In this document: one piece after another, positions 1 to 64,000 of the stretch
How positions within the stretch are numbered: the stretch's first letter is position 1
How the letters are laid out: each line of letters begins with the position of its first letter
DNA from: Phycisphaeraceae bacterium
GTDB lineage: Bacteria > Planctomycetota > Phycisphaerae > Phycisphaerales > UBA1924
Reading direction: 5' to 3'
DNA length: 64,000 nt
Assembly (NCBI GenBank): GCA_019636625.1
Contig: JAHBXE010000016.1
Coordinates: 1-64,000, forward strand
Translations under genes and position numbers: made by a program
Notes under the pieces: model-generated
What the model was told of the DNA's origin: nothing
Seen by the model: only the letters and a program-made list of their open reading frames with translations
Database searches by the model: none

Positions 1-12
1 GGGGGGAGCACC

Positions 13-486
13 GTGAGCCGTCCGTTCCGTCGCCGCCATGCCATGGCCGTGTGGGACCTGCACTTTGGTCCCAACATGACGCCGATGGTCGACGTCGTGA
101 TGGTGATCCTCATCTTCTTCATGGCCAGCGCGACGTTCGCGGGCGGCGAGTGGTTCCTCAAGACAGGCATCCCTCGCGAAGGTTCGGGCCGTTCCGGAGC
201 GTCGGGAGCAGACCCTTTGGCCCTCCCGCCGGCCCGGTTTGAAATCTCGCTCGTGGTCGAGGCCGGCAGGACGCTCGTGCGGGGTCAGGGTGTGGGCGAG
301 TGCGAGCTCGGCCTGCTGCCGGAGCGACTCAGGCAGCTCACCGCCGCGGCACCCGCGGATGAAGTCGTGCTGATCGTCCGTCCCGACGCCGCGGTGCCGT
401 ACGCCGACGTGGTGCGGGCGCACGATGCCGCGACACGGGCGGGCATTTCGCGCATCGGCCTGATGGACGTCGCCACACCTCCGTGA
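13..486 (+). CDS. exbD: ExbD/TolR-family biopolymer transport protein
   Basis: Small inner-membrane protein of the ExbB-ExbD / TolQ-TolR / MotA-MotB class, which uses the proton gradient to drive outer-membrane transport or envelope processes. The 157-residue product has a short basic cytoplasmic N-terminus and one transmembrane helix (about residues 22-40). That helix carries the family MTPMVDVV signature, whose Asp is the proton-carrying residue. A periplasmic domain of about 100 residues follows. The GTG start at 13 is preceded by a GGGGGGAG ribosome site at the very edge of the window, so an ExbB or another ExbD copy probably lies just upstream. The substrate cannot be inferred. Confidence 0.88.
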   Translation: MSRPFRRRHAMAVWDLHFGPNMTPMVDVVMVILIFFMASATFAGGEWFLKTGIPREGSGRSGASGADPLALPPARFEISLVVEAGRTLVRGQGVGECELGLLPERLRQLTAAAPADEVVLIVRPDAAVPYADVVRAHDAATRAGISRIGLMDVATPP

Positions 487-491
487 GGCGG

Positions 492-953
492 CTACGACGG
501 TCGCCCGACCGCGAAGATGTGCAGCCGGTGCCCCCGGGGCTCCAGCCCCCGCTCGCGGCAGATCCGGTCCCGCAACGCGATGAGCTCGGGCAGGTCGATC
601 GTCTCGGCATGCCTCGTATCGAGGCGGATGAGCAGGTCGTGCGGCGATCGACCGTAGACGAGCTGGTAATGGGCCTGGTCCTCGTCGAACAGCACACGCT
701 GGATGATCCCGGCATCCTGCAGCAGGCGGATGGTGCGGTACACCGTGGCCTTGGAGACCCGCTCGCCGCCCGCGTTGACGGCGGACAGCAACTCGTCCGC
801 CTCAAACAGCCCGTCCCTCCCGACGATCGCGTCGAGGATGCGGGCCCGCTCGGGGGTGTACTTCAACCCTTCAGCCTTGAGCTTGCGCCGGAACACCGCG
901 CACAGCGGCTCGATGATTTCGAGGTCGTCCTGTGGCAGGGGCGGTGGCGGCAC
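492..953 (-). CDS. Fur-family transcriptional regulator lacking the CxxC zinc motif
   Basis: Ferric-uptake-regulator-type repressor of about 153 residues. The winged-helix half is clear: TPERARIL near residue 33, then SKATVYRTIRLL at 67-78 as recognition helix, followed by the GIIQRV wing. The dimerisation half keeps HYQLVY (95-100), a His at 105 and GHRLHIF (141-147). The segment that normally reads HHHLICxxCG is SPHDLLIRLDTR, so the structural CxxC cysteines are absent. The start is uncertain: a GTG at 953 lies just downstream of the HU stop (973), and the open frame continues upstream with no better start. It is probably co-transcribed with the HU-like gene. The regulated metal or signal is unknown. 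Confidence 0.78.
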   Translation of the reverse strand: MPPPPLPQDDLEIIEPLCAVFRRKLKAEGLKYTPERARILDAIVGRDGLFEADELLSAVNAGGERVSKATVYRTIRLLQDAGIIQRVLFDEDQAHYQLVYGRSPHDLLIRLDTRHAETIDLPELIALRDRICRERGLEPRGHRLHIFAVGRPS

Positions 954-972
954 GGGAAAGCGTAGGGGAACT

Positions 973-1332
973 TCAGGCGACCACGGCGCCCGGTCGCTTG
1001 GCGCGGACCTTGACCTTGATCTCCGGGATGGTGACCGCGGCCTGGGCCCCGCTCTCGATCCGCTCGCGGAGCTCGCGCCCGGCCTTGAACCGAACGCCGT
1101 TGCGCGCCGGCACGGGCACCCGCTGGCCGGTGCGCGGATTCTGGGCGGTGCGGGGCGCACGCGAGCGGACCTCGAAGACGCCAAAACCGCGGAACTCGAT
1201 GCGATTGCCGCTCACGAGTTCCTTCACCATTTCGTCGAGGAAGTCCTGCACCACATCGCGGACCTGGGTCCGCTTGAGTTTCCTCGACGCGACGATCCGG
1301 TCCACGAGATCTTTTTTCTTGATGGTTGCCAT
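973..1332 (-). CDS. HU/IHF-family DNA-binding protein
   Basis: Histone-like DNA-bending protein that compacts the nucleoid as a dimer. The 119-residue product begins MATIKKKDLVDRIV and carries the family beta-arm block: RIEFRGFGVFEV followed by RTAQNPRTG and VPARNGVRFKAG. It is about 25-30 residues longer than standard HU because of a C-terminal tail rich in Lys/Arg and Val. The ATG at 1332 was chosen over an in-frame ATG 18 nt upstream because a GGGAGAGAGG ribosome site sits 7-8 nt before it. A promoter at 1482-1510 feeds this gene and probably the Fur-like gene 19 nt downstream. Confidence 0.93.
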   Translation of the reverse strand: MATIKKKDLVDRIVASRKLKRTQVRDVVQDFLDEMVKELVSGNRIEFRGFGVFEVRSRAPRTAQNPRTGQRVPVPARNGVRFKAGRELRERIESGAQAAVTIPEIKVKVRAKRPGAVVA

Positions 1333-1481
1333 GAGTTGCCTCTCTCCCATGACCCCAGAGCGGGAAAGGACGACACCCCGCGACGCACGTCAGTCGCCCG
1401 CAAAACGCGAGCCCCGCCGAGAACCGCCACGAGCCCTGCACATCTCCCGTGGTCCCGCCGACCGTCGGCGAGCGATCGGAG

Positions 1482-1510
1482 AGTATGCCACATCGCCCCC
1501 GGCGCGTCAA
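1482..1510 (-). promoter_or_regulatory. Sigma-70-type promoter for the HU/Fur-like pair
   Basis: Read on the minus strand, a TTGACG -35 box (1505-1510) is followed after exactly 17 nt by a CATACT -10 box (1482-1487). Five of six -35 positions and four of six -10 positions match consensus. Transcription would start near 1475, leaving a 5' leader of about 140 nt before the HU start at 1332. The rest of the 1333-1592 gap shows no gene. Confidence 0.6.
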
Positions 1511-1592
1511 TCGCAAGTTGTGTGCGAAATAAACCGCGTTCTGTCCCTGAAATCGGGCTTGACTTAGCGCGGCCAAACGCTAGGGAAAGCAA

Positions 1593-2429
1593 TCAGAACC
1601 GCACCACAACGCCCGCGAATATCCCCGCGACCGCGCCGGAATACTCAAACGCCGAGATGCCCTCGCCGTCCTCCAGGCTGCAGTACGACAGCCGGTACCC
1701 GATCTGCACGCCGACGTTCGGCACCGGCCGATACACATAACCGTTGAGGATCTCCATGCAGAACGCGGCCCGGCCACCCCCCACCGGCAACGCCCCGCCC
1801 ATCACCTGCAGGTCGATGTCGAACCGCTCGTGTACGTTGATCGTGGACTTGACCCCGACCACAGGCGTAAGGAAAAACTCGTCCGCTTCGATGCGCCCCG
1901 CCGGCGCCACGAACGACAGGTCCACGTGGTACATCCGCACCCCGCCCAGCAGCTCGAAGCTCAGCGCAAAGTCCCCGTTCACCTTCCCGTCCAATCCGCG
2001 CGGCGAGCCAATCTGCATCGCGCCAACAAGCTCCCCGCTGGTAATCGAGACCGAGGAAACCACCAGGTCCCCCGCACCCACCGCGACCGAGCCGATCTGC
2101 ATCGGCGCGGACACGACCGTCGCCACATCGTCGAGGGACACGGAGAACCCGGACAGCGACACGCGGAAGTCCCCGTTCCGGAAGTGCAGCTCGCCGTACG
2201 GCGCCAGCCGCGGCTGGTCGAGGTTCAAGTCGATGAACTGCACCTTCGCCGAGGAACCCGGCAGCCGGGCCTCGCCCCCCGGCGCGGCGTACCACGCCGA
2301 GGGCTCAAACCGGATCGTCCAGCGATCGGCCGGCGGCGTGAGCACGTCATCGGTTGAAGGCTCTTGTGCACGGGCGCCGGACGCGAGAACCACGCAGATG
2401 CCGCCGATCATGAACTTCACCGTCTTCAC
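1593..2429 (-). CDS. Secreted hypothetical protein, possible outer-membrane beta-barrel
   Basis: I do not recognise a named family. The 278-residue product has a signal peptide (about residues 1-21, ending ASGARA|QE). The mature part is rich in alternating hydrophobic/polar beta-strand segments and ends in VAGIFAGVVVRF, a C-terminal strand closing with an aromatic Phe, as in outer-membrane barrels. It has no cysteine cluster and no enzymatic motif. It runs convergently to nothing and stands alone between the HU leader region and the divergent arfB gene. A porin-like or envelope role is inference only. Confidence 0.7.
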   Translation of the reverse strand: MKTVKFMIGGICVVLASGARAQEPSTDDVLTPPADRWTIRFEPSAWYAAPGGEARLPGSSAKVQFIDLNLDQPRLAPYGELHFRNGDFRVSLSGFSVSLDDVATVVSAPMQIGSVAVGAGDLVVSSVSITSGELVGAMQIGSPRGLDGKVNGDFALSFELLGGVRMYHVDLSFVAPAGRIEADEFFLTPVVGVKSTINVHERFDIDLQVMGGALPVGGGRAAFCMEILNGYVYRPVPNVGVQIGYRLSYCSLEDGEGISAFEYSGAVAGIFAGVVVRF

Positions 2430-2482
2430 ACCGCGCTCCTTGCCCGCTGGACCGGGCGGAGTCTAGCGTACACGCGGCCACC

Positions 2483-2914
2483 ATGAATCCTCAAGCCGAC
2501 GGCATCGAGATCGCACCCGGCATCCGCATCGCGGAAGACGCGCTGCGTTTCTCGTACAGCAGCAGCAGCGGCCCCGGCGGCCAGAACGTCAACAAGCGGG
2601 CGACCAAGGCCGAGCTGCGGGTTGCCCTCGCCGCGATCCCTGCCCCCGCGCGCGCCGTGGAACGTCTGGCACGGCTTGCGGCGAGGCGCCTCAACGATGA
2701 AGGCGACATCGTCATCACCTCGGATGAGCACCGGTCGCAGGGCCAGAACCGGAGCGAATGCCTGGAACGGTTGCGCGAGTTGATCGTGGCCGCGCTGGCG
2801 GAGCCAAAGATCCGGCGCAAGACTCGGCCATCGCGCGGATCGGTCGAACGTCGCCTGGCGGACAAGAGCCGGCACTCCGAACGCAAACGGGCCCGGCGAT
2901 CGCATGACGATTGA
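2483..2914 (+). CDS. arfB: Alternative ribosome-rescue factor / peptidyl-tRNA hydrolase ArfB
   Basis: Codon-independent release factor that hydrolyses peptidyl-tRNA on stalled ribosomes. The 143-residue protein carries the catalytic GGQ in SGPGGQNVNKRATKAELRV (about residues 31-49) within an RF1-like domain. It ends in a Lys/Arg-rich tail (about 110-143: RKTRP...KSRHSERKRARR) that in this family inserts into the mRNA entry tunnel. Length and layout match YaeJ/ICT1. The ATG start has only a weak upstream ribosome site. The gene diverges from the secreted protein at 1593-2429. Confidence 0.92.
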   Translation: MNPQADGIEIAPGIRIAEDALRFSYSSSSGPGGQNVNKRATKAELRVALAAIPAPARAVERLARLAARRLNDEGDIVITSDEHRSQGQNRSECLERLRELIVAALAEPKIRRKTRPSRGSVERRLADKSRHSERKRARRSHDD

Positions 2915-3004
2915 ACAAGTCCCCCACCTCCAGCGGCCTCCATCGACTCGCTTCGCCCTCCCTGTCAGTACGCTTTCGCCTTCGCACCGAACAGGAACCC
3001 CGCC

Positions 3005-3319
3005 ATGCCGTGGATCATGCTCGTCATCGCCGGTCTTCTGGAAGTCGGTTGGGCCGTCGGGCTCAAGTACACCCAAGGTTTCACCCGACTCGCCCCTTCC
3101 GCGGCCACCATCGTCGCGATTGTGCTGAGCATGGGCTTGCTCGGCCTGGCGGCCCGACAACTTCCCATCGGAACGGCCTACGCCGTGTGGGTCGGCATCG
3201 GGGCGATCGGGACGGCGATTTTCGGCATGGCGGTGTTCGGCGAATCCGCCTCACCCGCCCGGATTGCGTGCCTGGGCCTCATCGTCGTCGGCATCGCCGG
3301 ACTCAAACTGTTCAAGTGA
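3005..3319 (+). CDS. sugE: SMR-family exporter, SugE/Gdx type
   Basis: Four-helix small multidrug resistance protein of 104 residues, the normal length, acting as a dual-topology dimer in the inner membrane. The first helix contains the essential Glu in [12 protein letters not shown], and helix 3 shows [18 protein letters not shown], typical of the SugE/Gdx branch. Members of this branch export guanidinium or quaternary ammonium compounds. An AGGAA ribosome site precedes the ATG. The upstream 90 nt (2915-3004) show no recognisable guanidine riboswitch, so the substrate is assigned from family only. tsaB starts 15 nt downstream. Confidence 0.9.
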
Positions 3320-3334
3320 CGGCTACGCTCTGCC

Positions 3335-3991
3335 GTGTCGCTGACACTCGCCATCGAGACCAGCAATCCCTCCTGCGAAGCGGGCGTCGCCATCGGATCG
3401 CCCGACAGGCTGCTCGGCGTGGAACCCGTCCACACCGGCGACGGCCGGCACGATGACCTGATCCCCGCCATCGACAGGTTGTGCCGGCGGGTCGGGGTTC
3501 TGCCGCCGCAGATCTCGAGGATCGCCGTCTCGACAGGCCCCGGGGGCTACACGACGCTCCGCATCGCCATCGCCACGACCAAGATGCTGGCCGAATCGCT
3601 CGGGGCCCGGTGCATCCCGATCACCACCGCCCGTGTTGTGGCCCGGCGCGCCACCGCGCAGGGCCCGTTCGCGGTTGCCCTAGCCTCGAAGGACGGCACG
3701 GCCTTTGTTACCGAGTTCGCCGCACCCGACGCGGAACCTTCGCCCGGTCGCCTGCTCTCCACCCTTGAAGGACTTGGCACGCGCACCTTGATCGCGGATT
3801 CATTCCTCCCGGCAACCTTGGCCGAAGAGGCCGCCGGCATGGGTATCGCGATTGTGCCGCCGCGCTTTGATCCCGCGGCATGCCTCGAGCTCTCATTCAA
3901 CGCCGCGTCGGTCGACCCGCTGGCCCTCTCGCCGCTGTACCCGCGTGAGCCCGAGGCCGTCACCAAATGGCGCCAGCGCAAGGCGCGATAA
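3335..3991 (+). CDS. tsaB: tRNA t6A37 threonylcarbamoyltransferase subunit TsaB
   Basis: Dimerisation/activation partner of TsaD in forming N6-threonylcarbamoyladenosine at position 37 of ANN-decoding tRNAs. The 218-residue product begins with the ASKHA-fold phosphate-1 strand LAIETSNPSCEAGVAIG. It also has the characteristic STGPGGYTTLRIAIATTKMLA block (about residues 67-87). The metal-binding residues of TsaD are absent, as expected for TsaB. GTG start with little ribosome-site sequence; it follows sugE closely and may be co-transcribed. The Sua5-type enzyme that makes its substrate lies at 60017-60985 in this window. Confidence 0.9.
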   Translation: MSLTLAIETSNPSCEAGVAIGSPDRLLGVEPVHTGDGRHDDLIPAIDRLCRRVGVLPPQISRIAVSTGPGGYTTLRIAIATTKMLAESLGARCIPITTARVVARRATAQGPFAVALASKDGTAFVTEFAAPDAEPSPGRLLSTLEGLGTRTLIADSFLPATLAEEAAGMGIAIVPPRFDPAACLELSFNAASVDPLALSPLYPREPEAVTKWRQRKAR

Positions 3992-4013
3992 CCAGTCCCA
4001 AGAGGGTCGAACC

Positions 4014-4131
4014 CGGCCGTCGAAGAGAGAAGGAACCGGGGAACCAGCTTCCCGGACCTGCGGTGTGAAGTTGGGCAAACTGGGGGCCGATACAGCCCTA
4101 TGCGGGAAAACTCCGCGCCAGGGATGGGGGC
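4014..4131 (+). promoter_or_regulatory. Possible structured leader of the signalling cluster
   Basis: Three small hairpins lie in series between tsaB and the HTH-receiver gene. They are CCGGGGAA/TTCCCGG (4036-4055, one bulge), GGGC/GCCC (4084-4098) and GCGG/CCGC (4102-4116). I could not match them to a known riboswitch. The last one spans the upstream ATG at 4100, one reason to prefer the start at 4133. Regulatory function is inference. Confidence 0.25.
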
Positions 4132-4132
4132 C

Positions 4133-4765
4133 ATGAAGGAAGAAACAGCCAACGGGCAGAACTGGGCCGACAAGCGCATCTTCACAACCGGTGAAGCGGC
4201 GCAGGTCTGCAAGGTGAGCCAGCAGACGATCATCCGCTGCTTCGACAGCGGACGGCTGACGGGCTTTCGCGTGCCCGGGTCGAAGTTCCGGCGGATCCCG
4301 CGGGAAGAGCTGATCCGCTTTATGAAGGCCAACAACATCCCGCTCGAAGCGCTCGAGGGGGCCACCAAACGAATCCTCGTGGTGGACGACGACCCGGCGA
4401 TCGTGGAGCTCTTCCGCGATGTGCTGACGCGGGATGGTCGCTTCGAGGTCCAGGTCGCGATGACGGGGTACGACGCGGGGCTGCTCACGCAGAGTTTCCG
4501 GCCGCACCTGATCATCCTCGACTACATGCTGCCGGATGTGAACGGGAACGTGGTGTGCCAGCGCATCAAGACCAACCCGGAGCTGCGCGAGACCCGCATT
4601 CTCTTCGTGTCCGGCGTCGTCAACCAGGATGAGGTCAAGGCCCTGCTGGCCCTCGGCGCCGACGACTTCATCAAGAAGCCGTTCAACGTCGGCGCCCTTG
4701 TGAAGCGCATCGCGGACTTGACAGGGCTCGAGGCCGAGCGCTCCCCCGAGCACTCCCGCGCCTGA
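4133..4765 (+). CDS. Response regulator with N-terminal excisionase-type HTH
   Basis: The order is unusual: DNA-binding part first, receiver second. Residues 15-65 (FTTGEAAQVCKVSQQTIIRC...RRIPREELIRFM) form a MerR/excisionase-like HTH_17 domain. Residues 79-195 are a complete receiver, with acidic residues D85-D87, phosphoacceptor D130 (IILDYMLPD), S160 and K182 (KKPF). It is 210 residues from the ATG at 4133, which follows a G-rich stretch; an in-frame ATG at 4100 is the alternative. Its partner is presumably the HDOD histidine kinase starting 27 nt downstream. Phosphorylation probably changes DNA binding or dimerisation (inference). Confidence 0.85.
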   Translation: MKEETANGQNWADKRIFTTGEAAQVCKVSQQTIIRCFDSGRLTGFRVPGSKFRRIPREELIRFMKANNIPLEALEGATKRILVVDDDPAIVELFRDVLTRDGRFEVQVAMTGYDAGLLTQSFRPHLIILDYMLPDVNGNVVCQRIKTNPELRETRILFVSGVVNQDEVKALLALGADDFIKKPFNVGALVKRIADLTGLEAERSPEHSRA

Positions 4766-4792
4766 CACGCCCGCAGCAGAGGAGGAGAATCC

Positions 4793-7123
4793 GTGCCGCT
4801 GACGCTCGACCAGGATCGCGCCGGTCAGATCGACCTGATTCTCCGTCAGGTCGATAGCCTGCCGACGCTCTCGCCCATCGCCACCCGCCTGATGCAGATC
4901 TCGAACGTGGAGGACACGAACCTCGACGGCCTGGTCGAGATTCTCGAGTCCGACCCCGCCCTCACGGCCCGCCTGCTGGGGCTCTGCCGCAAGGCCGACA
5001 AGGGCCTGGGCGACCGCATCACCACCGTCCGGCGCGCCGTGGTGATGCTCGGCCTGGAAGCGGTCCAGGCCGCCGTTCTTTCTGTCGCGGTGTACGACCT
5101 GATGCAGCGCTGCACGCCGCGCCTCGACGAGCCGCTGCCGCAGCACTCCGAGACCGTTCTCGAGTTCGACCGACCCGGCTTCTGGATGCACTCGGTGGCG
5201 GTCGCGTCCGCCAGCGACCTCATCGCCGAGAGCCACTCCGACCTCGGCGTCAAGCCCGAAGAAGCCTTCGTCGCGGGGCTGCTGCACGACCTTGGAAAGA
5301 TGGTGCTGGACCTGGTGCTCCCCCGGTCGTACGCCCGCGTGCTGGGGCTTGCCGAACGCCGCGCCCTTCCATCCGCGGAGGCCGAACTCCAGATCATCGG
5401 CCTGGACCACCACACCGCGGGCAAACGCCTCGCCGAACACTGGGGATTGCCCCCCGCCCTGTGCGAGGTCATGTGGCTGCACGGCTCCGTGCGCGGCGGG
5501 CTGGACGCCATCACCCCGGGTCCGACGCGGAACCTCGTCGCCATCGTCAGCGTGGCGCGGACGCTCTGCCGCCACCTCCACCTGGGATGGTCCGGCGACT
5601 TCAACCATCCCGAGCCCCTGGGCGGGGCACGCGGCGTGTGCGCCCGCTTCGGACTCAACGCCGACATCGTCGAGGCGGCCACCGTCAAGCTGCACGATTG
5701 CGTGCTGCATCGCTGCCGCATCCTCGGCCTCGAGGAGCGCGAGAAGCCCGACGTGCTCATGCAGTCGCTCGCGGCGGCCAACCGCCGCCTGGGCCGGCTG
5801 TCCGCGATGTTCGACCAGCGTTCACGCGCCGCGACCCGGCAAGCGCGGGTGCTGACGGCCATCCAGCAGTTCCACAGCCGTCACGCCGGAGCCCCGCGCG
5901 ACCTGAACGAGACACTGTCCGACGTCATCCGCAGCGCCGCCGGCATGCTGGGGCAGGGGTTCTTTGCGATCCTCTACCAGGCGCGAGCGGGTGAGGAATG
6001 GCGGCTGAGCCGGTTTGACGAGGACAGCCGTTCGCTCCCGGCGGTCACCGTTGAAACGCCGCTGAACCCCGTCACGAAGAAGCCCGCCTCCCTGGCGGAG
6101 CTTTGCTCGTCGGACGGGCTGAGCATCGCCTCGCTGTCCATGCTGCCCTGGCTGACGGACCACCTGGTCGACGCCGTCGATGTCCGCAAGGTGCAGTTGC
6201 TCCCGTTGACGCCCAGCGCCGATGGCCTGGGCGAAGGATGCCCGTTTGCCCTGCTCCTGCACGACCGAGACACAATCAGCTCGCTCGACCGCCAGCTTCT
6301 GCACGTCCTGACCAGCACCTGGGCCGCCGCGATCCACGGCGCCGCGCTGCAGGACGCTTCGCGCCGAATGGCCGAACACCTGGCGGCGTCGAACCGCTCG
6401 CTCGCCGAGGCGCAGCAGCGCCTGGCGGAGACCGAGTCGCTGGCAAGGTTGGGCGAAATGGCCGCCGGCGCCGCGCACGAAATGAACAACCCGCTGACGG
6501 TCATCAGCGGCCGGGCGCAGCTGCTGGCCTCGAAGCTGGCCGACTCCGATGCGCACGCGGCGGCCGAAGCGATCGTGGACGCCTCACGGCACCTGTCCGA
6601 CCTGATCACCGCGCTCCGCCTGCTGTCCGACCCTCCCACGCCCGATCGGCGACCGGTCCGGATCGACGGCGTGATCCAGGAGGCGATCGCCCAAGCGAGA
6701 CAGCGCACCAAGGCGGAAACCCCGATCGAAGCGCACATCCCGCGCGAAACCGGCGGCGAACTCGGCCCCTCCCTCGCGCCTAACGCCTTGATCGACAAGG
6801 ACATGATCGTGACCGCGCTGGCCGAGGTGTTGACCAATGCGCTCCAGGCTTCAAATAACACGCCAATCACGGTTCGCGCTCACACGACCGGCCCCGATCG
6901 CCGACTGGTACTCACGGTCGAAGACAAGGGAGTCGGGATGTCGCCCAGGGCTCTGCAGCACGCGTTCGATCCGTTCTTCTCCGAAAGGCCCGCCGGCCGC
7001 GGCACGGGCCTGGGCCTGACGCGCGCCCGCCGGCTGGTCGAGCTGCACGGGGGCGAGATCTTCCTGCAGAGCCGACCCGGCCTTGGCACGACCGCCACGA
7101 TCAACCTGCCCGGAGGAACATGA
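4793..7123 (+). CDS. HDOD-domain sensor histidine kinase
   Basis: Soluble hybrid of 776 residues. It contains an HDOD domain (about 15-300, keeping an HD pair at H165-D166), a GAF-like segment (about 365-525), a short coiled coil (525-550), a HisKA domain with phospho-His H562 in AHEMNNPL, and a HATPase domain with N682 (N box), DKGVGM (G1 box) and RGTGLGL (G2 box). All kinase residues appear intact. No transmembrane helix is visible, so the signal is cytoplasmic. The GTG at 4793 follows a strong GAGGAGGAG site. The gene sits between two receiver-domain genes and ends one base before the next start, which indicates an operon. The ligand is unknown. Confidence 0.9.
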   Translation: MPLTLDQDRAGQIDLILRQVDSLPTLSPIATRLMQISNVEDTNLDGLVEILESDPALTARLLGLCRKADKGLGDRITTVRRAVVMLGLEAVQAAVLSVAVYDLMQRCTPRLDEPLPQHSETVLEFDRPGFWMHSVAVASASDLIAESHSDLGVKPEEAFVAGLLHDLGKMVLDLVLPRSYARVLGLAERRALPSAEAELQIIGLDHHTAGKRLAEHWGLPPALCEVMWLHGSVRGGLDAITPGPTRNLVAIVSVARTLCRHLHLGWSGDFNHPEPLGGARGVCARFGLNADIVEAATVKLHDCVLHRCRILGLEEREKPDVLMQSLAAANRRLGRLSAMFDQRSRAATRQARVLTAIQQFHSRHAGAPRDLNETLSDVIRSAAGMLGQGFFAILYQARAGEEWRLSRFDEDSRSLPAVTVETPLNPVTKKPASLAELCSSDGLSIASLSMLPWLTDHLVDAVDVRKVQLLPLTPSADGLGEGCPFALLLHDRDTISSLDRQLLHVLTSTWAAAIHGAALQDASRRMAEHLAASNRSLAEAQQRLAETESLARLGEMAAGAAHEMNNPLTVISGRAQLLASKLADSDAHAAAEAIVDASRHLSDLITALRLLSDPPTPDRRPVRIDGVIQEAIAQARQRTKAETPIEAHIPRETGGELGPSLAPNALIDKDMIVTALAEVLTNALQASNNTPITVRAHTTGPDRRLVLTVEDKGVGMSPRALQHAFDPFFSERPAGRGTGLGLTRARRLVELHGGEIFLQSRPGLGTTATINLPGGT

Positions 7124-7124
7124 G

Positions 7125-8279
7125 ATGGCACGCCGCAAGGGGACCGATCAACCGCCCGCTCCACCCGCCGTCAAGCCCGATCTTCCCGCGATCCCCCGAG
7201 TGCTCATCGTCAGCGGCAACCGACTCGAACGCCTCCGCCTCGCCTCCAAGCTCTCCGATGTCGTCGATCACACCGGCTCGCACATCGCCGTGTGCGTCAT
7301 GGCCGACTCGTGCAAGGAAGCCCTCAAGGCCGTTGACAACGACCAGATCGACCTCGCCCTCATCAAGACCGAACTCCCCGATGGCTCGGGCCTGGCGCTC
7401 ACCCGCGAAATCGCCCGGCGCGGCCGGTGCCCGGCCTCCATCCTCCTCTCCGAAAACCCGACGCTCGACCAGGCCGTTGAAGCCATGCGCTGCGGCGCGG
7501 TGGACATCGTCTCCTGCCGCGCCGCGGCGACGGACCTGATCACCTCGGTCCGGACCGCCTTCGAGCGGAGCCGACAGGCCCGGACGCGCGAGGCGCGGAT
7601 CGATCGGTTGACCCGCGTGTGCCGCCGACTCAACCAGGCCAGGCACGAGGTCACCAAGCAGGTCAGCTCGCTCTGCGGCGACCTGGTGGAGGCCTACCAG
7701 GAACTCTCGGGACAGGTGCTCGAGCTGTCCATCGCCAGCGAGTTCAACAGCCTGATCCGCCAGGAGCTGGACGTCGAAAGCCTGCTCCGCACGGCCCTCG
7801 AGTTCATCCTCGCCAAGACCGGCCCGACCAACGCGGCCGTGTTCCTCCCTGCCACCAGCAACGACTTCTCCCTCGGCGCGTACGTGAACTACGACTGCCC
7901 GAAGGATGCGGCGGACGTCCTGCTCGACCACCTCGCAGGGATTGTCGCCCCGCGGATGGAGAACGAGCGAGAGTTGAAGATCATGCCGACCTACGCGGAG
8001 CTCGAGGCCTTCCTCGGCGCCGACGCCCACTGGCTGGCGGAATCAAGCGCGATCAGCTTCGCCTGCCATCATGAAGACGAGTGCCTCGCGGTGGTGATTC
8101 TCTTCCGCGACCGACGGAACCCCTTCCCGGAGACGGCCGCCCCGACGCTCAGCGTCATCGCCGACCTGTTCGGCAAACAGCTCGGCCGCGTGATCCACAT
8201 CCACCACCGCCACCTGCCCAAGGACCAATGGGGCGGATTCGGCGAGGCGGACGACGACGATATCGACCTCGCGGCGTGA
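7125..8279 (+). CDS. Pseudo-receiver plus GAF-domain protein
   Basis: 384-residue cytoplasmic protein. Residues 24-125 have the receiver fold pattern (VLIVSGNRLERL...LALIKTELPDGSGL...ILLSENPTLDQAVEAMRCGAVDIV). The acidic pair is replaced by S30-G31, the phosphoacceptor Asp by K81, and the conserved Lys-Pro is missing, so phosphotransfer is not expected. A helical linker (150-200) leads to a GAF-like sensor (about 205-365) and an acidic tail. The ATG at 7125 has GGAGG 8 nt upstream and sits one base after the kinase stop, so the two are translationally coupled. It is probably a phosphorylation-independent partner or adaptor of the kinase (inference). Confidence 0.85.
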   Translation: MARRKGTDQPPAPPAVKPDLPAIPRVLIVSGNRLERLRLASKLSDVVDHTGSHIAVCVMADSCKEALKAVDNDQIDLALIKTELPDGSGLALTREIARRGRCPASILLSENPTLDQAVEAMRCGAVDIVSCRAAATDLITSVRTAFERSRQARTREARIDRLTRVCRRLNQARHEVTKQVSSLCGDLVEAYQELSGQVLELSIASEFNSLIRQELDVESLLRTALEFILAKTGPTNAAVFLPATSNDFSLGAYVNYDCPKDAADVLLDHLAGIVAPRMENERELKIMPTYAELEAFLGADAHWLAESSAISFACHHEDECLAVVILFRDRRNPFPETAAPTLSVIADLFGKQLGRVIHIHHRHLPKDQWGGFGEADDDDIDLAA

Positions 8280-8301
8280 GGCACCCCGTTACAATGGGTG
8301 C

Positions 8302-9603
8302 ATGGCATCCGTCGTCTTTTACTTCCAGGTCCACCAGCCCTTCCGCCTCAAGCGTTACTCCGTCTTCGATTCGCACCCGTTCTACTTCGACACGACCAAG
8401 AACGGGGACATCTGCCGCAAGGTCGCCACCAAGTGCTACCGCCCGGCGACGCAGCTCATGCTCGACCTGGTCAAGCGGCACAAGGGCAACTTCCGCATCT
8501 CCTACGCCCTCACCGGCGTCGTGCTCGATCAGCTCCAGGAGTTCGCGCCCGACGTCATCGACATCTTCAAGCGCCTCGCGGACACCGGCTGCTGCGAGTT
8601 CCTGGGAGAGACCTATTACCACTCCCTCTCGTTCCTCTACTCGCGGGCCGAGTTCGCCGAGCAGGTGCAGATGCAGACCCGCCGCATCCAGGAGCTCTTC
8701 GGCCAGACGCCCAAGGTCTTCCGCAACACGGAGTTGATCTACAACAACGACGTTGCCCGCTTCATTTCCGAGATGACCGACGAGCACGGCAAGCGCCGCT
8801 TCAACGGCATCATCTGCGAAGGAGTCGACCGCATCCTCGGGTACCGCTCCCCGAACTACGTCTATTCGCCGCCGAACTTCGGCGCCCCGACCCGCAACGA
8901 CGCCCGCCCCTTCGGCGTGCTGCTCAAGAACTACCGCCTCTCCGACGACATCGCCTTCCGCTTCAGCAACCGCGGCTGGGCCGAGTGGCCCCTGTCCGCC
9001 GAGAAGTTCGCCAAGTGGGTCAACCAGATCAACGGCGACGGCTTCCTCTGCAACCTGTTCATGGACTACGAAACCTTCGGCGAGCACCAATGGGAGGACA
9101 CCGGCATCTTCCAGTTCCTTGACGCCCTGCCGGAGAAAGTCTTCGACGTCAACCCCGGCCACAACCACTTCATCACGCCCTCCGAAGCGCTCGAGCAGTT
9201 CGACCCCGTGGGCGAGTACGACGTCCCGCAGTTCATCTCCTGGGCGGACACCGAGCGCGACCTGACCGCGTGGCGGGGCAACGCCATGCAGTCCAACGCC
9301 CTCGAAGAGGTCTACCGCCTCGAAAGGGCCGTGAAGCAGAAGCTCGCCAAGGCCGAGGCCGCCGGGAACGCCAAGGAGATCGCCGACGCCCGCTACCTGC
9401 TCGAGGATTGGCGGAAGCTCACCACGAGCGACCACTTCTACTACATGTGCACCAAGTACTTCGCCGACGGCGATGTGCACAAGTACTTCAACCCGTACGA
9501 CTCGCCGTACGACAGCTACATCAACTTCATGAACGTGCTGGACAACGTGCGGACCCGCCTGGCCCAGGAAGCGGCGCCGCGGGTCTCCGCCCAACCGGTG
9601 TAG
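8302..9603 (+). CDS. Glycoside hydrolase family 57 alpha-amylase-type enzyme
   Basis: 433-residue intracellular enzyme acting on alpha-glucans. GH57 landmarks are visible: VVFYFQVHQPFRL at the N-terminus, GETYYHSLSFLYSRAEF near residue 115, FRNTELIYNN near 145, and MDYETFGEHQW near 255, which contains the conserved catalytic-region Asp. There is no signal peptide. A TACAAT hexamer ends about 10 nt before the ATG, so the transcript may have a very short leader. A glycogen debranching enzyme lies elsewhere in the window, consistent with glycogen metabolism. Exact specificity (amylase, branching or glucanotransferase) cannot be read from the sequence. Confidence 0.9.
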   Translation: MASVVFYFQVHQPFRLKRYSVFDSHPFYFDTTKNGDICRKVATKCYRPATQLMLDLVKRHKGNFRISYALTGVVLDQLQEFAPDVIDIFKRLADTGCCEFLGETYYHSLSFLYSRAEFAEQVQMQTRRIQELFGQTPKVFRNTELIYNNDVARFISEMTDEHGKRRFNGIICEGVDRILGYRSPNYVYSPPNFGAPTRNDARPFGVLLKNYRLSDDIAFRFSNRGWAEWPLSAEKFAKWVNQINGDGFLCNLFMDYETFGEHQWEDTGIFQFLDALPEKVFDVNPGHNHFITPSEALEQFDPVGEYDVPQFISWADTERDLTAWRGNAMQSNALEEVYRLERAVKQKLAKAEAAGNAKEIADARYLLEDWRKLTTSDHFYYMCTKYFADGDVHKYFNPYDSPYDSYINFMNVLDNVRTRLAQEAAPRVSAQPV

Positions 9604-9636
9604 CCCGGCGTCGTGGGGCCGAACGAAATCGCGTGA

Positions 9637-10992
9637 TCAGCCGCCGCGCTGGTCGTCCGTGAGGGACTTGTCGTCCACGCGCTCGATCGCCGCGCCGAGC
9701 ATGTTCAGCTTCTCTTCCATCCGCTCATACCCCCGGTCGAGGTGGTAGACGCGGTTCACGACGGTCGTGCCCTCCGCCGCCAGCCCCGCGAGCACGAGCG
9801 ACGCCGACGCCCGCAGGTCACTGGCCATCACCGGCGCGCCGACCAGGCGCCGCACGCCCGAGATGATCACCGTCGGCCCCTGGCGGAACAGGTGCGCCCC
9901 CATGCGCGAAAGCTCCGCGACGTGGAGGAACCGTTCCGGGAAGATCTTCTCCGTGATCACCGAGTTCCCTTCCGCCAGGCACAGCAGCGCCATCAACTGC
10001 GCCTGCAGGTCCGTCGGGAACCCGGGGTGCGGCTGCGTCGTCACCTCCACCGGCCGGAGAATCCGGTCGCACGTCACCTTCACCGACACCCGCATCGGAT
10101 CCTCGGGCGCGGGGTCGCCCTGCCGGTTGTGCCCCATCCGGCGGATGTGAACCCCCGCCGCTTCCAGCCGGTCCGTCACCGACATCATCGCATCCAGCGG
10201 GCAGTTGTCGATCGTGATGTTCCCGTTGGTCGCCGCGGCGATGCACATGTACGTCCCCGCCTCGATCCGATCGGGGATCACGCGATGATCCGCGCCCTTG
10301 AGCTCTTTCACGCCGTACACCGTGATGCGGGGTGAGCCGGCGCCCTCGATCTGCGCCCCCATCTTCATCAGCAGGTCGGCCAGATCGACGATCTCCGGCT
10401 CGCACGCCGCGGACTCGATGATGGTGATCCCCTCCGCGAGGGTCGCGGCGGACATGACATTGGCCGTGCCCAGCACCGTCGAACCAAAGGGCCCGCCCAG
10501 GAACACCTTCGCCCCGTGCAGCCGGCCGCCGGCGGGCGCCTCGGCGATGATGTCCCCACCCCGGAGCGTGATCCGGGCCCCGAGCGCCGCCAGGCCCCGC
10601 AGGTGCAGATCCACCGGTCGGTCCCCGATGGAGCACCCGCCGGGCATGGAGACCTTGGCCTCCCCCCGCTTGGCCAGCATCGGGCCAAGGACGCAGATAC
10701 CGGCCCGCATGGTCCGGACAATCTCGTACCGGGCGTGGCTGCACGATTCGTCGGTGGTCTGCAGCTTCACCACCGCCGGCTGGGCGGGGTCGGCCTCCGC
10801 CTTGTGACACCCCAGTTCCGCGAGAAGCCGCTGCAAGTTCCGGATGTCGGCCAGCGGCGCCACATCGCGAAGCGTGACAGGCTCGTTGGTCAGCAGGGCC
10901 GCCGCCATCAGCGGGAGCGCCGCGTTCTTGGCGCCGTTGACTGTCACGCGGCCTTCAAGCCGCCTCCCGCCCTCGATCACGAAGGTGTCCAT
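9637..10992 (-). CDS. murA: UDP-N-acetylglucosamine 1-carboxyvinyltransferase MurA
   Basis: First committed enzyme of peptidoglycan synthesis, moving enolpyruvate from PEP to UDP-GlcNAc. The 451-residue protein has the EPSP-synthase-like double-domain sequence. It shows VNGAKNAALPLMAA at residues 18-31 and the catalytic cysteine at C120 in MPGGCSIGDRPVDLHL. Because position 120 is Cys, not Asp, the enzyme should be fosfomycin-sensitive by family rule. It is about 30 residues longer than the E. coli enzyme. It is convergent with the GH57 gene (33-nt gap). Its presence argues that this planctomycete makes a peptidoglycan wall. Confidence 0.95.
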   Translation of the reverse strand: MDTFVIEGGRRLEGRVTVNGAKNAALPLMAAALLTNEPVTLRDVAPLADIRNLQRLLAELGCHKAEADPAQPAVVKLQTTDESCSHARYEIVRTMRAGICVLGPMLAKRGEAKVSMPGGCSIGDRPVDLHLRGLAALGARITLRGGDIIAEAPAGGRLHGAKVFLGGPFGSTVLGTANVMSAATLAEGITIIESAACEPEIVDLADLLMKMGAQIEGAGSPRITVYGVKELKGADHRVIPDRIEAGTYMCIAAATNGNITIDNCPLDAMMSVTDRLEAAGVHIRRMGHNRQGDPAPEDPMRVSVKVTCDRILRPVEVTTQPHPGFPTDLQAQLMALLCLAEGNSVITEKIFPERFLHVAELSRMGAHLFRQGPTVIISGVRRLVGAPVMASDLRASASLVLAGLAAEGTTVVNRVYHLDRGYERMEEKLNMLGAAIERVDDKSLTDDQRGG

Positions 10993-11293
10993 CCGTGCAT
11001 CTCCCGATCGGCCCTGTCCCCCCCACCCCCATCGCTATCTCTATCAATCCAGCCAGGGCGGCCACTCCGTTGGGTCCGATCATACATCGGTTGCACCCCG
11101 CTCCCGGCTTCTCAACCCGTTACCGACAGGCGTCGCCACCGGGCAGCCCTTGCGCAGGCGTTACAGACCGACCCGGAATCGGCTCCGGTTCCTTCCTTGT
11201 CGCCCGTTCGAATTCGAGACTTCGAACTGACGCATCAGCCGGAACCGGCCGCCCCAGGAGGGACGACCGCCCCGGCCAGGATCGGAGAGAACC
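10993..11293. other. Divergent intergenic region with inverted repeat
   Basis: Holds the upstream regions of murA (leftward) and the fibro-slime gene (rightward). The only structure I see is an inverted repeat, GTTCGAA (11206-11212) and TTCGAAC (11221-11227), separated by 8 nt. It could be an operator or a leader hairpin about 70 nt before the fibro-slime start. No convincing -35/-10 pair was found and no gene is present. Confidence 0.3.
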
Positions 11294-12217
11294 ATGAACG
11301 CACGCACCATCGCAGCCCCGGCCCTTGGGATCTTCGGCATCTGTGCCGCGGCGGGATTGGCCGTGTGGTCCGGCCCGGCCAACGCGGTCATCGACTCGTA
11401 CGCCCACCTCCCGACGCAGGTCGTCCTGAGCGGAACCGTCCGGGACTTCAAGGCCAGCGGCGAGAACGGCGGTCACCCCGACTTCCAGCGCCAGCCCACC
11501 GGCGGCTTCGCCCACTACATGGGCCAGGTGCAGGATCAGCTCGGCAGCGACGGCCTCCCGGTGTTCAAGAGCACCGGCTACAAGGTGAGCACCAACTGGC
11601 GCGACGCCTCCGGCCGCAACATCATCCAGCCCAAGCCCTACATCTCCGCCAAGAGCGGCGACCGCGCCGGCTCGCTCGCGACGTCGCAGGGCGGCTCGCT
11701 CACCAACGCGGACAACATGTCCAAGTGGTTCAAGGACATCCCGGGCATGAACGTCTCCGCGACCGTCCCGATCACGCTGGTCCGCCAGCCCAACACCAAC
11801 CGCTACGTCTTCGACGACACCACCGACCCGATGTACCAGTCCAAGAGCGGGTTCTTCCCGATCGACGGCCAGCTCTACGGCAACTACTCCAGCAGCGGCC
11901 ACAACTTCCACTTCACCTACATGATCGACACCGAGTTCACCTACGAACGCAACGCGGGCCACGTCTTCACGTTCCGCGGCGACGACGACGTCTACGTCTT
12001 CATCGACGGGAAGCTCGTGATCGACATCGGCGGTGTGCACTCCGCCGTCTCCCAGACCATCGAGCTGGACCGCCTCAACTGGCTGCAGGACGGCCAAGTC
12101 TACAGCCTGAAGTTCTTCTTCGCGGAGCGCCACACCACGCAGTCGAACTTCCGCATCGAGACGACCCTCAACCTCCGCCAGGTTCAGCCCCCGGCCGTCT
12201 CGGCCCTCAGCGACTGA
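11294..12217 (+). CDS. Secreted fibro-slime domain protein (PA14-like)
   Basis: 307-residue exported protein with a signal sequence (about residues 1-32, ending PANA|VID). The body matches the fibro-slime/PA14-like fold: VLSGTVRDFKAS near residue 43, then HVFTFRGDDDVYVFIDGKLVIDIGGVH (about 216-242), then LDRLNW and KFFFAERHTTQSNFRIET. The paired Asp run and GKLVIDIGG loop are the putative calcium/carbohydrate-binding site of the family. GGAGAG precedes the ATG by 5 nt. It is monocistronic, closed by a strong hairpin terminator. Probably an extracellular adhesion or surface protein; ligand unknown. Confidence 0.88.
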   Translation: MNARTIAAPALGIFGICAAAGLAVWSGPANAVIDSYAHLPTQVVLSGTVRDFKASGENGGHPDFQRQPTGGFAHYMGQVQDQLGSDGLPVFKSTGYKVSTNWRDASGRNIIQPKPYISAKSGDRAGSLATSQGGSLTNADNMSKWFKDIPGMNVSATVPITLVRQPNTNRYVFDDTTDPMYQSKSGFFPIDGQLYGNYSSSGHNFHFTYMIDTEFTYERNAGHVFTFRGDDDVYVFIDGKLVIDIGGVHSAVSQTIELDRLNWLQDGQVYSLKFFFAERHTTQSNFRIETTLNLRQVQPPAVSALSD

Positions 12218-12241
12218 TCGGCCAACCCATCCCGCCTCACG

Positions 12242-12269
12242 AAGCGACCCGGGTCGTCCCGGGTCGCTT
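12242..12269 (+). terminator. Intrinsic terminator after the fibro-slime gene
   Basis: A perfect 12-bp inverted repeat, AAGCGACCCGGG (12242-12253) and CCCGGGTCGCTT (12258-12269), with a TCGT loop, followed by T-rich sequence. It lies 24 nt after the stop codon and could also act on the opposite strand for the lipoprotein gene ending at 12307. Confidence 0.8.
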
Positions 12270-12306
12270 TCCATTGGTAAACCCCGACCCGGTCCCCTGC
12301 CGCGCC

Positions 12307-12633
12307 TCACCAGCGGCGGCCGTCGCGACGGAAGTAGAGGATCTGATCCGGCCGAGGATTCAGGTACAGCCGGCGAAGGTCGTCGAGCGCTGGGCCCTCT
12401 TCGATGTGTGTCCGCAGGTTCATCGCGTCGTCGAGCCGGGCGTATTCCCACTCGTTAAAGGGCGGCGCCTCTGGACTCCCAAGCACCACCTCCCACGAAC
12501 CACCCTGGTTGCCGACCGCGGCACCCACCGGCGCTCTCCCGACAGGTTCCGTCGTTGAACAGCCGGCAAGCACCGCAAGCCCAGCCACGGCGAGCGCGGC
12601 TGTTACGTCCGATATGAATCGTTGGCGCCGCAT
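12307..12633 (-). CDS. Small hypothetical lipoprotein
   Basis: 108-residue product with a type II signal peptide: basic MRRQRF, a hydrophobic stretch, then lipobox LAGC (residues about 25-28). The mature part is polar, ending DQILYFRRDGRRW, and matches no family I know. The ATG at 12633 places the lipobox at the expected distance; an upstream in-frame extension would run into the tRNA region and is unlikely. It is expected to be lipid-anchored in the envelope; function unknown. Confidence 0.6.
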   Translation of the reverse strand: MRRQRFISDVTAALAVAGLAVLAGCSTTEPVGRAPVGAAVGNQGGSWEVVLGSPEAPPFNEWEYARLDDAMNLRTHIEEGPALDDLRRLYLNPRPDQILYFRRDGRRW

Positions 12634-12742
12634 CTTGGCACACAGAGGTGCAACCGTCGGACCGTGCCGCTTCCGGACGATCCGGGCCGTGGACCATGCG
12701 GCGTGTTGCCGCGGTGCCACGGCTCCTGTTGCGGGAAACCAA

Positions 12743-13154
12743 CGCGCCCGGGGGGACTCGAACCTCCGACCTGCGGTTTCGGCGCTGTCCGGTGCTTTCG
12801 CTCCGGGCCGGACCATCTCTTCACCCTCTCCGGCCAGGTGGCCGAAGGCGGGTGCCGGGCGCTTCGGTCCTCGGGGAGTGGAGCCATCGCTCCGCGATGA
12901 CGCTTCCCAAGTCCCGTGCGGGGGTATTGCCGGGGCGGCTCACCCGCTGGTCTCTACACCTTCCGTCGGCGACATGGTTGCCCATGGCCCCGCCAACGGC
13001 TCGGCTCGGGATTACCCGTCCCACGGTGGGATGTGGGCTTCCCCGAGTTCACCCGGTTCGCCTCGATCCGTTCCGGCCGCGTGCTCGCGACCCCCGGACC
13101 GGGCCCCTCTTTGCTGAAGGAAACCGCCGCTCTATCCAGCTGAGCTACGGGCGC
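12743..13154 (-). tRNA. tRNA-Arg(CCU) interrupted by a group I intron
   Basis: Exon 1 (13118-13154, 37 nt) gives the acceptor strand GCGCCCG, the D arm GCTC/GAGC and the 5' anticodon stem GCGGT, and ends TTCCT, i.e. directly after anticodon base 36. Exon 2 (12743-12779, 37 nt) starts AA, then ACCGC (pairs with GCGGT), a variable loop, the T arm with TTCGAGT, and acceptor strand CGGGCGC plus discriminator G. The spliced tRNA is 74 nt with anticodon CCU; CCA is not encoded. The T stem has one A-C mismatch (GGAGG with CCCCC). Group I introns in this same tRNA are known from some proteobacteria. Confidence 0.9.
12780..13117 (-). ncRNA. Group I self-splicing intron in tRNA-Arg(CCU)
   Basis: 338-nt intron between anticodon base U36 and A37. 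It follows a U at the 5' splice site and ends in G, as group I introns do. Core segments resembling bacterial tRNA introns (subgroup IC3) appear in order on the minus strand: GGGTAATCCCGAGCC (P4/Q, 13003-13017), GGTGTAGAGACCA (R, 12948-12960) and GAAGAGATGGTCC (S, 12810-12822). GACCA in R pairs with TGGTC in S to make P7. G-rich bases at 13104-13107 could serve as the internal guide. No homing-endonuclease reading frame is present, so mobility would have to be in trans. Confidence 0.88.
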
Positions 13155-13166
13155 AGCTGCGGGAAC

Positions 13167-13196
13167 AGTCTACGTTCGCTGGACGGCGGCTGCCAA
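13167..13196 (-). promoter_or_regulatory. Promoter of the tRNA-Arg gene
   Basis: On the minus strand, TTGGCA (13191-13196) and TAGACT (13167-13172) are separated by 18 nt and end 12 nt before the first tRNA base. The spacing fits a standard sigma-70 promoter and a short 5' leader. It lies just downstream of the neighbour's terminator. Confidence 0.5.
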
Positions 13197-13200
13197 TGAC

Positions 13201-13225
13201 AAACCCCGCTGCGAACGCGGGGTTT
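13201..13225 (-). terminator. Intrinsic terminator of the VPTPGA-tail protein gene
   Basis: Nine-base perfect inverted repeat AAACCCCGC (13201-13209) and GCGGGGTTT (13217-13225) around a 7-nt loop, about 33 nt after the stop at 13258. On the minus strand it ends in TTTGTC, a short U-tract. Confidence 0.7.
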
Positions 13226-13257
13226 GACGGCACTCTCGTGGAATGCAAGCTCAGGCC

Positions 13258-13935
13258 TTACCGGCGACGCCGGCTCAGGCAGAGCAGACCCCCCAACCCG
13301 GCACAGAGAACAGCGCCCGGAGTGGGAACGTTGGTGACGAAGATGTCCGTGTCCGCGAATCCAGCGCCGCTGGCGTTGGGCTGGATCTTGAAAGCGATGA
13401 AGTCGCCCGGCAGGAACGCCCCACCCTGGGCCGCGAAGAAGTCGGCAATCGGAACGCCGGCAAAGTCGCCATCGCTGAACGTCCCGGCGAAGCTCAGCCC
13501 TTCCACCTTGAAGCCGCCGCCGATGTAGTTCGAAACCACGCCCGCCGCGGAGAACGAGGCCGAATACCGATCGCCCCCGATGCCGGGCCCACCGTTGACA
13601 TCAAAGCTCAGGTTGCCCCCGGTCACGGCGCCGTTGACCAGGTTGATCGTCATCGCGAAGTCCGTCAGGGTTCCCGAGTAGCTGGGCTGCACCTGAAAGG
13701 GATTCGCCCCGACCCGAATGGAAACCGACAGGAGTTCGCTGAGGATTGAATCTTCGAAGAAGTCGAGGCGACCCGTGTGGGTCAACCCACCGAAAGCCGA
13801 CGCTTGGCCACCGGCATTGAACGCCTGGAATGCCAAGTTGTTGACGTCGAACTGGAGCGTCCGCTGCTGGGCGTGGCCCGCCGATACGAACACCGTCAGC
13901 GCCGTCGCGGCGATCACAGCTGAAAGGGCTTTCAT
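13258..13935 (-). CDS. Secreted protein with PEP-CTERM-like sorting tail
   Basis: 225-residue exported protein: a signal peptide (about 1-22, ending GHAQQ), a beta-rich body of low complexity, and a C-terminal VPTPGAVLCAGLGGLLCLSRRRR. That tail (Pro motif, hydrophobic helix, Arg cluster) is the layout of PEP-CTERM/exosortase-type sorting signals, here in the planctomycete VPxPGA variant. The ATG at 13935 was chosen because it gives a proper signal peptide; the frame extends upstream without one. The body has no enzymatic motif. It is expected to be processed at the membrane and displayed or released; the sorting enzyme is not in this window. Confidence 0.72.
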   Translation of the reverse strand: MKALSAVIAATALTVFVSAGHAQQRTLQFDVNNLAFQAFNAGGQASAFGGLTHTGRLDFFEDSILSELLSVSIRVGANPFQVQPSYSGTLTDFAMTINLVNGAVTGGNLSFDVNGGPGIGGDRYSASFSAAGVVSNYIGGGFKVEGLSFAGTFSDGDFAGVPIADFFAAQGGAFLPGDFIAFKIQPNASGAGFADTDIFVTNVPTPGAVLCAGLGGLLCLSRRRR

Positions 13936-14251
13936 CTCTTTCGCTCCCTTACTCTCCGAAGACCATGCCGCGTCGGATCTCTCAGGCCGACGCGACCCAC
14001 CCGAACCCATGGAACCCCTGCACTATCTGCGCAGAGACTCTCACGGTTTGAGGATACTTCTGGAATGCCGAAATGCCAGAGTTTTTGCAACTTTTTTGCT
14101 GATAACTCGCTCAGCGGACGTTCCGTGATCAGCTATGGGTCCGATAGTGTTCGCCAAGTGGTCGGCACAGCCGGACTACCATGGGCCCCCCCGTCCCACA
14201 AGTCTCCACCAACGCGATTCCGGACCCCGAACACCTCAAAGCGAGCACCTA
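13936..14251. other. Divergent intergenic region, AT-richer segment
   Basis: Upstream region of the VPTPGA-tail gene (leftward) and ychF (rightward). A locally AT-rich stretch with T-runs at about 14080-14106 stands out against the GC-rich surroundings and probably contains promoters, but I could not assign a -35/-10 pair with correct spacing. No gene or repeat is seen. Confidence 0.3.
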
Positions 14252-15355
14252 ATGGAAGCAGGCATCGTCGGCTTGCCCAATGTCGGCAAGTCCACACTCT
14301 TCAACGCCCTCACCGCCGCCAAGGCACTGGCCGCCAACTACCCCTTCGCGACGATTGAGCCCAACGTCGGCGTCGTCCCCATTCCCGACCCGCGACTGGC
14401 CACCATCAACCGGTACATCAAGACCGAGAAGATCATCCCCGCGGCCCTCCGGCTGGTGGACATCGCTGGAATCGTCAAGGGAGCCAGCGAGGGGGAGGGC
14501 CTCGGCAACAAGTTCCTCAGCCACATCCGCGAGGTGGATGCCATCATCCAGGTCGTCCGGTGCTTCACCAAGGCACCCGGCGGCGAGGACATCGTCCACG
14601 TGTCGGGGTCCATCGACCCGCTCCGCGATATCGAGGTGGTGAACACCGAACTCGTCCTGGCGGACCTTCAAACCGTGGACTCCGCGCTCTCCAAGGCCGA
14701 ACGCGCGGCCAAGAGCCGCGAGCCGGAAGCCATCGCCCGCTTCGAGGCGCTGAAGAAGGTCCTGCCGGTGCTGCAGGCCGGCAAGCCGGCCCGGACACTG
14801 AAGATCGACGATCCCGAACAGGCCAAGCAACTCAAGAGCATCGGCCTGCTCACGGCCAAGCGGGTCATGTACCTCATGAACGTCGACGAGGACGACCTGC
14901 AGGGTCAGTCGCCCATGTGCCAGAAAGTCCGCGCCCACGCCGCAGCGGAAGGATCAGAGGCGATCGCGGTCTGCGCCAAGCTCGAGTCCGAACTCGCCGA
15001 ACTGCCCGAGGCGGAACGGAAGGAAATGCTCGAGTCCATGGGGCTCAAGGAGCCGGCGCTGGCGGCGGTCGCGCACGCGGCGTACCACCTGCTCGGCCTG
15101 CAGAGTTACTACACGGCCGGACCCAAGGAAATCCGGGCGTGGACCATCCCCATCGGGGCGACAGCGCCCCAGGCCGCGGGCGTGATCCACACGGACTTCG
15201 AGAAGGGATTCATCCGCGCCGAGGTGTACAGCGTCGCCGACCTGGAGCAGCACCACAGCGAGAAGGCGATCCGCGAGGCAGGGAAGATGCGGATCGAGGG
15301 CAAGTCGTACATCATGCAGGACGGCGACGTCTGCCACTTCCTGTTCAACAACTGA
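14252..15355 (+). CDS. ychF: Redox-regulated ATPase YchF (Obg family)
   Basis: Ribosome-associated P-loop ATPase of the TRAFAC/Obg class, implicated in translation and oxidative-stress response. The 367-residue product opens [15 protein letters not shown], whose P-loop is GLPNVGKST. It shows the YchF-specific NVDE in place of the GTPase NKxD (near residue 209), which explains the ATP preference, and ends in a TGS-like domain ([21 protein letters not shown]...). Length is standard. The ATG at 14252 lacks an obvious ribosome site. It is convergent with the M28 peptidase, whose stop is one base away. Confidence 0.95.
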
Positions 15356-15356
15356 A

Positions 15357-16376
15357 TCAGGCGACCGGAGCGCCGTCGGCCAGGTCGCGGGTCACCGCCT
15401 CGATCCCCTCCACCACCCGCGCCATCTTGCCGAAGTCGATCTTGTCCGGCGTGTCGGACCGCAGGTGGTAGTGCGGGTAGCGGAACGGCGCGGTGTCCGT
15501 GATCATCAGCGACGGGTAGCCCATCAGCCAGAACGACCAGTGGTCCGAGGCCCCGACCATCGGCACGATCGAGGGCAGGCCGGCGCCGATCGAGGGAAAC
15601 CGGCACTCGCGCCGGAACGTCCCGACGGCCCGCCGGATCAACTTCGCCGATTCGTGCATGCCCACAAAGGCGATGAAGTCCCCTTTCTCGGGGTACAGCC
15701 CACCGACCGGGATCGGGTACTTCTGCGACCCTTCTTCATCGCTGTAGTACCCGATGGTTTCGGGCGTCATCATCGCGACGATGTTCTCCCGCCGCGCCTT
15801 GCAGGCCGTCGCGTACACGTGACTTCCCATCTCTCCCGTGAAGAAGAAGGGAGGCTCCTCGTTCGCGAAGAACGCGAAGCGCACAGTCCGGACCGGCTTC
15901 GCATCGATGAACCGTTTGGCCAGCGCAAGCGTCGCCGCCACCCCGCTGCCGTTGTCGTTGGCAGCCGGCGACTCGCCGATCGAGTCGTAGTGCGCCCCCA
16001 CCACCACGACCTCATCGGGTCGGTCGCGGCCAACGACCTCGACATCCAGGTTCGCGCACTCCACACCCGCGGCGGTGTACGCCTGCCGCCGCACCGTGTA
16101 GCCGAGGCGCGCAAGCTCGTTCCCGAGGTACACCTCCGCCTCGCGATAGCCCGAGGGCTTGAACACGTTGCGCTGGCCAATGCCGACGGAGAGTGCGGTG
16201 ACGATGGACCGCAGTTCCGCGGCGAGAAACTCCTGCCCGGACGTGATCGGCGGAAGCGGCCCGGAGTGGCTGCGCCCCGGCATCCGCAGCGTGAACCGCG
16301 GAATGGAACGAACGCGGACCGCCCGAAGGGCTTTCCAGAAGCTGGTCTGGCGTTGGCGGCGTTCGTCGGATGCCAT
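15357..16376 (-). CDS. M28-family zinc metallopeptidase
   Basis: Aminopeptidase-like hydrolase of about 339 residues with two-zinc ligands in canonical order. They are His/Asp in VVVGAHYDSIGESP, bridging Asp in AANDNGSGVAATLALA, Glu pair in FFANEEPPFF, Asp in the MTPETIGYYSD region, and the final His in PHYHLRSDTPD. No clear signal peptide is visible from the ATG at 16376; a GTG at 16403 would add nine residues. Substrate (amino- or carboxypeptidase, glutaminyl cyclase-like) cannot be fixed by sequence. It runs in the same direction as the FKBP gene upstream. Confidence 0.85.
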   Translation of the reverse strand: MASDERRQRQTSFWKALRAVRVRSIPRFTLRMPGRSHSGPLPPITSGQEFLAAELRSIVTALSVGIGQRNVFKPSGYREAEVYLGNELARLGYTVRRQAYTAAGVECANLDVEVVGRDRPDEVVVVGAHYDSIGESPAANDNGSGVAATLALAKRFIDAKPVRTVRFAFFANEEPPFFFTGEMGSHVYATACKARRENIVAMMTPETIGYYSDEEGSQKYPIPVGGLYPEKGDFIAFVGMHESAKLIRRAVGTFRRECRFPSIGAGLPSIVPMVGASDHWSFWLMGYPSLMITDTAPFRYPHYHLRSDTPDKIDFGKMARVVEGIEAVTRDLADGAPVA

Positions 16377-16493
16377 CTGCACAAGCAACGTTGGGAAACG
16401 CACACCTCTGGTTTCGCGACGACGGCGCGCGGCACGGCCCGCTTCACGTGGAAACGTCCGAGAGCCGAGCCCGGATCCGTCCGTGAGCCCGCG

Positions 16494-17390
16494 TCAGTTC
16501 TTGATATCCACCAGCTCCACCTCGAACTCGAGCATCGAGTTGGCCGGGATGCCGGGGCGCGCCATCGCGCCGTACGCCAGCTCCGCCGGAATGATGAGCC
16601 GGCGCTTCCCGCCGACCTTCATCCCCGGGATGCCCTCCTGCCAACCCTTGATCACGTTCGAGAGCGGGAACGTCGCGGGCTGGCCCCGGTCGTAGCTCGA
16701 ATCGAACTGCTGCCCATCAACGGCCAGCACGCCACGGTAATGGCATACCACCGTCGCCCCGGGCGGACATTCCGCGCCGTCGCCGATCCGGAGCTCTTCA
16801 ATGATCAGCCCGTTGTCCTTCTCGACCCGGGAGAGAGCCTTCTCCTTGGGCGGGTACGGATTGCCGTCGGCATCCTTCCCGTTGATCGCCAGCATCTCGA
16901 TCGAGAAGACGAGGTTCGACTTCGCGGGAATCAGCGGCTCGCCATCCTGGCCCGGGATCTCCTGATCGCCATACGCGAGCTGGTACGGGATGGTGATCCG
17001 CCGCACACCGCCCACTTTCATGCCGGGGATGCCAAGCTGCCATCCGAGGATCAACTGGCCAAGGTTGAAGTTCACGGGCTTCTTGCCCCGCGTCGTATCG
17101 AACACCTTGCCGTTCTCCAGCATCCCGTGGTAGTTGATCATCACCGTCGCGCCGGGGGGGCATTCCGGGCCGGAACCCAGCCGCAGCTCCTCGATGTCGA
17201 TGGTGATCGTCACCTTGCTCTTCTTCACGACTGACAACTTCGTGCCGTCCGGTGCTTCGTACACGGGGTCTCCCGTTGGTTGGGCCGCGGGCTGGGCAGC
17301 GGCGGGGGCTTCGGCTGGTTTCACGGTCTGGGCGTTGGTGGTTCCCGCGGCAAGAAACGCGGCGAGGACAGCGAGGGGTCGAATGAACAT
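16494..17390 (-). CDS. Exported double-domain FKBP peptidyl-prolyl isomerase
   Basis: 298-residue periplasmic protein-folding catalyst. A signal peptide (about residues 1-21, ending TTNAQ) precedes an Ala/Pro linker and two tandem FKBP domains (about 65-185 and 195-298). Each has the core VxInYHGxLxNGxxFDxTxxxxxP / PGMKVGGxRRxxIPxxLAYG pattern; both keep the FD and YG ligand-pocket residues. Each domain begins with the same EELRLGSGPECPPGATV / EELRIGDGAECPPGATV strand, showing internal duplication. The ATG at 17390 was chosen because AAGGAG lies 7 nt upstream; the ORF extends eight codons further. It diverges from pdxA. Confidence 0.92.
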   Translation of the reverse strand: MFIRPLAVLAAFLAAGTTNAQTVKPAEAPAAAQPAAQPTGDPVYEAPDGTKLSVVKKSKVTITIDIEELRLGSGPECPPGATVMINYHGMLENGKVFDTTRGKKPVNFNLGQLILGWQLGIPGMKVGGVRRITIPYQLAYGDQEIPGQDGEPLIPAKSNLVFSIEMLAINGKDADGNPYPPKEKALSRVEKDNGLIIEELRIGDGAECPPGATVVCHYRGVLAVDGQQFDSSYDRGQPATFPLSNVIKGWQEGIPGMKVGGKRRLIIPAELAYGAMARPGIPANSMLEFEVELVDIKN

Positions 17391-17483
17391 CGGTCTGCTC
17401 CTTGGCTCGTTCATGGGTGGTTCAGTCGCGCTGGCGAGGGCGGGATCGTAGGGACCCCCTCCCCCGCCTTCCTACCCTTGCCC

Positions 17484-18485
17484 GTGAACGATTCCCGCCC
17501 CATTCTCGCCGTTTCCCTTGGAGATCCCGGTGGAATCGGGCCCGAAGTCGTTGTCAAGACATTGGCTCAGGCCTCGATCCGCCGACGGGCAAGGTTCCGT
17601 GTCTACGGCCCCGATTCGGCCCTCTCTCACGCCGCACGCCTGGCCGGTGTCACACCCTTCTGGATCACCCGCGCGAAAGCCGAGGCCCCGCTTCCCTCGG
17701 ACGTTGAACTGCTCGACTACACGATGGACGAGGCCCCCGCCCCGCGCGCCACGGCGGAGGGCGGGCGCATCTCGTTCGCCATGGTCAGCGATGCGATCAG
17801 CGATGCGCTCCGACCCCGCGGCGACCCGCGCCGCGTCGATGCCGTCGTGACCGGACCGATCAGCAAGCTCGCGTGGAAACTCGCGGGCCACGGCGAGTTC
17901 CCAGGGCACACGGAACTGCTCGCCTCCCGCTGCCGCGCCGATCAGTTCGGCATGATGTTCGTCAGCCCTCGCCTCCGCGTCATCCTCGCTTCCGCGCACG
18001 TGCCCTTGATGGACGTTGCACGAGTGCTGACATCTGCACGCGTCTTGCAGAGCATCGTCCTGGGTGACCAGGCGTGCCGGCAACTTGGCATCGCCTCGCC
18101 GCGCATCGCCGTGTGCGGCCTGAACCCGCACGCCGGCGAAGGGGGGATGCTGGGCGATGAGGAGCAAAGACACATCGAGCCCGCGATCGCCACGGCCCGA
18201 TCCCGCGGCATCAACGCCCAAGGCCCATTCCCCGGGGACACCATTTTCAACGCGGCGGTACGGGGGGACTTCGACCTGGTCGTCGCCATGTACCACGACC
18301 AGGGCCTGATCCCTGTAAAGCTCCTGGACCGGGACCGGGCCGTCAACGTCACCGTCGGCCTGCCCATCATCCGAACCAGCCCGGACCACGGCACCGCCTT
18401 CGACATCGCCGGGAAGAATGTGGCGGATGCGGGGAGCATGACGGCGGCGGTGGAGTTGGCCGCTGACTTCGCATGCCGGCCTTGA
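17484..18485 (+). CDS. pdxA: 4-hydroxythreonine-4-phosphate dehydrogenase PdxA
   Basis: NAD-dependent, metal-requiring enzyme of the DXP-dependent pyridoxal-phosphate pathway. The 333-residue product shows the family blocks: LAVSLGDPGGIGPEV, VVTGPISKLAWKLAG with PGHTELLA, the metal-site His in CGLNPHAGEGGMLGDEE, YHDQGLIPVKLL, and IIRTSPDHGTAFDIAG. The GTG at 17484 gives the standard N-terminus; the open frame extends far upstream into the FKBP promoter and is not used. Length is normal. Confidence 0.93.
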   Translation: MNDSRPILAVSLGDPGGIGPEVVVKTLAQASIRRRARFRVYGPDSALSHAARLAGVTPFWITRAKAEAPLPSDVELLDYTMDEAPAPRATAEGGRISFAMVSDAISDALRPRGDPRRVDAVVTGPISKLAWKLAGHGEFPGHTELLASRCRADQFGMMFVSPRLRVILASAHVPLMDVARVLTSARVLQSIVLGDQACRQLGIASPRIAVCGLNPHAGEGGMLGDEEQRHIEPAIATARSRGINAQGPFPGDTIFNAAVRGDFDLVVAMYHDQGLIPVKLLDRDRAVNVTVGLPIIRTSPDHGTAFDIAGKNVADAGSMTAAVELAADFACRP

Positions 18486-18512
18486 TCCGCGCCAAGCCGC
18501 CAATAATCTTCC

Positions 18513-18842
18513 ATGGGCCATGAATACCAAGACAGGGTGAGCCTGGAAATGGCGCGTCGAGTCGCTCTTGGCCTGCCGTCGAACCCGGAGTGGATCACGT
18601 TGGCGAGGGAGAACCTCGCCCGGTGGAAACAGGTCAATCACGACGCGCCGGGGCTGCTGCGGGCCTATTCGGAGTGGGAATCCATCCTCGACCGCCCGGT
18701 GGCCGAGATTTGCGGCGTGCTGCTTCAGGAAACGGACGAGGGACAGAGGCTGCGACAGAACTCTCCATTTGCTGGCGTGCTCTCGGCCGCGGAAGTGTGG
18801 GATATCAAACGCCGGGTTCGCCATGAACAGAACGCAGCTTGA
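18513..18842 (+). CDS. Small hypothetical protein paired with a nucleotidyltransferase
   Basis: 109-residue soluble, charged, helical protein (MGHEYQDRVSLEMARRVALG...). I do not recognise a named domain. Its stop lies 20 nt inside the downstream nucleotidyltransferase-fold gene, so the two are translationally coupled. The layout, a short helical protein followed by a DUF6036-type nucleotidyltransferase, resembles two-gene toxin-antitoxin or AbiE-like modules and recurs at 62625-63298 with unrelated-looking proteins. A toxin-antitoxin role is inference. Confidence 0.65.
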   Translation: MGHEYQDRVSLEMARRVALGLPSNPEWITLARENLARWKQVNHDAPGLLRAYSEWESILDRPVAEICGVLLQETDEGQRLRQNSPFAGVLSAAEVWDIKRRVRHEQNAA

Positions 18843-19353
18843 GCACATCATCCGCGCATCGGCGGCAATCTGCGGCGGCGACCGCTTCGTGATCATCGGG
18901 TCTCAGGCCATTCTCGGCCAGTTCCCGGCTCCTCCTCCGGAACTCGTCACCTCCGTGGAGGCCGACGTCTATTCTGTGCGGTCTCCCGCGGACACGGACT
19001 TGATCGATGGGTCGATCGGCGAGGGCTCGCCCTTTCACCGCGCGTTCGGCTACTACGCCCATGGTGTCGCGGAGGAGACCGCTGTGCTTCCGCCCGGATG
19101 GAAAGACCGCCTCATCCCTCTCCGAACTCCGGGCACAGGCAACGCGACCGGATTGTGTCTCGAAGTGCACGATCTCGCGGCGGCGAAACTCGCTTGTGGA
19201 CGCGATAAGGACATCCTGTACGTCAGCGCCCTTCTCCGCCATCGGCTCGCCGATGCGGCCGTGATACAGGATCGGATCAGCCGGTTGCAACCACCGTATC
19301 CGGAACTCTGCGCCCCACGACTCGCCCGATCGATCGCCGGCGCTCGCGTCTGA
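18823..19353 (+). CDS. DUF6036-type nucleotidyltransferase-fold protein
   Basis: 176-residue protein with the minimal nucleotidyltransferase pattern: RFVIIGSQAILGQF (about 19-32), SVEADVYS with the Asp (about 44-51), and the DLAAAKLACGRDKDILYVSALL helix near residue 123. The block order matches DUF6036 proteins, distant relatives of AbiEii-like and MNT enzymes. The usual GS...DxD is only partly kept (GS followed by EAD), so activity is uncertain. It overlaps the upstream small gene by 20 nt. Probably the effector or modifying half of a two-gene module (inference). Confidence 0.75.
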   Translation: MNRTQLEHIIRASAAICGGDRFVIIGSQAILGQFPAPPPELVTSVEADVYSVRSPADTDLIDGSIGEGSPFHRAFGYYAHGVAEETAVLPPGWKDRLIPLRTPGTGNATGLCLEVHDLAAAKLACGRDKDILYVSALLRHRLADAAVIQDRISRLQPPYPELCAPRLARSIAGARV

Positions 19354-19401
19354 CTGTGACGCTCCGCCTACACTCGTCCCACCCCGCCCCCCCCCACCCC
19401 C

Positions 19402-20931
19402 ATGTCATCCACGGAATCCCAACCCGCCCCGGCCGCGGCCGCCGCGCGCCCGTCCGAACCCTCGCCCCTGTGGGAGTTGCTTCGCATCGCCGCGCCCACG
19501 GTGGCGACGATGACCTCGTACTCGCTGATGACGTTCACGGATAAGTTCCTCGTGGTGCGGCTGGGGTCCGAACCCATCTACCTCGGCGCCCAGGGCAACG
19601 GGGGCCTGATCTCGTGGGTGCCGATCTCCATCGCCCACGGCACGCTGACCATCATCAACACCTACGTCTCGCAGAACATGGGCGCGGGCCGCCCCGAGCG
19701 CGGCGCCGCCTACGCTTGGAACGGCCTCTGGCTCTCCTGCCTCTACTGGCTGGCCGTGCTGGTTCCCTTCGGCTTCGCGATTCCCTATCTGTTCGCCGCG
19801 GCACGCATCGATCCGGCACAGGCCGCCCTCGCCACAACGTACGGCCAGATCCTCATCTTCGGGTCCATCCTCACCATGGGCACCCGAACACTCGGGCAGT
19901 ACTTCTACGGCCTGCACAAGGCGGGCATCATCCTCATCGCGGGCGTGATCGCCAACATCTTCAACATCTTTGCTTCGATGGTCCTGGCCTTTGGCAACGC
20001 GCCGACCCCCGACTTTTCGGACAACTGGCTGGGCATCCTCCTCCAACCGCTGGCCGATGCGGCCCACGCGGTGGCGACCGGCCTGGGGATTCCTCGCCTC
20101 GGCCTGGCGGGCGCTGCATGGGGCACCGTGATCGCGACGTTCATCGAGAGCGCCATCCCCGCGATCCTGTTCCTCAGCCCGAAGTTCAACGCACGATACC
20201 ACACCCGCCGGGCGTGGCGCTGGTCCACGGCCCACATCAAGGACCTGGCCCGCCTAGGCTGGCCCGGCGGCGTGATGTTCGGCAACGAAATGGTCTGCTG
20301 GGGGTACTTCATGGTGTACCTCGTCAGCAGTTTCGGCAAGGAGCACGCCACCGCCGGCTGGATCGCGCACCAATACATGCAACTCTCGTTCATGCCCGCC
20401 GTCGGCATCCACGTCGCCTGCACCGCCATCGTCGGCAAGTACATGGGCATGGGACGCCCGGACCTCGCGGCCCGGCGCGCCTGGCTGGGGCTCAAGCTCT
20501 CGGTCGTCTACATGGTCACGTGCGGCGTGCTCATGGTCGTCTACCGCGAACCCATGGTCCGCTTCTTCATCGACTCCGGCACCACGCCCGACGCCACCGC
20601 CCGCATCATCGCCCTCGGCTCCATGTTCCTCATCGCGACCGCGACCTTCCAGGCTTTCGACGCCGTCGCCATGACTCTCTCCGGCTCGCTCCGCGGGGCG
20701 GGTGACACGGTCGTACCGGGCATCGTCACGGTTGTCCTGTCGTGGGTTGTCATCGTCGGCGCCGGCACGGCGTTCATTCACATCCTGCCCGAACGCTTCC
20801 AGCCCGTCGGCGGGTGGATCGGCGCCGCCCTGTACATCTTCCTGCTCGCCGTGTTCCTCACGATCCGCTTTGTCGGCGGGAAGTGGAAACTCCGCAAGGT
20901 CCTAGCCGAGTCGTCCACGGTCGGCCATTGA
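19402..20931 (+). CDS. MATE-family efflux transporter
   Basis: 509-residue inner-membrane protein with about 12 hydrophobic helices in two related halves. It shows MATE hallmarks: LLRIAAPTVATMTSYSLMTFTDKFLV at the first helix, SQNMGAGRPERGAAYAW after helix 2, and DAVAMTLSGSLRGAGDTVVPGI near helix 10. Members couple Na+ or H+ import to export of drugs or metabolites. A longer than usual cytoplasmic/periplasmic insertion lies between helices 5 and 6 (about residues 200-230). No ribosome site is visible before the ATG. Substrate unknown. Confidence 0.9.
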   Translation: MSSTESQPAPAAAAARPSEPSPLWELLRIAAPTVATMTSYSLMTFTDKFLVVRLGSEPIYLGAQGNGGLISWVPISIAHGTLTIINTYVSQNMGAGRPERGAAYAWNGLWLSCLYWLAVLVPFGFAIPYLFAAARIDPAQAALATTYGQILIFGSILTMGTRTLGQYFYGLHKAGIILIAGVIANIFNIFASMVLAFGNAPTPDFSDNWLGILLQPLADAAHAVATGLGIPRLGLAGAAWGTVIATFIESAIPAILFLSPKFNARYHTRRAWRWSTAHIKDLARLGWPGGVMFGNEMVCWGYFMVYLVSSFGKEHATAGWIAHQYMQLSFMPAVGIHVACTAIVGKYMGMGRPDLAARRAWLGLKLSVVYMVTCGVLMVVYREPMVRFFIDSGTTPDATARIIALGSMFLIATATFQAFDAVAMTLSGSLRGAGDTVVPGIVTVVLSWVVIVGAGTAFIHILPERFQPVGGWIGAALYIFLLAVFLTIRFVGGKWKLRKVLAESSTVGH

Positions 20932-20978
20932 TCCCGCCCATGGCCATCGGAATCCGGCTTTCCGGGTCTGAATGCGGC

Positions 20979-21019
20979 GGGTGGGTACGGGCGGAGGGGG
21001 CAGGGGGGCGCAGGGGGGG
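20979..21019 (+). other. G-quadruplex-prone leader sequence
   Basis: Six runs of at least three G on the plus strand (20979-20981, 20983-20985, 20989-20991, 20996-21000, 21003-21008, 21013-21019) with short loops, 73 nt before the tandem alpha-CTD gene start. It could fold as DNA or leader RNA. Folding and function are inference. Confidence 0.4.
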
Positions 21020-21091
21020 CGGCATCGCTCTTGTTCCCACCCGCCCCGAGTTCTACACTTCCCGCCCCCCAAAAACCGGAGTTCCCCCTCG

Positions 21092-22027
21092 ATGTCCCAG
21101 AACCCCCTCGACATGGTCATTGGTTCCGAAGAGACCCAGCGCGATGCCAAGGCCGCGGCGAAGTTCTACGAGTCTGCCCGCAAGGCCCAGCAGGATGGAC
21201 AGCGGGAGACGGAGATCGCCGAACTCCGGCGCGCCGTCGCGGCCGACCCGCAGAACCCGGACGCCATGTTCGAACTGGCCTACCGCCTGGACCTCTGCGG
21301 AGAAGAGGATGAGGCGCTGGCGCTCTACGAGCGGGTGTGCGAGCGCGCCCCAGCGCCGATCAACGCCTTGATGAACCTGGCCATCATGTACGAAGACCGG
21401 GCCGACTACGCCCGTTCCGAGCGCTGCCTCCGCCAGATCCTCGAGACCATGCCCAACCACACGCGGGCCCGCCTGTACATGAAGGACGTCCAGGCCAGCC
21501 GCGAGATGACCGTCGAGGACGACGGCGAGCGCGACATCATGAAGCGCCGGGCCCTGCTCGACACGCCCGTGACGGACTTCGAGCTTTCCGTCCGCGCCCG
21601 CACCTGCCTGAAGAAGATGAACATCCGCACGCTCGGCGACCTGCTCCGCATCTCGGAGGCCGAGCTGCTCACCTACAAGAACTTCGGCGAGTCGAGCCTC
21701 ACCGAGATCAAGAAGATGCTCACGGCCAAGGGCCTCAAGCTCGGGCAGGGCTCGGACGATGCGCACCGCGCCGCCCGCCGGCAGATCGCCGACTCCCTCA
21801 AGGGCAGCGGCAAGGAAGCCGCCCTCGCCAAGTCCGTCAGCGACCTGCAGCTCTCCGTCCGGGCCCGCAAGGCCTTGCAGCTCCTCAACATCCAGACCCT
21901 GGGCGACCTCGCGAGCCATACCGAGGCCGAGCTCATGGGCGTCAAGAACTTCGGCGCAACCTCGCTGTCCGAAGTCAAGGAGCGCCTGGCGGAGAACGGC
22001 CTTGCGCTGCGGACGCTTGAGGCGTAA
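21092..22027 (+). CDS. TPR protein with two RNA polymerase alpha C-terminal domains
   Basis: 311 residues. Residues 20-135 form TPR-like helical repeats (ELRRAVAADPQNPDAMFELAYRLDL...). Residues 160-218 and 250-309 are two copies of the helix-hairpin-helix alpha-CTD: SVRARTCLKKMNIRTLGDLL...YKNFGESSLTEIKKML, then SVRARKALQLLNIQTLGDLA...VKNFGATSLSEVKERL. There is no alpha N-terminal domain, so it cannot assemble as a core subunit. The alpha-CTD normally binds UP-element DNA and activators, so this protein may act as a transcription cofactor or DNA-binding scaffold (inference). The ATG at 21092 matches the start of conserved sequence. Confidence 0.88.
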   Translation: MSQNPLDMVIGSEETQRDAKAAAKFYESARKAQQDGQRETEIAELRRAVAADPQNPDAMFELAYRLDLCGEEDEALALYERVCERAPAPINALMNLAIMYEDRADYARSERCLRQILETMPNHTRARLYMKDVQASREMTVEDDGERDIMKRRALLDTPVTDFELSVRARTCLKKMNIRTLGDLLRISEAELLTYKNFGESSLTEIKKMLTAKGLKLGQGSDDAHRAARRQIADSLKGSGKEAALAKSVSDLQLSVRARKALQLLNIQTLGDLASHTEAELMGVKNFGATSLSEVKERLAENGLALRTLEA

Positions 22028-22142
22028 GGCAGGAAAGCGCCAAATAGCAGAGCGCCACATGGCCAATGAGAAGCGCGACTGAAGTTCGTGCCGGCTCTTC
22101 ATTTGTTTTTTGGCCATTCGCCATTTGGTAATTTGGGATCCC

Positions 22143-22505
22143 ATGCCTTCCCCCTCCGGCCCCCGCTGCCCCGGCTGCCAGTACCCCATCTTCGGCCTGC
22201 GGGACATGGTCTGCCCGGAGTGCGGTCGGAAGCTCGACGTACGCGACTTTGCCATTGACGTTGAGGACCCCGGCGACCGTCAGCGCAAGCTCCGACGCGA
22301 TGGACGAATCGGCATCAGCATCGGCTTCTTCTTCCTCCTCCTGCTGTCCGCCGTCTTCATCTTCCCCGCGGCGTTTTTCATCTACCACGGCACCGTCCCA
22401 CCCCTCATGTGCGCCTTTGTCGCCGCGGTGTTCGGCCTGTGGGTGTGGAGGGTGCTCGCGTGGATCGGAGGGGAGGCGATGCCGGCGAAGAAGCGGCGTC
22501 GGTGA
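22143..22505 (+). CDS. Zinc-ribbon membrane protein
   Basis: 120-residue protein with an N-terminal zinc ribbon (CPGCQYPIFG...VCPECGRKL, about residues 9-32) followed by two transmembrane helices (about 60-80 and 84-104) and a basic tail (KKRRR). The ribbon resembles those at 32410 and 63687 in this window, suggesting a planctomycete paralogous family. Function unknown; the four Cys would bind structural zinc on the cytoplasmic side. It is convergent with the [2Fe-2S] gene 10 nt downstream. Confidence 0.7.
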   Translation: MPSPSGPRCPGCQYPIFGLRDMVCPECGRKLDVRDFAIDVEDPGDRQRKLRRDGRIGISIGFFFLLLLSAVFIFPAAFFIYHGTVPPLMCAFVAAVFGLWVWRVLAWIGGEAMPAKKRRR

Positions 22506-22514
22506 GCACCGCGG

Positions 22515-22853
22515 CTATTGATCAACACCGGGCGACGGCCCCCGATCCAACTCCTGCCCCCCCGCCTCCGGCGCCACTTCCTTCACCACCCCCTCATCCC
22601 GCTCCCCACTGGCGTGAAACTTGATCCGCTCCTTCGCGTACCGCTCGGGCGAGATCTTCAAGTCCGGCACCTCCCCCCGCTGGTGCTGCGCGTGCAGGTG
22701 CTTCAAGAACGGCACGCACCACATGCACCCCGTCCCCGCCGACAGACACTCGGAAATCAGCGACGCCACCGGAGGGTTCTCCGCCCGCAGGTACGTCCTG
22801 ATCTTCCGCAGGCTCACGTGGAAGCACAGGCAGACGTGGTCGTCGGGGTCCAC
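22515..22853 (-). CDS. BFD-like [2Fe-2S] protein
   Basis: About 112 residues. The first 50 match the bacterioferritin-associated-ferredoxin fold with ligands C8 and C10 (VCLCFHVS) and C43 and C46 (GCMWC), plus an extra C36. The C-terminal half is charged and low in complexity. Related proteins donate electrons to bacterioferritin or are accessory domains of NAD(P)H-dependent reductases; here the domain stands alone. No ATG is available: the GTG at 22853 precedes the conserved DPDDHVC, while the frame opens further into the dockerin gene. Confidence 0.72.
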   Translation of the reverse strand: MDPDDHVCLCFHVSLRKIRTYLRAENPPVASLISECLSAGTGCMWCVPFLKHLHAQHQRGEVPDLKISPERYAKERIKFHASGERDEGVVKEVAPEAGGQELDRGPSPGVDQ

Positions 22854-22897
22854 GGTGGATCGTAGCCGCCCGCGAGAAGCCGCCCCTCGCCAAGCCC

Positions 22898-23653
22898 TCA
22901 GGTGCAGCCCGCGGCGTACTTGTTGATGAAGCACAGGAAGTCGTTGGACGTCAACAGGGGTGTCCCCGTGCTCCCATCGCAGTTGGCGTAGGGGTCGTTG
23001 CCCGCAAACTTGTTCAGGAAACACATGAAGTCGCTCGCCGTCAGAGATGGCAGGAAGTAGTTCCCATCGCAGTTGGCCCAGCAGGGACTGGCCACCACGG
23101 CATTGATCGCAATACTAACACTGGTCAGTGTTCCGGTCACACCCGGCACGACGTCGGACACCTCGATGGTCCACGGACCAGTCACAGACGTGCCGTTGAA
23201 CACCGACAAGGGATCGATTGTCGGCCTGAACACACCACCCACATTATTGATGCCTGGTCGCGGTATCGAGCCGACCGGCGGAACCGCGTACGGCTCGGCT
23301 CCGGCGTCCGCCAGCGTGAAGCTGCTTCCGATGTTCGCCGCCGTGTAACCGGTGGCGGTCACACCGTCTTCCGTACCCGGCCGATTCAGCAACGTCGCCG
23401 TCACGCCGTCGTGAATCAGCCGGACCACCAGGTCGCCCTGGCGCGGATGCGTGATGTTGAAGCACAATCGCACCGAGTGCACCACCGTCCCCGGGCCCAA
23501 ACCGTTCAACGAGTACCTGTACACGCCCGTCTCCGGGATCGGAACGCTAAACCCGCCGACCCCGTACATGCATTGCGCGGCCGCCGACGTCGCCAGACCC
23601 GCCACGGAGCACACACACGTGATCACCGGACGATTCCAGAGGAGTGGGGTCAT
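22898..23653 (-). CDS. Secreted P-domain protein with GC-type dockerin
   Basis: 251-residue exported protein. A signal peptide (about 1-27, ending SAAAQ) is followed by a proprotein-convertase P-domain-like jelly roll (about 35-185; HPRQGDLVVRLIHDG, GPWTIEVSDVVPG). The last 60 residues carry two dockerin-like repeats: CWANCDGNYFLPSLTASDFMCFLNKFA and a second ending DFLCFINKYAAGCT. Each repeat has a Cys pair and an EF-hand-like Asn/Asp loop. It is probably anchored to a cell-surface scaffold; no cohesin is visible in the window. A GGAG site precedes the ATG. Confidence 0.85.
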   Translation of the reverse strand: MTPLLWNRPVITCVCSVAGLATSAAAQCMYGVGGFSVPIPETGVYRYSLNGLGPGTVVHSVRLCFNITHPRQGDLVVRLIHDGVTATLLNRPGTEDGVTATGYTAANIGSSFTLADAGAEPYAVPPVGSIPRPGINNVGGVFRPTIDPLSVFNGTSVTGPWTIEVSDVVPGVTGTLTSVSIAINAVVASPCWANCDGNYFLPSLTASDFMCFLNKFAGNDPYANCDGSTGTPLLTSNDFLCFINKYAAGCT

Positions 23654-23777
23654 GGCGTGGCTCCGTCATAACAAGTTACTACGTCAAACCTTGAAAGGCA
23701 TGACCCATCTCCGAAAGATCCTCTCCGCATCCCCTATCCCTGTGCCATCGGCGACCCCGATCCCTTGTTCCTGTGCA

Positions 23778-25943
23778 TCACGGCCCCGCCTGCGCCCGCC
23801 CCGGCACCCGCTGCACCGTGTAATACGCCGCCTCGTGCAGCAGTTTCCGCCCGTCCGTGGCCCGAACCCCCGGCATGGTCAACTCGTGCACGTACCCCAT
23901 CCCCCCCGATCGCAGCGAATCCACCTTCAGCCGCACCGTCCGGGCGTCCACAACCTCCACCCCCGCGACCGTCTGCCGCGCCTTCTCCATCTCGTCCGAC
24001 CCGTACTCCGGATGGTGCTCGTACGTGTAACTGATCATCGCGTACGACGCCGGGTCCGCCGCGGCCGCTTCATCCAGTTCCTTCGTGAACTCCAGCAGGA
24101 ACCCATCGCCCGTGATCTTCATGGTCAGGACCTCAAAGGGCACCTCCCCGGTCCAGACCAGCCGCTGCAACCCCTGCCGCAACCGCCCCGTCGAGCCCCA
24201 CCCGCGGTCCGTCTGACCGATGAACATCGACCCATCCCCAGCCCAGCACAGCCGGTTCACGCCCGAGTCCAGCCCTGACCGGAACGGGAAGCACGCTCCC
24301 TGGTACACCCCGTCCACCTTCTCGATGAACACCCGCGTCACCAGGCACAGCGTCTGATCGCCGCAGAACACCTGGCCCGCGAACGGCCCGAACTTCCCGG
24401 CCTTGAGCGACTCGTTCACGGGCGCGAGCACGTGCCGTCCCTCCGTGTCATAGAGAAGGAAGTCCGCCGTCGATTGCCCCATTTTCCGGTACGGGAACCA
24501 GATCGTCGCCGGCTGGATCGGCGGCATCGGGTCCCCCTGCTTCCAGTTGTCCCGCCAGCCAAGGCCCGCCGGGTGCCCCGCGAACGAGCCCGGCGCCAGG
24601 TGTGTCATGCGGTTGGTCCCCACGTAATCCCCCTGGTTGTCCAGGTAGAACATCGCGCCATCCGTGAACTCGCCAATGCCGTTGGGCGACCGCAGCCCGT
24701 CGCACACCTTCGTCATCGTCCCATCCGGCGCGAACTTCAGCGCCCACCCCCGCAGCGGCGCCACCGACTTCCCCAGCCCCCCGCAGAACCCGATGTTCAG
24801 CGTCACCCACGCGTTCCCCTCCCGGTCAAACTTGGGCCCGAACGCAAACTCGTGGTAGTTGCCCGACACGCCCCACCCATCCGCGAACGTCTGGTACACA
24901 TCGGCGACATCGTCCCCATCCTCATCCACCAGCCGCGTGATCTCCCCCCGCTGCGTGCAGTACACCACCGTCTTCCCGCCCTCGATCCGCACCGCCAGCC
25001 CCAGCGGCTCGTGCAGGCCCGAGGCGAACTTCTTGAACCTCGCCGCGAACGGCGGGTCGTCGTACGCCCCTTCCACGATGTACACATCCCCGCGCCGCGT
25101 GCACACGATCGGCCGGCACTCGCCCTTCTCATTGGGCGGCATCACATCCATCCCGCCCGCCTCGAGCACCACATCCGCCGGCGTCGCGATCGTCAGCGCC
25201 CGGTAGTACCGGTCCTCCTCGTTCCTCGGGAAGTCACGGTCCAGCAGGTACTGGAGCTGCGTCTCCTGGAACGGGTCCATCGGCGTCTTGCAGTTGATCT
25301 GGTACTCGAACCCGCCCTTGACCTGCGACACCTTCACCAGCACGTGGTTCACGCCCGGCTGCAGGTCCAGCCGAACCTTGTCCTCCTCCGCATCCAGCCC
25401 GCGCAGCACATCCTTGTCCACCAGCAGCCGGCCGTTGAGCCAGAACCGCAGCCCATCGTCCGACCCCATCGTCAGGTCCACGGTCATCGCCTTCTCGACC
25501 TCAACGGTCCCGTACAGGTACCCCGAGGCATCCTCGATGAGTTGCTTATCCTCAAAGATGCGGAAGTCCACCGCACGGTTCGCGATATCCCCCACACCCC
25601 GCCACACCGCCTTGACCCCCTTCTTCCCCGTGAACTCCCGCTTCAGGTCCGGGCCCGGGCCGTTGGCCTTCATCTTCGGCAGTTCATCCTCCGGCCCCTG
25701 CGCATCGGCCAGTTTCGGCCCCCGCCGCTGATCATGCGGGAACGGCGTGAGCATGTGCCACGTGCCCCATCGCGCCGCCGATGGATTCAGCAACTGCACC
25801 ATCCGCGCCTCGGTCGCCTCGCGCGTCTCGAGCTTCCGGTACTCCACCGAGCCGACCTTCTGCACGGTCTGACCCGCCGCGCCCGCCGCGATCCCCAGCA
25901 CCGCGCCCATCACCACCCAGACCATCTTCACGCGCGCGTTCAT
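23778..25943 (-). CDS. Exported propeller dehydrogenase-like protein (planctomycete type)
   Basis: 721-residue periplasmic or surface protein: signal peptide (about 1-24), a PA14-like sugar-binding domain (about 100-215; GSDDGLRFWLNGRLLVDKD), then a six-bladed PQQ/sorbosone-dehydrogenase-like propeller (about 255-600; GLHEPLGLAV, NYHEFAFGPKFDREGNAWVT, GLRSPNGIGEF, AGDGSMFIGQTDRGWGS) and a C-terminal beta domain. Its ATG overlaps the cytochrome stop (TGATG), so the two are translationally coupled and probably form one electron-transfer unit oxidising a sugar-like substrate. Substrate and cofactor cannot be confirmed from sequence. Confidence 0.85.
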   Translation of the reverse strand: MNARVKMVWVVMGAVLGIAAGAAGQTVQKVGSVEYRKLETREATEARMVQLLNPSAARWGTWHMLTPFPHDQRRGPKLADAQGPEDELPKMKANGPGPDLKREFTGKKGVKAVWRGVGDIANRAVDFRIFEDKQLIEDASGYLYGTVEVEKAMTVDLTMGSDDGLRFWLNGRLLVDKDVLRGLDAEEDKVRLDLQPGVNHVLVKVSQVKGGFEYQINCKTPMDPFQETQLQYLLDRDFPRNEEDRYYRALTIATPADVVLEAGGMDVMPPNEKGECRPIVCTRRGDVYIVEGAYDDPPFAARFKKFASGLHEPLGLAVRIEGGKTVVYCTQRGEITRLVDEDGDDVADVYQTFADGWGVSGNYHEFAFGPKFDREGNAWVTLNIGFCGGLGKSVAPLRGWALKFAPDGTMTKVCDGLRSPNGIGEFTDGAMFYLDNQGDYVGTNRMTHLAPGSFAGHPAGLGWRDNWKQGDPMPPIQPATIWFPYRKMGQSTADFLLYDTEGRHVLAPVNESLKAGKFGPFAGQVFCGDQTLCLVTRVFIEKVDGVYQGACFPFRSGLDSGVNRLCWAGDGSMFIGQTDRGWGSTGRLRQGLQRLVWTGEVPFEVLTMKITGDGFLLEFTKELDEAAAADPASYAMISYTYEHHPEYGSDEMEKARQTVAGVEVVDARTVRLKVDSLRSGGMGYVHELTMPGVRATDGRKLLHEAAYYTVQRVPGRAQAGP

Positions 25944-28807
25944 CACTTCACCTCCGGCTTGATCATCACCGCGAACGACACCTCACCCGCTTCCTTGGCC
26001 GTGTACCCGGACACCTTCTGATCTCCGATCGCCTGCACCCGATCTTCGGAGATGTTCGCCAGCGCCGTGCTGCTCACCACCCCAGGCCCCGTGTTCAGCC
26101 ATACCACCTGCCCGGCGCTCAACCCCTTCACCACAAACGTTCGCCTCACCTGCCCGTGCTCCGCCGGCTCGAACACCTCCTCCACCTCGTTCCCCCCCAC
26201 CCGATACAGGAACGTCGGCACCCCCGCCTTGTTCAGCCTGTACCCCTCGAACCGGTACCCTCCCTCCGCGCCCGCCTTCCGCGGCCACTCCGACGGCCTT
26301 TCCCCGATCACCAGCGCCGGCCCCGGCGGCGCCTTCCAGATCGTCTGCCCCTGGCCCGTCGCGGTCATCCCGCCACGACCCTTCCATGTGCTCGTCGCAT
26401 CGATGAACTCCCCCTTCCACGCGCTCACCAGCCGCACGCCCGTCGCGTCAAACCCGAAGTGCACGCCGATGGGGTACCCCACCGCGATGCCCCGCGACCC
26501 CGCATCCTTCAGGAACGTCCGGAACACCACCGGCCTCGCCCCCACCACCAGCGGCAGCCCGCCCTCCGCCGGCAGCCCCTCCGGCGCCGGCACGCCCCCG
26601 CTCGACACGAAGTACGCCCACAGCGCCTCCGCCTGCCGGTCAAAGTCCCCGCCCAGCACATCCTTCTGCTGGCTCTTCCCGTCCGGATAGTGGTAGAACG
26701 CCGACATCCGCGTGCCCGGCTTGAACCGCCCGGGGTTCTGCAGGTACGGCTTCCACCACTCATACCTGAGCTGCTCCGCGAAGCCGTTGATGTCCGGCCC
26801 CAGCGTCCCCGCGATCCGCTTCCCGTACACATGGCACGAAATGCAGTTCATCCCCTTCTCTCCCACCAGCGTCCGCCCCGCCACCACCATCGCATCCGTC
26901 ACCACCGGCACCGGCACGTCCGTCTCCGGCGCCACCCCCTCCGCCATCGCCAGCGCCCCCGGCAACTCGCCCACATTCGCCCCGCCAAACTGCGGCATCC
27001 GCGTCATCATGTACGGCCGCGTCCGGCCCCCCTCCATCAGCACCTTCTTCATCCACCGCGTCGTCAACTTCGTTCCCACCCCCGTCAGCCGCGGCGGGAA
27101 ACGCCCCTCATTCCCCAGCTCCGCATCGTCCACCGTCCGAAAGCACAGCCGAATGTCCTCCGCCACGCCGCCCGTCCCGTTCACCTCGTGGCACGCGCGG
27201 CAGTTCAGCGCCCCCGTCGCCCGCTGCGCCCAGTCGATCGGCGATGAAACCGGCGGACCGCTCATCCGCTGAACCTCCGCGAGCCCCGCCGCGAGATCGT
27301 CCCGATCCGACACGCTCAGCGTGTACCGCGGCGTCTTCGTATCCGCGGCGTCCATGCACCCGCGCCCCGAGACGAGCTTCGAAAGCGGCGTGGCCTTCAT
27401 CGTGAGAGCAACGTCGGGCAGCGCATGCCCGATCTGGTGACACGCCGCGCACGACGCCGCGAACACTTCCTTCCCCTTGAGCACCCTCTCGGGGTCCGGA
27501 GCAAACGCCGCCGGCCTGAAGCCGTCCGGATCCCACTGCGTCACCAGGTACGTCGCGATCAGGTCCGCCTCCGCCTTGCTCAGCGCCATCCCCGGCATCC
27601 GCCCGCTCGGGTGCGTCCGCACCGGGTCCACCAGGAACTCCGCCAGCCCCGCCGGTCGCCACTTCCGGGCAAGTTTCCCGAACGGCGCCGGCGGCTCGCT
27701 CCGCTCCGAGCCTCTCGGCGGCACAGGCTCCTTGAACACCGCCCCCGGATCGTCCAGCACGCCGTGGCACGCCACGCACCCCACCGAGTGGTACAGCCTC
27801 GCCCCCTCGTCCAGCACCGAAGTCTCCCTCGCCGGGGCCTGCCACTCCGGCACGTTCCCCAGGCTCATCAGGAAGTGCACCACATCCTCCGCCTGCGCCT
27901 CATCCAGACCCAACGCCGGCATGGCCGCGCCCGGCCGCATGTCCTGCGGGTGCTTCACCCACGAAAGCAGCCACTCCGCCGACGCCCGGCGACCGACCTC
28001 CCCCAGCAGCGGCGCCTTCCGGGGCCAGACCGCCCCATCGGCCCCGTTCCCCGACGCATCGCTCCCGTGGCACGCCACACAGTTGAGTTCTCCGAGGAGC
28101 ACCCGCCCCCGCAGGGCCGAACCCCCCGCCTTCACATCCGCCACCCCCGCGCCCGCCACGTTCACCACGTCCGGCAGCATCGCTTCCCGCCGGAAGCCCT
28201 TCCCGCCGATCCCCGCACGCTCCCACATCGTCCGCAGCCGCGCCGGCCCCTCCCCATTCCGTGTAAACGCGACCGACACCGACACCGCGCCCGCGGGCAG
28301 GTCGATCCATCCCGTCTCCACCGACGACTGGTCCGGGCTCAGTTCCCCTTGCCCCACCGCTCGCCCGCCCGCGTACACCGCCAGCGTCGCCACGCCCCCC
28401 TTCATCTCCGCCGCGAACCGGTACTTCCCCGGTTCCTCGATCTTCACATCCCCCGTGTACCCGGCCGAGAGCCCCGACGCCGCCACGCCCGGGTGCACGC
28501 TCTCCCCCTCGCGGAGCACGAACGCCGCCTGCGGGCTCCACGTCCGCACCGAGGGCCCCTCGCGCGCGGAGTACACCGCGTGCCAACCCGCGATCCCCGT
28601 CAGCGCATCGACCTTGGCCCCCGACCCTTCGCCCGGCGGCGTCGCGCTCGCCGATGCACCCGCCACCGTGCCGGCCGTATCCCCCGCCGACGATGATCCC
28701 CCACCCTTCCTCGGCGCTTCACCCGAAGGCCCGCAGGAAGCGAGGTACAACCCACCCGCCACGAACACCAAGATCCCCGCCCACACCGCCTCGACACGGA
28801 CACGCAT
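25943..28807 (-). CDS. Five-heme c-type cytochrome lipoprotein
   Basis: 954-residue envelope cytochrome. An N-terminal helix ends in lipobox LASC (C25). Residues 60-200 form a PA14/CBM-like beta domain. Five CxxCH heme sites follow: C243-H247, C344-H348, C453-H457, C536-H540 and C654-H658. The C-terminal 250 residues are a beta-rich domain without heme. GGAGG precedes the ATG by about 7 nt. Such proteins sit beside propeller dehydrogenases in planctomycetes and carry electrons from sugar oxidation to respiration (family-level inference). The downstream propeller gene overlaps its stop codon. Confidence 0.9.
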   Translation of the reverse strand: MRVRVEAVWAGILVFVAGGLYLASCGPSGEAPRKGGGSSSAGDTAGTVAGASASATPPGEGSGAKVDALTGIAGWHAVYSAREGPSVRTWSPQAAFVLREGESVHPGVAASGLSAGYTGDVKIEEPGKYRFAAEMKGGVATLAVYAGGRAVGQGELSPDQSSVETGWIDLPAGAVSVSVAFTRNGEGPARLRTMWERAGIGGKGFRREAMLPDVVNVAGAGVADVKAGGSALRGRVLLGELNCVACHGSDASGNGADGAVWPRKAPLLGEVGRRASAEWLLSWVKHPQDMRPGAAMPALGLDEAQAEDVVHFLMSLGNVPEWQAPARETSVLDEGARLYHSVGCVACHGVLDDPGAVFKEPVPPRGSERSEPPAPFGKLARKWRPAGLAEFLVDPVRTHPSGRMPGMALSKAEADLIATYLVTQWDPDGFRPAAFAPDPERVLKGKEVFAASCAACHQIGHALPDVALTMKATPLSKLVSGRGCMDAADTKTPRYTLSVSDRDDLAAGLAEVQRMSGPPVSSPIDWAQRATGALNCRACHEVNGTGGVAEDIRLCFRTVDDAELGNEGRFPPRLTGVGTKLTTRWMKKVLMEGGRTRPYMMTRMPQFGGANVGELPGALAMAEGVAPETDVPVPVVTDAMVVAGRTLVGEKGMNCISCHVYGKRIAGTLGPDINGFAEQLRYEWWKPYLQNPGRFKPGTRMSAFYHYPDGKSQQKDVLGGDFDRQAEALWAYFVSSGGVPAPEGLPAEGGLPLVVGARPVVFRTFLKDAGSRGIAVGYPIGVHFGFDATGVRLVSAWKGEFIDATSTWKGRGGMTATGQGQTIWKAPPGPALVIGERPSEWPRKAGAEGGYRFEGYRLNKAGVPTFLYRVGGNEVEEVFEPAEHGQVRRTFVVKGLSAGQVVWLNTGPGVVSSTALANISEDRVQAIGDQKVSGYTAKEAGEVSFAVMIKPEVK

Positions 28808-28917
28808 GCAGAACCTCCGGCCTGAATCTCAGGACGATACCGATTCTGCGCTGCAATTGATACCGGAGACTTCCCCTCGGAGCAGGCCAACCCGCCCCGG
28901 AAGGGCGTCCGCCCGGG

Positions 28918-30237
28918 TCAGTTTCCGCCCGGGTTGGACGGGACTTCCGCCGATGCGGGCGGCGTCGGGACCGGCTCGTTCGAGAGCGGATTGCCCGGCG
29001 TCCCCGCCGCCTCCAGCGTGTCGATCCGCAAGGGCGTGATCACGTTGCTCTTGAGCGTCGGGTCCATCCGGGCCTCGCCCAGAACGCCGACCACTTGCCC
29101 CAACTTCTCCTCGATCTTCAACTTCTCATCCGGCTTGATGTACGCCAGCGTACGCGACGACTGGCCGCCCACCGCCATGATCCGGAACATCAGCGGCAGC
29201 CGCTTCCCGTCGTACACCGTGCTGGCCGAGAGCCGGCCCACGATCGTGTACTGCCGCGTCCGCTCCACATCCTGCATGCGCTCCGCCAGCCGCTGCTCAT
29301 CGGCCGTCAACTGCTGCTTCGCTTCCGCCACGCGACGCGCCGCATCCTGGATATCAACCTGGAGCTTCAGGAACTCCAGCCGCTGCGACAGCCGCCGGCG
29401 CAGCGAAGCGTCCGGCCCCGTGTCCGACAGCTTGTCCACCGCCGCCTGGAACTCCCCGATCAGCGCCGTGTACTCCGCGCTCTCCACCGGCTGCTTCCGC
29501 ACGTTCTCGAACGCCGCCTCCAGACGCTCCCACTGGCTCTTGGGCCGCTCGACCGGCTGCTGAACCACCGTCTCCGGCTGCTTCGCCGTCGTCTCCGCCG
29601 GCTTGACCGGGTCCGTCTTGACCGGCTCCGGCTTCACGGGCTCGGGCTTGGCCACCACCGTCTCGGGCGTCTTGGCCGCCTCGGGGTTCTTCGGCGCCAG
29701 CGCCGCCAGGTACGCATCGATCTGCGCCTGCGTCGCACGCGTCGTCGCGCTCTCCTGGATGAACGCCCGCGCCTGATCCGGCGGCACGATCTTGTACCCG
29801 GCGTTCCCACGCCCATCGTTCACCGGCTCCACCTCCGCCAGCACCAGCTTCGCCCCCGCCGGCAGCGGCGAATCCAAAACGCTGTTCCAACTCCCGCGGT
29901 ACCCGCTGGTGATGTTGAACGCCTTCAGACGCGACTCCTTCGTCAGCGTCGCCGTCTTCCCGCCCTCGTCGATCTGCACAAAGTCCGCGCCGATGCACGC
30001 CACCACACCCGCCGGGTACACCACCCGCAGCCACCCGTTCCCCGCCCCGTCCACCCGCAGCAGCGTCCCCTTGTTCAGCCGCGCCACCGGGTACAGCACT
30101 TCCTTGTCGCCACAACGCAGCGGCGTGTCGTCCGCGATCACCGCGACGTAGTACGTCGTCACCGGCTGCACCTGCCCCAGTGCCGACCCCGCCACCATCG
30201 CCACCACCGTCATCGCTCGTGCTGCCAGACCTGTCAT
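28918..30237 (-). CDS. Exported SH3-like/coiled-coil protein
   Basis: 439 residues. A signal peptide (about 1-22) is followed by an SH3-type bacterial domain (about 25-90; YYVAVIADDTPLRCGDKEVLYPVARLNKGTLLRV), a Pro/Glu/Lys/Thr repeat linker (KPEPVKPEPVKTDPVKPAE, about 180-225), a helical coiled-coil region (about 245-345) and a C-terminal beta domain. SH3b domains commonly bind cell-wall peptides. The ATG at 30237 is fixed by an AAAGGAG site 8 nt upstream. The gene diverges from the TolC-like gene. Function unknown, probably envelope-associated. Confidence 0.75.
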   Translation of the reverse strand: MTGLAARAMTVVAMVAGSALGQVQPVTTYYVAVIADDTPLRCGDKEVLYPVARLNKGTLLRVDGAGNGWLRVVYPAGVVACIGADFVQIDEGGKTATLTKESRLKAFNITSGYRGSWNSVLDSPLPAGAKLVLAEVEPVNDGRGNAGYKIVPPDQARAFIQESATTRATQAQIDAYLAALAPKNPEAAKTPETVVAKPEPVKPEPVKTDPVKPAETTAKQPETVVQQPVERPKSQWERLEAAFENVRKQPVESAEYTALIGEFQAAVDKLSDTGPDASLRRRLSQRLEFLKLQVDIQDAARRVAEAKQQLTADEQRLAERMQDVERTRQYTIVGRLSASTVYDGKRLPLMFRIMAVGGQSSRTLAYIKPDEKLKIEEKLGQVVGVLGEARMDPTLKSNVITPLRIDTLEAAGTPGNPLSNEPVPTPPASAEVPSNPGGN

Positions 30238-30423
30238 GACTGCATACTCCTTTATGTCCCACCCCGCCTCCCTGGCGGGTTCGCTCCGCGCGGCCCAGAG
30301 TGTAGTGCAAACCGCCCCCGCCGGCTCGCTTCCAACATCCCTCGCAAGAACCGGACAAACCCCTGCACCAGAACCCGAACGGCTTTGATTCGGGCCCACC
30401 CCATGTGTACCTTCTACCCGCCC

Positions 30424-32331
30424 ATGCCCAGCCCCCCCCGAACTCGCCTCTCCTTTCCATCCTCTCGGCGTTGGGCCGCCGCCGCCATCCTTCCTCTGCT
30501 CGCCGGCTGTTCCGCCTCCCCTTTCGCCCACCGCACCGAGCGCGACCTCCAGCGTTCCGTCGTCGATTCCATCCGCCGCGAAATCGCCCAGTCCCAGCAG
30601 GTCCCCGCCTTTCGCGAGACGACCCGGGAACGCGGCGTCGAACGCCTGAACCTCAAGCCCGAGCTCCTCCCCGAGCTCGAATCCACCGCCGGCCCCGCCT
30701 CCTACGACAAGAACGCCTTCCCGATGGACGAGGACCTCCTCGGCCAGCCCCAGGCCCGCGCCGCCATCACCCTCGAACAGGCCATCCGCTCCGCCGTCAC
30801 CAACAACCTGCAGGTCCAGTTCGCCCGCCTCGCCCCCGCCATCGCCGAGTCCCAGGTCGTCGCCGCCCAGGCCGCCTTCGACACCGTCCTCTTCAACAAC
30901 TTCGAGTTCAACAACCAGGACCAGCCCCGCGCCCAGTTCCGCCAGGGCTCATCCATCTCCGGCCTCCCCACCGACAACCGCAACGTCATCACCAACTCCA
31001 CGGGCCTCCGCCGCCCCCTCACCACCGGCGGCCAGGTCGTCTTCCAGCAGGACCTGACCAACACCGACGTCGACACCGTCGGCGGCACCAACGTCCCCAA
31101 CCCCACCAACGAACTCGCCTGGGTCTTCCGCGTCGACCAGCCCCTGCTCCGCGGCTTCGGTTCCGACGTCAACCTCGCCCAGGTCCGCCTCCAGCGCAAC
31201 GCCGAGCGCGACCAGATCTGCCAGCTCAAGCAGAACCTCCTCCGCACCTGCGTCGACACCGAACGCGCCTACTGGCAGCTCGTCCAGGCCCACCGCAACC
31301 TCCTCATCGTCCAGCGCCTCTACGAACGCGGCGTCCGGGTGCAGCGCCAGGTCGAGGCCCGCGAGATCCTCGACGCCACACCCGCCCAGATCGCCGACGC
31401 CCGCGCCACCGTCCTCAACCGCGAGGCCCAGGTCACCCGCGCCCAAAACGCCTTCCGCGCCGCCAGCGACGCCCTCAAGGTCCTCGTCAACGACCCCGAC
31501 CACCCCGTCGGCGCCGAGACCCTCCTCGTTCCTGTGGACGATGCCCTCGACGCCCCCGTCTCCTTCAGCCTCCTCGACGTCCTGCTCGCCTCCGTCCGCA
31601 ACCGCCCGGAGGCCCAGCAGGCCATCCTCTCCATCGACAACACCTCCATCCGCCAGCTCGTCGCCGACAACGCCCGCCTCCCGCAGCTCAACCTCCGCCT
31701 CCAGATGCGCCTCTCCGCCCTCCAGCGCGACGTCGGCGACGCCTACGACCAGCTCGCCGACCGCGACTTCATCGATTACCTCGTCGGGCTCCAGTTCGAG
31801 CAGCCCCTCGGCAACCGCGCCGCCGAGGCCGCCTACCGCCGCACACGCCTCGAACGCATGCAGGCCACCATCGCCTACCGCAACACCATCCAGCAGATCA
31901 TCGCCGAGTCCAAGCGCGCCCTCCGCGCCGTCGTCACCGGCTACCGCCTCATCGAACAGACCCGCGTCGCCCGCATCGCCCTCACCGAAAACCTCCGCGC
32001 CCTGGAAGTCGAACTCGCCGTCGTCCGCGGCCGCGACGTCCAGTCCCTCGACCTCCAGTTCCGCCGACAGGAAGCCCTCGCCCAGGCCGAGCAGGACGAA
32101 ATCCAGGCCCTCGCCGATTACAACGTCGCCCTCTCCGCCCTCTACACCGCCATGGGCACCGCCCTCGAACGCAACAAGATCGACCTCCGAATCCCCGATG
32201 CCGAGGCCGACCTCGCCCGCGCCGGTCTCAACACCCCCCCCGACGGCCAGGTCCTCCCCAAGGACACCCGCGGCGTCGCCCCCATCGGCCCCGACCGCCC
32301 ACGGATCCTCGACCGCCTCATCGACCGATAG
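30424..32331 (+). CDS. TolC-family outer-membrane efflux lipoprotein
   Basis: 635-residue outer-membrane channel subunit. The basic N-terminus and hydrophobic stretch end in lipobox LAGC (about residues 25-28). The body is two OEP repeats of long helices and strands (ITLEQAIRSAVTNNLQVQ near 120; ARDQICQ...RACVDTERAYWQLV; LAQAEQDEIQALADYNVAL near 580). It is larger than usual TolC (about 450), mainly through an N-terminal extension before the first repeat. The ATG at 30424 was chosen for the signal peptide; another lies at 30403. No adaptor or pump is adjacent, so its partner is elsewhere. Confidence 0.85.
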   Translation: MPSPPRTRLSFPSSRRWAAAAILPLLAGCSASPFAHRTERDLQRSVVDSIRREIAQSQQVPAFRETTRERGVERLNLKPELLPELESTAGPASYDKNAFPMDEDLLGQPQARAAITLEQAIRSAVTNNLQVQFARLAPAIAESQVVAAQAAFDTVLFNNFEFNNQDQPRAQFRQGSSISGLPTDNRNVITNSTGLRRPLTTGGQVVFQQDLTNTDVDTVGGTNVPNPTNELAWVFRVDQPLLRGFGSDVNLAQVRLQRNAERDQICQLKQNLLRTCVDTERAYWQLVQAHRNLLIVQRLYERGVRVQRQVEAREILDATPAQIADARATVLNREAQVTRAQNAFRAASDALKVLVNDPDHPVGAETLLVPVDDALDAPVSFSLLDVLLASVRNRPEAQQAILSIDNTSIRQLVADNARLPQLNLRLQMRLSALQRDVGDAYDQLADRDFIDYLVGLQFEQPLGNRAAEAAYRRTRLERMQATIAYRNTIQQIIAESKRALRAVVTGYRLIEQTRVARIALTENLRALEVELAVVRGRDVQSLDLQFRRQEALAQAEQDEIQALADYNVALSALYTAMGTALERNKIDLRIPDAEADLARAGLNTPPDGQVLPKDTRGVAPIGPDRPRILDRLIDR

Positions 32332-32409
32332 ACGCGGCGACCTCTCGCTCCTCTCCCTTCGCCTGCTGCTTCCATTTCTCTTCGCCCTGGTTCGGGTAGA
32401 CTCGCGCCT

Positions 32410-33657
32410 GTGGGCCCACCCACTGGCAACCTCGACTGGCTCTACCACCTCCTCGGCTACACCCTCGCCGCCGCGGGCCTGCTCCTGTTCCTCTGGGCGC
32501 TTCTCTGGGACCGCAGCCGCGGGCGACGCCGTTGCCCCAAGTGCTGGTACGACTTGAGCGGCACCCCGAGCCGACAATGCTCGGAGTGCGGCCATGAGGC
32601 GCCATCCGAGCAACGCTTGTTCAGGACCCGCAGGCGAAAGAGGATCGCTGTCGCCGCCGTCGTTCTCATCGCCGCGGGGTACACCACCTCGCGTGTGCCG
32701 TTGCTGCAGTCGGGCGGGTGGGTTGAACTCATTCCCTCGACCGTTGTTGTTTTCGTTGCCCCGCCCAGTAACGCTCCTTATCTCTCGGTGGCCGCGCCGC
32801 CACTCGCCGTCACGCTTCCCATGCCAACGCTCTCGCTCAAGGAGCAGTTGACTCTCGCGGCATGGAGCCGAATGGAATCTGGCCGCCTCACCCGTTGGCA
32901 GGAACGCGCCTTCCTGAAGCGTTTTCTGAACGCCAACGGCACGGAGTTCGCCTCGTTCATCGCCGCGCCCCCGAAGTGGCCAACCGACAAAGACTTCCCA
33001 CTTCTCGTCAAGAAAACATTCATTCCGACCGGTACCAGCACGCCACTGACCACACAGTTCGTCTTCGCGCATCCTCGCCGTGAAGGCGCCAAGACGATCA
33101 CCTTCCCCACTCCCCTCCAGTTCGAGCGACACCTGCCCGTCGAGTTTCGACTGCTCTTCGGCAAACGGGAAGTGCTGCGCGCCTCCACCCAACTGCCCGT
33201 GTTCATCGAAGGAACGACGGAGACTCTCCTTGCCTCCAGATCAGACGACGCCGCCACCACGCTCGTCCAGGCCGCCCTCAACCCGCACCTTTCCGAACTC
33301 AACGGCAAGCCCTGGCTCATCCTCTACGACCGCGCCGATGTAGAGCCCTGGAATCGCATCGCCTTCGGCATCGCCGCCACCTTCGAGGTGCGATCCCAGG
33401 ACCGAACGATCGGCACCGGGTACTTCATTCCCCAGTGGACCCGCTCCGTCTGGAAACACTGGGATGAACCCGAGGTCACCTGGTCCGAAGACCCGGCCGA
33501 AGCCCTCCGCCGCGCCCCGCTCCATCTCGTGGTCCGCGGCCATCCAGAGCCGATTCTCAAGCAATACCTCGCCTGGCCGTTCGACAAGCCCGCCGTCGAG
33601 TCATGGACAGGCGAGTTCACGGTCCAACTCGAACTCCGCCCGCACCCGGGCTTCTAG
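32410..33657 (+). CDS. Zinc-ribbon membrane-anchored hypothetical protein
   Basis: 415 residues. A transmembrane helix (about 12-30) is followed by a zinc ribbon CPKCWYDLSGTPSRQCSECGHE (about 42-63), a second helix (about 78-92) and a 310-residue soluble domain of unknown fold. The ribbon is the YDLSG type also found at 63412-63687, where no large domain follows. GTG start. It follows the TolC-like gene by 78 nt in the same direction. No catalytic motif is visible in the large domain. Confidence 0.7.
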   Translation: MGPPTGNLDWLYHLLGYTLAAAGLLLFLWALLWDRSRGRRRCPKCWYDLSGTPSRQCSECGHEAPSEQRLFRTRRRKRIAVAAVVLIAAGYTTSRVPLLQSGGWVELIPSTVVVFVAPPSNAPYLSVAAPPLAVTLPMPTLSLKEQLTLAAWSRMESGRLTRWQERAFLKRFLNANGTEFASFIAAPPKWPTDKDFPLLVKKTFIPTGTSTPLTTQFVFAHPRREGAKTITFPTPLQFERHLPVEFRLLFGKREVLRASTQLPVFIEGTTETLLASRSDDAATTLVQAALNPHLSELNGKPWLILYDRADVEPWNRIAFGIAATFEVRSQDRTIGTGYFIPQWTRSVWKHWDEPEVTWSEDPAEALRRAPLHLVVRGHPEPILKQYLAWPFDKPAVESWTGEFTVQLELRPHPGF

Positions 33658-33762
33658 CGCTCACTGGAATCGCGTTCGATCCGCTCTGCCGCGCTGCCAT
33701 CGCGCAACGTCATCAAGAGCCCTTGTCCCACAGCTTCGAGCACATCATCCCTTGCCGGCCCC

Positions 33763-34887
33763 TCACGCCACCGTCACGCCCTTGTCCAGGTACACATCCT
33801 GGATCGCGTTCAGCAACTTCACCCCGTCCTTCATCGGCTTCTGGAACGCCTTCCGACCGGAGATCAGCCCCATCCCCCCCGCCCGCTTGTTGATCACCGC
33901 CGTCGCCACCGCGTCCGCCAGGTCGCTCTCCCCCTTGGATTCCCCGCCGCTGTTGATGAGCGGGACCCGCCCCATGAAGTTGTTCAGCACCTGGTACCGG
34001 CACAGGTCGATCGGGTGCCCGCCGTTGCCCTTCTCGTCGCTCCCGCACAAATGCGTGTACACGCGCTTGTCCCACTTCCCGTAGCTCGACCCGCCCGCGT
34101 TCAGCGCCGCGTACCCCCCGTTGTTCGTCGGCAGCTTCTGCTTGATGATGTCCGCCTTGATCGTCGCCCCCAGGTGGTTCGCCTGCCCCGTCAGGTCCGC
34201 CGACGCGTGGTAATCCACGCTCTTGCCGTCCGCCCCCTTCACCTTGAACGCCGCGGACCGCGTGTAGCACCACAGCACCGTCACCATCCCCAGCGCGTGC
34301 GCCTCCTCGAACATGTCCGACACGTACGCGATCTCATCCCGCGACGAATCGTTCCCGAAGTAGATCGTCGCCCCCACCGCGATCGCCCCCATCTCGTAGC
34401 ACTGCCGGATCGACCCGAAGTAGCTCTGCTTGAACACGTTCGGGTACGTCAGCATCTCGTTGTGGTTGAACTTCACCAGGAACGGGATCTTGTGCGCCCA
34501 CTTCCGCGCCACCATCCCCAGCACCCCGATCGTGCTCGCCACCGCGTTGCACCCGCCCTCGTACGCGAGTTTGCAGATATTGTCCGGGTCGAAGTACGCC
34601 GGCTCCGGCGCGAAACTCGCCCCTCCCGAGTGCTCCACCCCCTGGTCCACCGGCAGGATCGACACATACCCCGTCCCCGCCAGCCGCCCCGTGTTCAGGA
34701 TCGTCTGAAAGTTCCGCAGCACCGCCACCGACCGATCCGTTTCCTTCAGCACCCGGTCGACAAAGTCCGGCCCCGGCAGCGCAATCGCCCCCTTCGACAC
34801 CGTCTTCGACTCATGTTTGAGCAGCGAATCCGCCGCGGAACCAAGCAAAGCACGAACATCGGTGGACGGCGACGCAGGCGTGAACAT
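33763..34887 (-). CDS. fbaB: Class I fructose-bisphosphate aldolase (FbaB/DhnA type)
   Basis: Schiff-base aldolase of glycolysis/gluconeogenesis. The 374-residue product has the FbaB signature run [21 protein letters not shown], followed by [22 protein letters not shown], the [13 protein letters not shown] strand and [15 protein letters not shown], typical of bacterial DhnA-type enzymes. The ATG at 34887 has GAGGAG 6 nt upstream; the frame extends two codons to a TTG. A TATAGT hexamer at 34917-34922 on the minus strand could be its -10 box. Convergent with the zinc-ribbon gene. Confidence 0.92.
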
Positions 34888-35266
34888 GGACAACTCCTCA
34901 AGAGATTGGGGCTCACACTATAAGCGGGCGTGTCCATGCACGCCCCCCGCCCCGGCGTATTCACGCAGGCCTCGTACATCCTCCACACGCCCCGCCACGC
35001 CGCGCCCCTCGCCTCCCTCGACCTTCACCCCGCTCGCATCACCGCCACGTTCCCTCGGACGCTCCACCTAGCCGCCGTCCCCTTCCTGCCTCTCCAACGG
35101 CCGCCTCCCCTTGTCCCCGCATCGGCCCGCCGCACGCCGCACCAGCGGCCGCCGCCCGGTATCCGAGCCATCCGACCATCAGGAACCGGCGCCCGATCGA
35201 GACTTCAGGTATTGGAGAGGCAAGACCAGCGCGGTATGCTGCCGGCACACACCCGGGAGAACTCTC
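34888..35266. other. Divergent intergenic region fbaB / dockerin gene
   Basis: Contains the TATAGT -10 candidate for fbaB (34917-34922, minus strand) but no matching -35 box. The remaining 340 nt are C/G-rich with short open frames that overlap on both strands and show no conserved protein. I see no repeat, RNA gene or clear terminator. Confidence 0.3.
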
Positions 35267-35911
35267 ATGAATCGAGCCCTCTCACTGACCCTCGCCCTCG
35301 CCGGCTCCGCCCTGCCCGCCGCCGCCGACGTCGTCACCATCACCTTCGACCACTACCCAGGCCCCGACAACGTGCTCGGCACCCCCGACGACGTCCCCAT
35401 CGTCGCCCCTTCCACCTTCGCCGCCCAGACCCTCCAGATCACCGACCAGTTCGCCGCCCTCGGCATCGTCTTCACCACGCCACCCGTCGAGAACAAGAAC
35501 GAGATCCTCAACAACAGTTCCTTCGTGGTCCCCGCCGGATCCACCGCCCCCAACCTCTTGGCCTCCTCCGGCACGCTCACCATCGAGGCCCAGTTCACCG
35601 TCCCCGTCTTCCGCGTCGGCGCGATCATCGGAATCTCCGGCGGGTCCGACCGCCTCGAAATCTTCGACGCCGGCGGCGTCTCGCTCGGTTCCATCGTCGG
35701 CGACGATGTCGAAGTCTCCCTCTCCAGCACCACCCCCATCGCCCGCTTCGTCGTCTCCACCTTCACCGGCACCACCCCCACCATTGACAACCTCGTCTTC
35801 GAGCGCGCCTCCTCTTGCTACGCCAACTGCGACGCCTCCACTGGAAACCCACTCCTCACCGCCAACGACTTCCAGTGCTTCCTCAACAAGTACGCCACCG
35901 GCTGCTCGTAA
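35267..35911 (+). CDS. Secreted protein with single GC-type dockerin repeat
   Basis: 214-residue exported protein: signal peptide (about 1-20, ending PAAADV), a beta-sandwich body (VVTITFDHYPGPDNVLGTPDDVP...), and one C-terminal dockerin-like repeat, CYANCDASTGNPLLTANDFQ then CFLNKYATGCS. GGGAGA lies about 8 nt before the ATG. The body resembles cell-surface jelly rolls (DUF642/CBM-like) but is not assignable. It is followed after 43 nt by another dockerin protein in the same direction. Confidence 0.82.
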   Translation: MNRALSLTLALAGSALPAAADVVTITFDHYPGPDNVLGTPDDVPIVAPSTFAAQTLQITDQFAALGIVFTTPPVENKNEILNNSSFVVPAGSTAPNLLASSGTLTIEAQFTVPVFRVGAIIGISGGSDRLEIFDAGGVSLGSIVGDDVEVSLSSTTPIARFVVSTFTGTTPTIDNLVFERASSCYANCDASTGNPLLTANDFQCFLNKYATGCS

Positions 35912-35954
35912 CCATCCCGCCCACGCCACGCCGGCAACCCGGGAGTCTCACGCC

Positions 35955-36680
35955 ATGCGACCCCTCACAATCCTCCTCCTCTCTTCCCTCTCCACACCCG
36001 CCCTCGCCGACATCGCCTACGACAACTTCGGCCCCAACAACGCCTTCACCGGCAACGGCTTCCTCGTCCGCGGCCCCAACGCCGGCATCTGGTGGACCCA
36101 CGCCTTCCCCATCACCCCCTCCCGCTCCGGCACCATCACCACCATCACCGTCGCCGTCCAGCATCTCTCCGGCCTCAACAACTACACCTTCGAACTCCGC
36201 GCCGATGCCGGCGGCACCCCCGGCCCAACCCTCGCCGTCCTCGGCTCCGTGACCGGCTTCACCTCCGGCTCCACTCCCGTCCAGTTCTCCGCGAACCCCG
36301 GCATCTCCATCACTTCCGGCACGCCCTACTGGATCTACGCCCGCGGCCAAGGCGACGCCACCGGCACCTGGCTTGGCAGCCCAACCGGCGGCGGCTTCCG
36401 CGCCTTCAGTATCGACGGCGGCGCCTCGTTCATCCTCGAACCCCTCCCCGCTAACCTCGGCCAGGGCGCCATCCGCATCGAAGTCGCTGGCTCGTGCTAC
36501 CCCAACTGCGACAACAGCTCCTCAACCCCACTCCTCACCGCCAACGACTTCCTTTGCTTCCTCAACAAGTTCGCCAACAACGACCCCTACGCCAACTGCG
36601 ACGGCAGCACCGGCCAGCCCACCCTGACCGCCAACGACTTCCTTTGCTTCATCAACGCCTACGCCTCCGGCTGCCCATAA
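35955..36680 (+). CDS. Secreted choice-of-anchor-type protein with two dockerin repeats
   Basis: 241-residue exported protein. A signal peptide (MRPLTILLLSSLSTPALA|D) is followed by a jelly-roll-like body of the choice-of-anchor R kind (AYDNFGPNN..., PYWIYARGQGD), then two GC-type dockerin repeats (CYPNCDNSSSTPLLTANDFL and YANCDGSTGQPTLTANDFLC). A GGGAG site lies 11 nt upstream of the ATG. It is probably co-transcribed with the preceding dockerin gene. Body function is unknown. Confidence 0.82.
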   Translation: MRPLTILLLSSLSTPALADIAYDNFGPNNAFTGNGFLVRGPNAGIWWTHAFPITPSRSGTITTITVAVQHLSGLNNYTFELRADAGGTPGPTLAVLGSVTGFTSGSTPVQFSANPGISITSGTPYWIYARGQGDATGTWLGSPTGGGFRAFSIDGGASFILEPLPANLGQGAIRIEVAGSCYPNCDNSSSTPLLTANDFLCFLNKFANNDPYANCDGSTGQPTLTANDFLCFINAYASGCP

Positions 36681-36781
36681 CGCCCCTCGCCGTTCCCCGC
36701 CCGCCTGCCTCCCCTCCTTATACTCCTCCCCCCAAGCACCTATCCCGCGGCCACACCGCCGCGGCGTGAAGGAACCTCCAC

Positions 36782-38347
36782 GTGCCCACCCGTCACTTCG
36801 ATCTCGTCGTCATCGGCGGCGGCCCCGCCGGCTACGTCGGCGCCATCCGCGCCGCCCAACTCGGCATGAACGTCGCCTGCGTCGAACGCGCCAAGCTCGG
36901 CGGCGTCTGCCTCAACTGGGGATGCATCCCCTCCAAGGCCCTCCTCTCCAACGCCGAACTGATGGAAAAACTCCACAAGGCCGACTTCTGGGGCCTCAAG
37001 CTCTCGGGCACCGTCGGCATCGATTGGGACAAGGTCATCGGCCGCTCCCGCGACGTCGCCGGCAAGCTCAACAAGGGCATCGAGTTCCTCTTCAAAAAGA
37101 ACAAGGTCACCCACATCATCGGCAACGCCAAGATCACCTCCGGCCGCAAGGGCCCGACCGGCAAGTGCCAGGTCGAAGTCCAGGAGTGCAAGGTCCAGGA
37201 GGAACTGACCTCCGCCCCCGCCACGCCGGGCAAGGCCATCGAGACCCTCACCTGCGACAACATCCTCATCGCCACCGGCTCCGTCGCCCGCGACCTCCCC
37301 TTCGCCAGGTTCGACGGCGACAGGATCTGGGGCGCCCGCGAAGCGATGTTCAACAAACAGCAGCCCAAGAGCCTCATCGTCGTCGGCGCCGGCGCCATCG
37401 GCATGGAGTTCGCCTACTTCTACCACTCCATGGGCACCAAGGTCACCGTCGTCGAAATGCTCGACCGCATCCTCCCCGTCGAGGACAAGGACATCTCCGA
37501 CGCCCTCCTCAAGCACTACAAGAAAGCCGGAATGGACATCCGAGTCTCCACCACCACCACCGCCGTCGAAAAAACCGCCACCGGCGTCAAGGTCACCATC
37601 GCCCCCGCTCCCGCCCCGGCCGGCTCCGCCCCTCAGTCCTCAGCACCCAGCACTCAGCACTCTGTCCTGGAAGCCGATCGCGTCCTCCTCGCCATCGGCG
37701 TCAAGGGCCGCACCGACGGCCTCTGCGACCCCTCCCTCGGCCTCAAGATCGAGAAGGACCACATCGTCACCGACTTCATCCCCGGCAAGACCCGCGCCGA
37801 AGCCATCGACTACAAGACCAACATCGACGGCCTCTACGCCGTCGGCGACGTCATCGGCCCGCCATGGCTCGCCCACGTCGCCATGGAAGAGGCCATCACC
37901 TGCATCGAACGCATCGCCTGGAAGAAAGACCCCAAGAAGCACCACGAGCCCTACCCCATCGACTACTCCACCATCCCCGGCTGCACCTACTGCCTCCCAC
38001 AGGTCGCCTCCGTCGGCTTCACCGAGCAGCAGCTCATCGCCCAGGGCCTCAAGAAGGACAAGGACTACGCCGTCGGCAAAATGCCCTTCCAGTCCCACGG
38101 CAAGGCCATCGCCGCCGCCCACACCGAGGGCATGATCAAGCTCCTCCGCGGCCTGCCCCGCGGCGAAATCCTCGGCTGCCACATCCTCGGCGACCAGGCC
38201 ACCGAACTCATCGCCGAAATGACCCTCGCCCGCCGCCTCGAAGCCACCACCGAAGAAATCATCGCCACCATCCACGCCCACCCCACCATGCACGAAGCGA
38301 TGCACGAGGCCGCCCTCGCCTCGGAAGGCCGCCCCATCCACATGTAA
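36782..38347 (+). CDS. lpdA: Dihydrolipoyl dehydrogenase
   Basis: E3 flavoenzyme of 2-oxoacid dehydrogenase and glycine-cleavage complexes. The 521-residue product shows FAD site VIGGGPAGYVGAIRAAQLG, redox disulfide GGVCLNWGCIPSKAL, NAD site VVGAGAIGMEFAYFYHSMGTKVTVVE, FAD motif GLYAVGDV, and the catalytic His-Glu near the end (HAHPTMHEA). Two insertions make it longer than usual: a segment near residue 130 before ILIATGS, and an Ala/Pro/Ser loop near 278-296 encoded by a CAGCACT repeat. GTG start with AAGGAA upstream. Confidence 0.94.
   Translation: MPTRHFDLVVIGGGPAGYVGAIRAAQLGMNVACVERAKLGGVCLNWGCIPSKALLSNAELMEKLHKADFWGLKLSGTVGIDWDKVIGRSRDVAGKLNKGIEFLFKKNKVTHIIGNAKITSGRKGPTGKCQVEVQECKVQEELTSAPATPGKAIETLTCDNILIATGSVARDLPFARFDGDRIWGAREAMFNKQQPKSLIVVGAGAIGMEFAYFYHSMGTKVTVVEMLDRILPVEDKDISDALLKHYKKAGMDIRVSTTTTAVEKTATGVKVTIAPAPAPAGSAPQSSAPSTQHSVLEADRVLLAIGVKGRTDGLCDPSLGLKIEKDHIVTDFIPGKTRAEAIDYKTNIDGLYAVGDVIGPPWLAHVAMEEAITCIERIAWKKDPKKHHEPYPIDYSTIPGCTYCLPQVASVGFTEQQLIAQGLKKDKDYAVGKMPFQSHGKAIAAAHTEGMIKLLRGLPRGEILGCHILGDQATELIAEMTLARRLEATTEEIIATIHAHPTMHEAMHEAALASEGRPIHM
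37631..37665 (+). repeat. Short CAGCACT repeat inside lpdA
   Basis: Imperfect tandem copies of CAGCACT/CAGCACC, in frame, encoding an Ala/Pro/Ser/Gln-rich loop between the NAD-domain strands of LpdA. The composition differs from the flanking coding sequence and looks like insertion of an intergenic-type repeat. Insertion is inference. Confidence 0.45.
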
Positions 38348-38371
38348 CGCTCCCGCGTGCCCCCGCTCCCC

Positions 38372-38455
38372 GTGGCACGGGCCACAGGCTCTGAGTGGCC
38401 CGTGCATCCCTTGGTTCCCTCGTGGCACGGGCCACAGGCTTTGAGTGGCCCGTGC
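38372..38455. repeat. Hairpin repeat A, two tandem copies (A1, A2)
   Basis: Two 50-bp-spaced copies of a palindromic element: arms GCACGGGCCAC and GTGGCCCGTGC (11 bp, perfect) around a 9-nt loop, at 38375-38405 and 38425-38455. The loops differ by one base (AGGCTCTGA / AGGCTTTGA). It resembles REP elements, lies 25 nt after lpdA and could act as a terminator. A second pair lies at 41298-41380. Confidence 0.75.
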
Positions 38456-38476
38456 ACCCCCATAGTTAGACATCTC

Positions 38477-38533
38477 AACTGACACCACGCTGTCACTCTC
38501 AACCCAAACCAGTGACAACGTGTTGTCACTCCA
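38477..38533. repeat. Hairpin repeat B, copy 1
   Basis: 57-bp element beginning AACTGACACCACGCTGTCAC and containing a second palindrome with arms AGTGACAAC / GTTGTCACT (38511-38530). A near-identical copy lies at 42602-42658. It follows A2 after only 21 nt here. Confidence 0.7.
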
Positions 38534-38551
38534 CATCCATCCGCCCCGTGC

Positions 38552-38589
38552 CATCGAAGTCACACCTGCCTTGAGGTGTGACTTCGATG
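38552..38589. repeat. Hairpin repeat C, copy 1
   Basis: Perfect 16-bp stem, CATCGAAGTCACACCT (38552-38567) and AGGTGTGACTTCGATG (38574-38589), around loop GCCTTG. Copy 2 lies 52 nt downstream and shows compensatory changes. Confidence 0.75.
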
Positions 38590-38640
38590 CTCTTCCACAA
38601 CCACACCTCTTACCAGTCCCCGGCTCCATCCACCCCGTGC

Positions 38641-38678
38641 CATCCAAGTCCCGCCTGCCTTGAGGTGGTACTTGGATG
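38641..38678. repeat. Hairpin repeat C, copy 2
   Basis: Same architecture and GCCTTG loop as copy 1. The stem is CATCCAAGTCCCGCCT with AGGTGGTACTTGGATG: one G-U pair and one C-U mismatch. The fifth base pair is C-G here and G-C in copy 1, a compensatory double change that supports selection on the hairpin. The rest of the gap to 38915 holds no gene. Confidence 0.7.
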
Positions 38679-38915
38679 CCCTCCCCACAACCCCACGGCC
38701 CCTCCTCCCGCCCAACCGGCCAAACCCCGATCCCACCGATCCGTGGATCGCCCAGGCCCCACGAGCCGGCCCCACCGCACACGCCGGCACAGACTCGGCT
38801 GCAACCGCGCCGACTTTCCGTGGTATATTCAAGAGCCAGGTCCGATCACGGGGAGCGGGAAAGGTGCCGACGGGGGGACACGGACCGCCCAATGAGGATC
38901 CCAAGGAGTGCACAC

Positions 38916-41234
38916 ATGGCCCTCGCCCTGCCGTCGTGTTCCACGAAACAGTGGCCCTCTCCGCGAGCTTCTTCCAGCCCAAAGCACCGTGCCGCCGCCT
39001 CGGCCCTGCTCGCCGCCGCGTGCGGCTGCGCCTGCGCTCAGGAGAGCCCGGTCTACGTCATCAACCGCCTCGGCCTTGTCGGCCCCGAGTACCAGGCCGG
39101 CACCGGCAGAACTCGATCCCTCCCATCGACCACCTCCGCCAATGGCCTTGTTGCCGGCACATCCAACCGCTTGTCCGACACCGAACAGTTTTATGGCAAC
39201 GATGCGTGGCTCTTCAATGGATCGACGACCATCGGCCCCATCAACCTCACGGGCGGTGATTACGAGAACCCATTGACCACCCCGATCTACCGCGCCGGGT
39301 GGCCCATCGCGGTCGATGAGGCAGGCCGCGTCGCCGGCGCATCGCTGCGCTTCGGCTGGGCAGGAGAGAACATCGGCCACGACGCCTGGCTCTTCGACGG
39401 CGCCGACACCCGACGCATCAATCCCATCGACGGCGACTACCAGTGGCCGGGCGTCAACGGCGTCGAACGGCGCGGCGGCGTGCGCTGGTTCCGCAACGGC
39501 CTTGCTGTCGGGACCGCCGATCGCAAGTCGCAAAGCGGCGCCCTGCTGGGCAGTGATGCCTTCCTCTTCAACGGCTCGCAGACCATCGTCCCCCTCAACC
39601 TTCGCGGCCCCGAGTACGAACAGGATTCCCCAAACGGCGTGTACCGCTCGCTCGTCAACGCCGCATTCGGAGACCTGCTGCTCTCCCGATCCGGGATCGT
39701 CGCGGGTGTCTCCCTGCGCACGCTGCCGAATCCGAGCCAGGACGCCGGTTCAGACGCCTGGGTCTTCAACGGGACCACCACCATCGGTCCGATCAATCTC
39801 ACCGGCCAGGGCTACCAGACCCGCGCCCCGGAGGGGCACATCTTTCGTCGCGGCGAACGGCTCCTCATGAACGACTCGGGAGTCGTCGCCGGGCTCTCGT
39901 GGCGCTTTCACCCGAACTGGGCGCCACTCGGCTCCGACGCCTGGGTGCACCGCAACGGCGTGACGACCGGTCCGATCAATCTCGTCGGACCCCCCTACGA
40001 GCGGGACAGCAACGGCCTCCCTTTCCGAGTCGGCGAAGCCCGCCGCATCGACAACGCCGGCGCCGTCACGGGCTCTTCGAGTCGATTCTCGCCGTCCGGC
40101 GCCGATCTTGGCTCCGATGTCTGGATGCATCACGACGGCGTCACCGCCGGCCCCTTGAATCTCGTCGGCTCACCCTACGAGTTTCAGTCCATCGATGGAC
40201 TGGTGCGCCGCGGCCAGGCCTACGCCCTCCAGCCGCCCACCCACCCCCCATGCGGTTATTCCACCCGATTCGCGCCCGACGGTACGACCGCGGGACGAGA
40301 CTGCTGGGTCTTCCGCGCCGGCTCGACGGTGGGCCCCGTCAACCTCACGGGGGGGCCGTACGAGTGGTCGAGCGCCGGCACCCCGTTCCGGCATTCCGAG
40401 TGGCACGGCGGCGGACGCGGCACATCGACGCGGTACTCCGCCTCCGGCGCCACCATGGGACAGGACTGCTGGTTCTTTGATGGCGAAGTCACCCACGGAC
40501 CCATCAACCTCACCGGTGGCGTGTACGAGTTTGACCATGGAACCGCGGTACAGAGAAGCGGCCAGTTCATCCTGAACGCGACGGGCATCATCGCCACGGA
40601 GAACTTCATCGTCGGGCATTCGGTCCGCTATTCTCGAACCGGCGCGCACAACGGATACGCCGCCTGGGTCTACTCCATCGCGACCGGCACCACCACCGAG
40701 CTTCTCCCCTCGTTCAATCCATCCACCCTGTACGCCACCGTGCAGATCACGTCCGTCACCGAAACGGGCGTCGTCCTCGGCACCTATTACCAAAACGGAA
40801 GCTCCTCCGCTCCCCGGGCTTTCATCTGGACCCCGCACGCGGGAGTCCACGACCTCGGCGCCACCGTGAGCGGCGGCCTCACCCAGGCCGGGTGGCAGCA
40901 ACTCTCCGCCGTCGCCGACCAGTACCTTCCCGGCGCCATCGGCACCGCGCTCGGCGGCTCAGCGCAGTTTGTCATCGGCACCGGCCAGCCCCTCGGCGAA
41001 CCCTCCTCCTCTTCCGGCGTCTACCGCCTCACCGCGCTTCCGCCCGCGTGCTACCCCAACTGCGACGCCTCGACCGCCACACCCATCCTCTCCGCCAACG
41101 ACTTTCAGTGCTTCCTGTCCCGCTTCGCGGCACAAGACCCCTACGCCAACTGCGACGGCTCCACAGGCTCCCTCATCCTCACCGCCAACGACTTCCTCTG
41201 CTTCCTCACCGCCTTCGCCCGCGGCTGCCCCTGA
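38916..41234 (+). CDS. Large secreted eight-repeat protein with two dockerin repeats
   Basis: 772-residue exported protein. The N-terminal signal region is long and basic, ending near residue 41 (ACGCACAQ). Eight repeats of about 60 residues follow (about 95-600), each built around [SHN]DxWxFxGxxTxGPINLxGxxYE, then a HAF-like segment (FIWTPHAGVHDLGA, about 630-645). The C-terminus has two GC-type dockerin repeats (CYPNCDASTATPILSANDFQ and YANCDGSTGSLILTANDFLC). The ATG at 38916 is set by AAGGAG 7 nt upstream. Probably a surface-anchored beta-propeller or solenoid; ligand unknown. Confidence 0.82.
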   Translation: MALALPSCSTKQWPSPRASSSPKHRAAASALLAAACGCACAQESPVYVINRLGLVGPEYQAGTGRTRSLPSTTSANGLVAGTSNRLSDTEQFYGNDAWLFNGSTTIGPINLTGGDYENPLTTPIYRAGWPIAVDEAGRVAGASLRFGWAGENIGHDAWLFDGADTRRINPIDGDYQWPGVNGVERRGGVRWFRNGLAVGTADRKSQSGALLGSDAFLFNGSQTIVPLNLRGPEYEQDSPNGVYRSLVNAAFGDLLLSRSGIVAGVSLRTLPNPSQDAGSDAWVFNGTTTIGPINLTGQGYQTRAPEGHIFRRGERLLMNDSGVVAGLSWRFHPNWAPLGSDAWVHRNGVTTGPINLVGPPYERDSNGLPFRVGEARRIDNAGAVTGSSSRFSPSGADLGSDVWMHHDGVTAGPLNLVGSPYEFQSIDGLVRRGQAYALQPPTHPPCGYSTRFAPDGTTAGRDCWVFRAGSTVGPVNLTGGPYEWSSAGTPFRHSEWHGGGRGTSTRYSASGATMGQDCWFFDGEVTHGPINLTGGVYEFDHGTAVQRSGQFILNATGIIATENFIVGHSVRYSRTGAHNGYAAWVYSIATGTTTELLPSFNPSTLYATVQITSVTETGVVLGTYYQNGSSSAPRAFIWTPHAGVHDLGATVSGGLTQAGWQQLSAVADQYLPGAIGTALGGSAQFVIGTGQPLGEPSSSSGVYRLTALPPACYPNCDASTATPILSANDFQCFLSRFAAQDPYANCDGSTGSLILTANDFLCFLTAFARGCP

Positions 41235-41297
41235 CACCCACCCCGACATCACCTCCACCCAGGCACCAAGCCCCGCGTGAGTCCACCCGCCCCCCTC

Positions 41298-41380
41298 GTG
41301 GCACGGGCCACAGGCTCTGAGTGGCCCGCACATCCCTTGGTCTCCTCGTGGCACGGGCCACAGGCTTTGAGTGGCCCGTG
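41298..41380. repeat. Hairpin repeat A, two more copies (A3, A4)
   Basis: Same 50-bp-spaced arrangement and loops as A1/A2 (stems at 41301-41311/41321-41328 and 41351-41361/41371-41380). Both right arms have decayed at their 3' ends. Here A4 is followed by the lower-GC SIR2 segment, not by repeat B. Confidence 0.72.
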
Positions 41381-41591
41381 GTCCTCGCCAGACAAGTAGC
41401 TGGGTGACGCTGCTAGCGCACACTGACATCGACTGACTGGCCGACGATGACATCCCGCATCGCAAGCGCAGCACACCTAGCGTCACTGCCACGGCTATGG
41501 GTGGAGTGGGGTCTCCGTCGCGTGGCGGCCCCGCCGATCTTGTGACTGACGACTGCATCCAACCACATTGAGGGTTCGGTATGATCCCCTC

Positions 41592-42542
41592 ATGAAGAAA
41601 ACGGTTCTTGTGCTTGGAGCGGGTGCAAGTTGCGAATACGGCTTGCCGACTGGCCGTCAGCTACGAGATTGGATCATTCATAACGCGCCGACCTCGGTTG
41701 AACCGATCATCTCCTCGGTAAGTCAAGTGGTGTTCGGTCGTGAGGATCATCAGGGTCGGGCATGGGTGCGGCAGTCCATCGAGGCCTTTACCAGCGCACT
41801 TCAAGCCGCGGCTACGGGTAGCATTGACGAGTTCCTGACCTATCATCCGAATCACCGCGACATTGCCAGACTTGCGATTACCAGGTGCCTTCTTTCACTT
41901 GAAGCAAAAGCCGTGGTAGAAGCAAACTACGAAGCCGGCTTCTTCCCGACTCTCGCCAACGGTTTTCCCCACCCCGCGACTGGCGTTTGGCCTGACGAGA
42001 TCAGCCTGATCACTTTTAACTACGACCGGGTGGCCAAGTATGTCGTGTCCAGCATCCTGGGTGCACGGCATGGACAGGCGCACGCTGAAGCAGTCTGCTG
42101 CGCCTTTGAACAAGCTGCCGTTCACGTGTACGGGTCCTTTGCGATGGGGTATGTGTTCGACGCGCAGAAACTTCGCTTTGTCCCTCAGAATCGATGGCAC
42201 GGTGGACCGAGCGACATTGCAGTAGCCGAGTACAACGAGTCGGCCAAGGGCATCTCCGTTATCGGCGACGATCGGTCTTCGGTCTCCCCTCAGATCGGCG
42301 AACGGATCAGAACGGCGGATCGCATCGTATTTCTCGGCTTTGGTTTTGACGACACCAACGTGCGTGTGCTTGGCCTAGAGGGTGGCGCAGCCTCGCTTAA
42401 GTCTGGTTGCCAAGTTCTTGCCACGGGGTACAGGCTCAGCCGCCGCAAAAGAGAACAGGTATCTGGGCTGTTTCCGGGTATTTATCTGGGCGGCGACTCA
42501 ACTAGTTGTGCTGCTTTCGTCGAGGAATCGGGTGCGATCTAG
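41592..42542 (+). CDS. Stand-alone SIR2-like domain protein, possible defence gene
   Basis: 316-residue soluble protein of the SIR2-like NAD-binding/NADase fold: VLVLGAGASCEYGLPTG (residues 5-21), SIDEFL (77-82), ITFNYDR (140-146), HVYGS (178-182, with the putative catalytic His) and RIVFLGFGFDDTNVRVLGL near 240-258. Related domains deplete NAD+ in antiphage systems such as Thoeris, DSR and SIR2-pAgo, but usually with partner domains; none is adjacent here. Base composition is visibly lower in GC (near 55-58%) than the neighbours, suggesting acquisition. The ATG at 41592 has no obvious ribosome site. A defence role is inference. Confidence 0.82.
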   Translation: MKKTVLVLGAGASCEYGLPTGRQLRDWIIHNAPTSVEPIISSVSQVVFGREDHQGRAWVRQSIEAFTSALQAAATGSIDEFLTYHPNHRDIARLAITRCLLSLEAKAVVEANYEAGFFPTLANGFPHPATGVWPDEISLITFNYDRVAKYVVSSILGARHGQAHAEAVCCAFEQAAVHVYGSFAMGYVFDAQKLRFVPQNRWHGGPSDIAVAEYNESAKGISVIGDDRSSVSPQIGERIRTADRIVFLGFGFDDTNVRVLGLEGGAASLKSGCQVLATGYRLSRRKREQVSGLFPGIYLGGDSTSCAAFVEESGAI

Positions 42543-42601
42543 CGGCTGGTCCTGTGAGGACTTGCCACCAATCCTGGCCCACGGGCCCGTTTGATCCGTC
42601 A

Positions 42602-42658
42602 AACTGACACCACGCTGTCACTCCCACCCCTAACGAGTGACAACGTGTTGTCACTCCA
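42602..42658. repeat. Hairpin repeat B, copy 2
   Basis: Matches B1 over its length; the second palindrome here has 10-bp arms GAGTGACAAC (42635-42644) and GTTGTCACTC (42647-42656). It is followed by TCCATCCGCCCC-like sequence as is B1. It lies 60 nt after the SIR2-like gene, 1.2 kb from A4. Confidence 0.7.
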
Positions 42659-42707
42659 ATTCCATCCGCCCCCTTGTCCCCGCCCGCCCCCACGGTACCT
42701 TCCCCTC

Positions 42708-43401
42708 ATGCTCTCCACCACCCACGACCTCCTCTCTCAACCCATCGACCCCCAGATTGACGGCCTCACCATCAACCCAAACCAGCTCCTCGACGACCTC
42801 CTCCAGTCCGACCGCCACCTTATCGACATCGCCGCCTCCCACAAACTCACGCTCCGCCAACTCCTCGTCTGGTGCGCCCAGCCTCCCTTCCGCGCCCTCC
42901 TCGCCGCGGCGGATGAACTCGCCCTCCGCCGCGCCGCCCACACCGCCGCCCAATCCAAACACCTCGCCCTCACCGTCCTCTCCGAGCACTGCCGCACCCT
43001 CTGCGAATCCACCGCCGACCGCACCCTCGCCAGCCGCGCCGCCCGCGCCCTCCTCCGCGCCGTCGGAACCCCGGGAAACGCCGAGCCTCCCCGCGCCCCC
43101 GCGGCACCACGCCATCGCCACGGCCCCGGCGGAAGAGACGACCCCGGACCCAACGGTGCCCGCCTCAACGGCCGCGGCGGCAGACGCCTTCCCCCGGACT
43201 TCTTCAGCCCCGCCCCACCCACCTCCAACGGCCACCACACGCAACACAGCACAACCAACCCGCCGCACGCAAACGGCCGCGCCGATTCGGCCGATGCGCC
43301 CGCGCCACCGAGCCCGCCGCGAAGCGCAAAATTCACCCGCGTCCCGTCCGCGAAACCCCTCGACAGCCAAACTCCCACCGCACAAAAATCCACGAGAATA
43401 A
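42708..43401 (+). pseudogene. Hypothetical protein gene, probably frameshifted
   Basis: The ATG at 42708 opens a convincing N-terminal region (DLLSQPIDPQIDGLTINPNQ; LLVWCAQPPFRALLAAADEL), a helical, Leu/Ala-rich domain of about 120 residues unlike any family I can name. After about 43070 this frame turns into Arg/Gly-rich sequence and runs without stop 500 nt into the collagen-like gene. The next frame gives an Ala/Pro/Thr/Arg tail ending at 43401. A one-base shift in the C-runs near 43066-43120 would join them. Either a real frameshift, a sequence error or a normal end I cannot see. Confidence 0.45.
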
Positions 43402-43488
43402 GGGACCGCCGCGCAAGTCTTTCCAGCGATCTTCGCGTGACCTCTTCCCATTCGCTGAAAATCTGCTACGCTCGCGATCGGTCAGCGA

Positions 43489-43511
43489 AGCCCCGAGACC
43501 CCTTCGGGGCT
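43489..43511 (+). other. Hairpin in the collagen-like gene leader
   Basis: Perfect 8-bp stem AGCCCCGA (43489-43496) and TCGGGGCT (43504-43511) with a 7-nt loop, 49 nt before the start codon. It may be a leader hairpin or the terminator of upstream transcription; no U-tract follows, so a terminator is less likely. Confidence 0.35.
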
Positions 43512-43560
43512 GCATCGCCGAATCACGGCGCCCTCTTCACCAGTTCCCGGGAGACCCGAA

Positions 43561-45390
43561 ATGAACCGTTCCACCCCCCGTCGTTTCACCCGCACGGCCC
43601 GGTCTGTCGTGGCCCTCATCGCCCTGGCCGCCGCGGGCGCCCCCGCCCTCGCCCAGACACCGATGGGCACCGCGTTCACCTACCAGGGACAGCTCAAGTC
43701 CTCCGGCCTGCCCGCCGGCGGCCAGTTCGACATGCGGTTCCGCATCCTCAGCGCCGCCACCGGCGGCACACAAGTGGGTCCAACCCTGTCCGCCCTCGAT
43801 GTCACCATCACCCAGGGCCAGTTCACCATCGACCTCGACTTCGGCCCCGGCGTGTTCGACGGCGACCAGCGCTGGCTGGAAATCTCCGTCCGCCGCTGCA
43901 ACTCCGGCCAGTCCTACAGCGTCCTCTCGCCGCGCCAACCCGTCCTCGTCGCCCCGTACGCGCTCTACGCGCTCAAGGCCAAGTACGCCGAGAACGCGCC
44001 CCCCGGCGCCATCGGACCCACCGGCCCGCAGGGACCGGCCGGCCCGACCGGCGCCCAGGGTGATGCGGGACCAACCGGGCAGCAGGGCGATCCGGGCGCC
44101 ACAGGACCGCAAGGCCCCGCGGGCCCAACGGGTCCGCAAGGTCCCACGGGCGCCCAGGGCGACACCGGCGCCACAGGCGATGCGGGCCCGCAGGGACCCA
44201 CCGGCCCGCAGGGCGCCCAAGGCGATCCGGGCCCGGCCGGACCACAGGGACCCGATGGTCCCGCCGGTGCTCAAGGTCCGACAGGGGCACAAGGTCCCAC
44301 GGGAGCACAGGGTCCCACGGGGGCACAAGGCGACACCGGCCCACAAGGCCCGACGGGACCGCAAGGTATCGCCGGCCCGGCCGGCGCGCCAGGACCCACC
44401 GGCGCGCAGGGTGATACGGGCACGACCGGCCCGACCGGCCCCGCGGGTCCGACCGGCGCTTCGCCCTGGTCCCTGAGCGGCTCGAACACCTTCTACAACG
44501 CGGGCCTGGTCAGCGTCGGTACCGCCAGCCCCGTCGCACCCAACCTCTTCACCTCCTTCGCCTCCGGCGCCACCACCACCGCCGTGCGCGGCCACGCCAC
44601 CGCCCCCTTGGGCATCGGCCCCATCATGGGCGGCGACTTCTCCATCGACAACAACGTCGGGTACGCCGTGCGCGGCCGATCGACCTGGGGCGCGGGCCTC
44701 ACCGCCGGTGTCTTCGGCGAGAACTGGAGCACCACCGGCTACGGCGTGCAGGCCATCTCCAGCGGCAACAACGGCACCGGTCTCTACGCCGAGGCCACCG
44801 CCCTGGGCGCCACCAGCAACCGCTTCGCCCTCTACGCCATCGCCAACACCGTCGCCAACAGCTGGGCCGGCTACTTCAACGGCAACGTCAACGTCACCGG
44901 TTCGCTCGCCAAGGGCTCCGGCACCTTCAAGATCGACCACCCCCTCGACCCCGAGAACAAGTTCCTCTACCACTCGTTCGTGGAAAGCCCGGACATGATG
45001 AACGTCTACAACGGCGTCGTCACGCTCGACGCTTCCGGTCGGGCCACCGTCCGCCTCCCCTCGTACTTCGAGGCCCTCAACAAGGACTTCCGCTACCAGC
45101 TCACTTGCATCGGCGGCTTCGCGCCCGTCTACATCGAGACCAAGGTCCGCGACAACGCCTTCACCATCGCCGGCGGCCGCGAAGGGCTCGAGGTCTCCTG
45201 GCAGGTCACCGGCATCCGCAAGGACGCCTTCGCCAACGCCAACCGCGTCATCCCCGAAGTCGACAAGCCCGAGAGCCAGAAGGGCAAGTACCTCCACCCC
45301 GAAGCCCACGGCAAGCCCGCCGAACTCGGCATCGACCGCATCCCCGCGCCGCAGCCGAACCCCGCGCCCGCCGGTATCTCCCAACGCTGA
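43561..45390 (+). CDS. Secreted collagen-like triple-helix protein
   Basis: 609 residues: signal peptide (about 1-32, ending LAQTP), an N-terminal globular domain ([24 protein letters not shown]...), about 50 uninterrupted Gly-X-Y triplets from residue 149 to 300 (mostly [12 protein letters not shown]), a beta-rich domain and a C-terminal region with [20 protein letters not shown] near 450. The triplets should form a collagen triple helix stabilised by Pro/Thr/Gln without hydroxyproline. A GGGAG site precedes the ATG. The trimer is probably an extracellular fibre or adhesin. Confidence 0.9.
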
Positions 45391-45453
45391 CTCAAACCCG
45401 GCCGCGCCGCCCCGACAGGCCGCCGCGGCCATTGACGACCCAGGAGCCCACCC

Positions 45454-45882
45454 ATGCACACCCGCATCCTGCTGTCCCTGGCCGCCGCCGCTCTCCTGCC
45501 CACGCACGTTCTCGCGCAGGAGGACTTCAGCGTCGTCTGGCACACCATCGACTGTGGCGGAGGGACTTCCGAGGGCGACGAGTTCTCCCTCGACGCCACC
45601 ATCGCGCAGCCCGACGCCGGCAACCTGACCGGCCCCGAGTCGCTGGAGACGTTCTCCATCGAGGGCGGCTACTGGCCCCTGCTGAACTCCGGGCTCTGCT
45701 ACGCCAACTGCGACGGCTCCACCGGATCGCCCCTGCTGACCTCGAACGACTTCCTGTGTTTCCTCAACCGCTTCGCCGCCAACGATCCCTGGGCCAACTG
45801 CGACGGCTCGACCGGCTCGCCCGTGCTGACCTCAAACGACTTCCAGTGTTTCCTCAACAGGTTCGCGACGGGCTGTCCCTGA
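45454..45882 (+). CDS. Small secreted protein with two GC-type dockerin repeats
   Basis: 142 residues. A signal peptide (about 1-21, ending HVLAQ), a 50-residue segment (FSVVWHTIDCGGGTSEGDEF) and two dockerin repeats (YANCDGSTGSPLLTSNDFLC, WANCDGSTGSPVLTSNDFQC). The middle domain, IDCGGGTS..GGYW, recurs in planctomycete surface proteins. AGGAG precedes the ATG by 7 nt. It follows the collagen-like gene by 63 nt in the same direction and may be co-expressed. Confidence 0.85.
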   Translation: MHTRILLSLAAAALLPTHVLAQEDFSVVWHTIDCGGGTSEGDEFSLDATIAQPDAGNLTGPESLETFSIEGGYWPLLNSGLCYANCDGSTGSPLLTSNDFLCFLNRFAANDPWANCDGSTGSPVLTSNDFQCFLNRFATGCP

Positions 45883-45937
45883 CGCCCCGCTCTCCAAGCC
45901 GGGCCACGCGCGGGACCGGTCATCGTTTGAGCGTCGG

Positions 45938-45953
45938 GGCCGCCGCCGCGGCC
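45938..45953. terminator. Possible bidirectional terminator
   Basis: Inverted repeat GGCCGC (45938-45943) and GCGGCC (45948-45953) with a 4-nt loop, in the 76-nt gap between the convergent dockerin and fahA genes. The arms are short and no U-tract follows, so the assignment is weak. Confidence 0.3.
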
Positions 45954-45958
45954 GTTCC

Positions 45959-47299
45959 TCATCCCCCCACCACGCGCCCGCGGCACTCGCCCAAGCCGAC
46001 GCGCACAGATCCCGCTTTCTCGCAGTATCCCTTGAGGATGACCTCGTCGCCGTCGGCCAAGAATGTCCGCTTCTCGCCGGTGGGCAGATCCACAGGCTTA
46101 CGCGGGAGGGGCTTTCCATCCGGCCCGGTGCCCTGCCACGTCAGCTCCAGAAGGCAGCCCCGTTCGCCCGGCCCAGGACCGGAGACGGTCCCGCTCGCCA
46201 GCAAGTCACCGGTTTGAAGGTTGCACCCGTTGCTCGTGTGGTGGGCGAGCATCTGGGCCATCGTCCAGTACATCTCTTTGAACGAGTTGGACTTCGACAG
46301 CAGGACCGGCGACATGCCGCGGGAACGCATCTGCTCGGATTGCAGGCGCACCTCCAGGGTCAGGTCGAGCCCGCCGCGCGCCTGGTTCCGTTCATCCCAG
46401 AGGTACGGGAGCGGCTTGGGGTCCCCGTCCGGGCGTGGGTACGCCGGGCACCGGTACGCCTCCAGCGCGGAGAGGGGGACGACAAAGGGCGAGATGGTCG
46501 TCGCGAAGTTCTTCGCGAGGAAAGGTCCGAGCGGCTGGTACTCCCACTTCTGGATGTCCCGCGCTGACCAGTCGTTGACCAGACAGATCCCGAGGATGTG
46601 GTCCTCCGCTTCGCCAAGCTTGACCGGAATCCCGAGTTCGTTGCCCTTGCCCACCACGAACCCGACTTCCAGCTCGTAGTCCAGCAGTTTGCACGGCCCG
46701 AAGCTCGGCCCGGCCTTGGGATCGTCGTCGGGGGGCGACTGCTGGCCGCTGGGCCGGCGGATCTCCGTGCCGGAGATCACCACGGATGAAGCGCGGCCAT
46801 GGTACCCGATGGGCACGTGCTTGTAGTTGGGCAGCAGCGGGTTGTCCGGGCGGAACATCGACCCGACGGTCCGCGCGTGGTGCACGCTCGCGTAGAAGTC
46901 CGTGTAGTTGAGCACGCGCGTGGGGGGGAGAAACTCGGTGTCCGAGATCGGGCGCAGCGCCTTGTCACGGAGCCGACGGGCCCGCTGCCCGCCGCCGTCG
47001 GCCGTCATGAACTCACGCACCTTGGCGCGGAGGGTGTCGATCAGGCCCGGCGTCTGGGCCGCGGCGTCCCAGAAGGGATACCGCAGGACGTTGACGACGC
47101 CCGAGTCATCGCCTTCGAACATTCCGGCTTCGTTGAGGGCCGAGAGGTCGATGACCTGATCCCCGATCGCCATGCCGAGGTGGCCGTGCGAGTGCCCGTG
47201 GTGGGCCACCTGGAACGCGCAGAGCGGGAGGCTCTGGAGCGGGAAGTCGGTCGCCGGGTCGTTGGCGGACTCAAGCCAGCAGCGGGGTTGGTTGGGCAT
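45959..47299 (-). CDS. fahA: Fumarylacetoacetase
   Basis: Last enzyme of tyrosine degradation, splitting 4-fumarylacetoacetate into fumarate and acetoacetate. The 446-residue product has the FAH N-terminal domain (AFQVAHHGHSHGHLGMAIGDQVIDL), the active-site region VLNYTDFYASVHHARTVGSMFRP with catalytic His and metal Asp, and the C-terminal core (LDYELEVGFVVGKGNELG, NDWSARDIQKWEYQPLGPFL, SKSNSFKEMYWTMAQMLAHH, GDLLASGTVSGP). Length is standard. No other tyrosine-pathway gene is adjacent. Confidence 0.95.
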   Translation of the reverse strand: MPNQPRCWLESANDPATDFPLQSLPLCAFQVAHHGHSHGHLGMAIGDQVIDLSALNEAGMFEGDDSGVVNVLRYPFWDAAAQTPGLIDTLRAKVREFMTADGGGQRARRLRDKALRPISDTEFLPPTRVLNYTDFYASVHHARTVGSMFRPDNPLLPNYKHVPIGYHGRASSVVISGTEIRRPSGQQSPPDDDPKAGPSFGPCKLLDYELEVGFVVGKGNELGIPVKLGEAEDHILGICLVNDWSARDIQKWEYQPLGPFLAKNFATTISPFVVPLSALEAYRCPAYPRPDGDPKPLPYLWDERNQARGGLDLTLEVRLQSEQMRSRGMSPVLLSKSNSFKEMYWTMAQMLAHHTSNGCNLQTGDLLASGTVSGPGPGERGCLLELTWQGTGPDGKPLPRKPVDLPTGEKRTFLADGDEVILKGYCEKAGSVRVGLGECRGRVVGG

Positions 47300-47323
47300 G
47301 GGCCAAGCGTATCACTCGGCCCG

Positions 47324-48781
47324 TTACAGCAACGTGCCCCTCAGAACGACCATGGCGACGGAGAAGTAAATGATGATCCCGGTCACATCCACCAAGGTCG
47401 CGACGAAGGGAGTGCTCGACGAAGCGGGATCGAGCTTGCACTTCTTGAGCAGGAACGGCAGCATCGAGCCGATCACGCACCCCCACACGACCACCCCGAT
47501 CAGCGAGCACGCGATGGCCACGGCCAGCATCACGTAATGGTTCTGCACGGCCATGTCGATGATCGGCGCGCCGGTCTCATCCAGCATCACCTTGCCCGTC
47601 TCCGGATCGAGCTTGTGCTCCTTCCACCAGCCGAACCATCCCCACAGGCTCACGCGGAGGAAGCCGATCGACGCGATGATCAACGCCAGCACGCCCGCGA
47701 CCTGGAGCTCGCGGCGGAGCACCTTCCACCAGTCCCGCATCGACACCTCGCCCAGCGCCAACGCACGGATCACCAGGGTTGAGGACTGCGATCCCGAGTT
47801 GCCGCCGGAGCTGATGATGCCCGGGATGAAGATCGCCAGGATCGCCAGCTGCTTGATCTGGTCGTCGAAGTACCGCAGGGCGTTGCTCGTGAGGAGTTCG
47901 GACATGAACAGCAGCGCCAGCCAGGGCGCACGCTTCTTCACCAGGGCGCCCACGCCGATCGTGTCGAAGGCCTCTTCGAGCACGCCGACGCCGCCCATCT
48001 TCTGCATGCTCTCGGTCGCCTGCTGCTGGGCGACGTCGATCACGTCGTCCACGGTCACGATCCCCACGAGCGCCCCGCGTGTGTCCACCACCGGCAGTGC
48101 TGTCCGGTCGTACTTGGCCATCAACTGCACCGCCTCGCTCTGCGGCTGGTCCGCGCGCAGGCAGTGGAACGAACGGTTCATCAGCGATTCGACGAGGGCC
48201 TCGGGCTCCGCGAGCAGGACCTGTCGAAGGCGGATGTCGTCGATGAGCTTCCCGGTTTCGTCCACCACGTACAGCACGTTGATGGTTTCGGCGTCGCGCC
48301 CCGTTTTGCGGATGTGCTCCAGCGCCCTGGCGCAGGTCCACTCGGGGCGCACCCGGATGTAGTCCGGCGTCATCAGCCGCCCGACCGTCCCCGGCGGGTA
48401 GCCGAGGATGGCCTGCGTCACCCGGCGCTCCTCCGCCGACAGCGACGCGATGATTTTCTGGGCCACTTCCGCGGGCAGTTCGTCCAGCACTTTCACCCGG
48501 TCGTCCGGGCTCATCGCCTCCACGATCCGCAGCGCATCCTCCCCCATGCGCCGGACGAGTTCTTCCTGTTTCTCCGGCGCCAGGTAGCTGAACACGGCCG
48601 CGGCGTCGTCCCGCTGCAGGAACCGGAACGCCACGGCGGCCTCGGCGGGGTCCAACTCCCCGAGGATGTCCGCCACATCGGCGAACGGGATCTCGTGCAG
48701 GATCGCCCGCAGCTCCGAGTAGCGACCCTCGAGGATCAACTCGTGGACTTCGGGCTGAAGGAGCAGGGCGGTCGGGTTCAC
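47324..48781 (-). CDS. mgtE: Magnesium transporter MgtE
   Basis: Mg2+ channel of about 485 residues. The cytoplasmic N domain (about 1-130; YSELRAILHEIPFADVADILGELDPAEAAVAFRFL) is followed by two CBS domains (about 130-260; PEWTCARALEHIRKTGRDAE, YDRTALPVVDTRGALVGIVTVDDVIDV), a plug helix and five transmembrane helices with the pore motif GGNSGSQSSTLVIRALALGEV and the selectivity-filter Asp in TPFVATLVDVTGIIIYF. CBS/N domains close the pore at high Mg2+. The GTG at 48781 is assumed; a TTG 12 nt upstream is possible. It diverges from der. Confidence 0.93.
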   Translation of the reverse strand: MNPTALLLQPEVHELILEGRYSELRAILHEIPFADVADILGELDPAEAAVAFRFLQRDDAAAVFSYLAPEKQEELVRRMGEDALRIVEAMSPDDRVKVLDELPAEVAQKIIASLSAEERRVTQAILGYPPGTVGRLMTPDYIRVRPEWTCARALEHIRKTGRDAETINVLYVVDETGKLIDDIRLRQVLLAEPEALVESLMNRSFHCLRADQPQSEAVQLMAKYDRTALPVVDTRGALVGIVTVDDVIDVAQQQATESMQKMGGVGVLEEAFDTIGVGALVKKRAPWLALLFMSELLTSNALRYFDDQIKQLAILAIFIPGIISSGGNSGSQSSTLVIRALALGEVSMRDWWKVLRRELQVAGVLALIIASIGFLRVSLWGWFGWWKEHKLDPETGKVMLDETGAPIIDMAVQNHYVMLAVAIACSLIGVVVWGCVIGSMLPFLLKKCKLDPASSSTPFVATLVDVTGIIIYFSVAMVVLRGTLL

Positions 48782-48856
48782 GGGCAGTATCAAAGCACAT
48801 TCCCGGTTCCCGTGCCAACCGGATCATCCGACCGGCCGGGCGCGTACCCTTGGCCC

Positions 48857-50488
48857 ATGCCCATTCCCCGCGTCGCCATCATCGGCCGCCCCAACGTGGG
48901 CAAGAGCTCCCTGCTCAACATGATCGCCGGGGAGAAGGTTTCCATCGTTGACCCCACGCCGGGCACAACCCGCGACCGGGTGTCCACGATCGCCGAGCTG
49001 CAGCCGCCCGACGGGCGGGGGCCGGTCAAGCCCGTAGAAGTCATCGATACCGGCGGCTGGGGTGTCTACGAGGGTGAAGGGGAACGGTTCAACGAGATCG
49101 GCGTCGATCTGGCCGCGCTCCGGCAGCACATCGAGAAGCAGATTTCTCTGGCGATCGAGTCGGCGGACCTGATCCTGTTCTGCATTGATGCGCAGGCGGG
49201 CATCACACCCGCTGACCAGGAAGTGGCGCGGCTGCTGCGCGAGCGCAAGCTCGGGGGCGGCAGGAAGCCGGCCAAGAAGAAGGGTGACAAGGCGGCCAAG
49301 TCGGGCGGCGCGGGCGCGAAGAAGGGCTCTTCCACGGCGTCGGCCCCTCGTGCCGAGGCACCATCGCTTCCTGTACGGATCGTGGCGACCAAAGTCGATG
49401 GGCCCAAGTGGGAGGCGCACGGGCACGAGGTCGCCGCGCTCGGGCTGGGCGAGCCCATCCTGGTTTCCGCCAAGTCCAACTACTTCCGGCGCGACTTTCT
49501 TGATGCGCTGTACGAAGCCCTGCCGCCGCCCGCCAAGGAGGACAACCCCGAGCTCCAGGTGGACTTGAAGCTGGCGATCATCGGGAAGCGCAACGCGGGC
49601 AAGTCGTCCCTCATCAACGCGATGGCGGGGGAAGAGCGGGTGATCGTCTCGGAGATCGCGGGCACGACCCGCGACGCCGTGGATGTCCGGATGGAACTCG
49701 ACGGCAAGTCGCTCCTGGCGATCGATACGGCGGGTCTCCGGCGCAAGAAGTCCTTCGCCAACCAGATCGAGTGGTGGGCCTTTGACCGCGCCAAGCGGGC
49801 GATCGACCGCGCCGACGTCGTGTTCCTGCTCGTGGACGCGACCGAGCCGCTGTCCCAGGTTGATCAGCAACTGGCCATGCTGGTGCAGAAGACCTTCAAG
49901 CCGTGCCTCATCGTCGTGAACAAGTGGGACCTGGTCGAGGGCAAGAAGGACGACAAGGGTCGAAAGATCACCCCCGGCTCCTACGAGGACTATCTCCGTC
50001 AGGAGCTCAAGGGCCTCGCGTTCGCGCCCATCGCGTTCATCTCGGCCGCGACGGGCAAGAACATCCGCCCCGCGATCGGCCTGGCGTTTGAGTTGATGGA
50101 CCAGTCGCGGATGCGGGCGGGGACGGGCAAACTCAACCGCTTGATGGAGAAGATCCTGGAGACGGCGAACCCGCCCTCCAAGCTCGGCACGCGGGCCAAG
50201 GTCCTCTACGTCGCCCAGGTGGCCGAGAGCCCGCCCACCATTGTGCTTGTCGTCAACCGCCCCGAGCTCTTCACGCCCAACTACCAGCGCTTCCTGATGA
50301 ACCGCTTCCGCGAGGAGCTCCCGTACCACGAGGTCCCCATTCGCCTTCTTGTTCGCGGGCGCAAGCGGACCAAGGCCGGCATCGACCCGCGGGAGGAAGT
50401 GCTTACGGAGGAGGAAGGTCTCGAGCTCGGCAAGGAGGCCCTGGCCGAGATGGCCGGCGAGGCGGAAGACTACTTCGACGAGGAATGA
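48857..50488 (+). CDS. der: Double GTPase Der (EngA), ribosome assembly
   Basis: 50S-subunit assembly GTPase of 543 residues. Domain G1 (about 5-215) has GRPNVGKSS, the DTGGWG switch and TKVD (Thr replacing the usual Asn of NKxD). Domain G2 (about 235-420) has GKRNAGKSS, DTAGLRRK and NKWD. A KH-like C-terminal domain follows (YVAQVAESPPTIVLVVNRPELF). Unusual feature: a Lys/Ala/Gly/Ser-rich insertion (about 131-172) between the switch helix and G4 in domain G1, absent from typical Der. The ATG at 48857 has no clear ribosome site. It diverges from mgtE. Confidence 0.95.
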   Translation: MPIPRVAIIGRPNVGKSSLLNMIAGEKVSIVDPTPGTTRDRVSTIAELQPPDGRGPVKPVEVIDTGGWGVYEGEGERFNEIGVDLAALRQHIEKQISLAIESADLILFCIDAQAGITPADQEVARLLRERKLGGGRKPAKKKGDKAAKSGGAGAKKGSSTASAPRAEAPSLPVRIVATKVDGPKWEAHGHEVAALGLGEPILVSAKSNYFRRDFLDALYEALPPPAKEDNPELQVDLKLAIIGKRNAGKSSLINAMAGEERVIVSEIAGTTRDAVDVRMELDGKSLLAIDTAGLRRKKSFANQIEWWAFDRAKRAIDRADVVFLLVDATEPLSQVDQQLAMLVQKTFKPCLIVVNKWDLVEGKKDDKGRKITPGSYEDYLRQELKGLAFAPIAFISAATGKNIRPAIGLAFELMDQSRMRAGTGKLNRLMEKILETANPPSKLGTRAKVLYVAQVAESPPTIVLVVNRPELFTPNYQRFLMNRFREELPYHEVPIRLLVRGRKRTKAGIDPREEVLTEEEGLELGKEALAEMAGEAEDYFDEE

Positions 50489-50541
50489 CCCGGCGGGTCA
50501 GGCATCGATCATCACCGGGGCGTTGGCCGCCGAGTTCGGAT

Positions 50542-51981
50542 TCACTTGGCGGACACGGCCGCGGGCTGGTCCCACTCGCCCCCCAGCGCCTTGTACAGCG
50601 ACACGAGGTTCACCAGCACCGTCCGGTCGCTGATCGCCCGCGCATCCTGGATCGCGTACAACTGCCGCTGGGCGTCGAGCACGCTGAGGAAGTCCGTCAG
50701 CCCGCGGGCGTTGAGCGCCTGCGCGAGCTCGACGGCCTGCTTGGCCGCGGATTCCGAGGCGAGCAACTCCCGCCGGCGGGCCTGCTCGCGCGAGTAGGAC
50801 ACCAGCGCGTTCTCGACATCTTCCAGCCCGGTCAGGATCGACTTCTCGTACCTCGCGAGGGCGGCCTCCTGGCGGGCGTTCTGCACCTCGATGTTCCGGC
50901 GGATCCGGCCGGCGTCGAAGATTGGCCACCGGAGCGTCGGGCCGATCGACCAGAACTTGCTGTCGCTCTCGAAGAGGTTCTCGTCCTCGTTGGCGGAGAA
51001 GCCGAATGAACCCGTGAGGCTGAACCTCGGGAACAGGTCGCCCTTGGCCACGCCGATGCGGGCCGTCGCGGCGGCCAGCTCACGCTCGGCGCGACGGATA
51101 TCCGGGCGCCGGCGCAGCAGGTCGGACGGGAGGCCAACGGGGACGGAAGCGGGCTTGACCGGCAGCGATGCGGCGGACGCCAACTCGCCCTCCAGCGCAC
51201 CGGGCTGCTCGCCCGTGAGGACCGCGAGACGGTGCATGGTGGCGCGGACCTGCGCAGCGAGGCTCGGCACCTGCGCGCGGGTGGAGGTGAGCTGCGCCTC
51301 GGCGCGGGCCACATCCAGGCCCGTGTCGATGCCCGCATCCGCCCGGCCCTTGGACAGGTCGTACGTTTCCTTCTGGGATGCGACGTTGGATTCGGCGATG
51401 GCCAGCCGCTCCTGAAGTGAGCGAAGCTCGACGTAGTTCACGGCCACTTCCGCCAGGAGGGCCAGCAGCACATCGCGGCGGTCCTCTTCCGCCGCGGCCA
51501 TGTCGGCGTCGGCGGCCTCGATGCTCCGGCGGACGCGTCCCCACAGGTCGATTTCCCACGAGGCGTCAAAGCCGATCTGGTACAGGTCGTCGCCCTTGTT
51601 CCGCGTGACGCCGAAGGGCACCCCGGTGCCGCCGCTGGCCTTGGAACGCTCGTACCGGCCGTTAACATCGACGGAGGGCAGGCGATCGGCCGCGACAACG
51701 CCCCGCTGCGCCCGCGCTTCCCACAATCGTGCCGCGGCGATGCGGAGGTCGTGGTTGCCCGCGACGGCCCGCTCGATAAGGGAATCGAGCGTGGGATCGC
51801 CCAGGGTGGTCCACCACTGCGCGAGCTGCGTCGGTTGTTCGGCGACTTCGCCCTCGGCGAGGGCGTTGTGCCATGTTTCCGGGAGCTTGGCGTCCGGCGC
51901 GGCGTGGTTTGGACCGACCTTGCACGCGGTGAGGACCAGGGCCGGCGTCAGTACGGCGAGGGCGGCGAGACGGGTGTTCAC
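50542..51981 (-). CDS. Outer-membrane factor lipoprotein (NodT type)
   Basis: 479-residue TolC-like channel of the tripartite exporter. A signal peptide ends in lipobox LTAC (about residues 17-20), then KVGPNHAAPDAKLPETW, typical of NodT-family OMFs. Two OEP repeats follow (LDSLIERAVAGNHDLRIAAARLWEA; LPSDLLRRRPDIRRAERELAAATARIGVAKGDLFP). Its GTG start overlaps the adaptor stop (GTGA), showing translational coupling. Last gene of the operon tetR1-permease-ATPase-adaptor-OMF. Confidence 0.92.
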   Translation of the reverse strand: MNTRLAALAVLTPALVLTACKVGPNHAAPDAKLPETWHNALAEGEVAEQPTQLAQWWTTLGDPTLDSLIERAVAGNHDLRIAAARLWEARAQRGVVAADRLPSVDVNGRYERSKASGGTGVPFGVTRNKGDDLYQIGFDASWEIDLWGRVRRSIEAADADMAAAEEDRRDVLLALLAEVAVNYVELRSLQERLAIAESNVASQKETYDLSKGRADAGIDTGLDVARAEAQLTSTRAQVPSLAAQVRATMHRLAVLTGEQPGALEGELASAASLPVKPASVPVGLPSDLLRRRPDIRRAERELAAATARIGVAKGDLFPRFSLTGSFGFSANEDENLFESDSKFWSIGPTLRWPIFDAGRIRRNIEVQNARQEAALARYEKSILTGLEDVENALVSYSREQARRRELLASESAAKQAVELAQALNARGLTDFLSVLDAQRQLYAIQDARAISDRTVLVNLVSLYKALGGEWDQPAAVSAK

Positions 51982-53066
51982 GGATTCTCCTTGGATTCGG
52001 AGGGTGTGTGCGGGGATCGGGGCGCGGCCTCGATGAACACGTCGACCTGCTGGCCGGCGTACACGGGCAGGCTCCCGGGGGTGAAAGCGTAGAGCACCTG
52101 GAGCACGCGCGTGTCCACGCGCTCGGCGCTGTCCCCGGTCAGGGACCGCTTGGGGATCACGTACGGCTCGATTCGGACGAACGTGAGGTCAAAGGCGATC
52201 TGGCTGTTGCCGCGCAGCGAGCCGCGGGCCTTGGCCCCCGGGCGGATGCGCCAGGCATCGTTCTCGTCCACATCGGTGCGGACGTGCAGCGTGTTCAGGT
52301 CGCCGGCGAGCATCAGGGGCGTGGCGAGCGGCCCGGCCTGCGCGAACTCGCCCACACGGATGTTGACCTGCAGGATGGTGCAGTCGATCGGCGCGCGGAC
52401 GGTGAGGCGGTCGAGGTCGGTTTCCGCCGCGTGGAGCTGGGCCTTGGCGGACTCCACCTGCGCCCTGGCCACCTCGAGGTCGGGCTTCCACGCGCCGGCC
52501 TTGAGGAGGTTCAGGTCCGCCCGTGCCTGCTCGAGCCGGGCCTGTGCCGCGGCGGCGGCGTAGCGGCGCTTGTTGAGCTCGTCCTGCGAGATGGCCCGCT
52601 TGTCGGAGACGCCCTCCCACATCTCCAACTGGGACCGGGCGTCGGACAGGGCGGCCTCGGCTTCACGGACGCGGGCCTCGGCGGCGGGGACTTCCTCGGG
52701 CCGGGGGAGGCTGGAGAGACGGGCGAAGGTCTGCTCGGCCGCGGCGAGTGCCGCCCGGCGGGTCTGGACCTCCGCCTTGACGGCGCGCTCGTCGATGGTG
52801 AAGAGCACATCGCCGGCCTTGACCCGATCGCCGACCTTGACACGCACACTCGTGGCGATGCCGGGCAGGGGCGTCCCGATGGCGATGTTCTGGGTGCTCG
52901 CTTCGACGATTCCCGCCCCGGCCACGAAGGCGGGGAAGGGAGACCTCGCGGGCTCGGCGACGGGGCGGGCCGGCGTGATGGGCTTGTTGGAAGCGCGGGC
53001 GGTGTAGATGGCCAGACCGACCCCGGCCACGGCGAGAAGCGGAACGATGTACTTGCGGATGAACAT
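51978..53066 (-). CDS. Periplasmic adaptor (HlyD/MacA family)
   Basis: 362-residue membrane-fusion protein linking the inner-membrane pump to the outer-membrane factor. An N-terminal transmembrane helix (about 7-23) is followed by a biotinyl-lipoyl strand (GIATSVRVKVGDRVKAGDVLFTID), a long alpha-hairpin (about 95-205; RRAALAAAEQTFARL... AAAAAQARLEQARADLNLL), the second lipoyl half (LTVRAPIDCTILQVNIRVGEF) and a beta-barrel (VRTDVDENDAWRI). GGGAG precedes the ATG. It sits 49 nt after the ATPase gene in the same operon. Confidence 0.92.
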   Translation of the reverse strand: MFIRKYIVPLLAVAGVGLAIYTARASNKPITPARPVAEPARSPFPAFVAGAGIVEASTQNIAIGTPLPGIATSVRVKVGDRVKAGDVLFTIDERAVKAEVQTRRAALAAAEQTFARLSSLPRPEEVPAAEARVREAEAALSDARSQLEMWEGVSDKRAISQDELNKRRYAAAAAQARLEQARADLNLLKAGAWKPDLEVARAQVESAKAQLHAAETDLDRLTVRAPIDCTILQVNIRVGEFAQAGPLATPLMLAGDLNTLHVRTDVDENDAWRIRPGAKARGSLRGNSQIAFDLTFVRIEPYVIPKRSLTGDSAERVDTRVLQVLYAFTPGSLPVYAGQQVDVFIEAAPRSPHTPSESKENP

Positions 53067-53115
53067 GGGTGTGACTCCCTGCGGACCGGCGCTCCTTCGG
53101 GCACCGGATCGCCGC

Positions 53116-53862
53116 CTACTCGAGGTCCTTGGGGCTGGTGACGATCTTCTCGATGTGCCCGTCGTCCATCTTGGCGATGCGGTCGGCGAAGCCGAAGATG
53201 CGGGCGTCGTGCGTGACGATGACCAGGGCGCGTTCCTGCGAGAGGGCGACGTTCTTCAGGAGGCGCATGATGATGTGGCCGGTTTCGTGGTCGAGCGCGC
53301 TGGTGGGTTCATCGCACACGATGAGCTTGGGCTCGTGGATCAGGGCGCGGGCAATCGCGACGCGCTGCTGCTGACCGCCGGAAAGCTGCGACGGGAGCGA
53401 ATGCGTGCGATCCCCGAGTCCCACCATGGCCAGCGTGTCGCGTGCCTTCTTCACGGCGGCGTGACGCGACTGGCCGAGGATCATCAGGGGGACCGCGACA
53501 TTCTCGGCCGCCGTGAGCGTGGGCAGGAGGTTGAACGCCTGGAAGACAAAGCCGACATTCTGGCCGCGCCAGAGGGTCTTGCGTCGCTGGCTCATGCCGG
53601 CGAAGTCGTTGTCGAAGACGGAGCACTCGCCGCCGTCACGGTCGAGGATCCCGGCGATGACGGAGATCAGCGTGGTCTTGCCGCAGCCGGAGGGGCCGAC
53701 GAGCATCATCAGTTCGCCCTTGGCGATGTCGAGGTCCACGCCGCGCAGCGCCGTGACCATCGTGTCGCCCTTGCCGTAGGACTTGGTGACGGCGCGGCAG
53801 CGGACGGCGGCGCTGCGGGTGTCGGCGGTCGGTTGGCCGGCGGCGAGGTTGACGGTGCTCAT
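53116..53862 (-). CDS. ABC exporter ATP-binding protein (MacB/LolD/DevA type)
   Basis: 248-residue ATPase energising the FtsX-like permease. Walker A is GPSGCGKTT (about residues 58-66), Q-loop FVFQAFNLLPT, signature LSGGQQQRVAIARAL, Walker B LIVCDEPTSALD and H-loop VTHD, all intact. The ATG overlaps the permease stop by four bases (ATGA), so the frame extending upstream is not used. In MacAB- and DevBCA-like systems such an ATPase pairs with a single or double permease; here two paralogous permeases are available at this locus. Confidence 0.94.
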   Translation of the reverse strand: MSTVNLAAGQPTADTRSAAVRCRAVTKSYGKGDTMVTALRGVDLDIAKGELMMLVGPSGCGKTTLISVIAGILDRDGGECSVFDNDFAGMSQRRKTLWRGQNVGFVFQAFNLLPTLTAAENVAVPLMILGQSRHAAVKKARDTLAMVGLGDRTHSLPSQLSGGQQQRVAIARALIHEPKLIVCDEPTSALDHETGHIIMRLLKNVALSQERALVIVTHDARIFGFADRIAKMDDGHIEKIVTSPKDLE

Positions 53863-55016
53863 GTGGCCCCCTTGAACACAATGGCGGGCTCCAGCCGGAG
53901 CACGCGAGCGAGACTGAGGATACCCGCGACCAGGCAGCAGATGAGGATGGCGCCCGCGCCGATGAGCGGGATCTGCCACACCATGCGGAAGGCCAGGTCG
54001 GCCTTGGCCAGGACACCGCCGCCGATGACCGCGGCCCCGACGCCGATCCCGAACCCGAGCGACCCGACGGTCAGCACCTGGACCGCGACCATCCGCACGA
54101 TGGCGCGATTGGTGACGCCCATGGCCTTGAGGGCGCCGAAGTTCCGGGACTGCTCGATCATGAACGTGTACAGCAGCAGCGCCGACACCAGCACGCCGAT
54201 CACAAACCCGAGGGCGATCGTGATGCCGAAGTTCACGAGGATGCCCGTCTGGATCATGATGTACCACATCGTGACCCAGGCGAACTCGTCCCCCGTGTAG
54301 GCGGCGAGACCGGTGGCCGCGCGGATGTCCGCGGCGACTTTCGCCGTGTCCGCCCCGGGACGAACCTTGGCAAGGACGAACTGGAGCTGCTTGCGCTGCG
54401 CCGGCGCCATGCGGAGCGCCCGCGAGTAGGTCGTGTAGACCATCGGTTCCCAGAAGAACTCGGGCCCCTTGGCGTACACACCAGCGACGCGGACCTCGTT
54501 GTCGTTGATGTCCAGGCGATCGCCCACACGCATGGGACGACGTGCCCCCGATTCGGACACGATCAGCTTCTTCCCGAGGTCCGCCTCGTTCACCAGCACC
54601 GCCCGATCGCCCCGCAGGTCGGCCAGTTCGCCTTCCACCATCCGCGGCGGGCCGCCGATCATCGTCGCATCATCGATCCCCACGACACGGACCTGCTGGA
54701 GCCGCCCGTCCGGCAAGCGGGCGGACAGGAACCCCTTGAACATCGGCACGGCCCACTCGACCCCGTCCACCGAGCGGACGCGCTGCAGCGCCGTGTCCAC
54801 GATGCGCTTGGCGTCGTCGGTGTGGTTCGTCTGCGGGTCCATGATCCAGAGGTCGGCCCCGCCGGTGTCCCGGATCCACGCGGCCATGCGGTGGATGTAC
54901 CCGTTGAAGATCGACGCCTGCTGCGTGACCAGCAGCGCCGCGAACGCGAGGCCGGCGACGAGACCGACGTACTTGAGGCGGTCACCCATGAGCATCCGGA
55001 GCGCGACGAAGTTCAT
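53859..55016 (-). CDS. FtsX/MacB-type ABC exporter permease 1
   Basis: 385-residue inner-membrane protein: one N-terminal helix (MNFVALRMLMGDRLKYVGLVAGLAFAALLVTQQ), a large extracytoplasmic core domain (about 40-235), then three C-terminal helices ending EPAIVFKGAT, the FtsX topology. It has no own ATPase domain; the ATPase gene overlaps its stop. The ATG at 55016 overlaps the TetR stop (ATGA) and has GGGAGA upstream. It is paralogous to permease 2 at 55732-56913 along its whole length. Confidence 0.9.
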   Translation of the reverse strand: MNFVALRMLMGDRLKYVGLVAGLAFAALLVTQQASIFNGYIHRMAAWIRDTGGADLWIMDPQTNHTDDAKRIVDTALQRVRSVDGVEWAVPMFKGFLSARLPDGRLQQVRVVGIDDATMIGGPPRMVEGELADLRGDRAVLVNEADLGKKLIVSESGARRPMRVGDRLDINDNEVRVAGVYAKGPEFFWEPMVYTTYSRALRMAPAQRKQLQFVLAKVRPGADTAKVAADIRAATGLAAYTGDEFAWVTMWYIMIQTGILVNFGITIALGFVIGVLVSALLLYTFMIEQSRNFGALKAMGVTNRAIVRMVAVQVLTVGSLGFGIGVGAAVIGGGVLAKADLAFRMVWQIPLIGAGAILICCLVAGILSLARVLRLEPAIVFKGAT

Positions 55017-55645
55017 CGACGATCTCCCGGCTTGAGCACGCCGCGGAGCAGCGCCTCCACCATGAAGTGGGCCCGCTTCTCGACGGAGCGCCATCGCATC
55101 CAGGGTTCGTCGCCCTTCACGATCTCGAGCGAGGCGACGCCGTGCACGCCGGCCCAGAGGGTCTGCGAGAGCAGCTCGGGATCGTCGGCCTCGAAGCGGC
55201 CCTGCTCCACGCCCTGCTTGACGGCGTGGCGGAGGGCCGCGTAACCATCGTGGTCGGGATCGCCGGTGTGACAGGCGTCGTCCGTGGACGGACCGACGGG
55301 GTGGGGCGTCATGAACATGAGGCGGTAGTGCGATGGGTGCTCGACCGCGAAGCGGATGTACGCCAGGCCCATCCGACGGATGCGTTCGATCGGGTCATCG
55401 ATCTTCCCGAGGCGGCCCATCGTCTGGCCGAAGGCGCCGAAGTCGTGCCGGCAGAGGGACCGGACCAGGTCGTCCTTGTCCTTGAAGTGGGTGTACAGGC
55501 CGGCCGCGGTGTAGTCGATCGCGGAGGCGATCTTGCGCATCGACACGGCCTCGACACCCTCGGCGACGAACAGCTCGCGCGCGGCGGCCAGGATCTTCTC
55601 CTGGACCTCTGCTCGTTCGCGTGCTCGCCGGGTGTCGGACGTCAT
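55013..55645 (-). CDS. TetR-family repressor 1 of the exporter operon
   Basis: 210-residue ligand-sensing repressor. The N-terminal HTH is complete: EKILAAARELFVAEGVEAVSMRKIASAIDYTAAGLYTHFKDKDDLVRSL (about residues 15-63), followed by a TetR ligand domain with SHYRLMFMTPHPVG and a TetR_C_33-like C-terminus. It is the first gene of the exporter operon and overlaps the permease start. Two operator-like sites overlap its own promoter, implying autoregulation. The inducer is unknown. Confidence 0.92.
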   Translation of the reverse strand: MTSDTRRARERAEVQEKILAAARELFVAEGVEAVSMRKIASAIDYTAAGLYTHFKDKDDLVRSLCRHDFGAFGQTMGRLGKIDDPIERIRRMGLAYIRFAVEHPSHYRLMFMTPHPVGPSTDDACHTGDPDHDGYAALRHAVKQGVEQGRFEADDPELLSQTLWAGVHGVASLEIVKGDEPWMRWRSVEKRAHFMVEALLRGVLKPGDRR

Positions 55646-55660
55646 CGGTGGCTCATTGAG

Positions 55661-55700
55661 TTAACACTGTTAGGCTACCTTACACTGTTCGTCAAGTCAA
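55661..55700 (-). promoter_or_regulatory. Promoter with two TetR operator-like sites
   Basis: On the minus strand, TTGACT (55695-55700) and TAGCCT (55672-55677) are 17 nt apart; a shifted pair TTGACG/TAACAG is also possible. A perfect 11-bp palindrome TAACA-C-TGTTA (55662-55672) overlaps the -10 region, and a related ACACTGT site centred at 55685 lies 18 bp away between the boxes. Two TetR dimers bound there would block RNA polymerase. This is the only operator-like sequence before tetR1. Confidence 0.55.
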
Positions 55701-55731
55701 CCCGCCGGCGCGGAGTTTTCAACGGATCCGA

Positions 55732-56913
55732 TCATCCCTTGAACACGACCGCCGGCTCGAGGCGGATCACTTTCTGGATGGAAACCAGCGAGGCGAGGAG
55801 GCAGATCGCCGTCACGGCGGCGCCGGAGATCGCCAGGGTCTGCCAGAGGAGCCGGAAGGCCAGTTCGGTGTTGCCCGACAGGGTGGAACCGAGGAACGCG
55901 GCGAGCCCGACGCCAAGCCCATAGCCGATCATCCCGACGATGAGCCCCTGGAGCAGGATCATGCCCAGGAGGCGCGTGTTGCTCGCGCCCATGGCCTTGA
56001 GCGCGCCGAAGTGGCGGAGGTTGTCGAGCGTGAAGTTGTAGAACGTCTGCCCGGCGATGGCCGTGCCGACGAGGAAGCCGAGCGTGACGGAGATGCCGAA
56101 GTTGATCGGGATGCCCGTGAACTTCATGAAGTACATGACGGTCTTCCAGGAAAAGTCCCATCCCGTGTGCGCCTGGAGACCGGTCTCGCGGGTGATGCGC
56201 CGGCAGACCTCCCGGGGATCGGCGCCGTCGTTCACCTTGGCGATGATGAACGAGAGCAGTTTGCGCTCGCGCGGGGCGAAGCCCATCGCGCGGGAATAGG
56301 TCGTGTAGATCACCGGCTGGCTCTGGAACGTCCGGCTGACGCTGCAGATGCCGACCACCACGGCCCGCTTGTCGTTGAGTTCCAGCGTGTCGCCGATGGT
56401 CAGCGGAACCTTCGGGGCGTTGGGCAGGATGTTCCCGTCGGCATCGCGCGCAAACTTGGCCAGGCGCGTGCGGGCGCCGACGACGTCCACGATGACGCCC
56501 TCGGATCGCCGCAGGTCCTCGATCGAGCCCTCGATCATCTCCGGCGGGCCGCCCGCCAGCGAGGCGTCGTCGAGCCCGATCACGTTGCACGACTGGAACA
56601 TGCCGTCGGCCATCCGCGCCCGGAGTATCCCCTTGTACAGCGGCACGGCCCACGCCACGCCCTCCACCCCCCGCGTCCGCAGGAGCATCGTGTCCTGCAT
56701 GGGCTTGATGTCGTCGATGAACTGGACCTTCGGGTCCATGACCCAGATGTCCGGCCCGCCCGTGTCGGACAGGAACCCGAACGTCCGGCTCATCAACCCG
56801 ACAAAGATCGACGACTGCTGCGTGATGAGGAACGAGGCGAAGGTCAGGCCAAGGAGAATCCCGAAGTACTTCGCCTTGTCGCCCATCAGCATCTGGATCG
56901 CGACGAACCTCAT
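55732..56913 (-). CDS. FtsX/MacB-type ABC exporter permease 2
   Basis: 393-residue paralogue of permease 1: same start (MRFVAIQMLMGDKAKYFGILLGLTFASFLITQQ), same extracytoplasmic DTGGPDIWVMDP segment, same three C-terminal helices and ending LEPAVVFKG. No ATPase gene is attached. It overlaps tetR2 (ATGA) and has GGGAG 8 nt upstream of the ATG. It may form a heterodimer with permease 1 or share its ATPase (inference). The stop is followed by the tetR1 promoter region. Confidence 0.9.
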   Translation of the reverse strand: MRFVAIQMLMGDKAKYFGILLGLTFASFLITQQSSIFVGLMSRTFGFLSDTGGPDIWVMDPKVQFIDDIKPMQDTMLLRTRGVEGVAWAVPLYKGILRARMADGMFQSCNVIGLDDASLAGGPPEMIEGSIEDLRRSEGVIVDVVGARTRLAKFARDADGNILPNAPKVPLTIGDTLELNDKRAVVVGICSVSRTFQSQPVIYTTYSRAMGFAPRERKLLSFIIAKVNDGADPREVCRRITRETGLQAHTGWDFSWKTVMYFMKFTGIPINFGISVTLGFLVGTAIAGQTFYNFTLDNLRHFGALKAMGASNTRLLGMILLQGLIVGMIGYGLGVGLAAFLGSTLSGNTELAFRLLWQTLAISGAAVTAICLLASLVSIQKVIRLEPAVVFKG

Positions 56914-57569
56914 GGTGTGGCTCCCTTCGCCGCGCCGGCCCGGATCGATGCGATGGCCCGGAGCGAAAAGTCCGCGATGTGCCCCGCGAGGGCGTCCAAT
57001 GCCGCGGTGTCGTACGCCTGCTCCGGCATCAGCCGCCGGATCATGGGCCGGCAGTGCTTGTGGAACAGGCACTGTCCCACCACGCTGGCAGCGCAGAGCC
57101 GGACTCGGTCCGGGTCCGCGGCAGGACCGAGCAGGTCCGCCAGGATGGACCGGAGCCGCTCGTACTGCGGCCGCGCGAAGGTCTCCGCCAGGTGATCGAG
57201 CGCGGCGGTCGGCTCCACCATTTCGCGGCTGATCAGCTTGCCGTGCCAGGCCGGGCGGCCTTCATCCAGCAGTCGGTACAGGTACGTTCGGATGAAAGCC
57301 CGAAGTCGATCTTCCGCCGGCAACTTGGGATCGGCGCCGCCCCCGATCGGGTACTTCGCCAGCGCGTAGCCCGCGGCGAACTCGATCACAGCCCGGTAGA
57401 GGCCTTCCTTGTCCCGGAAGTGGTAGTTGACCGCCGCGATATTGGCCCCGGCCCGCTCGCAAATCTCACGGACCGTGGCGCCGCGGAATCCATGCTCGGC
57501 GAAAATCTCGCCCGCGGCTTCGAGGAGCCGTGTTCTCGTATCCGCACTGGATTCCTGGGTCAAATGCAT
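56910..57569 (-). CDS. TetR-family repressor 2 (CerR/DUF1956-like)
   Basis: 219-residue regulator. HTH: TRTRLLEAAGEIFAEHGFRGATVREICERAGANIAAVNYHFRDKEGLYRAV (about 12-62). The C-terminal domain (ISREMVEPTAALDHLAETF, CLFHKHCRPMIRRLMPEQ) matches the CerR/DUF1956 branch. The ATG at 57569 is nearly at the predicted transcription start; a palindrome lies directly before it. It overlaps permease 2 and so forms a second transcription unit with it. The two TetR proteins belong to different branches, so the signals probably differ. Confidence 0.9.
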   Translation of the reverse strand: MHLTQESSADTRTRLLEAAGEIFAEHGFRGATVREICERAGANIAAVNYHFRDKEGLYRAVIEFAAGYALAKYPIGGGADPKLPAEDRLRAFIRTYLYRLLDEGRPAWHGKLISREMVEPTAALDHLAETFARPQYERLRSILADLLGPAADPDRVRLCAASVVGQCLFHKHCRPMIRRLMPEQAYDTAALDALAGHIADFSLRAIASIRAGAAKGATP

Positions 57570-57608
57570 GTTTGAAACGAGCGTATGAGCACGGGGGTGG
57601 TGGGTCAA
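57570..57608 (-). promoter_or_regulatory. Promoter and palindrome upstream of tetR2
   Basis: On the minus strand, TTGACC (57603-57608), a 17-nt spacer and TACGCT (57580-57585) form a plausible promoter. A 9-bp palindrome GTTT-C-AAAC (57570-57578) lies between the -10 box and the start codon, where repressor binding would block transcription. The predicted transcript would be nearly leaderless. Confidence 0.45.
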
Positions 57609-57615
57609 GGAGAGG

Positions 57616-57671
57616 TAGGCGAGAGGCGGAAGGCGAGAGGCGGAAGGCGGGGGGCGGGGGGCGGGAGGGGG
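57616..57671 (+). repeat. G-rich tandem repeat, G-quadruplex candidate
   Basis: Short tandem units of AGGCGAG/AGGCGGA pass into four G-runs (57649-57654, 57656-57661, 57663-57665, 57667-57671) separated by single bases, an ideal G-quadruplex layout on the plus strand and C-rich on the tetR2 coding strand. The rest of 57609-57960 contains no gene I can support. Confidence 0.5.
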
Positions 57672-57960
57672 AACTGTGGGGCGATGGCGTGGGTTGTGAT
57701 CGACGCGAACGGCGGGGTCGCCGTTCAGGCGTCGTGCTGCACCGCATGCTTGGCGGGAAGTGGTGAGTTGGACTCGACGAATCGGTAGTTCGTGCGGATC
57801 GATGCGGCCGAGGCGAGGCTGGCACCGGCTTGCGCGCACGGATGTTGATCCCATCGGCAACGCGTGTGCCGCGGAAGCACCCAACGGATTAATGTCTCTT
57901 GCTGCATCGTCGGCCGCATCGACGCGGTATCCTCTGCCTGTGCCTGTCGCCGCGCCCAAG

Positions 57961-59994
57961 ATGACCCCGATTCCTGAATACACGTTCTCCGGCGAAACGC
58001 TCTCGCGTGAGAACCGGGAGTGGCTGCTGACCAACGGAAAGGGCGGCTTTGCGATGGGAACGGCCTGGGGCACGCCGACGCGGCGGTACCACGGCTTGTT
58101 CGTTCCCTCGATGCACCCTCCGGTGCAGCGCGAGGTCATGCTGCAGAGCCTCGCGGAGATGGTGGTCATCGCGCCGGGAACGGACCGGGAGCGCCACATC
58201 CACCTCACGCCCTACGCCTTTCACGGCGGCGCGGCGCCGGCGATGCCCGTGTCGTTGATCCGCTTTACGCGCTCGCCGATCGCGTGCTCGTGGCTGTACC
58301 GGATCGGGCACGGTTCGGACCTGGTTGAAGTCGACAAGACGCTCCACCTTCACCGCGATTCACAGGCGGTATCGGTTTCGTATTCGCTCCGGGTTGGAAT
58401 GGACATTGCCCGGTTGCAGGTCCGCCCCATGCTCCGCATGCAAGACGCCCATTCGCTCCTGCGGGCTTCCGAGCACGCCGGTTTCCGGGCCGATTCATCG
58501 CAGCGGCACGTCAAGGTGCAGCGCGAATGGCGCACGCTCGACCTCGCCTGCGATGCGGGGTGGTTCGAGGAGGCGGCGCAGTGGTGGTACAACTTCGCGT
58601 ACGAGCACGAACGTGATCGCGGGTACGACTGGGTCGAGGACCTGTGGAGCCCCGGCGCGTTCAATCTCCAACTCCGGCCTGCCGCGACCGGTGGCATCAC
58701 GATCACGGCGTGGACCGCCTCGCCCCCGGCCTCGCTCAGCGATTCGCGTGCGGCCGCCGCGGCCCGGCTGAGCGCCCTGGTCGCGGCCACCGCCGATTCG
58801 GCCCCGCCCTCCGAGCGTGGCCCGATTGCCAAACTGGTCGCGGCGTCGGACGACTTCGTGGTTCACCGCGCCGGCGGCGACGCCTCGGCGCGGTCGATCA
58901 TCGCGGGCTACCCGTGGTTCAGTGATTGGGGGCGCGATTCGATGATCGCCTGCGGCGGGCTGCTCCTGTCCACCGGGCGATTCGACGAGGCACGCTCCGT
59001 GCTGGCGACGTTCGCCTCGCACCGGCGCAACGGCCTGATCCCCAACCTCTTCAACGATCAGACCGGCGAGGCGGAGTACAACACGGCGGACGCTTCGCTG
59101 TGGTTTCTGCATGCGGCGTGCGAGTACCTTCGCGCTTCGGACGACGCCGAGGGTTTCGTCTCGCTCCTCAAGCCCGCGTGCCTGGACATCATCGACGCGT
59201 ACCGGGAAGGGACGGAGTTCGGCATTCGCGTCGACCCGAGCGACGGGCTGGTCATGGCCGGCAACGCCACGACACAACTGACGTGGATGGACGCCAAGCG
59301 TGACGGCATCGCCTTCACGCCGCGCCACGGCAAGCCCGTGGAACTCTCCGCCCTGTGGCACCACGGTGTGCTCTCCGTCGCGGCGGCGATCCGGCAGGTC
59401 AAGGGCTCGCGCGCGACAGAGCTCGAGCGCCTCGCCCGCAAGACGGCGGACCATTTCCGCGTGCTGTTCTGGAACGGCAAGAGTCTGCACGATGTGCTGG
59501 AGCCGGGTCGCAACGGGACGTGGAAGCCCGTTGCTCAGACCCGTCCCAACCAGATCTTCGCCGTGAGCCTGGCGAACTCTCCCCTCGAGAAGTCCCAACA
59601 GAAGTCTGTCGTGGCCGTTGCCCGCGAGCAACTGCTCACGCCGCGCGGCCTGAAAACCCTGGCCGCGGGCGAGCCCGGCTACAAGGGCCGGTACCGCGGT
59701 CCGATGTTGGAGCGGGACGCGGCGTACCACAATGGCACGGTCTGGCCCTGGCTGCTGGGCCCCTACGCCGAGGCTGTCATGCGGGCGGATGGTTTCTCCT
59801 CCGCTTCGCGTGCAGAGGCCCGGTCGGTCCTGCAGCCGCTCCTGAACGTGCTGGGCGGTTCCTGCCCCGGGCAGTTGCCCGAGGTATTTGATGCCGAGGA
59901 CACGCCGGCCGAGCCCGCTCGTCCCGGCGGCTGCCCGGCGCAGGCCTGGTCGGTGGCCGAGGCGCTCCGCGTGTGGCTGATGACGCGAACGTGA
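57961..59994 (+). CDS. Glycogen debranching enzyme, GH133 amylo-alpha-1,6-glucosidase
   Basis: 677-residue enzyme removing alpha-1,6 branches of glycogen. The N-terminal domain begins LLTNGKGGFAMGTAWGTPTRRYHGLFV (about residues 21-47), and the catalytic (alpha/alpha)6 barrel shows GYPWFSDWGRDSMIACGGLLL, GLIPNLFNDQTGEAEYNTADASLWFLHA, the general-acid-region Asp in DPSDGLVMAG, and WPWLLGPYAEAV near the end. The ATG at 57961 starts just before conserved sequence; the frame opens further upstream. Probably works with the GH57 enzyme at 8302 in glycogen turnover. It diverges from tetR2. Confidence 0.9.
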   Translation: MTPIPEYTFSGETLSRENREWLLTNGKGGFAMGTAWGTPTRRYHGLFVPSMHPPVQREVMLQSLAEMVVIAPGTDRERHIHLTPYAFHGGAAPAMPVSLIRFTRSPIACSWLYRIGHGSDLVEVDKTLHLHRDSQAVSVSYSLRVGMDIARLQVRPMLRMQDAHSLLRASEHAGFRADSSQRHVKVQREWRTLDLACDAGWFEEAAQWWYNFAYEHERDRGYDWVEDLWSPGAFNLQLRPAATGGITITAWTASPPASLSDSRAAAAARLSALVAATADSAPPSERGPIAKLVAASDDFVVHRAGGDASARSIIAGYPWFSDWGRDSMIACGGLLLSTGRFDEARSVLATFASHRRNGLIPNLFNDQTGEAEYNTADASLWFLHAACEYLRASDDAEGFVSLLKPACLDIIDAYREGTEFGIRVDPSDGLVMAGNATTQLTWMDAKRDGIAFTPRHGKPVELSALWHHGVLSVAAAIRQVKGSRATELERLARKTADHFRVLFWNGKSLHDVLEPGRNGTWKPVAQTRPNQIFAVSLANSPLEKSQQKSVVAVAREQLLTPRGLKTLAAGEPGYKGRYRGPMLERDAAYHNGTVWPWLLGPYAEAVMRADGFSSASRAEARSVLQPLLNVLGGSCPGQLPEVFDAEDTPAEPARPGGCPAQAWSVAEALRVWLMTRT

Positions 59995-60016
59995 GCACGC
60001 CCGTACGCTTGGGGCC

Positions 60017-60985
60017 GTGTCGGCTCCTGAGGACATTTCGCGTGCGCTGGCCGTGCTGCGGGCGGGCGGGCTGGTGGCCTTTCCAACCGAGACGGTGTAC
60101 GGGCTTGGCGCCGATGCAAGCAGCACCGCGGCCGTAGCGCGGGTGTACGCGCTCAAGGGACGGCCCGCGACCAACCCGCTGATCGTGCATGTGAGTGGGA
60201 GGGACATGGCCCGGGCCCTCGTGTCCAACTGGCCGGAGGGGGCGGAGAGGTTGGCGCGGGCGTTCTGGCCGGGGCCGCTGACGATCGTCCTTCCCCGGTC
60301 GGCACAGGTGCCGGACATCGTGACGGGGGGCGGGCCGAACGTTGGCGTGCGTTGCCCGGATCATCACCTGACCTTGACGCTGCTGGAGGCGTTCGGGCCG
60401 CTGGTGGGGCCGAGCGCGAACCCATCGGGCCGGGTGTCACCCACGACCGCGGCGCACGTGCGGGCGTCGTTCTCGGAGGACGATGTCTTCGTGCTCGATG
60501 GTGGCCCCTGCCGCGCGGGGATCGAATCGACCGTGGTGTCGCTGGCCGAGTCGCCGGCGCGGGTGCTTCGGCCCGGCGTGATCAGCGCGGCGGAGATCGA
60601 GAGGGTGCTGGGTCGGGAAGTGGCGGACTTTGTTCCCGGTGCCCCGGCTGAGGGAGGCGAGCCGCTGGCAAGCCCGGGCCTGCTCGCCCAGCACTACGCG
60701 CCCGTGACGCCCGCGGCGATGATGGAGCGGGAAGGAATCGGCAGGGCGATGCGGGCGACGCTGGACCCGATCGTGGCGCTGGTGCTCTCCCCGATTGAGA
60801 CGCCGCCGCCGCACGCGGCGATCCTGCTTCCCTCGACGGCGAAGGCGTACGCGGCGAGGCTGTACGCCGCGCTCCGCGAGGCCGACGAGTGCCGCGCTTC
60901 GCAGATCCTGATCGAACCGCCGCCCGACCGGGGTCCGATCTGGGAGGCGGTGGCGGATCGGCTCCGCCGAGCGACTCACGGGTGA
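60017..60985 (+). CDS. L-threonylcarbamoyladenylate synthase, Sua5 type
   Basis: Makes threonylcarbamoyl-AMP for tRNA t6A37 modification, the substrate of TsaD/TsaB. The 322-residue product carries the YrdC domain (about 1-190; AFPTETVYGLGADA, KGRPATNPLIVHV, FWPGPLTIVLP, VRCPDHHLT, GPSANPSGRVSPT) and a Sua5 C-terminal domain (about 210-322, SPGLLAQHYAPVTP). The two-domain form is the Sua5 branch rather than single-domain TsaC. GTG start; it follows the GH133 gene by 22 nt in the same direction. Confidence 0.93.
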   Translation: MSAPEDISRALAVLRAGGLVAFPTETVYGLGADASSTAAVARVYALKGRPATNPLIVHVSGRDMARALVSNWPEGAERLARAFWPGPLTIVLPRSAQVPDIVTGGGPNVGVRCPDHHLTLTLLEAFGPLVGPSANPSGRVSPTTAAHVRASFSEDDVFVLDGGPCRAGIESTVVSLAESPARVLRPGVISAAEIERVLGREVADFVPGAPAEGGEPLASPGLLAQHYAPVTPAAMMEREGIGRAMRATLDPIVALVLSPIETPPPHAAILLPSTAKAYAARLYAALREADECRASQILIEPPPDRGPIWEAVADRLRRATHG

Positions 60986-61033
60986 TGACGGTCGCTGTTT
61001 GGGACGGAATCCGTCGACGGCAAAGCCGGTTCC

Positions 61034-61051
61034 AAGGGCCTGCACGCCCTT
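61034..61051 (+). terminator. Weak terminator candidate after the Sua5 gene
   Basis: Six-base stem AAGGGC (61034-61039) and GCCCTT (61046-61051) around a 6-nt loop, 49 nt after the stop codon. There is no clear U-tract. It lies in the 138-nt gap before isocitrate dehydrogenase. Confidence 0.3.
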
Positions 61052-61123
61052 CTGCAGCGCGATGATCCGGCCGATACCTATCCTTGCCTCCCCCCACTCC
61101 CACTCTCGATTGCAGGAATGCAC

Positions 61124-62602
61124 ATGAAGATTGCCCTGGCTCATGGTGATGGAATCGGCCCCGAGATCATGGCGGCGGTGCTCGACGTGTTCGCCGCTGC
61201 CGGCGTGACCAAGCACATCGAGTTCATCCCCGTGGAAATGGGGCAGTCGGTGTTCGAGCAAGGCAACACCCGGGGGATGACGGACGCGGCGATCCGGACG
61301 ACGGAGGAATGCGGAATCCTGTTCAAGGGGCCGATGGGAACGCCCAAGGGCTCCGGCGGCAAGTCGATCAACGTGACGGCGCGGAAGATCTGGAACGCGT
61401 TCGCGAACCTGCGGCACTTCATGGCGCTGCCGGGGGTGGAGACGGTGTACACCCGGGCGGGGATCCCGGTGAACTTCTACATCGTTCGTGAGAACATCGA
61501 AGACACGTACGGCGGCGTGGAGCACCGGCTGTCGAACGACATGATCCAGTGCAAGCGGTTGATCTCGGCCCCGGGTTCGGACCAGGTGCACCGGTTCGCG
61601 TTCCAGACGGCACGCCGCCTCGGGATCAACAACATCTTCTGCGGCCACAAGGCCAACATCATGAAGATGACCGACGGGCTGTTCCTCGACCGGTTCCGGG
61701 CGGCGGCCAAGGACTTCCCGGAGATCCAGACGGGGGATGTGATCATCGATGCGCTGTGCATGAACCTGGTGGTCAAGCCGCAGCAGTACCAGATGATCGT
61801 GCTGCCGAACCTGCAGGGGGACATCGTGTCGGACCTGGCGGCGGGGCTGGTCGGCGGGCTTGGCTTTGCGCCCAGCGCGAACATCGGCAAGCACATCTCC
61901 ATCTTCGAGGCGGTGCACGGGACGGCGCCGGACATCGCGGGCCGGGGCATCGCCAACCCGACGGCGCTGCTCCTCTCGGGCCTGATGATGCTGCGGCACA
62001 TCGGGATGACCAGGCCGGCGGCGGTGATCCACAACGCGCTGTTCGCGGCGTTGGAGGCCGGCGTGCGGACGGGGGACTTCGGGGACAAGAGCACGCCAGC
62101 GCTGGGCACGAAGGACTTCACCAAGGCGATCATGGATCGGCTGGGTGAATCGCCGCGGACCGTGACGCCGGCGCCGGTGCCTGAGGATGGTGAGGCGCCG
62201 ACCTTCCAGCGACCGGAGCGCCCGGCGCACCAGGAAGTGATCCGGACGTTCACGAACATCGTGACCCAGGTGACGGGGTGCGACATCTACCTGGACTCGC
62301 CGCTGTCGCCGATCGCCCTGGCGGATGAGATGACGCGGGCGTGCGTGGACACGCCTTTCAAGCTGTCGTTGATCTCCAATCGCGGGACGCAGGTGTGGCC
62401 GACGGGGAGCATCTACACGGAATGCGTGGACTACTACCGCGTGCGGTTCGAGCTGAAGGATGGGGTGGCGCCGGGGTCGTTCGGGCAGTCGCGGTGCATC
62501 GCGCTGCTGGACAAGATCGCGGAGAAGTTCACGGTGTGCAGCTACGAGTTGCTGCGGACGTTTGACGGGGTGAAGGGGTATTCGCTGGCGCAGGGGCAGT
62601 AG
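61124..62602 (+). CDS. icd: Isocitrate dehydrogenase (NADP-type, long form)
   Basis: TCA-cycle beta-decarboxylating dehydrogenase of 492 residues. The N-terminal core matches the isocitrate/isopropylmalate family (HGDGIGPEIM, GPMGTPKGSGGKSINVTARK, PVNFYIVRENIEDTYGGVEH, LPNLQGDIVSDLAAGLVGGLG, EAVHGTAPDIAGRGIANPTALLLSG). An extra C-terminal domain of about 120 residues marks the long alphaproteobacterial/Rickettsia-like subfamily. The ATG at 61124 is preferred over 61118 because AGGA lies at usable distance only from the former. Cofactor choice is family-level inference. Confidence 0.88.
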   Translation: MKIALAHGDGIGPEIMAAVLDVFAAAGVTKHIEFIPVEMGQSVFEQGNTRGMTDAAIRTTEECGILFKGPMGTPKGSGGKSINVTARKIWNAFANLRHFMALPGVETVYTRAGIPVNFYIVRENIEDTYGGVEHRLSNDMIQCKRLISAPGSDQVHRFAFQTARRLGINNIFCGHKANIMKMTDGLFLDRFRAAAKDFPEIQTGDVIIDALCMNLVVKPQQYQMIVLPNLQGDIVSDLAAGLVGGLGFAPSANIGKHISIFEAVHGTAPDIAGRGIANPTALLLSGLMMLRHIGMTRPAAVIHNALFAALEAGVRTGDFGDKSTPALGTKDFTKAIMDRLGESPRTVTPAPVPEDGEAPTFQRPERPAHQEVIRTFTNIVTQVTGCDIYLDSPLSPIALADEMTRACVDTPFKLSLISNRGTQVWPTGSIYTECVDYYRVRFELKDGVAPGSFGQSRCIALLDKIAEKFTVCSYELLRTFDGVKGYSLAQGQ

Positions 62603-62624
62603 CCCGCCGACCTATCATCAATCC

Positions 62625-62831
62625 ATGGCACGCGAGGCGGATCCAACTCCCGGGCGGGGCGACTGGAAGTCAATCCAGGATGAGAACGGCGTGGACTTGT
62701 CGCTGATCCGCGCCAACTTGCGACTGAGCCCGGAGGAACGACTTCGACGTGCGGACGCGGCACGGCGTCAGTCGCTGTGGATTCTGACGCATGCACGACG
62801 AATCAAGCCATCCACTCCGCCGGATCGTTGA
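62625..62831 (+). CDS. Small helical protein paired with nucleotidyltransferase
   Basis: 68 residues with SIQDENGVDLSLIRANLRLS then PEERLRRADAARRQSLWILTH, a pattern I recognise as the small partner commonly encoded before a minimal nucleotidyltransferase. It overlaps the downstream gene by 41 nt. Probably the antitoxin-like half of a two-gene module; this is inference from arrangement. Confidence 0.7.
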   Translation: MAREADPTPGRGDWKSIQDENGVDLSLIRANLRLSPEERLRRADAARRQSLWILTHARRIKPSTPPDR

Positions 62832-63298
62832 GCTTCTGCAGCGGCATGGCGTCGAGTTCCTGATCATCGGTGGACAGGCCGAGAACCTCATGGGAAGTCC
62901 CCGCGTCACGTACGACATGGACATCTGTTACCGGCGCACTCCGGAGAACATCCGGCGCCTCGCCCGGGCGATGGGGGAACTGGAGGTTCGTCTGCGGGAT
63001 GCGCCTCTTGACTTGCCGTTTCCGACCTGATGAACGCACGCTCAGCGCCGGACTGAACTTCATCCTGGACACCAACGAAGGGCCGCTCGATCTCATTGGT
63101 GAGGTGGAACCGATCGGACCATACGAGACCCTTCTGACGCACAGCGAGGAGTATGAAGTGTGGGGCCTTCGGGTCAGGACGATCAGTCTGGACGACCTGA
63201 TCCGTGTGAAGCAGCACATCGGGCGCCCGAAGGACTCGGAATCACTGAACCAGCTTCTGGCGATCCGGCGAGTTCGCGGTGAGTGCGACGGTGCCTGA
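62791..63298 (+). pseudogene. Nucleotidyltransferase-fold gene broken by one-base insertion
   Basis: Frame one from 62791 gives MHDESSHPLRRIVELLQRHGVEFLIIGGQAENLMGSPRVTYDMDICYRRTPENIRRL and stops at 63030 after LDLPFPT. The next frame continues with the rest of the same family (DERTLSAGLNFILDTNEGPLDLIGEVEPIGPYE..VWGLRVRTISLDDLIRVKQHIGRPKD) to 63298. Removing one C in the TTTCCG at about 63019-63021 restores PFRPDERT, as in relatives. G and the DMDICYR acid pair (catalytic core) are intact before the break. A pseudogene, phase-variable gene or sequence error. Confidence 0.8.
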
Positions 63299-63411
63299 CC
63301 CCGGGTTGTCGATGGTCCGAGGTGTGCTGCGCGAGGGAATCGGTGGGTGGGGAATGCCGGCGGCTCATGATCACTACGGCTGTGGCACGTTGCGAGCGGC
63401 CGCTTGGCTGC

Positions 63412-63687
63412 CTACACGCCCTGTCCTCGCGATGCCATCCACACGATCGCTATGGCGATGACGAGAATGACCAAGACGACGAAGGCCACGACAAGCGCCG
63501 AATACGCTGCCAGCAGTCGTCGCCACCAGCTCGGCGGGGCGGGCTTCTGGAGTCGGCGGGCGATCAGCTCGACATCGTCGAGGTAGAGCACCTCGGGATC
63601 AATGGTCCACCCGCACTCCGGGCACCGATCGACAATCCCGCTCAGGTCGTAGCGACAGTGCAGGCAGCGAGGCGTCGGCGATGGCAT
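63412..63687 (-). CDS. Zinc-ribbon single-helix membrane protein
   Basis: 91 residues: N-terminal zinc ribbon CLHCRYDLSGIVDRCPECGW (about 8-27), a linker and one C-terminal transmembrane helix (about 60-85, SALVVAFVVLVILVIAIAIVW). The ribbon is close to that at 32410-33657. The ATG at 63687 has GGGAG upstream; the frame extends nine codons further. Function unknown. Confidence 0.72.
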   Translation of the reverse strand: MPSPTPRCLHCRYDLSGIVDRCPECGWTIDPEVLYLDDVELIARRLQKPAPPSWWRRLLAAYSALVVAFVVLVILVIAIAIVWMASRGQGV

Positions 63688-63720
63688 GGTCCCGCTCCCC
63701 CGATCGCGCTCCAACGAATG

Positions 63721-64000
63721 TCACGCCTCCTGGCGCACCATCTTCTCGATCCCTCGGGGCGTGTCGATCAGGATCTCGTCGGCCTCATCCAGGAACAGGC
63801 CGTGGTCGATGACGCCGGCGACATCGTTGAGCTCGCAGGCGAGTTCCGCGACGTCGCGGTCCTCGAGTGTCACATCGATGATGAGGCTGCCGTTGTCCGT
63901 CAGGAACAAGTGGCCATCGAGCGTGCGCCGGACGACACCGTGGAGGGCCATGTCGCGCAGGCGGGCGCGGACGCTGGCGAGGCCGAAGGCGAGCACGGCC
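63721..64000 (-). CDS. rpiA: Ribose-5-phosphate isomerase A, C-terminal part
   Basis: The window edge cuts the 5' part. The visible 93 or so residues match the RpiA C-terminus: FLTDNGSLIIDVTLEDRDVAELACELNDVAGVIDHGLFLDEADEILID, including the ligand-site Asn-Gly and the GLFLDEAD motif. RpiA interconverts ribose 5-phosphate and ribulose 5-phosphate in the pentose-phosphate pathway. The start lies beyond 64000. A zinc-ribbon gene follows its stop after 33 nt. Confidence 0.85.
   Translation of the reverse strand, partial: AVLAFGLASVRARLRDMALHGVVRRTLDGHLFLTDNGSLIIDVTLEDRDVAELACELNDVAGVIDHGLFLDEADEILIDTPRGIEKMVRQEA

Follow-up and report, generated by a model that had tools for sequence, protein, structure and literature searches.

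A predicted group I intron with an additional P7-P3 domain in a planctomycete tRNA-Arg(CCU) gene

Introduction

Group I introns interrupt the tRNA-Arg(CCU) genes of alphaproteobacteria, including Agrobacterium and Bartonella (BbgpI) (PMC7717549, with reference to Reinhold-Hurek and Shub 1992 and Paquin et al. 1999). The Bartonella intron self-splices in vitro and is also spliced in vivo (PMC7717549). At this locus (c42404-42711), 308 bp of DNA yield a 76-bp spliced product (PMC7717549). Introns of subgroup IC3 are found in other tRNAs, such as tRNA-Ile(CAU) of Azoarcus and tRNA-Leu(UAA) of cyanobacteria. In IA introns, helices P7.1 and P7.2 are located between P7 and P3. Such helices are used in classifying group I subgroups (PMC3984707). 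Detection of these introns is a separate matter; tRNAscan-SE is stated not to be designed for it (PMC8450103). Certain tRNAs are also targets for mobile DNA. Tycheposons and other tRNA-targeted islands carry a tyrosine recombinase and a complete tRNA gene (PMC10872708). Integrative elements have been proposed as carriers of archaeal tRNA introns (Sugahara et al. 2012, as cited in PMC8371274).

Here, we describe an interrupted tRNA-Arg(CCU) gene in a 64,000-nucleotide stretch of planctomycete DNA (the window). No prior report of a tRNA group I intron in Planctomycetota turned up in the limited literature covered. The locus resembles the alphaproteobacterial introns in the tRNA affected, the CCT directly before the intron, the kind of ribozyme, a sporadic spread and the lack of an annotated tRNA until the intron is spliced out. 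Insertion after U36 of tRNA-Arg(CCU) is likewise shared with that family. Unlike those introns, ours occurs in another phylum.

Results

The tRNA-Arg(CCU) gene occupies positions 12743-13154 on the minus strand of the window, and a 338-nt insert (12780-13117) splits it after U36. The last base of the insert is G. We removed the insert in silico and ARAGORN then called tRNA-Arg(cct). Run without introns on the interrupted gene, ARAGORN found no tRNA. With its intron option the program located the gene, but shifted the splice point by 2 bases and called Arg(ccg). The junction, CCT^AAA, is fixed by uninterrupted tRNA-Arg(CCU) genes of relatives, such as that of genome G072 (Table 1). A previous, sequence-only reading of this DNA had placed two half-tRNAs here, with the break after U36 and a terminal G; ARAGORN and the uninterrupted relatives bear this out to the base. 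The tRNA finder that it proposed as a check thus gave the expected Arg(cct) after splicing out, but erred by two bases with introns allowed. When all 412 nt were compared with other genomes by BLAST, the best non-circular match had E = 2.7e-56 and 71% identity. Because such matches exist in other genomes, the locus is not a product of chance.

Table 1. Features of the interrupted tRNA-Arg(CCU) gene, in window coordinates.
Feature	Position	Strand	Sequence or evidence
tRNA-Arg(CCU) 5' exon, through anticodon U36	13118..13154	-	GCGCCCGTAGCTCAGCTGGATAGAGCGGCGGTTTCCT; ARAGORN tRNA-Arg(cct) on splice-out; 37/37 identical to uninterrupted G072
Predicted group I intron, 338 nt, without endonuclease frame	12780..13117	-	Same-site homologues, covariation, RF00028 on related copies, three-frame translation
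P1 guide GAGGGG	13104..13109	-	GGGG pairs with exon U33-U36 (UCCU), GA with intron nt 1-2
P3 5' strand (CCGGGUG) and J3/4	13048..13056	-	Pairs with 12855-12861; compensatory change in 6/7 pairs
P4-P5-P5'-P4' (P/Q elements)	13006..13046	-	Compensatory-change counts; RF00028 alignment of relatives pairs alike
P6/P6a hairpin	12958..13005	-	Compensatory change in 7/7 P6a pairs
P7 5' strand GACCA (R element)	12948..12952	-	Partner is 12811-12815
P7.1 domain GCGGG-UGA-GCC-GCCCC-GGC-AAUACC-CCCGC	12918..12947	-	Outer stem 5/5, inner stem 2/3 pairs compensatory
Optional second hairpin (P7.2-like)	12864..12917	-	Variable; missing in L017 (G016) and L089 (G267)
P3 3' strand (CGCCCGG)	12855..12861	-	Pair analysis of alignment A2
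P8 hairpin	12822..12854	-	Compensatory change in 4/5 pairs
P7 3' strand UGGUC (S element)	12811..12815	-	Partner of GACCA
P9 hairpin, GAAA loop	12789..12807	-	Lies before the P9.0 partner and terminal G
3' end GCCG: P9.0 partner and terminal G	12780..12783	-	P9.0 covaries G-C / A-U / G.U in relatives
tRNA-Arg(CCU) 3' exon	12743..12779	-	AAACCGCAGGTCGGAGGTTCGAGTCCCCCCGGGCGCG

We conclude that the gene is very probably interrupted by a group I intron that would remove itself from the precursor RNA. The intron is IC3-like, with an extra domain between P7 and P3. This reading rests on same-site homologues, covariation and full-length RF00028 matches to related copies, which uphold the earlier proposal of a group I intron in tRNA-Arg(CCU). 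Briefly, the P3-P9 core is present with its P3/P7 pseudoknot, as judged from pairs, covariation and RF00028 at full length on related copies. The P4, P7 (GACCA/TGGTC), R and S segments lie where the sequence-only reading had put them. The exon ends in a U (U36) opposite a G of the guide, so that the 5' splice site is marked by a U.G pair in P1. Two pairs adjoining P1 covary across 26/26 introns tabulated (TC/GA, TT/AA, AG/CT, GT/AC and GA/TT). The same 26 introns all end in G, set by P9.0.

Compensatory changes were counted in an alignment of 30 distinct sequences (A2). They occur in 32 of 47 core pairs, compared to 9.5 in shuffles and 8-15 in slid controls, and there are 101 cells with change on both sides (17 in shuffles, 14-30 in slid controls); these counts, like the 98% of cells that are paired, are biased towards the structure model because A2 was fitted to it. 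P7, P1 and P9.0 are absent from the model. Hence, the covariation of the P1 extension and of P9.0 arises outside it. In a smaller alignment, of 19 sequences, both-sided change was found in 13 pairs. The compensatory changes across the family argue for selection on the fold. Separately, J4/5 and J5/4 beside P5 (window 13038 and 13014; intron positions 80 and 104) mostly co-vary as G/U, A/C or C/C in alignment A1, which suggests a non-standard contact.

Copies of the intron are 283-349 nt in size and none exceeds 349 nt. Three-frame translation of the window intron revealed no endonuclease. Since the intron is too short and the frames show none, we conclude, as had the sequence-only reading, that no endonuclease is encoded.

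A search with the Rfam model RF00028, the check whose failure the sequence-only reading had named as grounds for refutation, gave no match to the window at E < 1 or even at E < 10. The whole genome also lacked a match, and 0/15 homologous loci reached the gathering score. However, RF00028 matches two related loci (L078 and L079, in G168 and G346) over their full length, with 253/253 positions aligned, E values of 3e-6 to 6e-6 and scores of 31-32 bits, below the 50-bit cut-off. These matches came from the phylum sample and belong to genus g24 of the host family, as do carriers G023 and G082. Their alignments put P3-P8 in the expected places. Because these related copies match at full length, the blank result for the window copy is a false negative. 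The insertion between P7 and P3 likely costs score, to judge from the alignments, and high G+C may contribute.

RF00028 expects two bases between P7 and P3. In the L078 and L079 alignments, approximately 60 nt remain unaligned between GACCA (P7 5') and CGCCCGG (P3 3'). Extra sequence at this position, of ~30 nt or more, is found in every copy of the intron family; the sequence-only reading had missed it. The P7.1 domain contains a conserved UGAG/RAUA internal loop. The compensatory changes of its outer stem come largely from G267, a planctomycete of another family, where GGGCA/UGCCC forms the stem and the UGAG and GAUA strands are unchanged.

The intron shares its P3-P9 core, P4-P6 sequence, R and S segments, anticodon-loop site, small size and lack of an endonuclease with the IC3 tRNA introns. 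Its P4-P7 sequence resembles planctomycete tRNA introns that RF00028 detects, P5abc is absent and L5 is a short hairpin. Two of those planctomycete introns (L070 and L071, IC3-like, in tRNA-Arg(UCU)) have the same core, site and size class, also without an endonuclease. However, when aligned to RF00028, L070, L071 and L074 show P7 followed directly by P3 with no insert, and a short or absent spacer between the two is the trait of the IC3-like comparators. Conversely, the extra helices recall, in their position, the P7.1/P7.2 helices of IA-type introns, whereas the P4-P7 sequence is IC3-like. Because P7.1 and the hairpin are inserted between P7 and P3, we file the intron as IC3-like and not as IC3 or IA. 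On this comparison, the intron represents a new structural variant among IC3-like tRNA introns, distinguished by the P7.1 domain and its optional hairpin. The domain probably braces the P3-P8 helix. Catalysis, this bracing role and any need for helper proteins are inferred. The domain is not expected in the Bartonella intron, which measures ~232 nt compared to 283-349 nt here.

Inserts at this position were also seen in other tRNA introns. An intron of a tRNA(CAU) gene (L093, G529:C211) has a P7-P3 insert, GCGGGGUGAG...AAUAAUCCCCGC, that resembles P7.1. The group I intron L073 (G361:C101) interrupts a tRNA-Asn(GUU)-like gene, seemingly after position 35, and has two different hairpins between P7 and P3.

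Same-site homologues were identified by a search with the structure model in 23/163 genomes, and 16/74 genera, of the host family, Phycisphaerales. Beyond this family, the sole strong match among 392 genomes across the phylum was in G267, from a distant planctomycete family. When 84,980 named species genomes were scanned with a pattern, 15 contigs matched, 14 of them titled Phycisphaerales, Phycisphaeraceae or Phycisphaerae and one titled 'bacterium' only. On a YchF tree of 29 hosts, intron presence costs seven changes, with at least four forced by well-supported branches. A single gain followed by purely vertical descent is therefore rejected. The window copy and the copies in genus g24 are near ychF, where G012 has a CCU gene with no interruption.

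The introns of G049 and G075 are near-identical, although their hosts are only distantly related and the intron is missing from the congeners G150, G006 and G164. In G049, G075 and G015, the intron sits in another kind of tRNA-Arg(CCU) gene. The intron has spread partly horizontally. Hence, of the earlier suggestion that the intron was acquired horizontally or retained, this much stands: several gains or losses are needed and one clear transfer is seen in relatives, but that transfer does not concern the window copy. We considered and rejected a mobile element as the setting of the window copy; 0/4 integrase matches of the genome fall on the window contig. Close to the tRNAs of G049 and G015 that bear the intron, we detected neither an integrase nor attachment repeats. 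The core motif was absent from the viral contigs searched, so no phage source is seen. Matches to tRNA-like halves in G015, G070, G042 and G075:C12 proved to be other tRNAs or relics of other tRNAs.

In G075, the native tRNA-Arg(CCU) is broken within its anticodon arm by an inserted element of ~15 kb (L154, G075:C2:399000-418999). The 5' half lies at C2:416479-416526 and the 3' half at 401462-401505. Both halves, at the two ends of the element, contain the core GTTTCCTAAACG. Sibling genomes keep the gene uninterrupted (75/75 positions in G164, 99% in G006). The element carries a second, intron-bearing tRNA-Arg(CCU) beside a tyrosine integrase with Arm-DNA-bind_3 and Phage_integrase domains. 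It also encodes a Prim-Pol protein, an N6/N4 DNA methylase and a GHKL-type ATPase. In the replacement tRNA, the intron insertion point falls inside the equivalent of the shared core. Compared to Tycheposons, the G075 element is alike in having a tyrosine recombinase and a tRNA gene; its tRNA has a group I intron. Several relatives of the integrase are flanked on one side by a 5' or 3' tRNA fragment and on the other by an intact tRNA with the matching anticodon. These are found at Arg-UCU (L177, L178, L179, L180, L182 and L187) and Thr-UGU (L176 and L185). Such elements seem to form a family that breaks a tRNA at the anticodon loop and brings a substitute.

This bears on why the intron persists rather than on what it is. 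The intron could shield the anticodon-loop integration site, such that integrases cutting the core would fail on the intron-split gene. Anticodon-loop introns would then be kept and spread by masking the tRNA-Arg(CCU) attachment site; elements would carry an intron-protected rescue copy and the ribozyme would be part of the integration strategy. G075 fits, with its native gene broken at the core and the carried gene split by an intron at the corresponding stretch. However, this is a single case, the seeming rescue tRNAs next to related integrases (Arg-UCU, Thr-UGU) lack an intron, and the 23 other carriers, including the window, have no integrase adjoining the intron. We regard shielding as an unlikely reason for persistence.

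The tRNAs of the window genome were counted using RF00005 matches and ARAGORN on fetched loci. Among the 40 others in this 94%-complete draft (41 contigs), none has an intact CCU; the earlier query about an intronless tRNA-Arg(CCU) elsewhere in the genome is answered to this extent, and such a copy may still lie in the unassembled part. The other arginine tRNAs read ACG, CCG and UCU. Since this is the sole CCU tRNA found, splicing is presumably needed to make tRNA-Arg(CCU). Among 120 genomes of the family, a pattern for intronless CCU genes matched in 0/19 intron carriers and 55/101 non-carriers (Fisher p = 4e-6), a value to be taken as indicative because the pattern misses some native CCU genes, for example in genus g7, and related genomes are not independent.

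The gene might instead be a decayed pseudogene with a dead intron, tRNA-Arg(UCU) reading AGG in its place. AGG is rare (3/143 arginine codons in six window genes), tRNA-Arg(UCU) is present, and a 20-nt extension of P2 is unique to the window copy among those aligned. However, no exon stem and no core intron pair is disrupted in this copy, and compensatory changes throughout the family signify selection on the fold. We consider decay very improbable. The anticodon loop is also the usual location of protein-spliced, archaeal-type introns with a bulge-helix-bulge, but the 338-nt length, complete group I P1-P9 pairings, U.G splice site, terminal G and covariation of P3, P7 and P8 leave that reading next to no credence, and the tRNA splicing endonuclease is not known from bacteria.

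For a self-splicing group I intron, the predicted pathway is as follows. A guanosine bound by P7 would attack the U.G pair of P1, on the 3' side of U36. The exon so released would in turn attack after the last G of the intron, joining CCU to AAACC. This joining would restore the anticodon arm.

Discussion

Our analysis adds a covarying, conserved domain of P7.1 type to the IC3-like tRNA introns. The compact, GC-rich ribozyme, with its putative new brace, should be useful for folding studies. Because the whole lineage escapes both the standard Rfam model and ARAGORN run without introns, a seeming lack of tRNA-Arg(CCU) in such genomes may be an annotation artefact.

Through the integrative element in G075, an old idea connecting tRNA introns with integration becomes testable. 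If shielding did prove true, a ribozyme would be serving a strategy for DNA integration.

Group I introns in planctomycetes extend beyond tRNA genes. We also found them within bacterial 23S rRNA genes (L076, L077 and L080, in G260, G372 and G361), where RF00028 scores 38-41 bits.

What the first reader, a model, noticed from the sequence alone, without database searches (positions are those of the whole stretch)
41384..42601. SIR2-like gene appears inserted into a hairpin-repeat composite
Seen: the left composite A1-A2-B1 (38372-38533) is contiguous with 21 nt between A2 and B1. At the right the same pieces occur as A3-A4 (41298-41380) and B2 (42602-42658), with 1.2 kb of lower-GC sequence containing one gene between them. 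Inference: the SIR2-like segment was inserted between A and B, making the repeat a possible target site, and direct repeats about 4 kb apart could allow loss of the island.
Basis: partly seen in the sequence, partly recalled or inferred. Interest (0 to 1): 0.75.

Follow-up and report, generated by a model that had tools for sequence, protein, structure and literature searches.

The report
Foreign SIR2 gene between REP and promoter
A probably foreign, defence-like SIR2 gene sits between two unrelated DNA elements: a pair of REP hairpins, and a regulatory site that occurs upstream of recA and a family of small genes in this genome. This looks like ordinary gene acquisition in a gap between genes, not a repeat that acts as an insertion target.

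Summary
The repeats and coordinates are real. The 1.2-kb SIR2 segment is the lowest-GC stretch of its length in the window (0.58 against a mean of 0.67), so horizontal acquisition is well supported. The "A-B composite" is not one repeat. A is a REP element: about 28 copies were counted, 12 flanking a REP-associated tyrosine transposase (RAYT) gene. B is a palindromic site in promoters: 11 perfect copies, most centred about 62 or 72 bp upstream of a predicted transcription start, ahead of recA, a WYL-domain regulator gene and six related small genes, one of which (gene X) lies just right of the insert. B was found in no other of 163 same-family genomes. A and B lie within 60 bp of each other at only 2 of 10 A loci. 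The left AA-B1 is a local copy without gene X or a clear promoter. All four A copies here share a private stem change and both repeat pairs are about 91.5% identical, so duplication followed by SIR2 insertion is plausible. It is not provable, because no relative examined keeps this locus. No target-site duplication or targeting was found. The SIR2 protein is an orphan, probably an NAD-consuming defence effector.

The parts
36782..38347 (+). dihydrolipoamide dehydrogenase-like gene (lpdA), left neighbour; AA starts 25 nt after its stop
   Evidence: Pfam Pyr_redox_2 E 2e-59 and Pyr_redox_dim E 3e-31; present in all 36 relatives searched, 67-81% identical within the family
38372..38455 (+). A1-A2: doublet of REP hairpins, 5'-GTGGCACGGGCCACAGGCTYTGAGTGGCCCGTGC
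   Evidence: same family as the 12 hairpins flanking the RAYT gene on contig 5
38477..38530 (+). B1: tandem palindromes (38478-38497 and 38511-38530), copy of the operator without a recognisable promoter or gene X downstream
   Evidence: best promoter score no better than shuffles, p 0.36
38552..38589 (+). C1 hairpin, 16-bp perfect stem
   Evidence: z -7.4
38641..38678 (+). C2 hairpin, related to C1 with partly compensated stem changes
   Evidence: z -4.8
38676..41234 (+). repeat protein with dockerin-like C-terminus (longest open frame given; true start uncertain, probably near 38917)
   Evidence: repeat family D2; no Pfam match
41298..41381 (+). A3-A4: second REP doublet, 64 nt after the dockerin-type gene's stop; left edge of the SIR2 segment
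41384..42601 (.). low-GC (0.58) acquired segment
41592..42542 (+). orphan SIR2-like gene, 316 aa, invariant GAGxS, NYD (N143) and H178
42602..42655 (+). B2: tandem operator palindromes (42603-42622 and 42636-42655), second palindrome centred about -62 of gene X
42674..42701 (+). predicted sigma-70-type promoter of gene X: TTGTCC-16-TACCTT, 6 nt before the ATG (leaderless)
   Evidence: sequence prediction
42708..43400 (+). gene X, member of a small protein family, HTH-like by eye (frame stays open to 44063; 3' end uncertain)
   Evidence: paralogues on contigs 2 and 18 with 62% and 59% identity and identical B spacing; no Pfam, PHROGs or NCBIfam match

Best explanation
A horizontally acquired orphan SIR2-like gene sits in the intergenic gap between a REP doublet (A3-A4, at the 3' end of the dockerin-type gene) and the operator-promoter (B2) of gene X. 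A is a REP family associated with a RAYT-type transposase. B is most likely the binding site of a transcription activator acting from the class-I position (about -62 or -72) on recA, a WYL-WCX regulator gene and a family of gene-X-like genes, probably a DNA-damage regulon. The left AA-B1 is a local duplicate of this REP-plus-operator stretch. Most simply, AA-B was duplicated and SIR2 later entered the right-hand copy, where it separated the REPs from the operator without disrupting either. The SIR2 protein most likely consumes NAD when triggered by infection, as related defence proteins do. Shown by sequence: identities, positions, copy numbers, composition and conserved catalytic residues. 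Inferred: REP mobility, activator action at B, order of events, NADase activity.
For: A as REP: 12 A hairpins flank a gene passing the NCBIfam REP_Tyr_transpos cut-off (96.3 against 80 bits; layout). A begins with GTGG, fitting the GT(A/G)G REP head (PMC3686654). One stem pair varies T-A, G-C and C-G among copies. B as operator: 11 perfect sites; similar distance to ATG in six gene-X-family genes and similar placement at recA and the WYL gene; predicted promoters place B at -61 to -63, or -72 at two loci; recA confirmed. Local duplication: only the four A copies here carry the G-C pair, and both pairs are about 91.5% identical. Foreign SIR2: GC and GC3; homologues at 22-32% identity scattered over many phyla, 12 viral contigs and two Rhizobium plasmids; found in 6 of 60 relatives; no recurrent neighbours. 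Catalytic N143 and H178 invariant in 36 homologues.
Against: No empty orthologous site was found in the held relatives. The 21-nt left spacer shows no significant similarity to the sequence before B2 or the contig-2 B, so the ancestral junction cannot be recognised. Finding A and B within 60 bp twice exceeds chance (0.003-0.03 pairs expected; the intergenic fraction was assumed), so some link beyond coincidence may exist. Several promoter matches are individually no better than shuffles. The fold matches to SIR2 proteins are only moderate (TM about 0.45).
Confidence: 0.65

Rival explanations
1. AA-SIR2-B was the duplicated unit and the left copy later lost SIR2 by deletion, so there was no insertion into a pre-existing AA-B.
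For: Duplication age of AA and B is equal, which does not order the events.
Against: The left spacer (21 nt) keeps no recognisable piece of the SIR2 segment; needs a clean deletion.
Confidence: 0.12
2. AA and B were copied separately (REP doublet by RAYT transposition, operator by another event) and adjacency on the left is secondary. SIR2 then never entered an AA-B composite.
For: A and B are different kinds of element and lie apart at most loci; on contig 39 a REP array also lies about 45 bp before a B site with an unlike spacer.
Against: Private G-C stem variant limited to this locus and matching divergence of both pairs favour one local event.
Confidence: 0.25
3. One reading: the AA-B hairpin composite is a preferred target site for insertion of the SIR2 element.
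For: Segment edges fall at A4 and B2; a 9-bp inverted match (GGCCCGTGG / CCACGGGCC) lies at the end of A4 and near the right edge.
Against: The inverted match could easily be chance in GC-rich DNA (not tested formally); no target-site duplication and no recombinase; on contig 39 A-B is not interrupted, and the other A and B loci are not joined; B2 belongs to gene X.
Confidence: 0.07
4. A rival only for what B is: B is the LexA (SOS) box of this organism rather than a WYL-regulator or other activator site.
For: recA is among the genes with B; LexA is present on contig 41.
Against: No B-like site within the 3.3 kb around lexA (best 13 of 20), whereas LexA usually controls itself; B lies upstream of -35 at a class-I activator distance; B lies in the promoter of a WYL-WCX regulator.
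Confidence: 0.25

Closest known systems
REP elements with RAYT/TnpA-REP transposases (GTAG/GTRG families)
   Same: GTGG head, imperfect palindrome, location after stop codons in the window and on contig 39, arrays flanking a REP_Tyr_transpos gene
   Different: few copies (about 28), 12 of them around the RAYT gene; the stem is about 11 bp, longer than the usual 6-9 bp, and the loop is highly conserved
Class-I activator regulons; WYL-domain DNA-damage activators such as DriD (site ATACGAC-N7-GTCGTAT, PMC12340889) and PafBC
   Same: about 20-bp palindrome with GAC...GTC half-sites, recA among targets, WYL-WCX regulator gene with the site in its own promoter
   Different: DriD binds over -35 and PafBC near -24; here the site sits near -62 or -72; the regulator was not identified experimentally; motif private to this genome among 163 of its family
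SIR2-domain NAD-consuming defence proteins (KomC, SIR2-HerA, DSR2, ThsA, SIR2-APAZ/SPARSA)
   Same: SIR2 fold matches, KomC by profile E 6e-5, GAGxS, N and H conserved
   Different: 316-aa single gene without HerA, Argonaute, KomB or long C-terminal partner; no recurrent neighbour

Membership tests
REP/RAYT (A elements) | cognate RAYT gene flanked by the same repeats | tested here: met
   layout, NF047646 above cut-off, copies
REP/RAYT (A elements) | GT(A/G)G head followed by palindrome | tested here: met
   (GTGG in most copies, GTGC or GTGT in some array copies); definition in PMC3686654
REP/RAYT (A elements) | extragenic, multi-copy | tested here: met
   gene boundaries were checked only for the window, contig 39 and contig 5
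REP/RAYT (B elements) | same repeat flanks a RAYT gene | tested here: not met
   none of 11 B sites flanks a RAYT gene directly; the nearest is 1.6 kb away on contig 12
Class-I activator operator (B elements) | palindrome at about -61 or one helical turn further upstream of a sigma-70 promoter | tested here: met
   sequence prediction only
Class-I activator operator (B elements) | regulator binds and activates | not testable with these tools
   needs binding and expression experiments
LexA box (B elements) | site in lexA's own promoter | tested here: not met
SIR2 NADase defence effector | SIR2 profile or fold with catalytic Asn and His | tested here: met
SIR2 NADase defence effector | known partner (HerA, Argonaute, KomB, ThsB) next to it | tested here: not met
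   no second gene within the segment; no recurrent neighbours of homologues
SIR2 NADase defence effector | NAD hydrolysis and phage protection | not testable with these tools
   needs biochemistry
Transposon or integron-type insertion (SIR2 segment) | target-site duplication, terminal repeats or recombinase | tested here: not met
   only a 9-bp inverted match, within what GC-rich DNA gives by chance

The most novel reading that the evidence does not exclude
This lineage uses a private activator palindrome (GTGACAACGTGTTGTCAC) to switch on recA together with a multiplied family of small HTH-like proteins, as a DNA-damage response run by a WYL-domain protein beside LexA. Accessory defence genes gather next to these operator-driven genes (SIR2 on contig 8; DUF488 and restriction-like genes on contig 2), so the regulon genes mark an acquisition spot.
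Probability: 0.2. Interest if true: 0.6.

Novelty: new member of a known kind. Interest (0 to 1): 0.38.

Why it matters
It separates two things that look like one repeat: REP hairpins associated with a transposase, and an operator of a probable DNA-damage regulon. It also shows an orphan SIR2 gene acquired between them. The operator, recA, the WYL regulator and the gene-X family give a testable entry into stress regulation in a poorly studied group, probably Phycisphaerae (a same-family genome carries that label).

Tried and rejected
Rfam gave no match at either threshold. Pfam and NCBIfam found nothing for SIR2 and gene X. DNA comparison with 60 relatives gave no orthologous site. The lpdA neighbourhood in 11 relatives is not syntenic. 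Upstream regions of WYL homologues and of gene-X homologues in relatives lack a perfect B; only one WYL homologue (L107) has a 14-of-20 match. The test of the left spacer as ancestral junction was not significant. PHROGs and the phage collection gave no SIR2 match. A helicase-nuclease (AddB-like) reading of the gene divergent from the WYL gene could not be confirmed.

Full report
Observation. AA pairs are 91.6% identical over 95 nt and B pairs 91.5% over 71 nt; the longest exact matches are 37 and 23 nt. The interval 41384-42601 has GC 0.58, the lowest 1.2-kb value in the 64-kb window (mean 0.67, sd 0.023). GC3 of its gene is 0.60 against 0.81-0.92 in neighbouring genes, and GC skew changes at the same edges.

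What A is. Genome-wide, A hairpins occur at ten loci, about 28 copies in the loci read. On contig 5, twelve of them in 45-bp tandem arrays flank a gene with a Y1 transposase domain that passes NCBIfam's REP-associated tyrosine transposase cut-off. A starts with GTGG and forms a stem in which one pair varies T-A, G-C, C-G. A is therefore a REP family. In the window both doublets follow a stop codon, by 25 and 64 nt; REPs close to the 3' end of the upstream gene are typical (PMC3733652).

What B is. The palindrome AGTGACAACGTGTTGTCACT has 11 perfect core matches in the genome and none for the reversed control. In the stricter form it occurs in only this one of 163 same-family genomes. Downstream of B are gene X (42708), its paralogues on contigs 2 and 18 with exactly the same distance between palindrome and ATG, three further genes that resemble it weakly, recA (confirmed), a WYL-WCX regulator and others. 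Aligning them shows TTGNNN-16-TANNNT-like boxes and places the palindrome at -61 to -63 at most loci and at -72 at two, one helical turn apart, as for class-I activators (general knowledge). Not every promoter match beats shuffled sequence on its own; the evidence is the shared spacing. Most gene-X-type ATGs lie 6-8 nt after the -10 box, suggesting leaderless transcripts. LexA exists but has no B nearby. A WYL regulator is the better candidate; DriD of Caulobacter binds a comparable 20-bp pseudopalindrome (PMC12340889).

The composite. A and B lie within 60 bp of each other only at the left copy here and on contig 39. B2 belongs to gene X. B1 has no promoter better than shuffled sequence and no gene X after it, so it is the derived copy. 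The four A copies here share a private compensatory change, so they arose locally. With equal divergence of both pairs, one duplication of REP doublet plus operator is the simplest account, and SIR2 then lies inside the right copy. This order is inferred. No relative examined keeps the locus, the left spacer is uninformative, and no target-site duplication was seen. Recombination between AA copies would remove the dockerin-type gene, not SIR2; only B1 x B2 would remove SIR2.

The SIR2 gene. It matches PADLOC SIR2 profiles. Homologues at 22-32% identity are scattered over Proteobacteria, Planctomycetota, Bacteroidota and other phyla, with 12 in viral contigs and two on Rhizobium plasmids. It occurs in 6 of 60 relatives. 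N143 and H178 are invariant in 36 sequences. A model of fair confidence (pLDDT 82) matches SIR2-HerA, KomC, DSR2 and ThsA. No neighbour recurs. An orphan NAD-consuming defence effector is the most likely function; this is inferred.

Verdict. Observation confirmed. Insertion into an intergenic gap is likely. A hairpin-repeat target site is unlikely.

Noticed in passing
36493-36685, 41047-41239, 45695-45887: Three genes in the window end in the same dockerin-like C-terminus (74-77% identical DNA).
   Followed up: partly
38536-38685: Two further strong hairpins (C1, C2) with partly compensated stems follow B1; their units are 85% alike over 61 nt. Copies elsewhere were not searched.
   Followed up: partly
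L051 (contig 2, 103000-108000): A second B plus gene X locus has DUF488 and a weak TaqI_C-like (methyltransferase-type) match upstream, so accessory genes lie next to gene X there too.
   Followed up: partly
L071 and L083: The B palindrome lies upstream of recA, and between a WYL-WCX regulator and an unassigned divergent gene.
   Followed up: yes
42708-44063: The gene X frame stays open into the collagen-like gene at 43561 in another frame; its true 3' end is unclear, as in the contig-2 paralogue.
   Followed up: no
L050 3133-3408 (contig 39): A five-copy REP array stands about 45 bp before a B site followed by a short, possibly decayed gene.
   Followed up: partly
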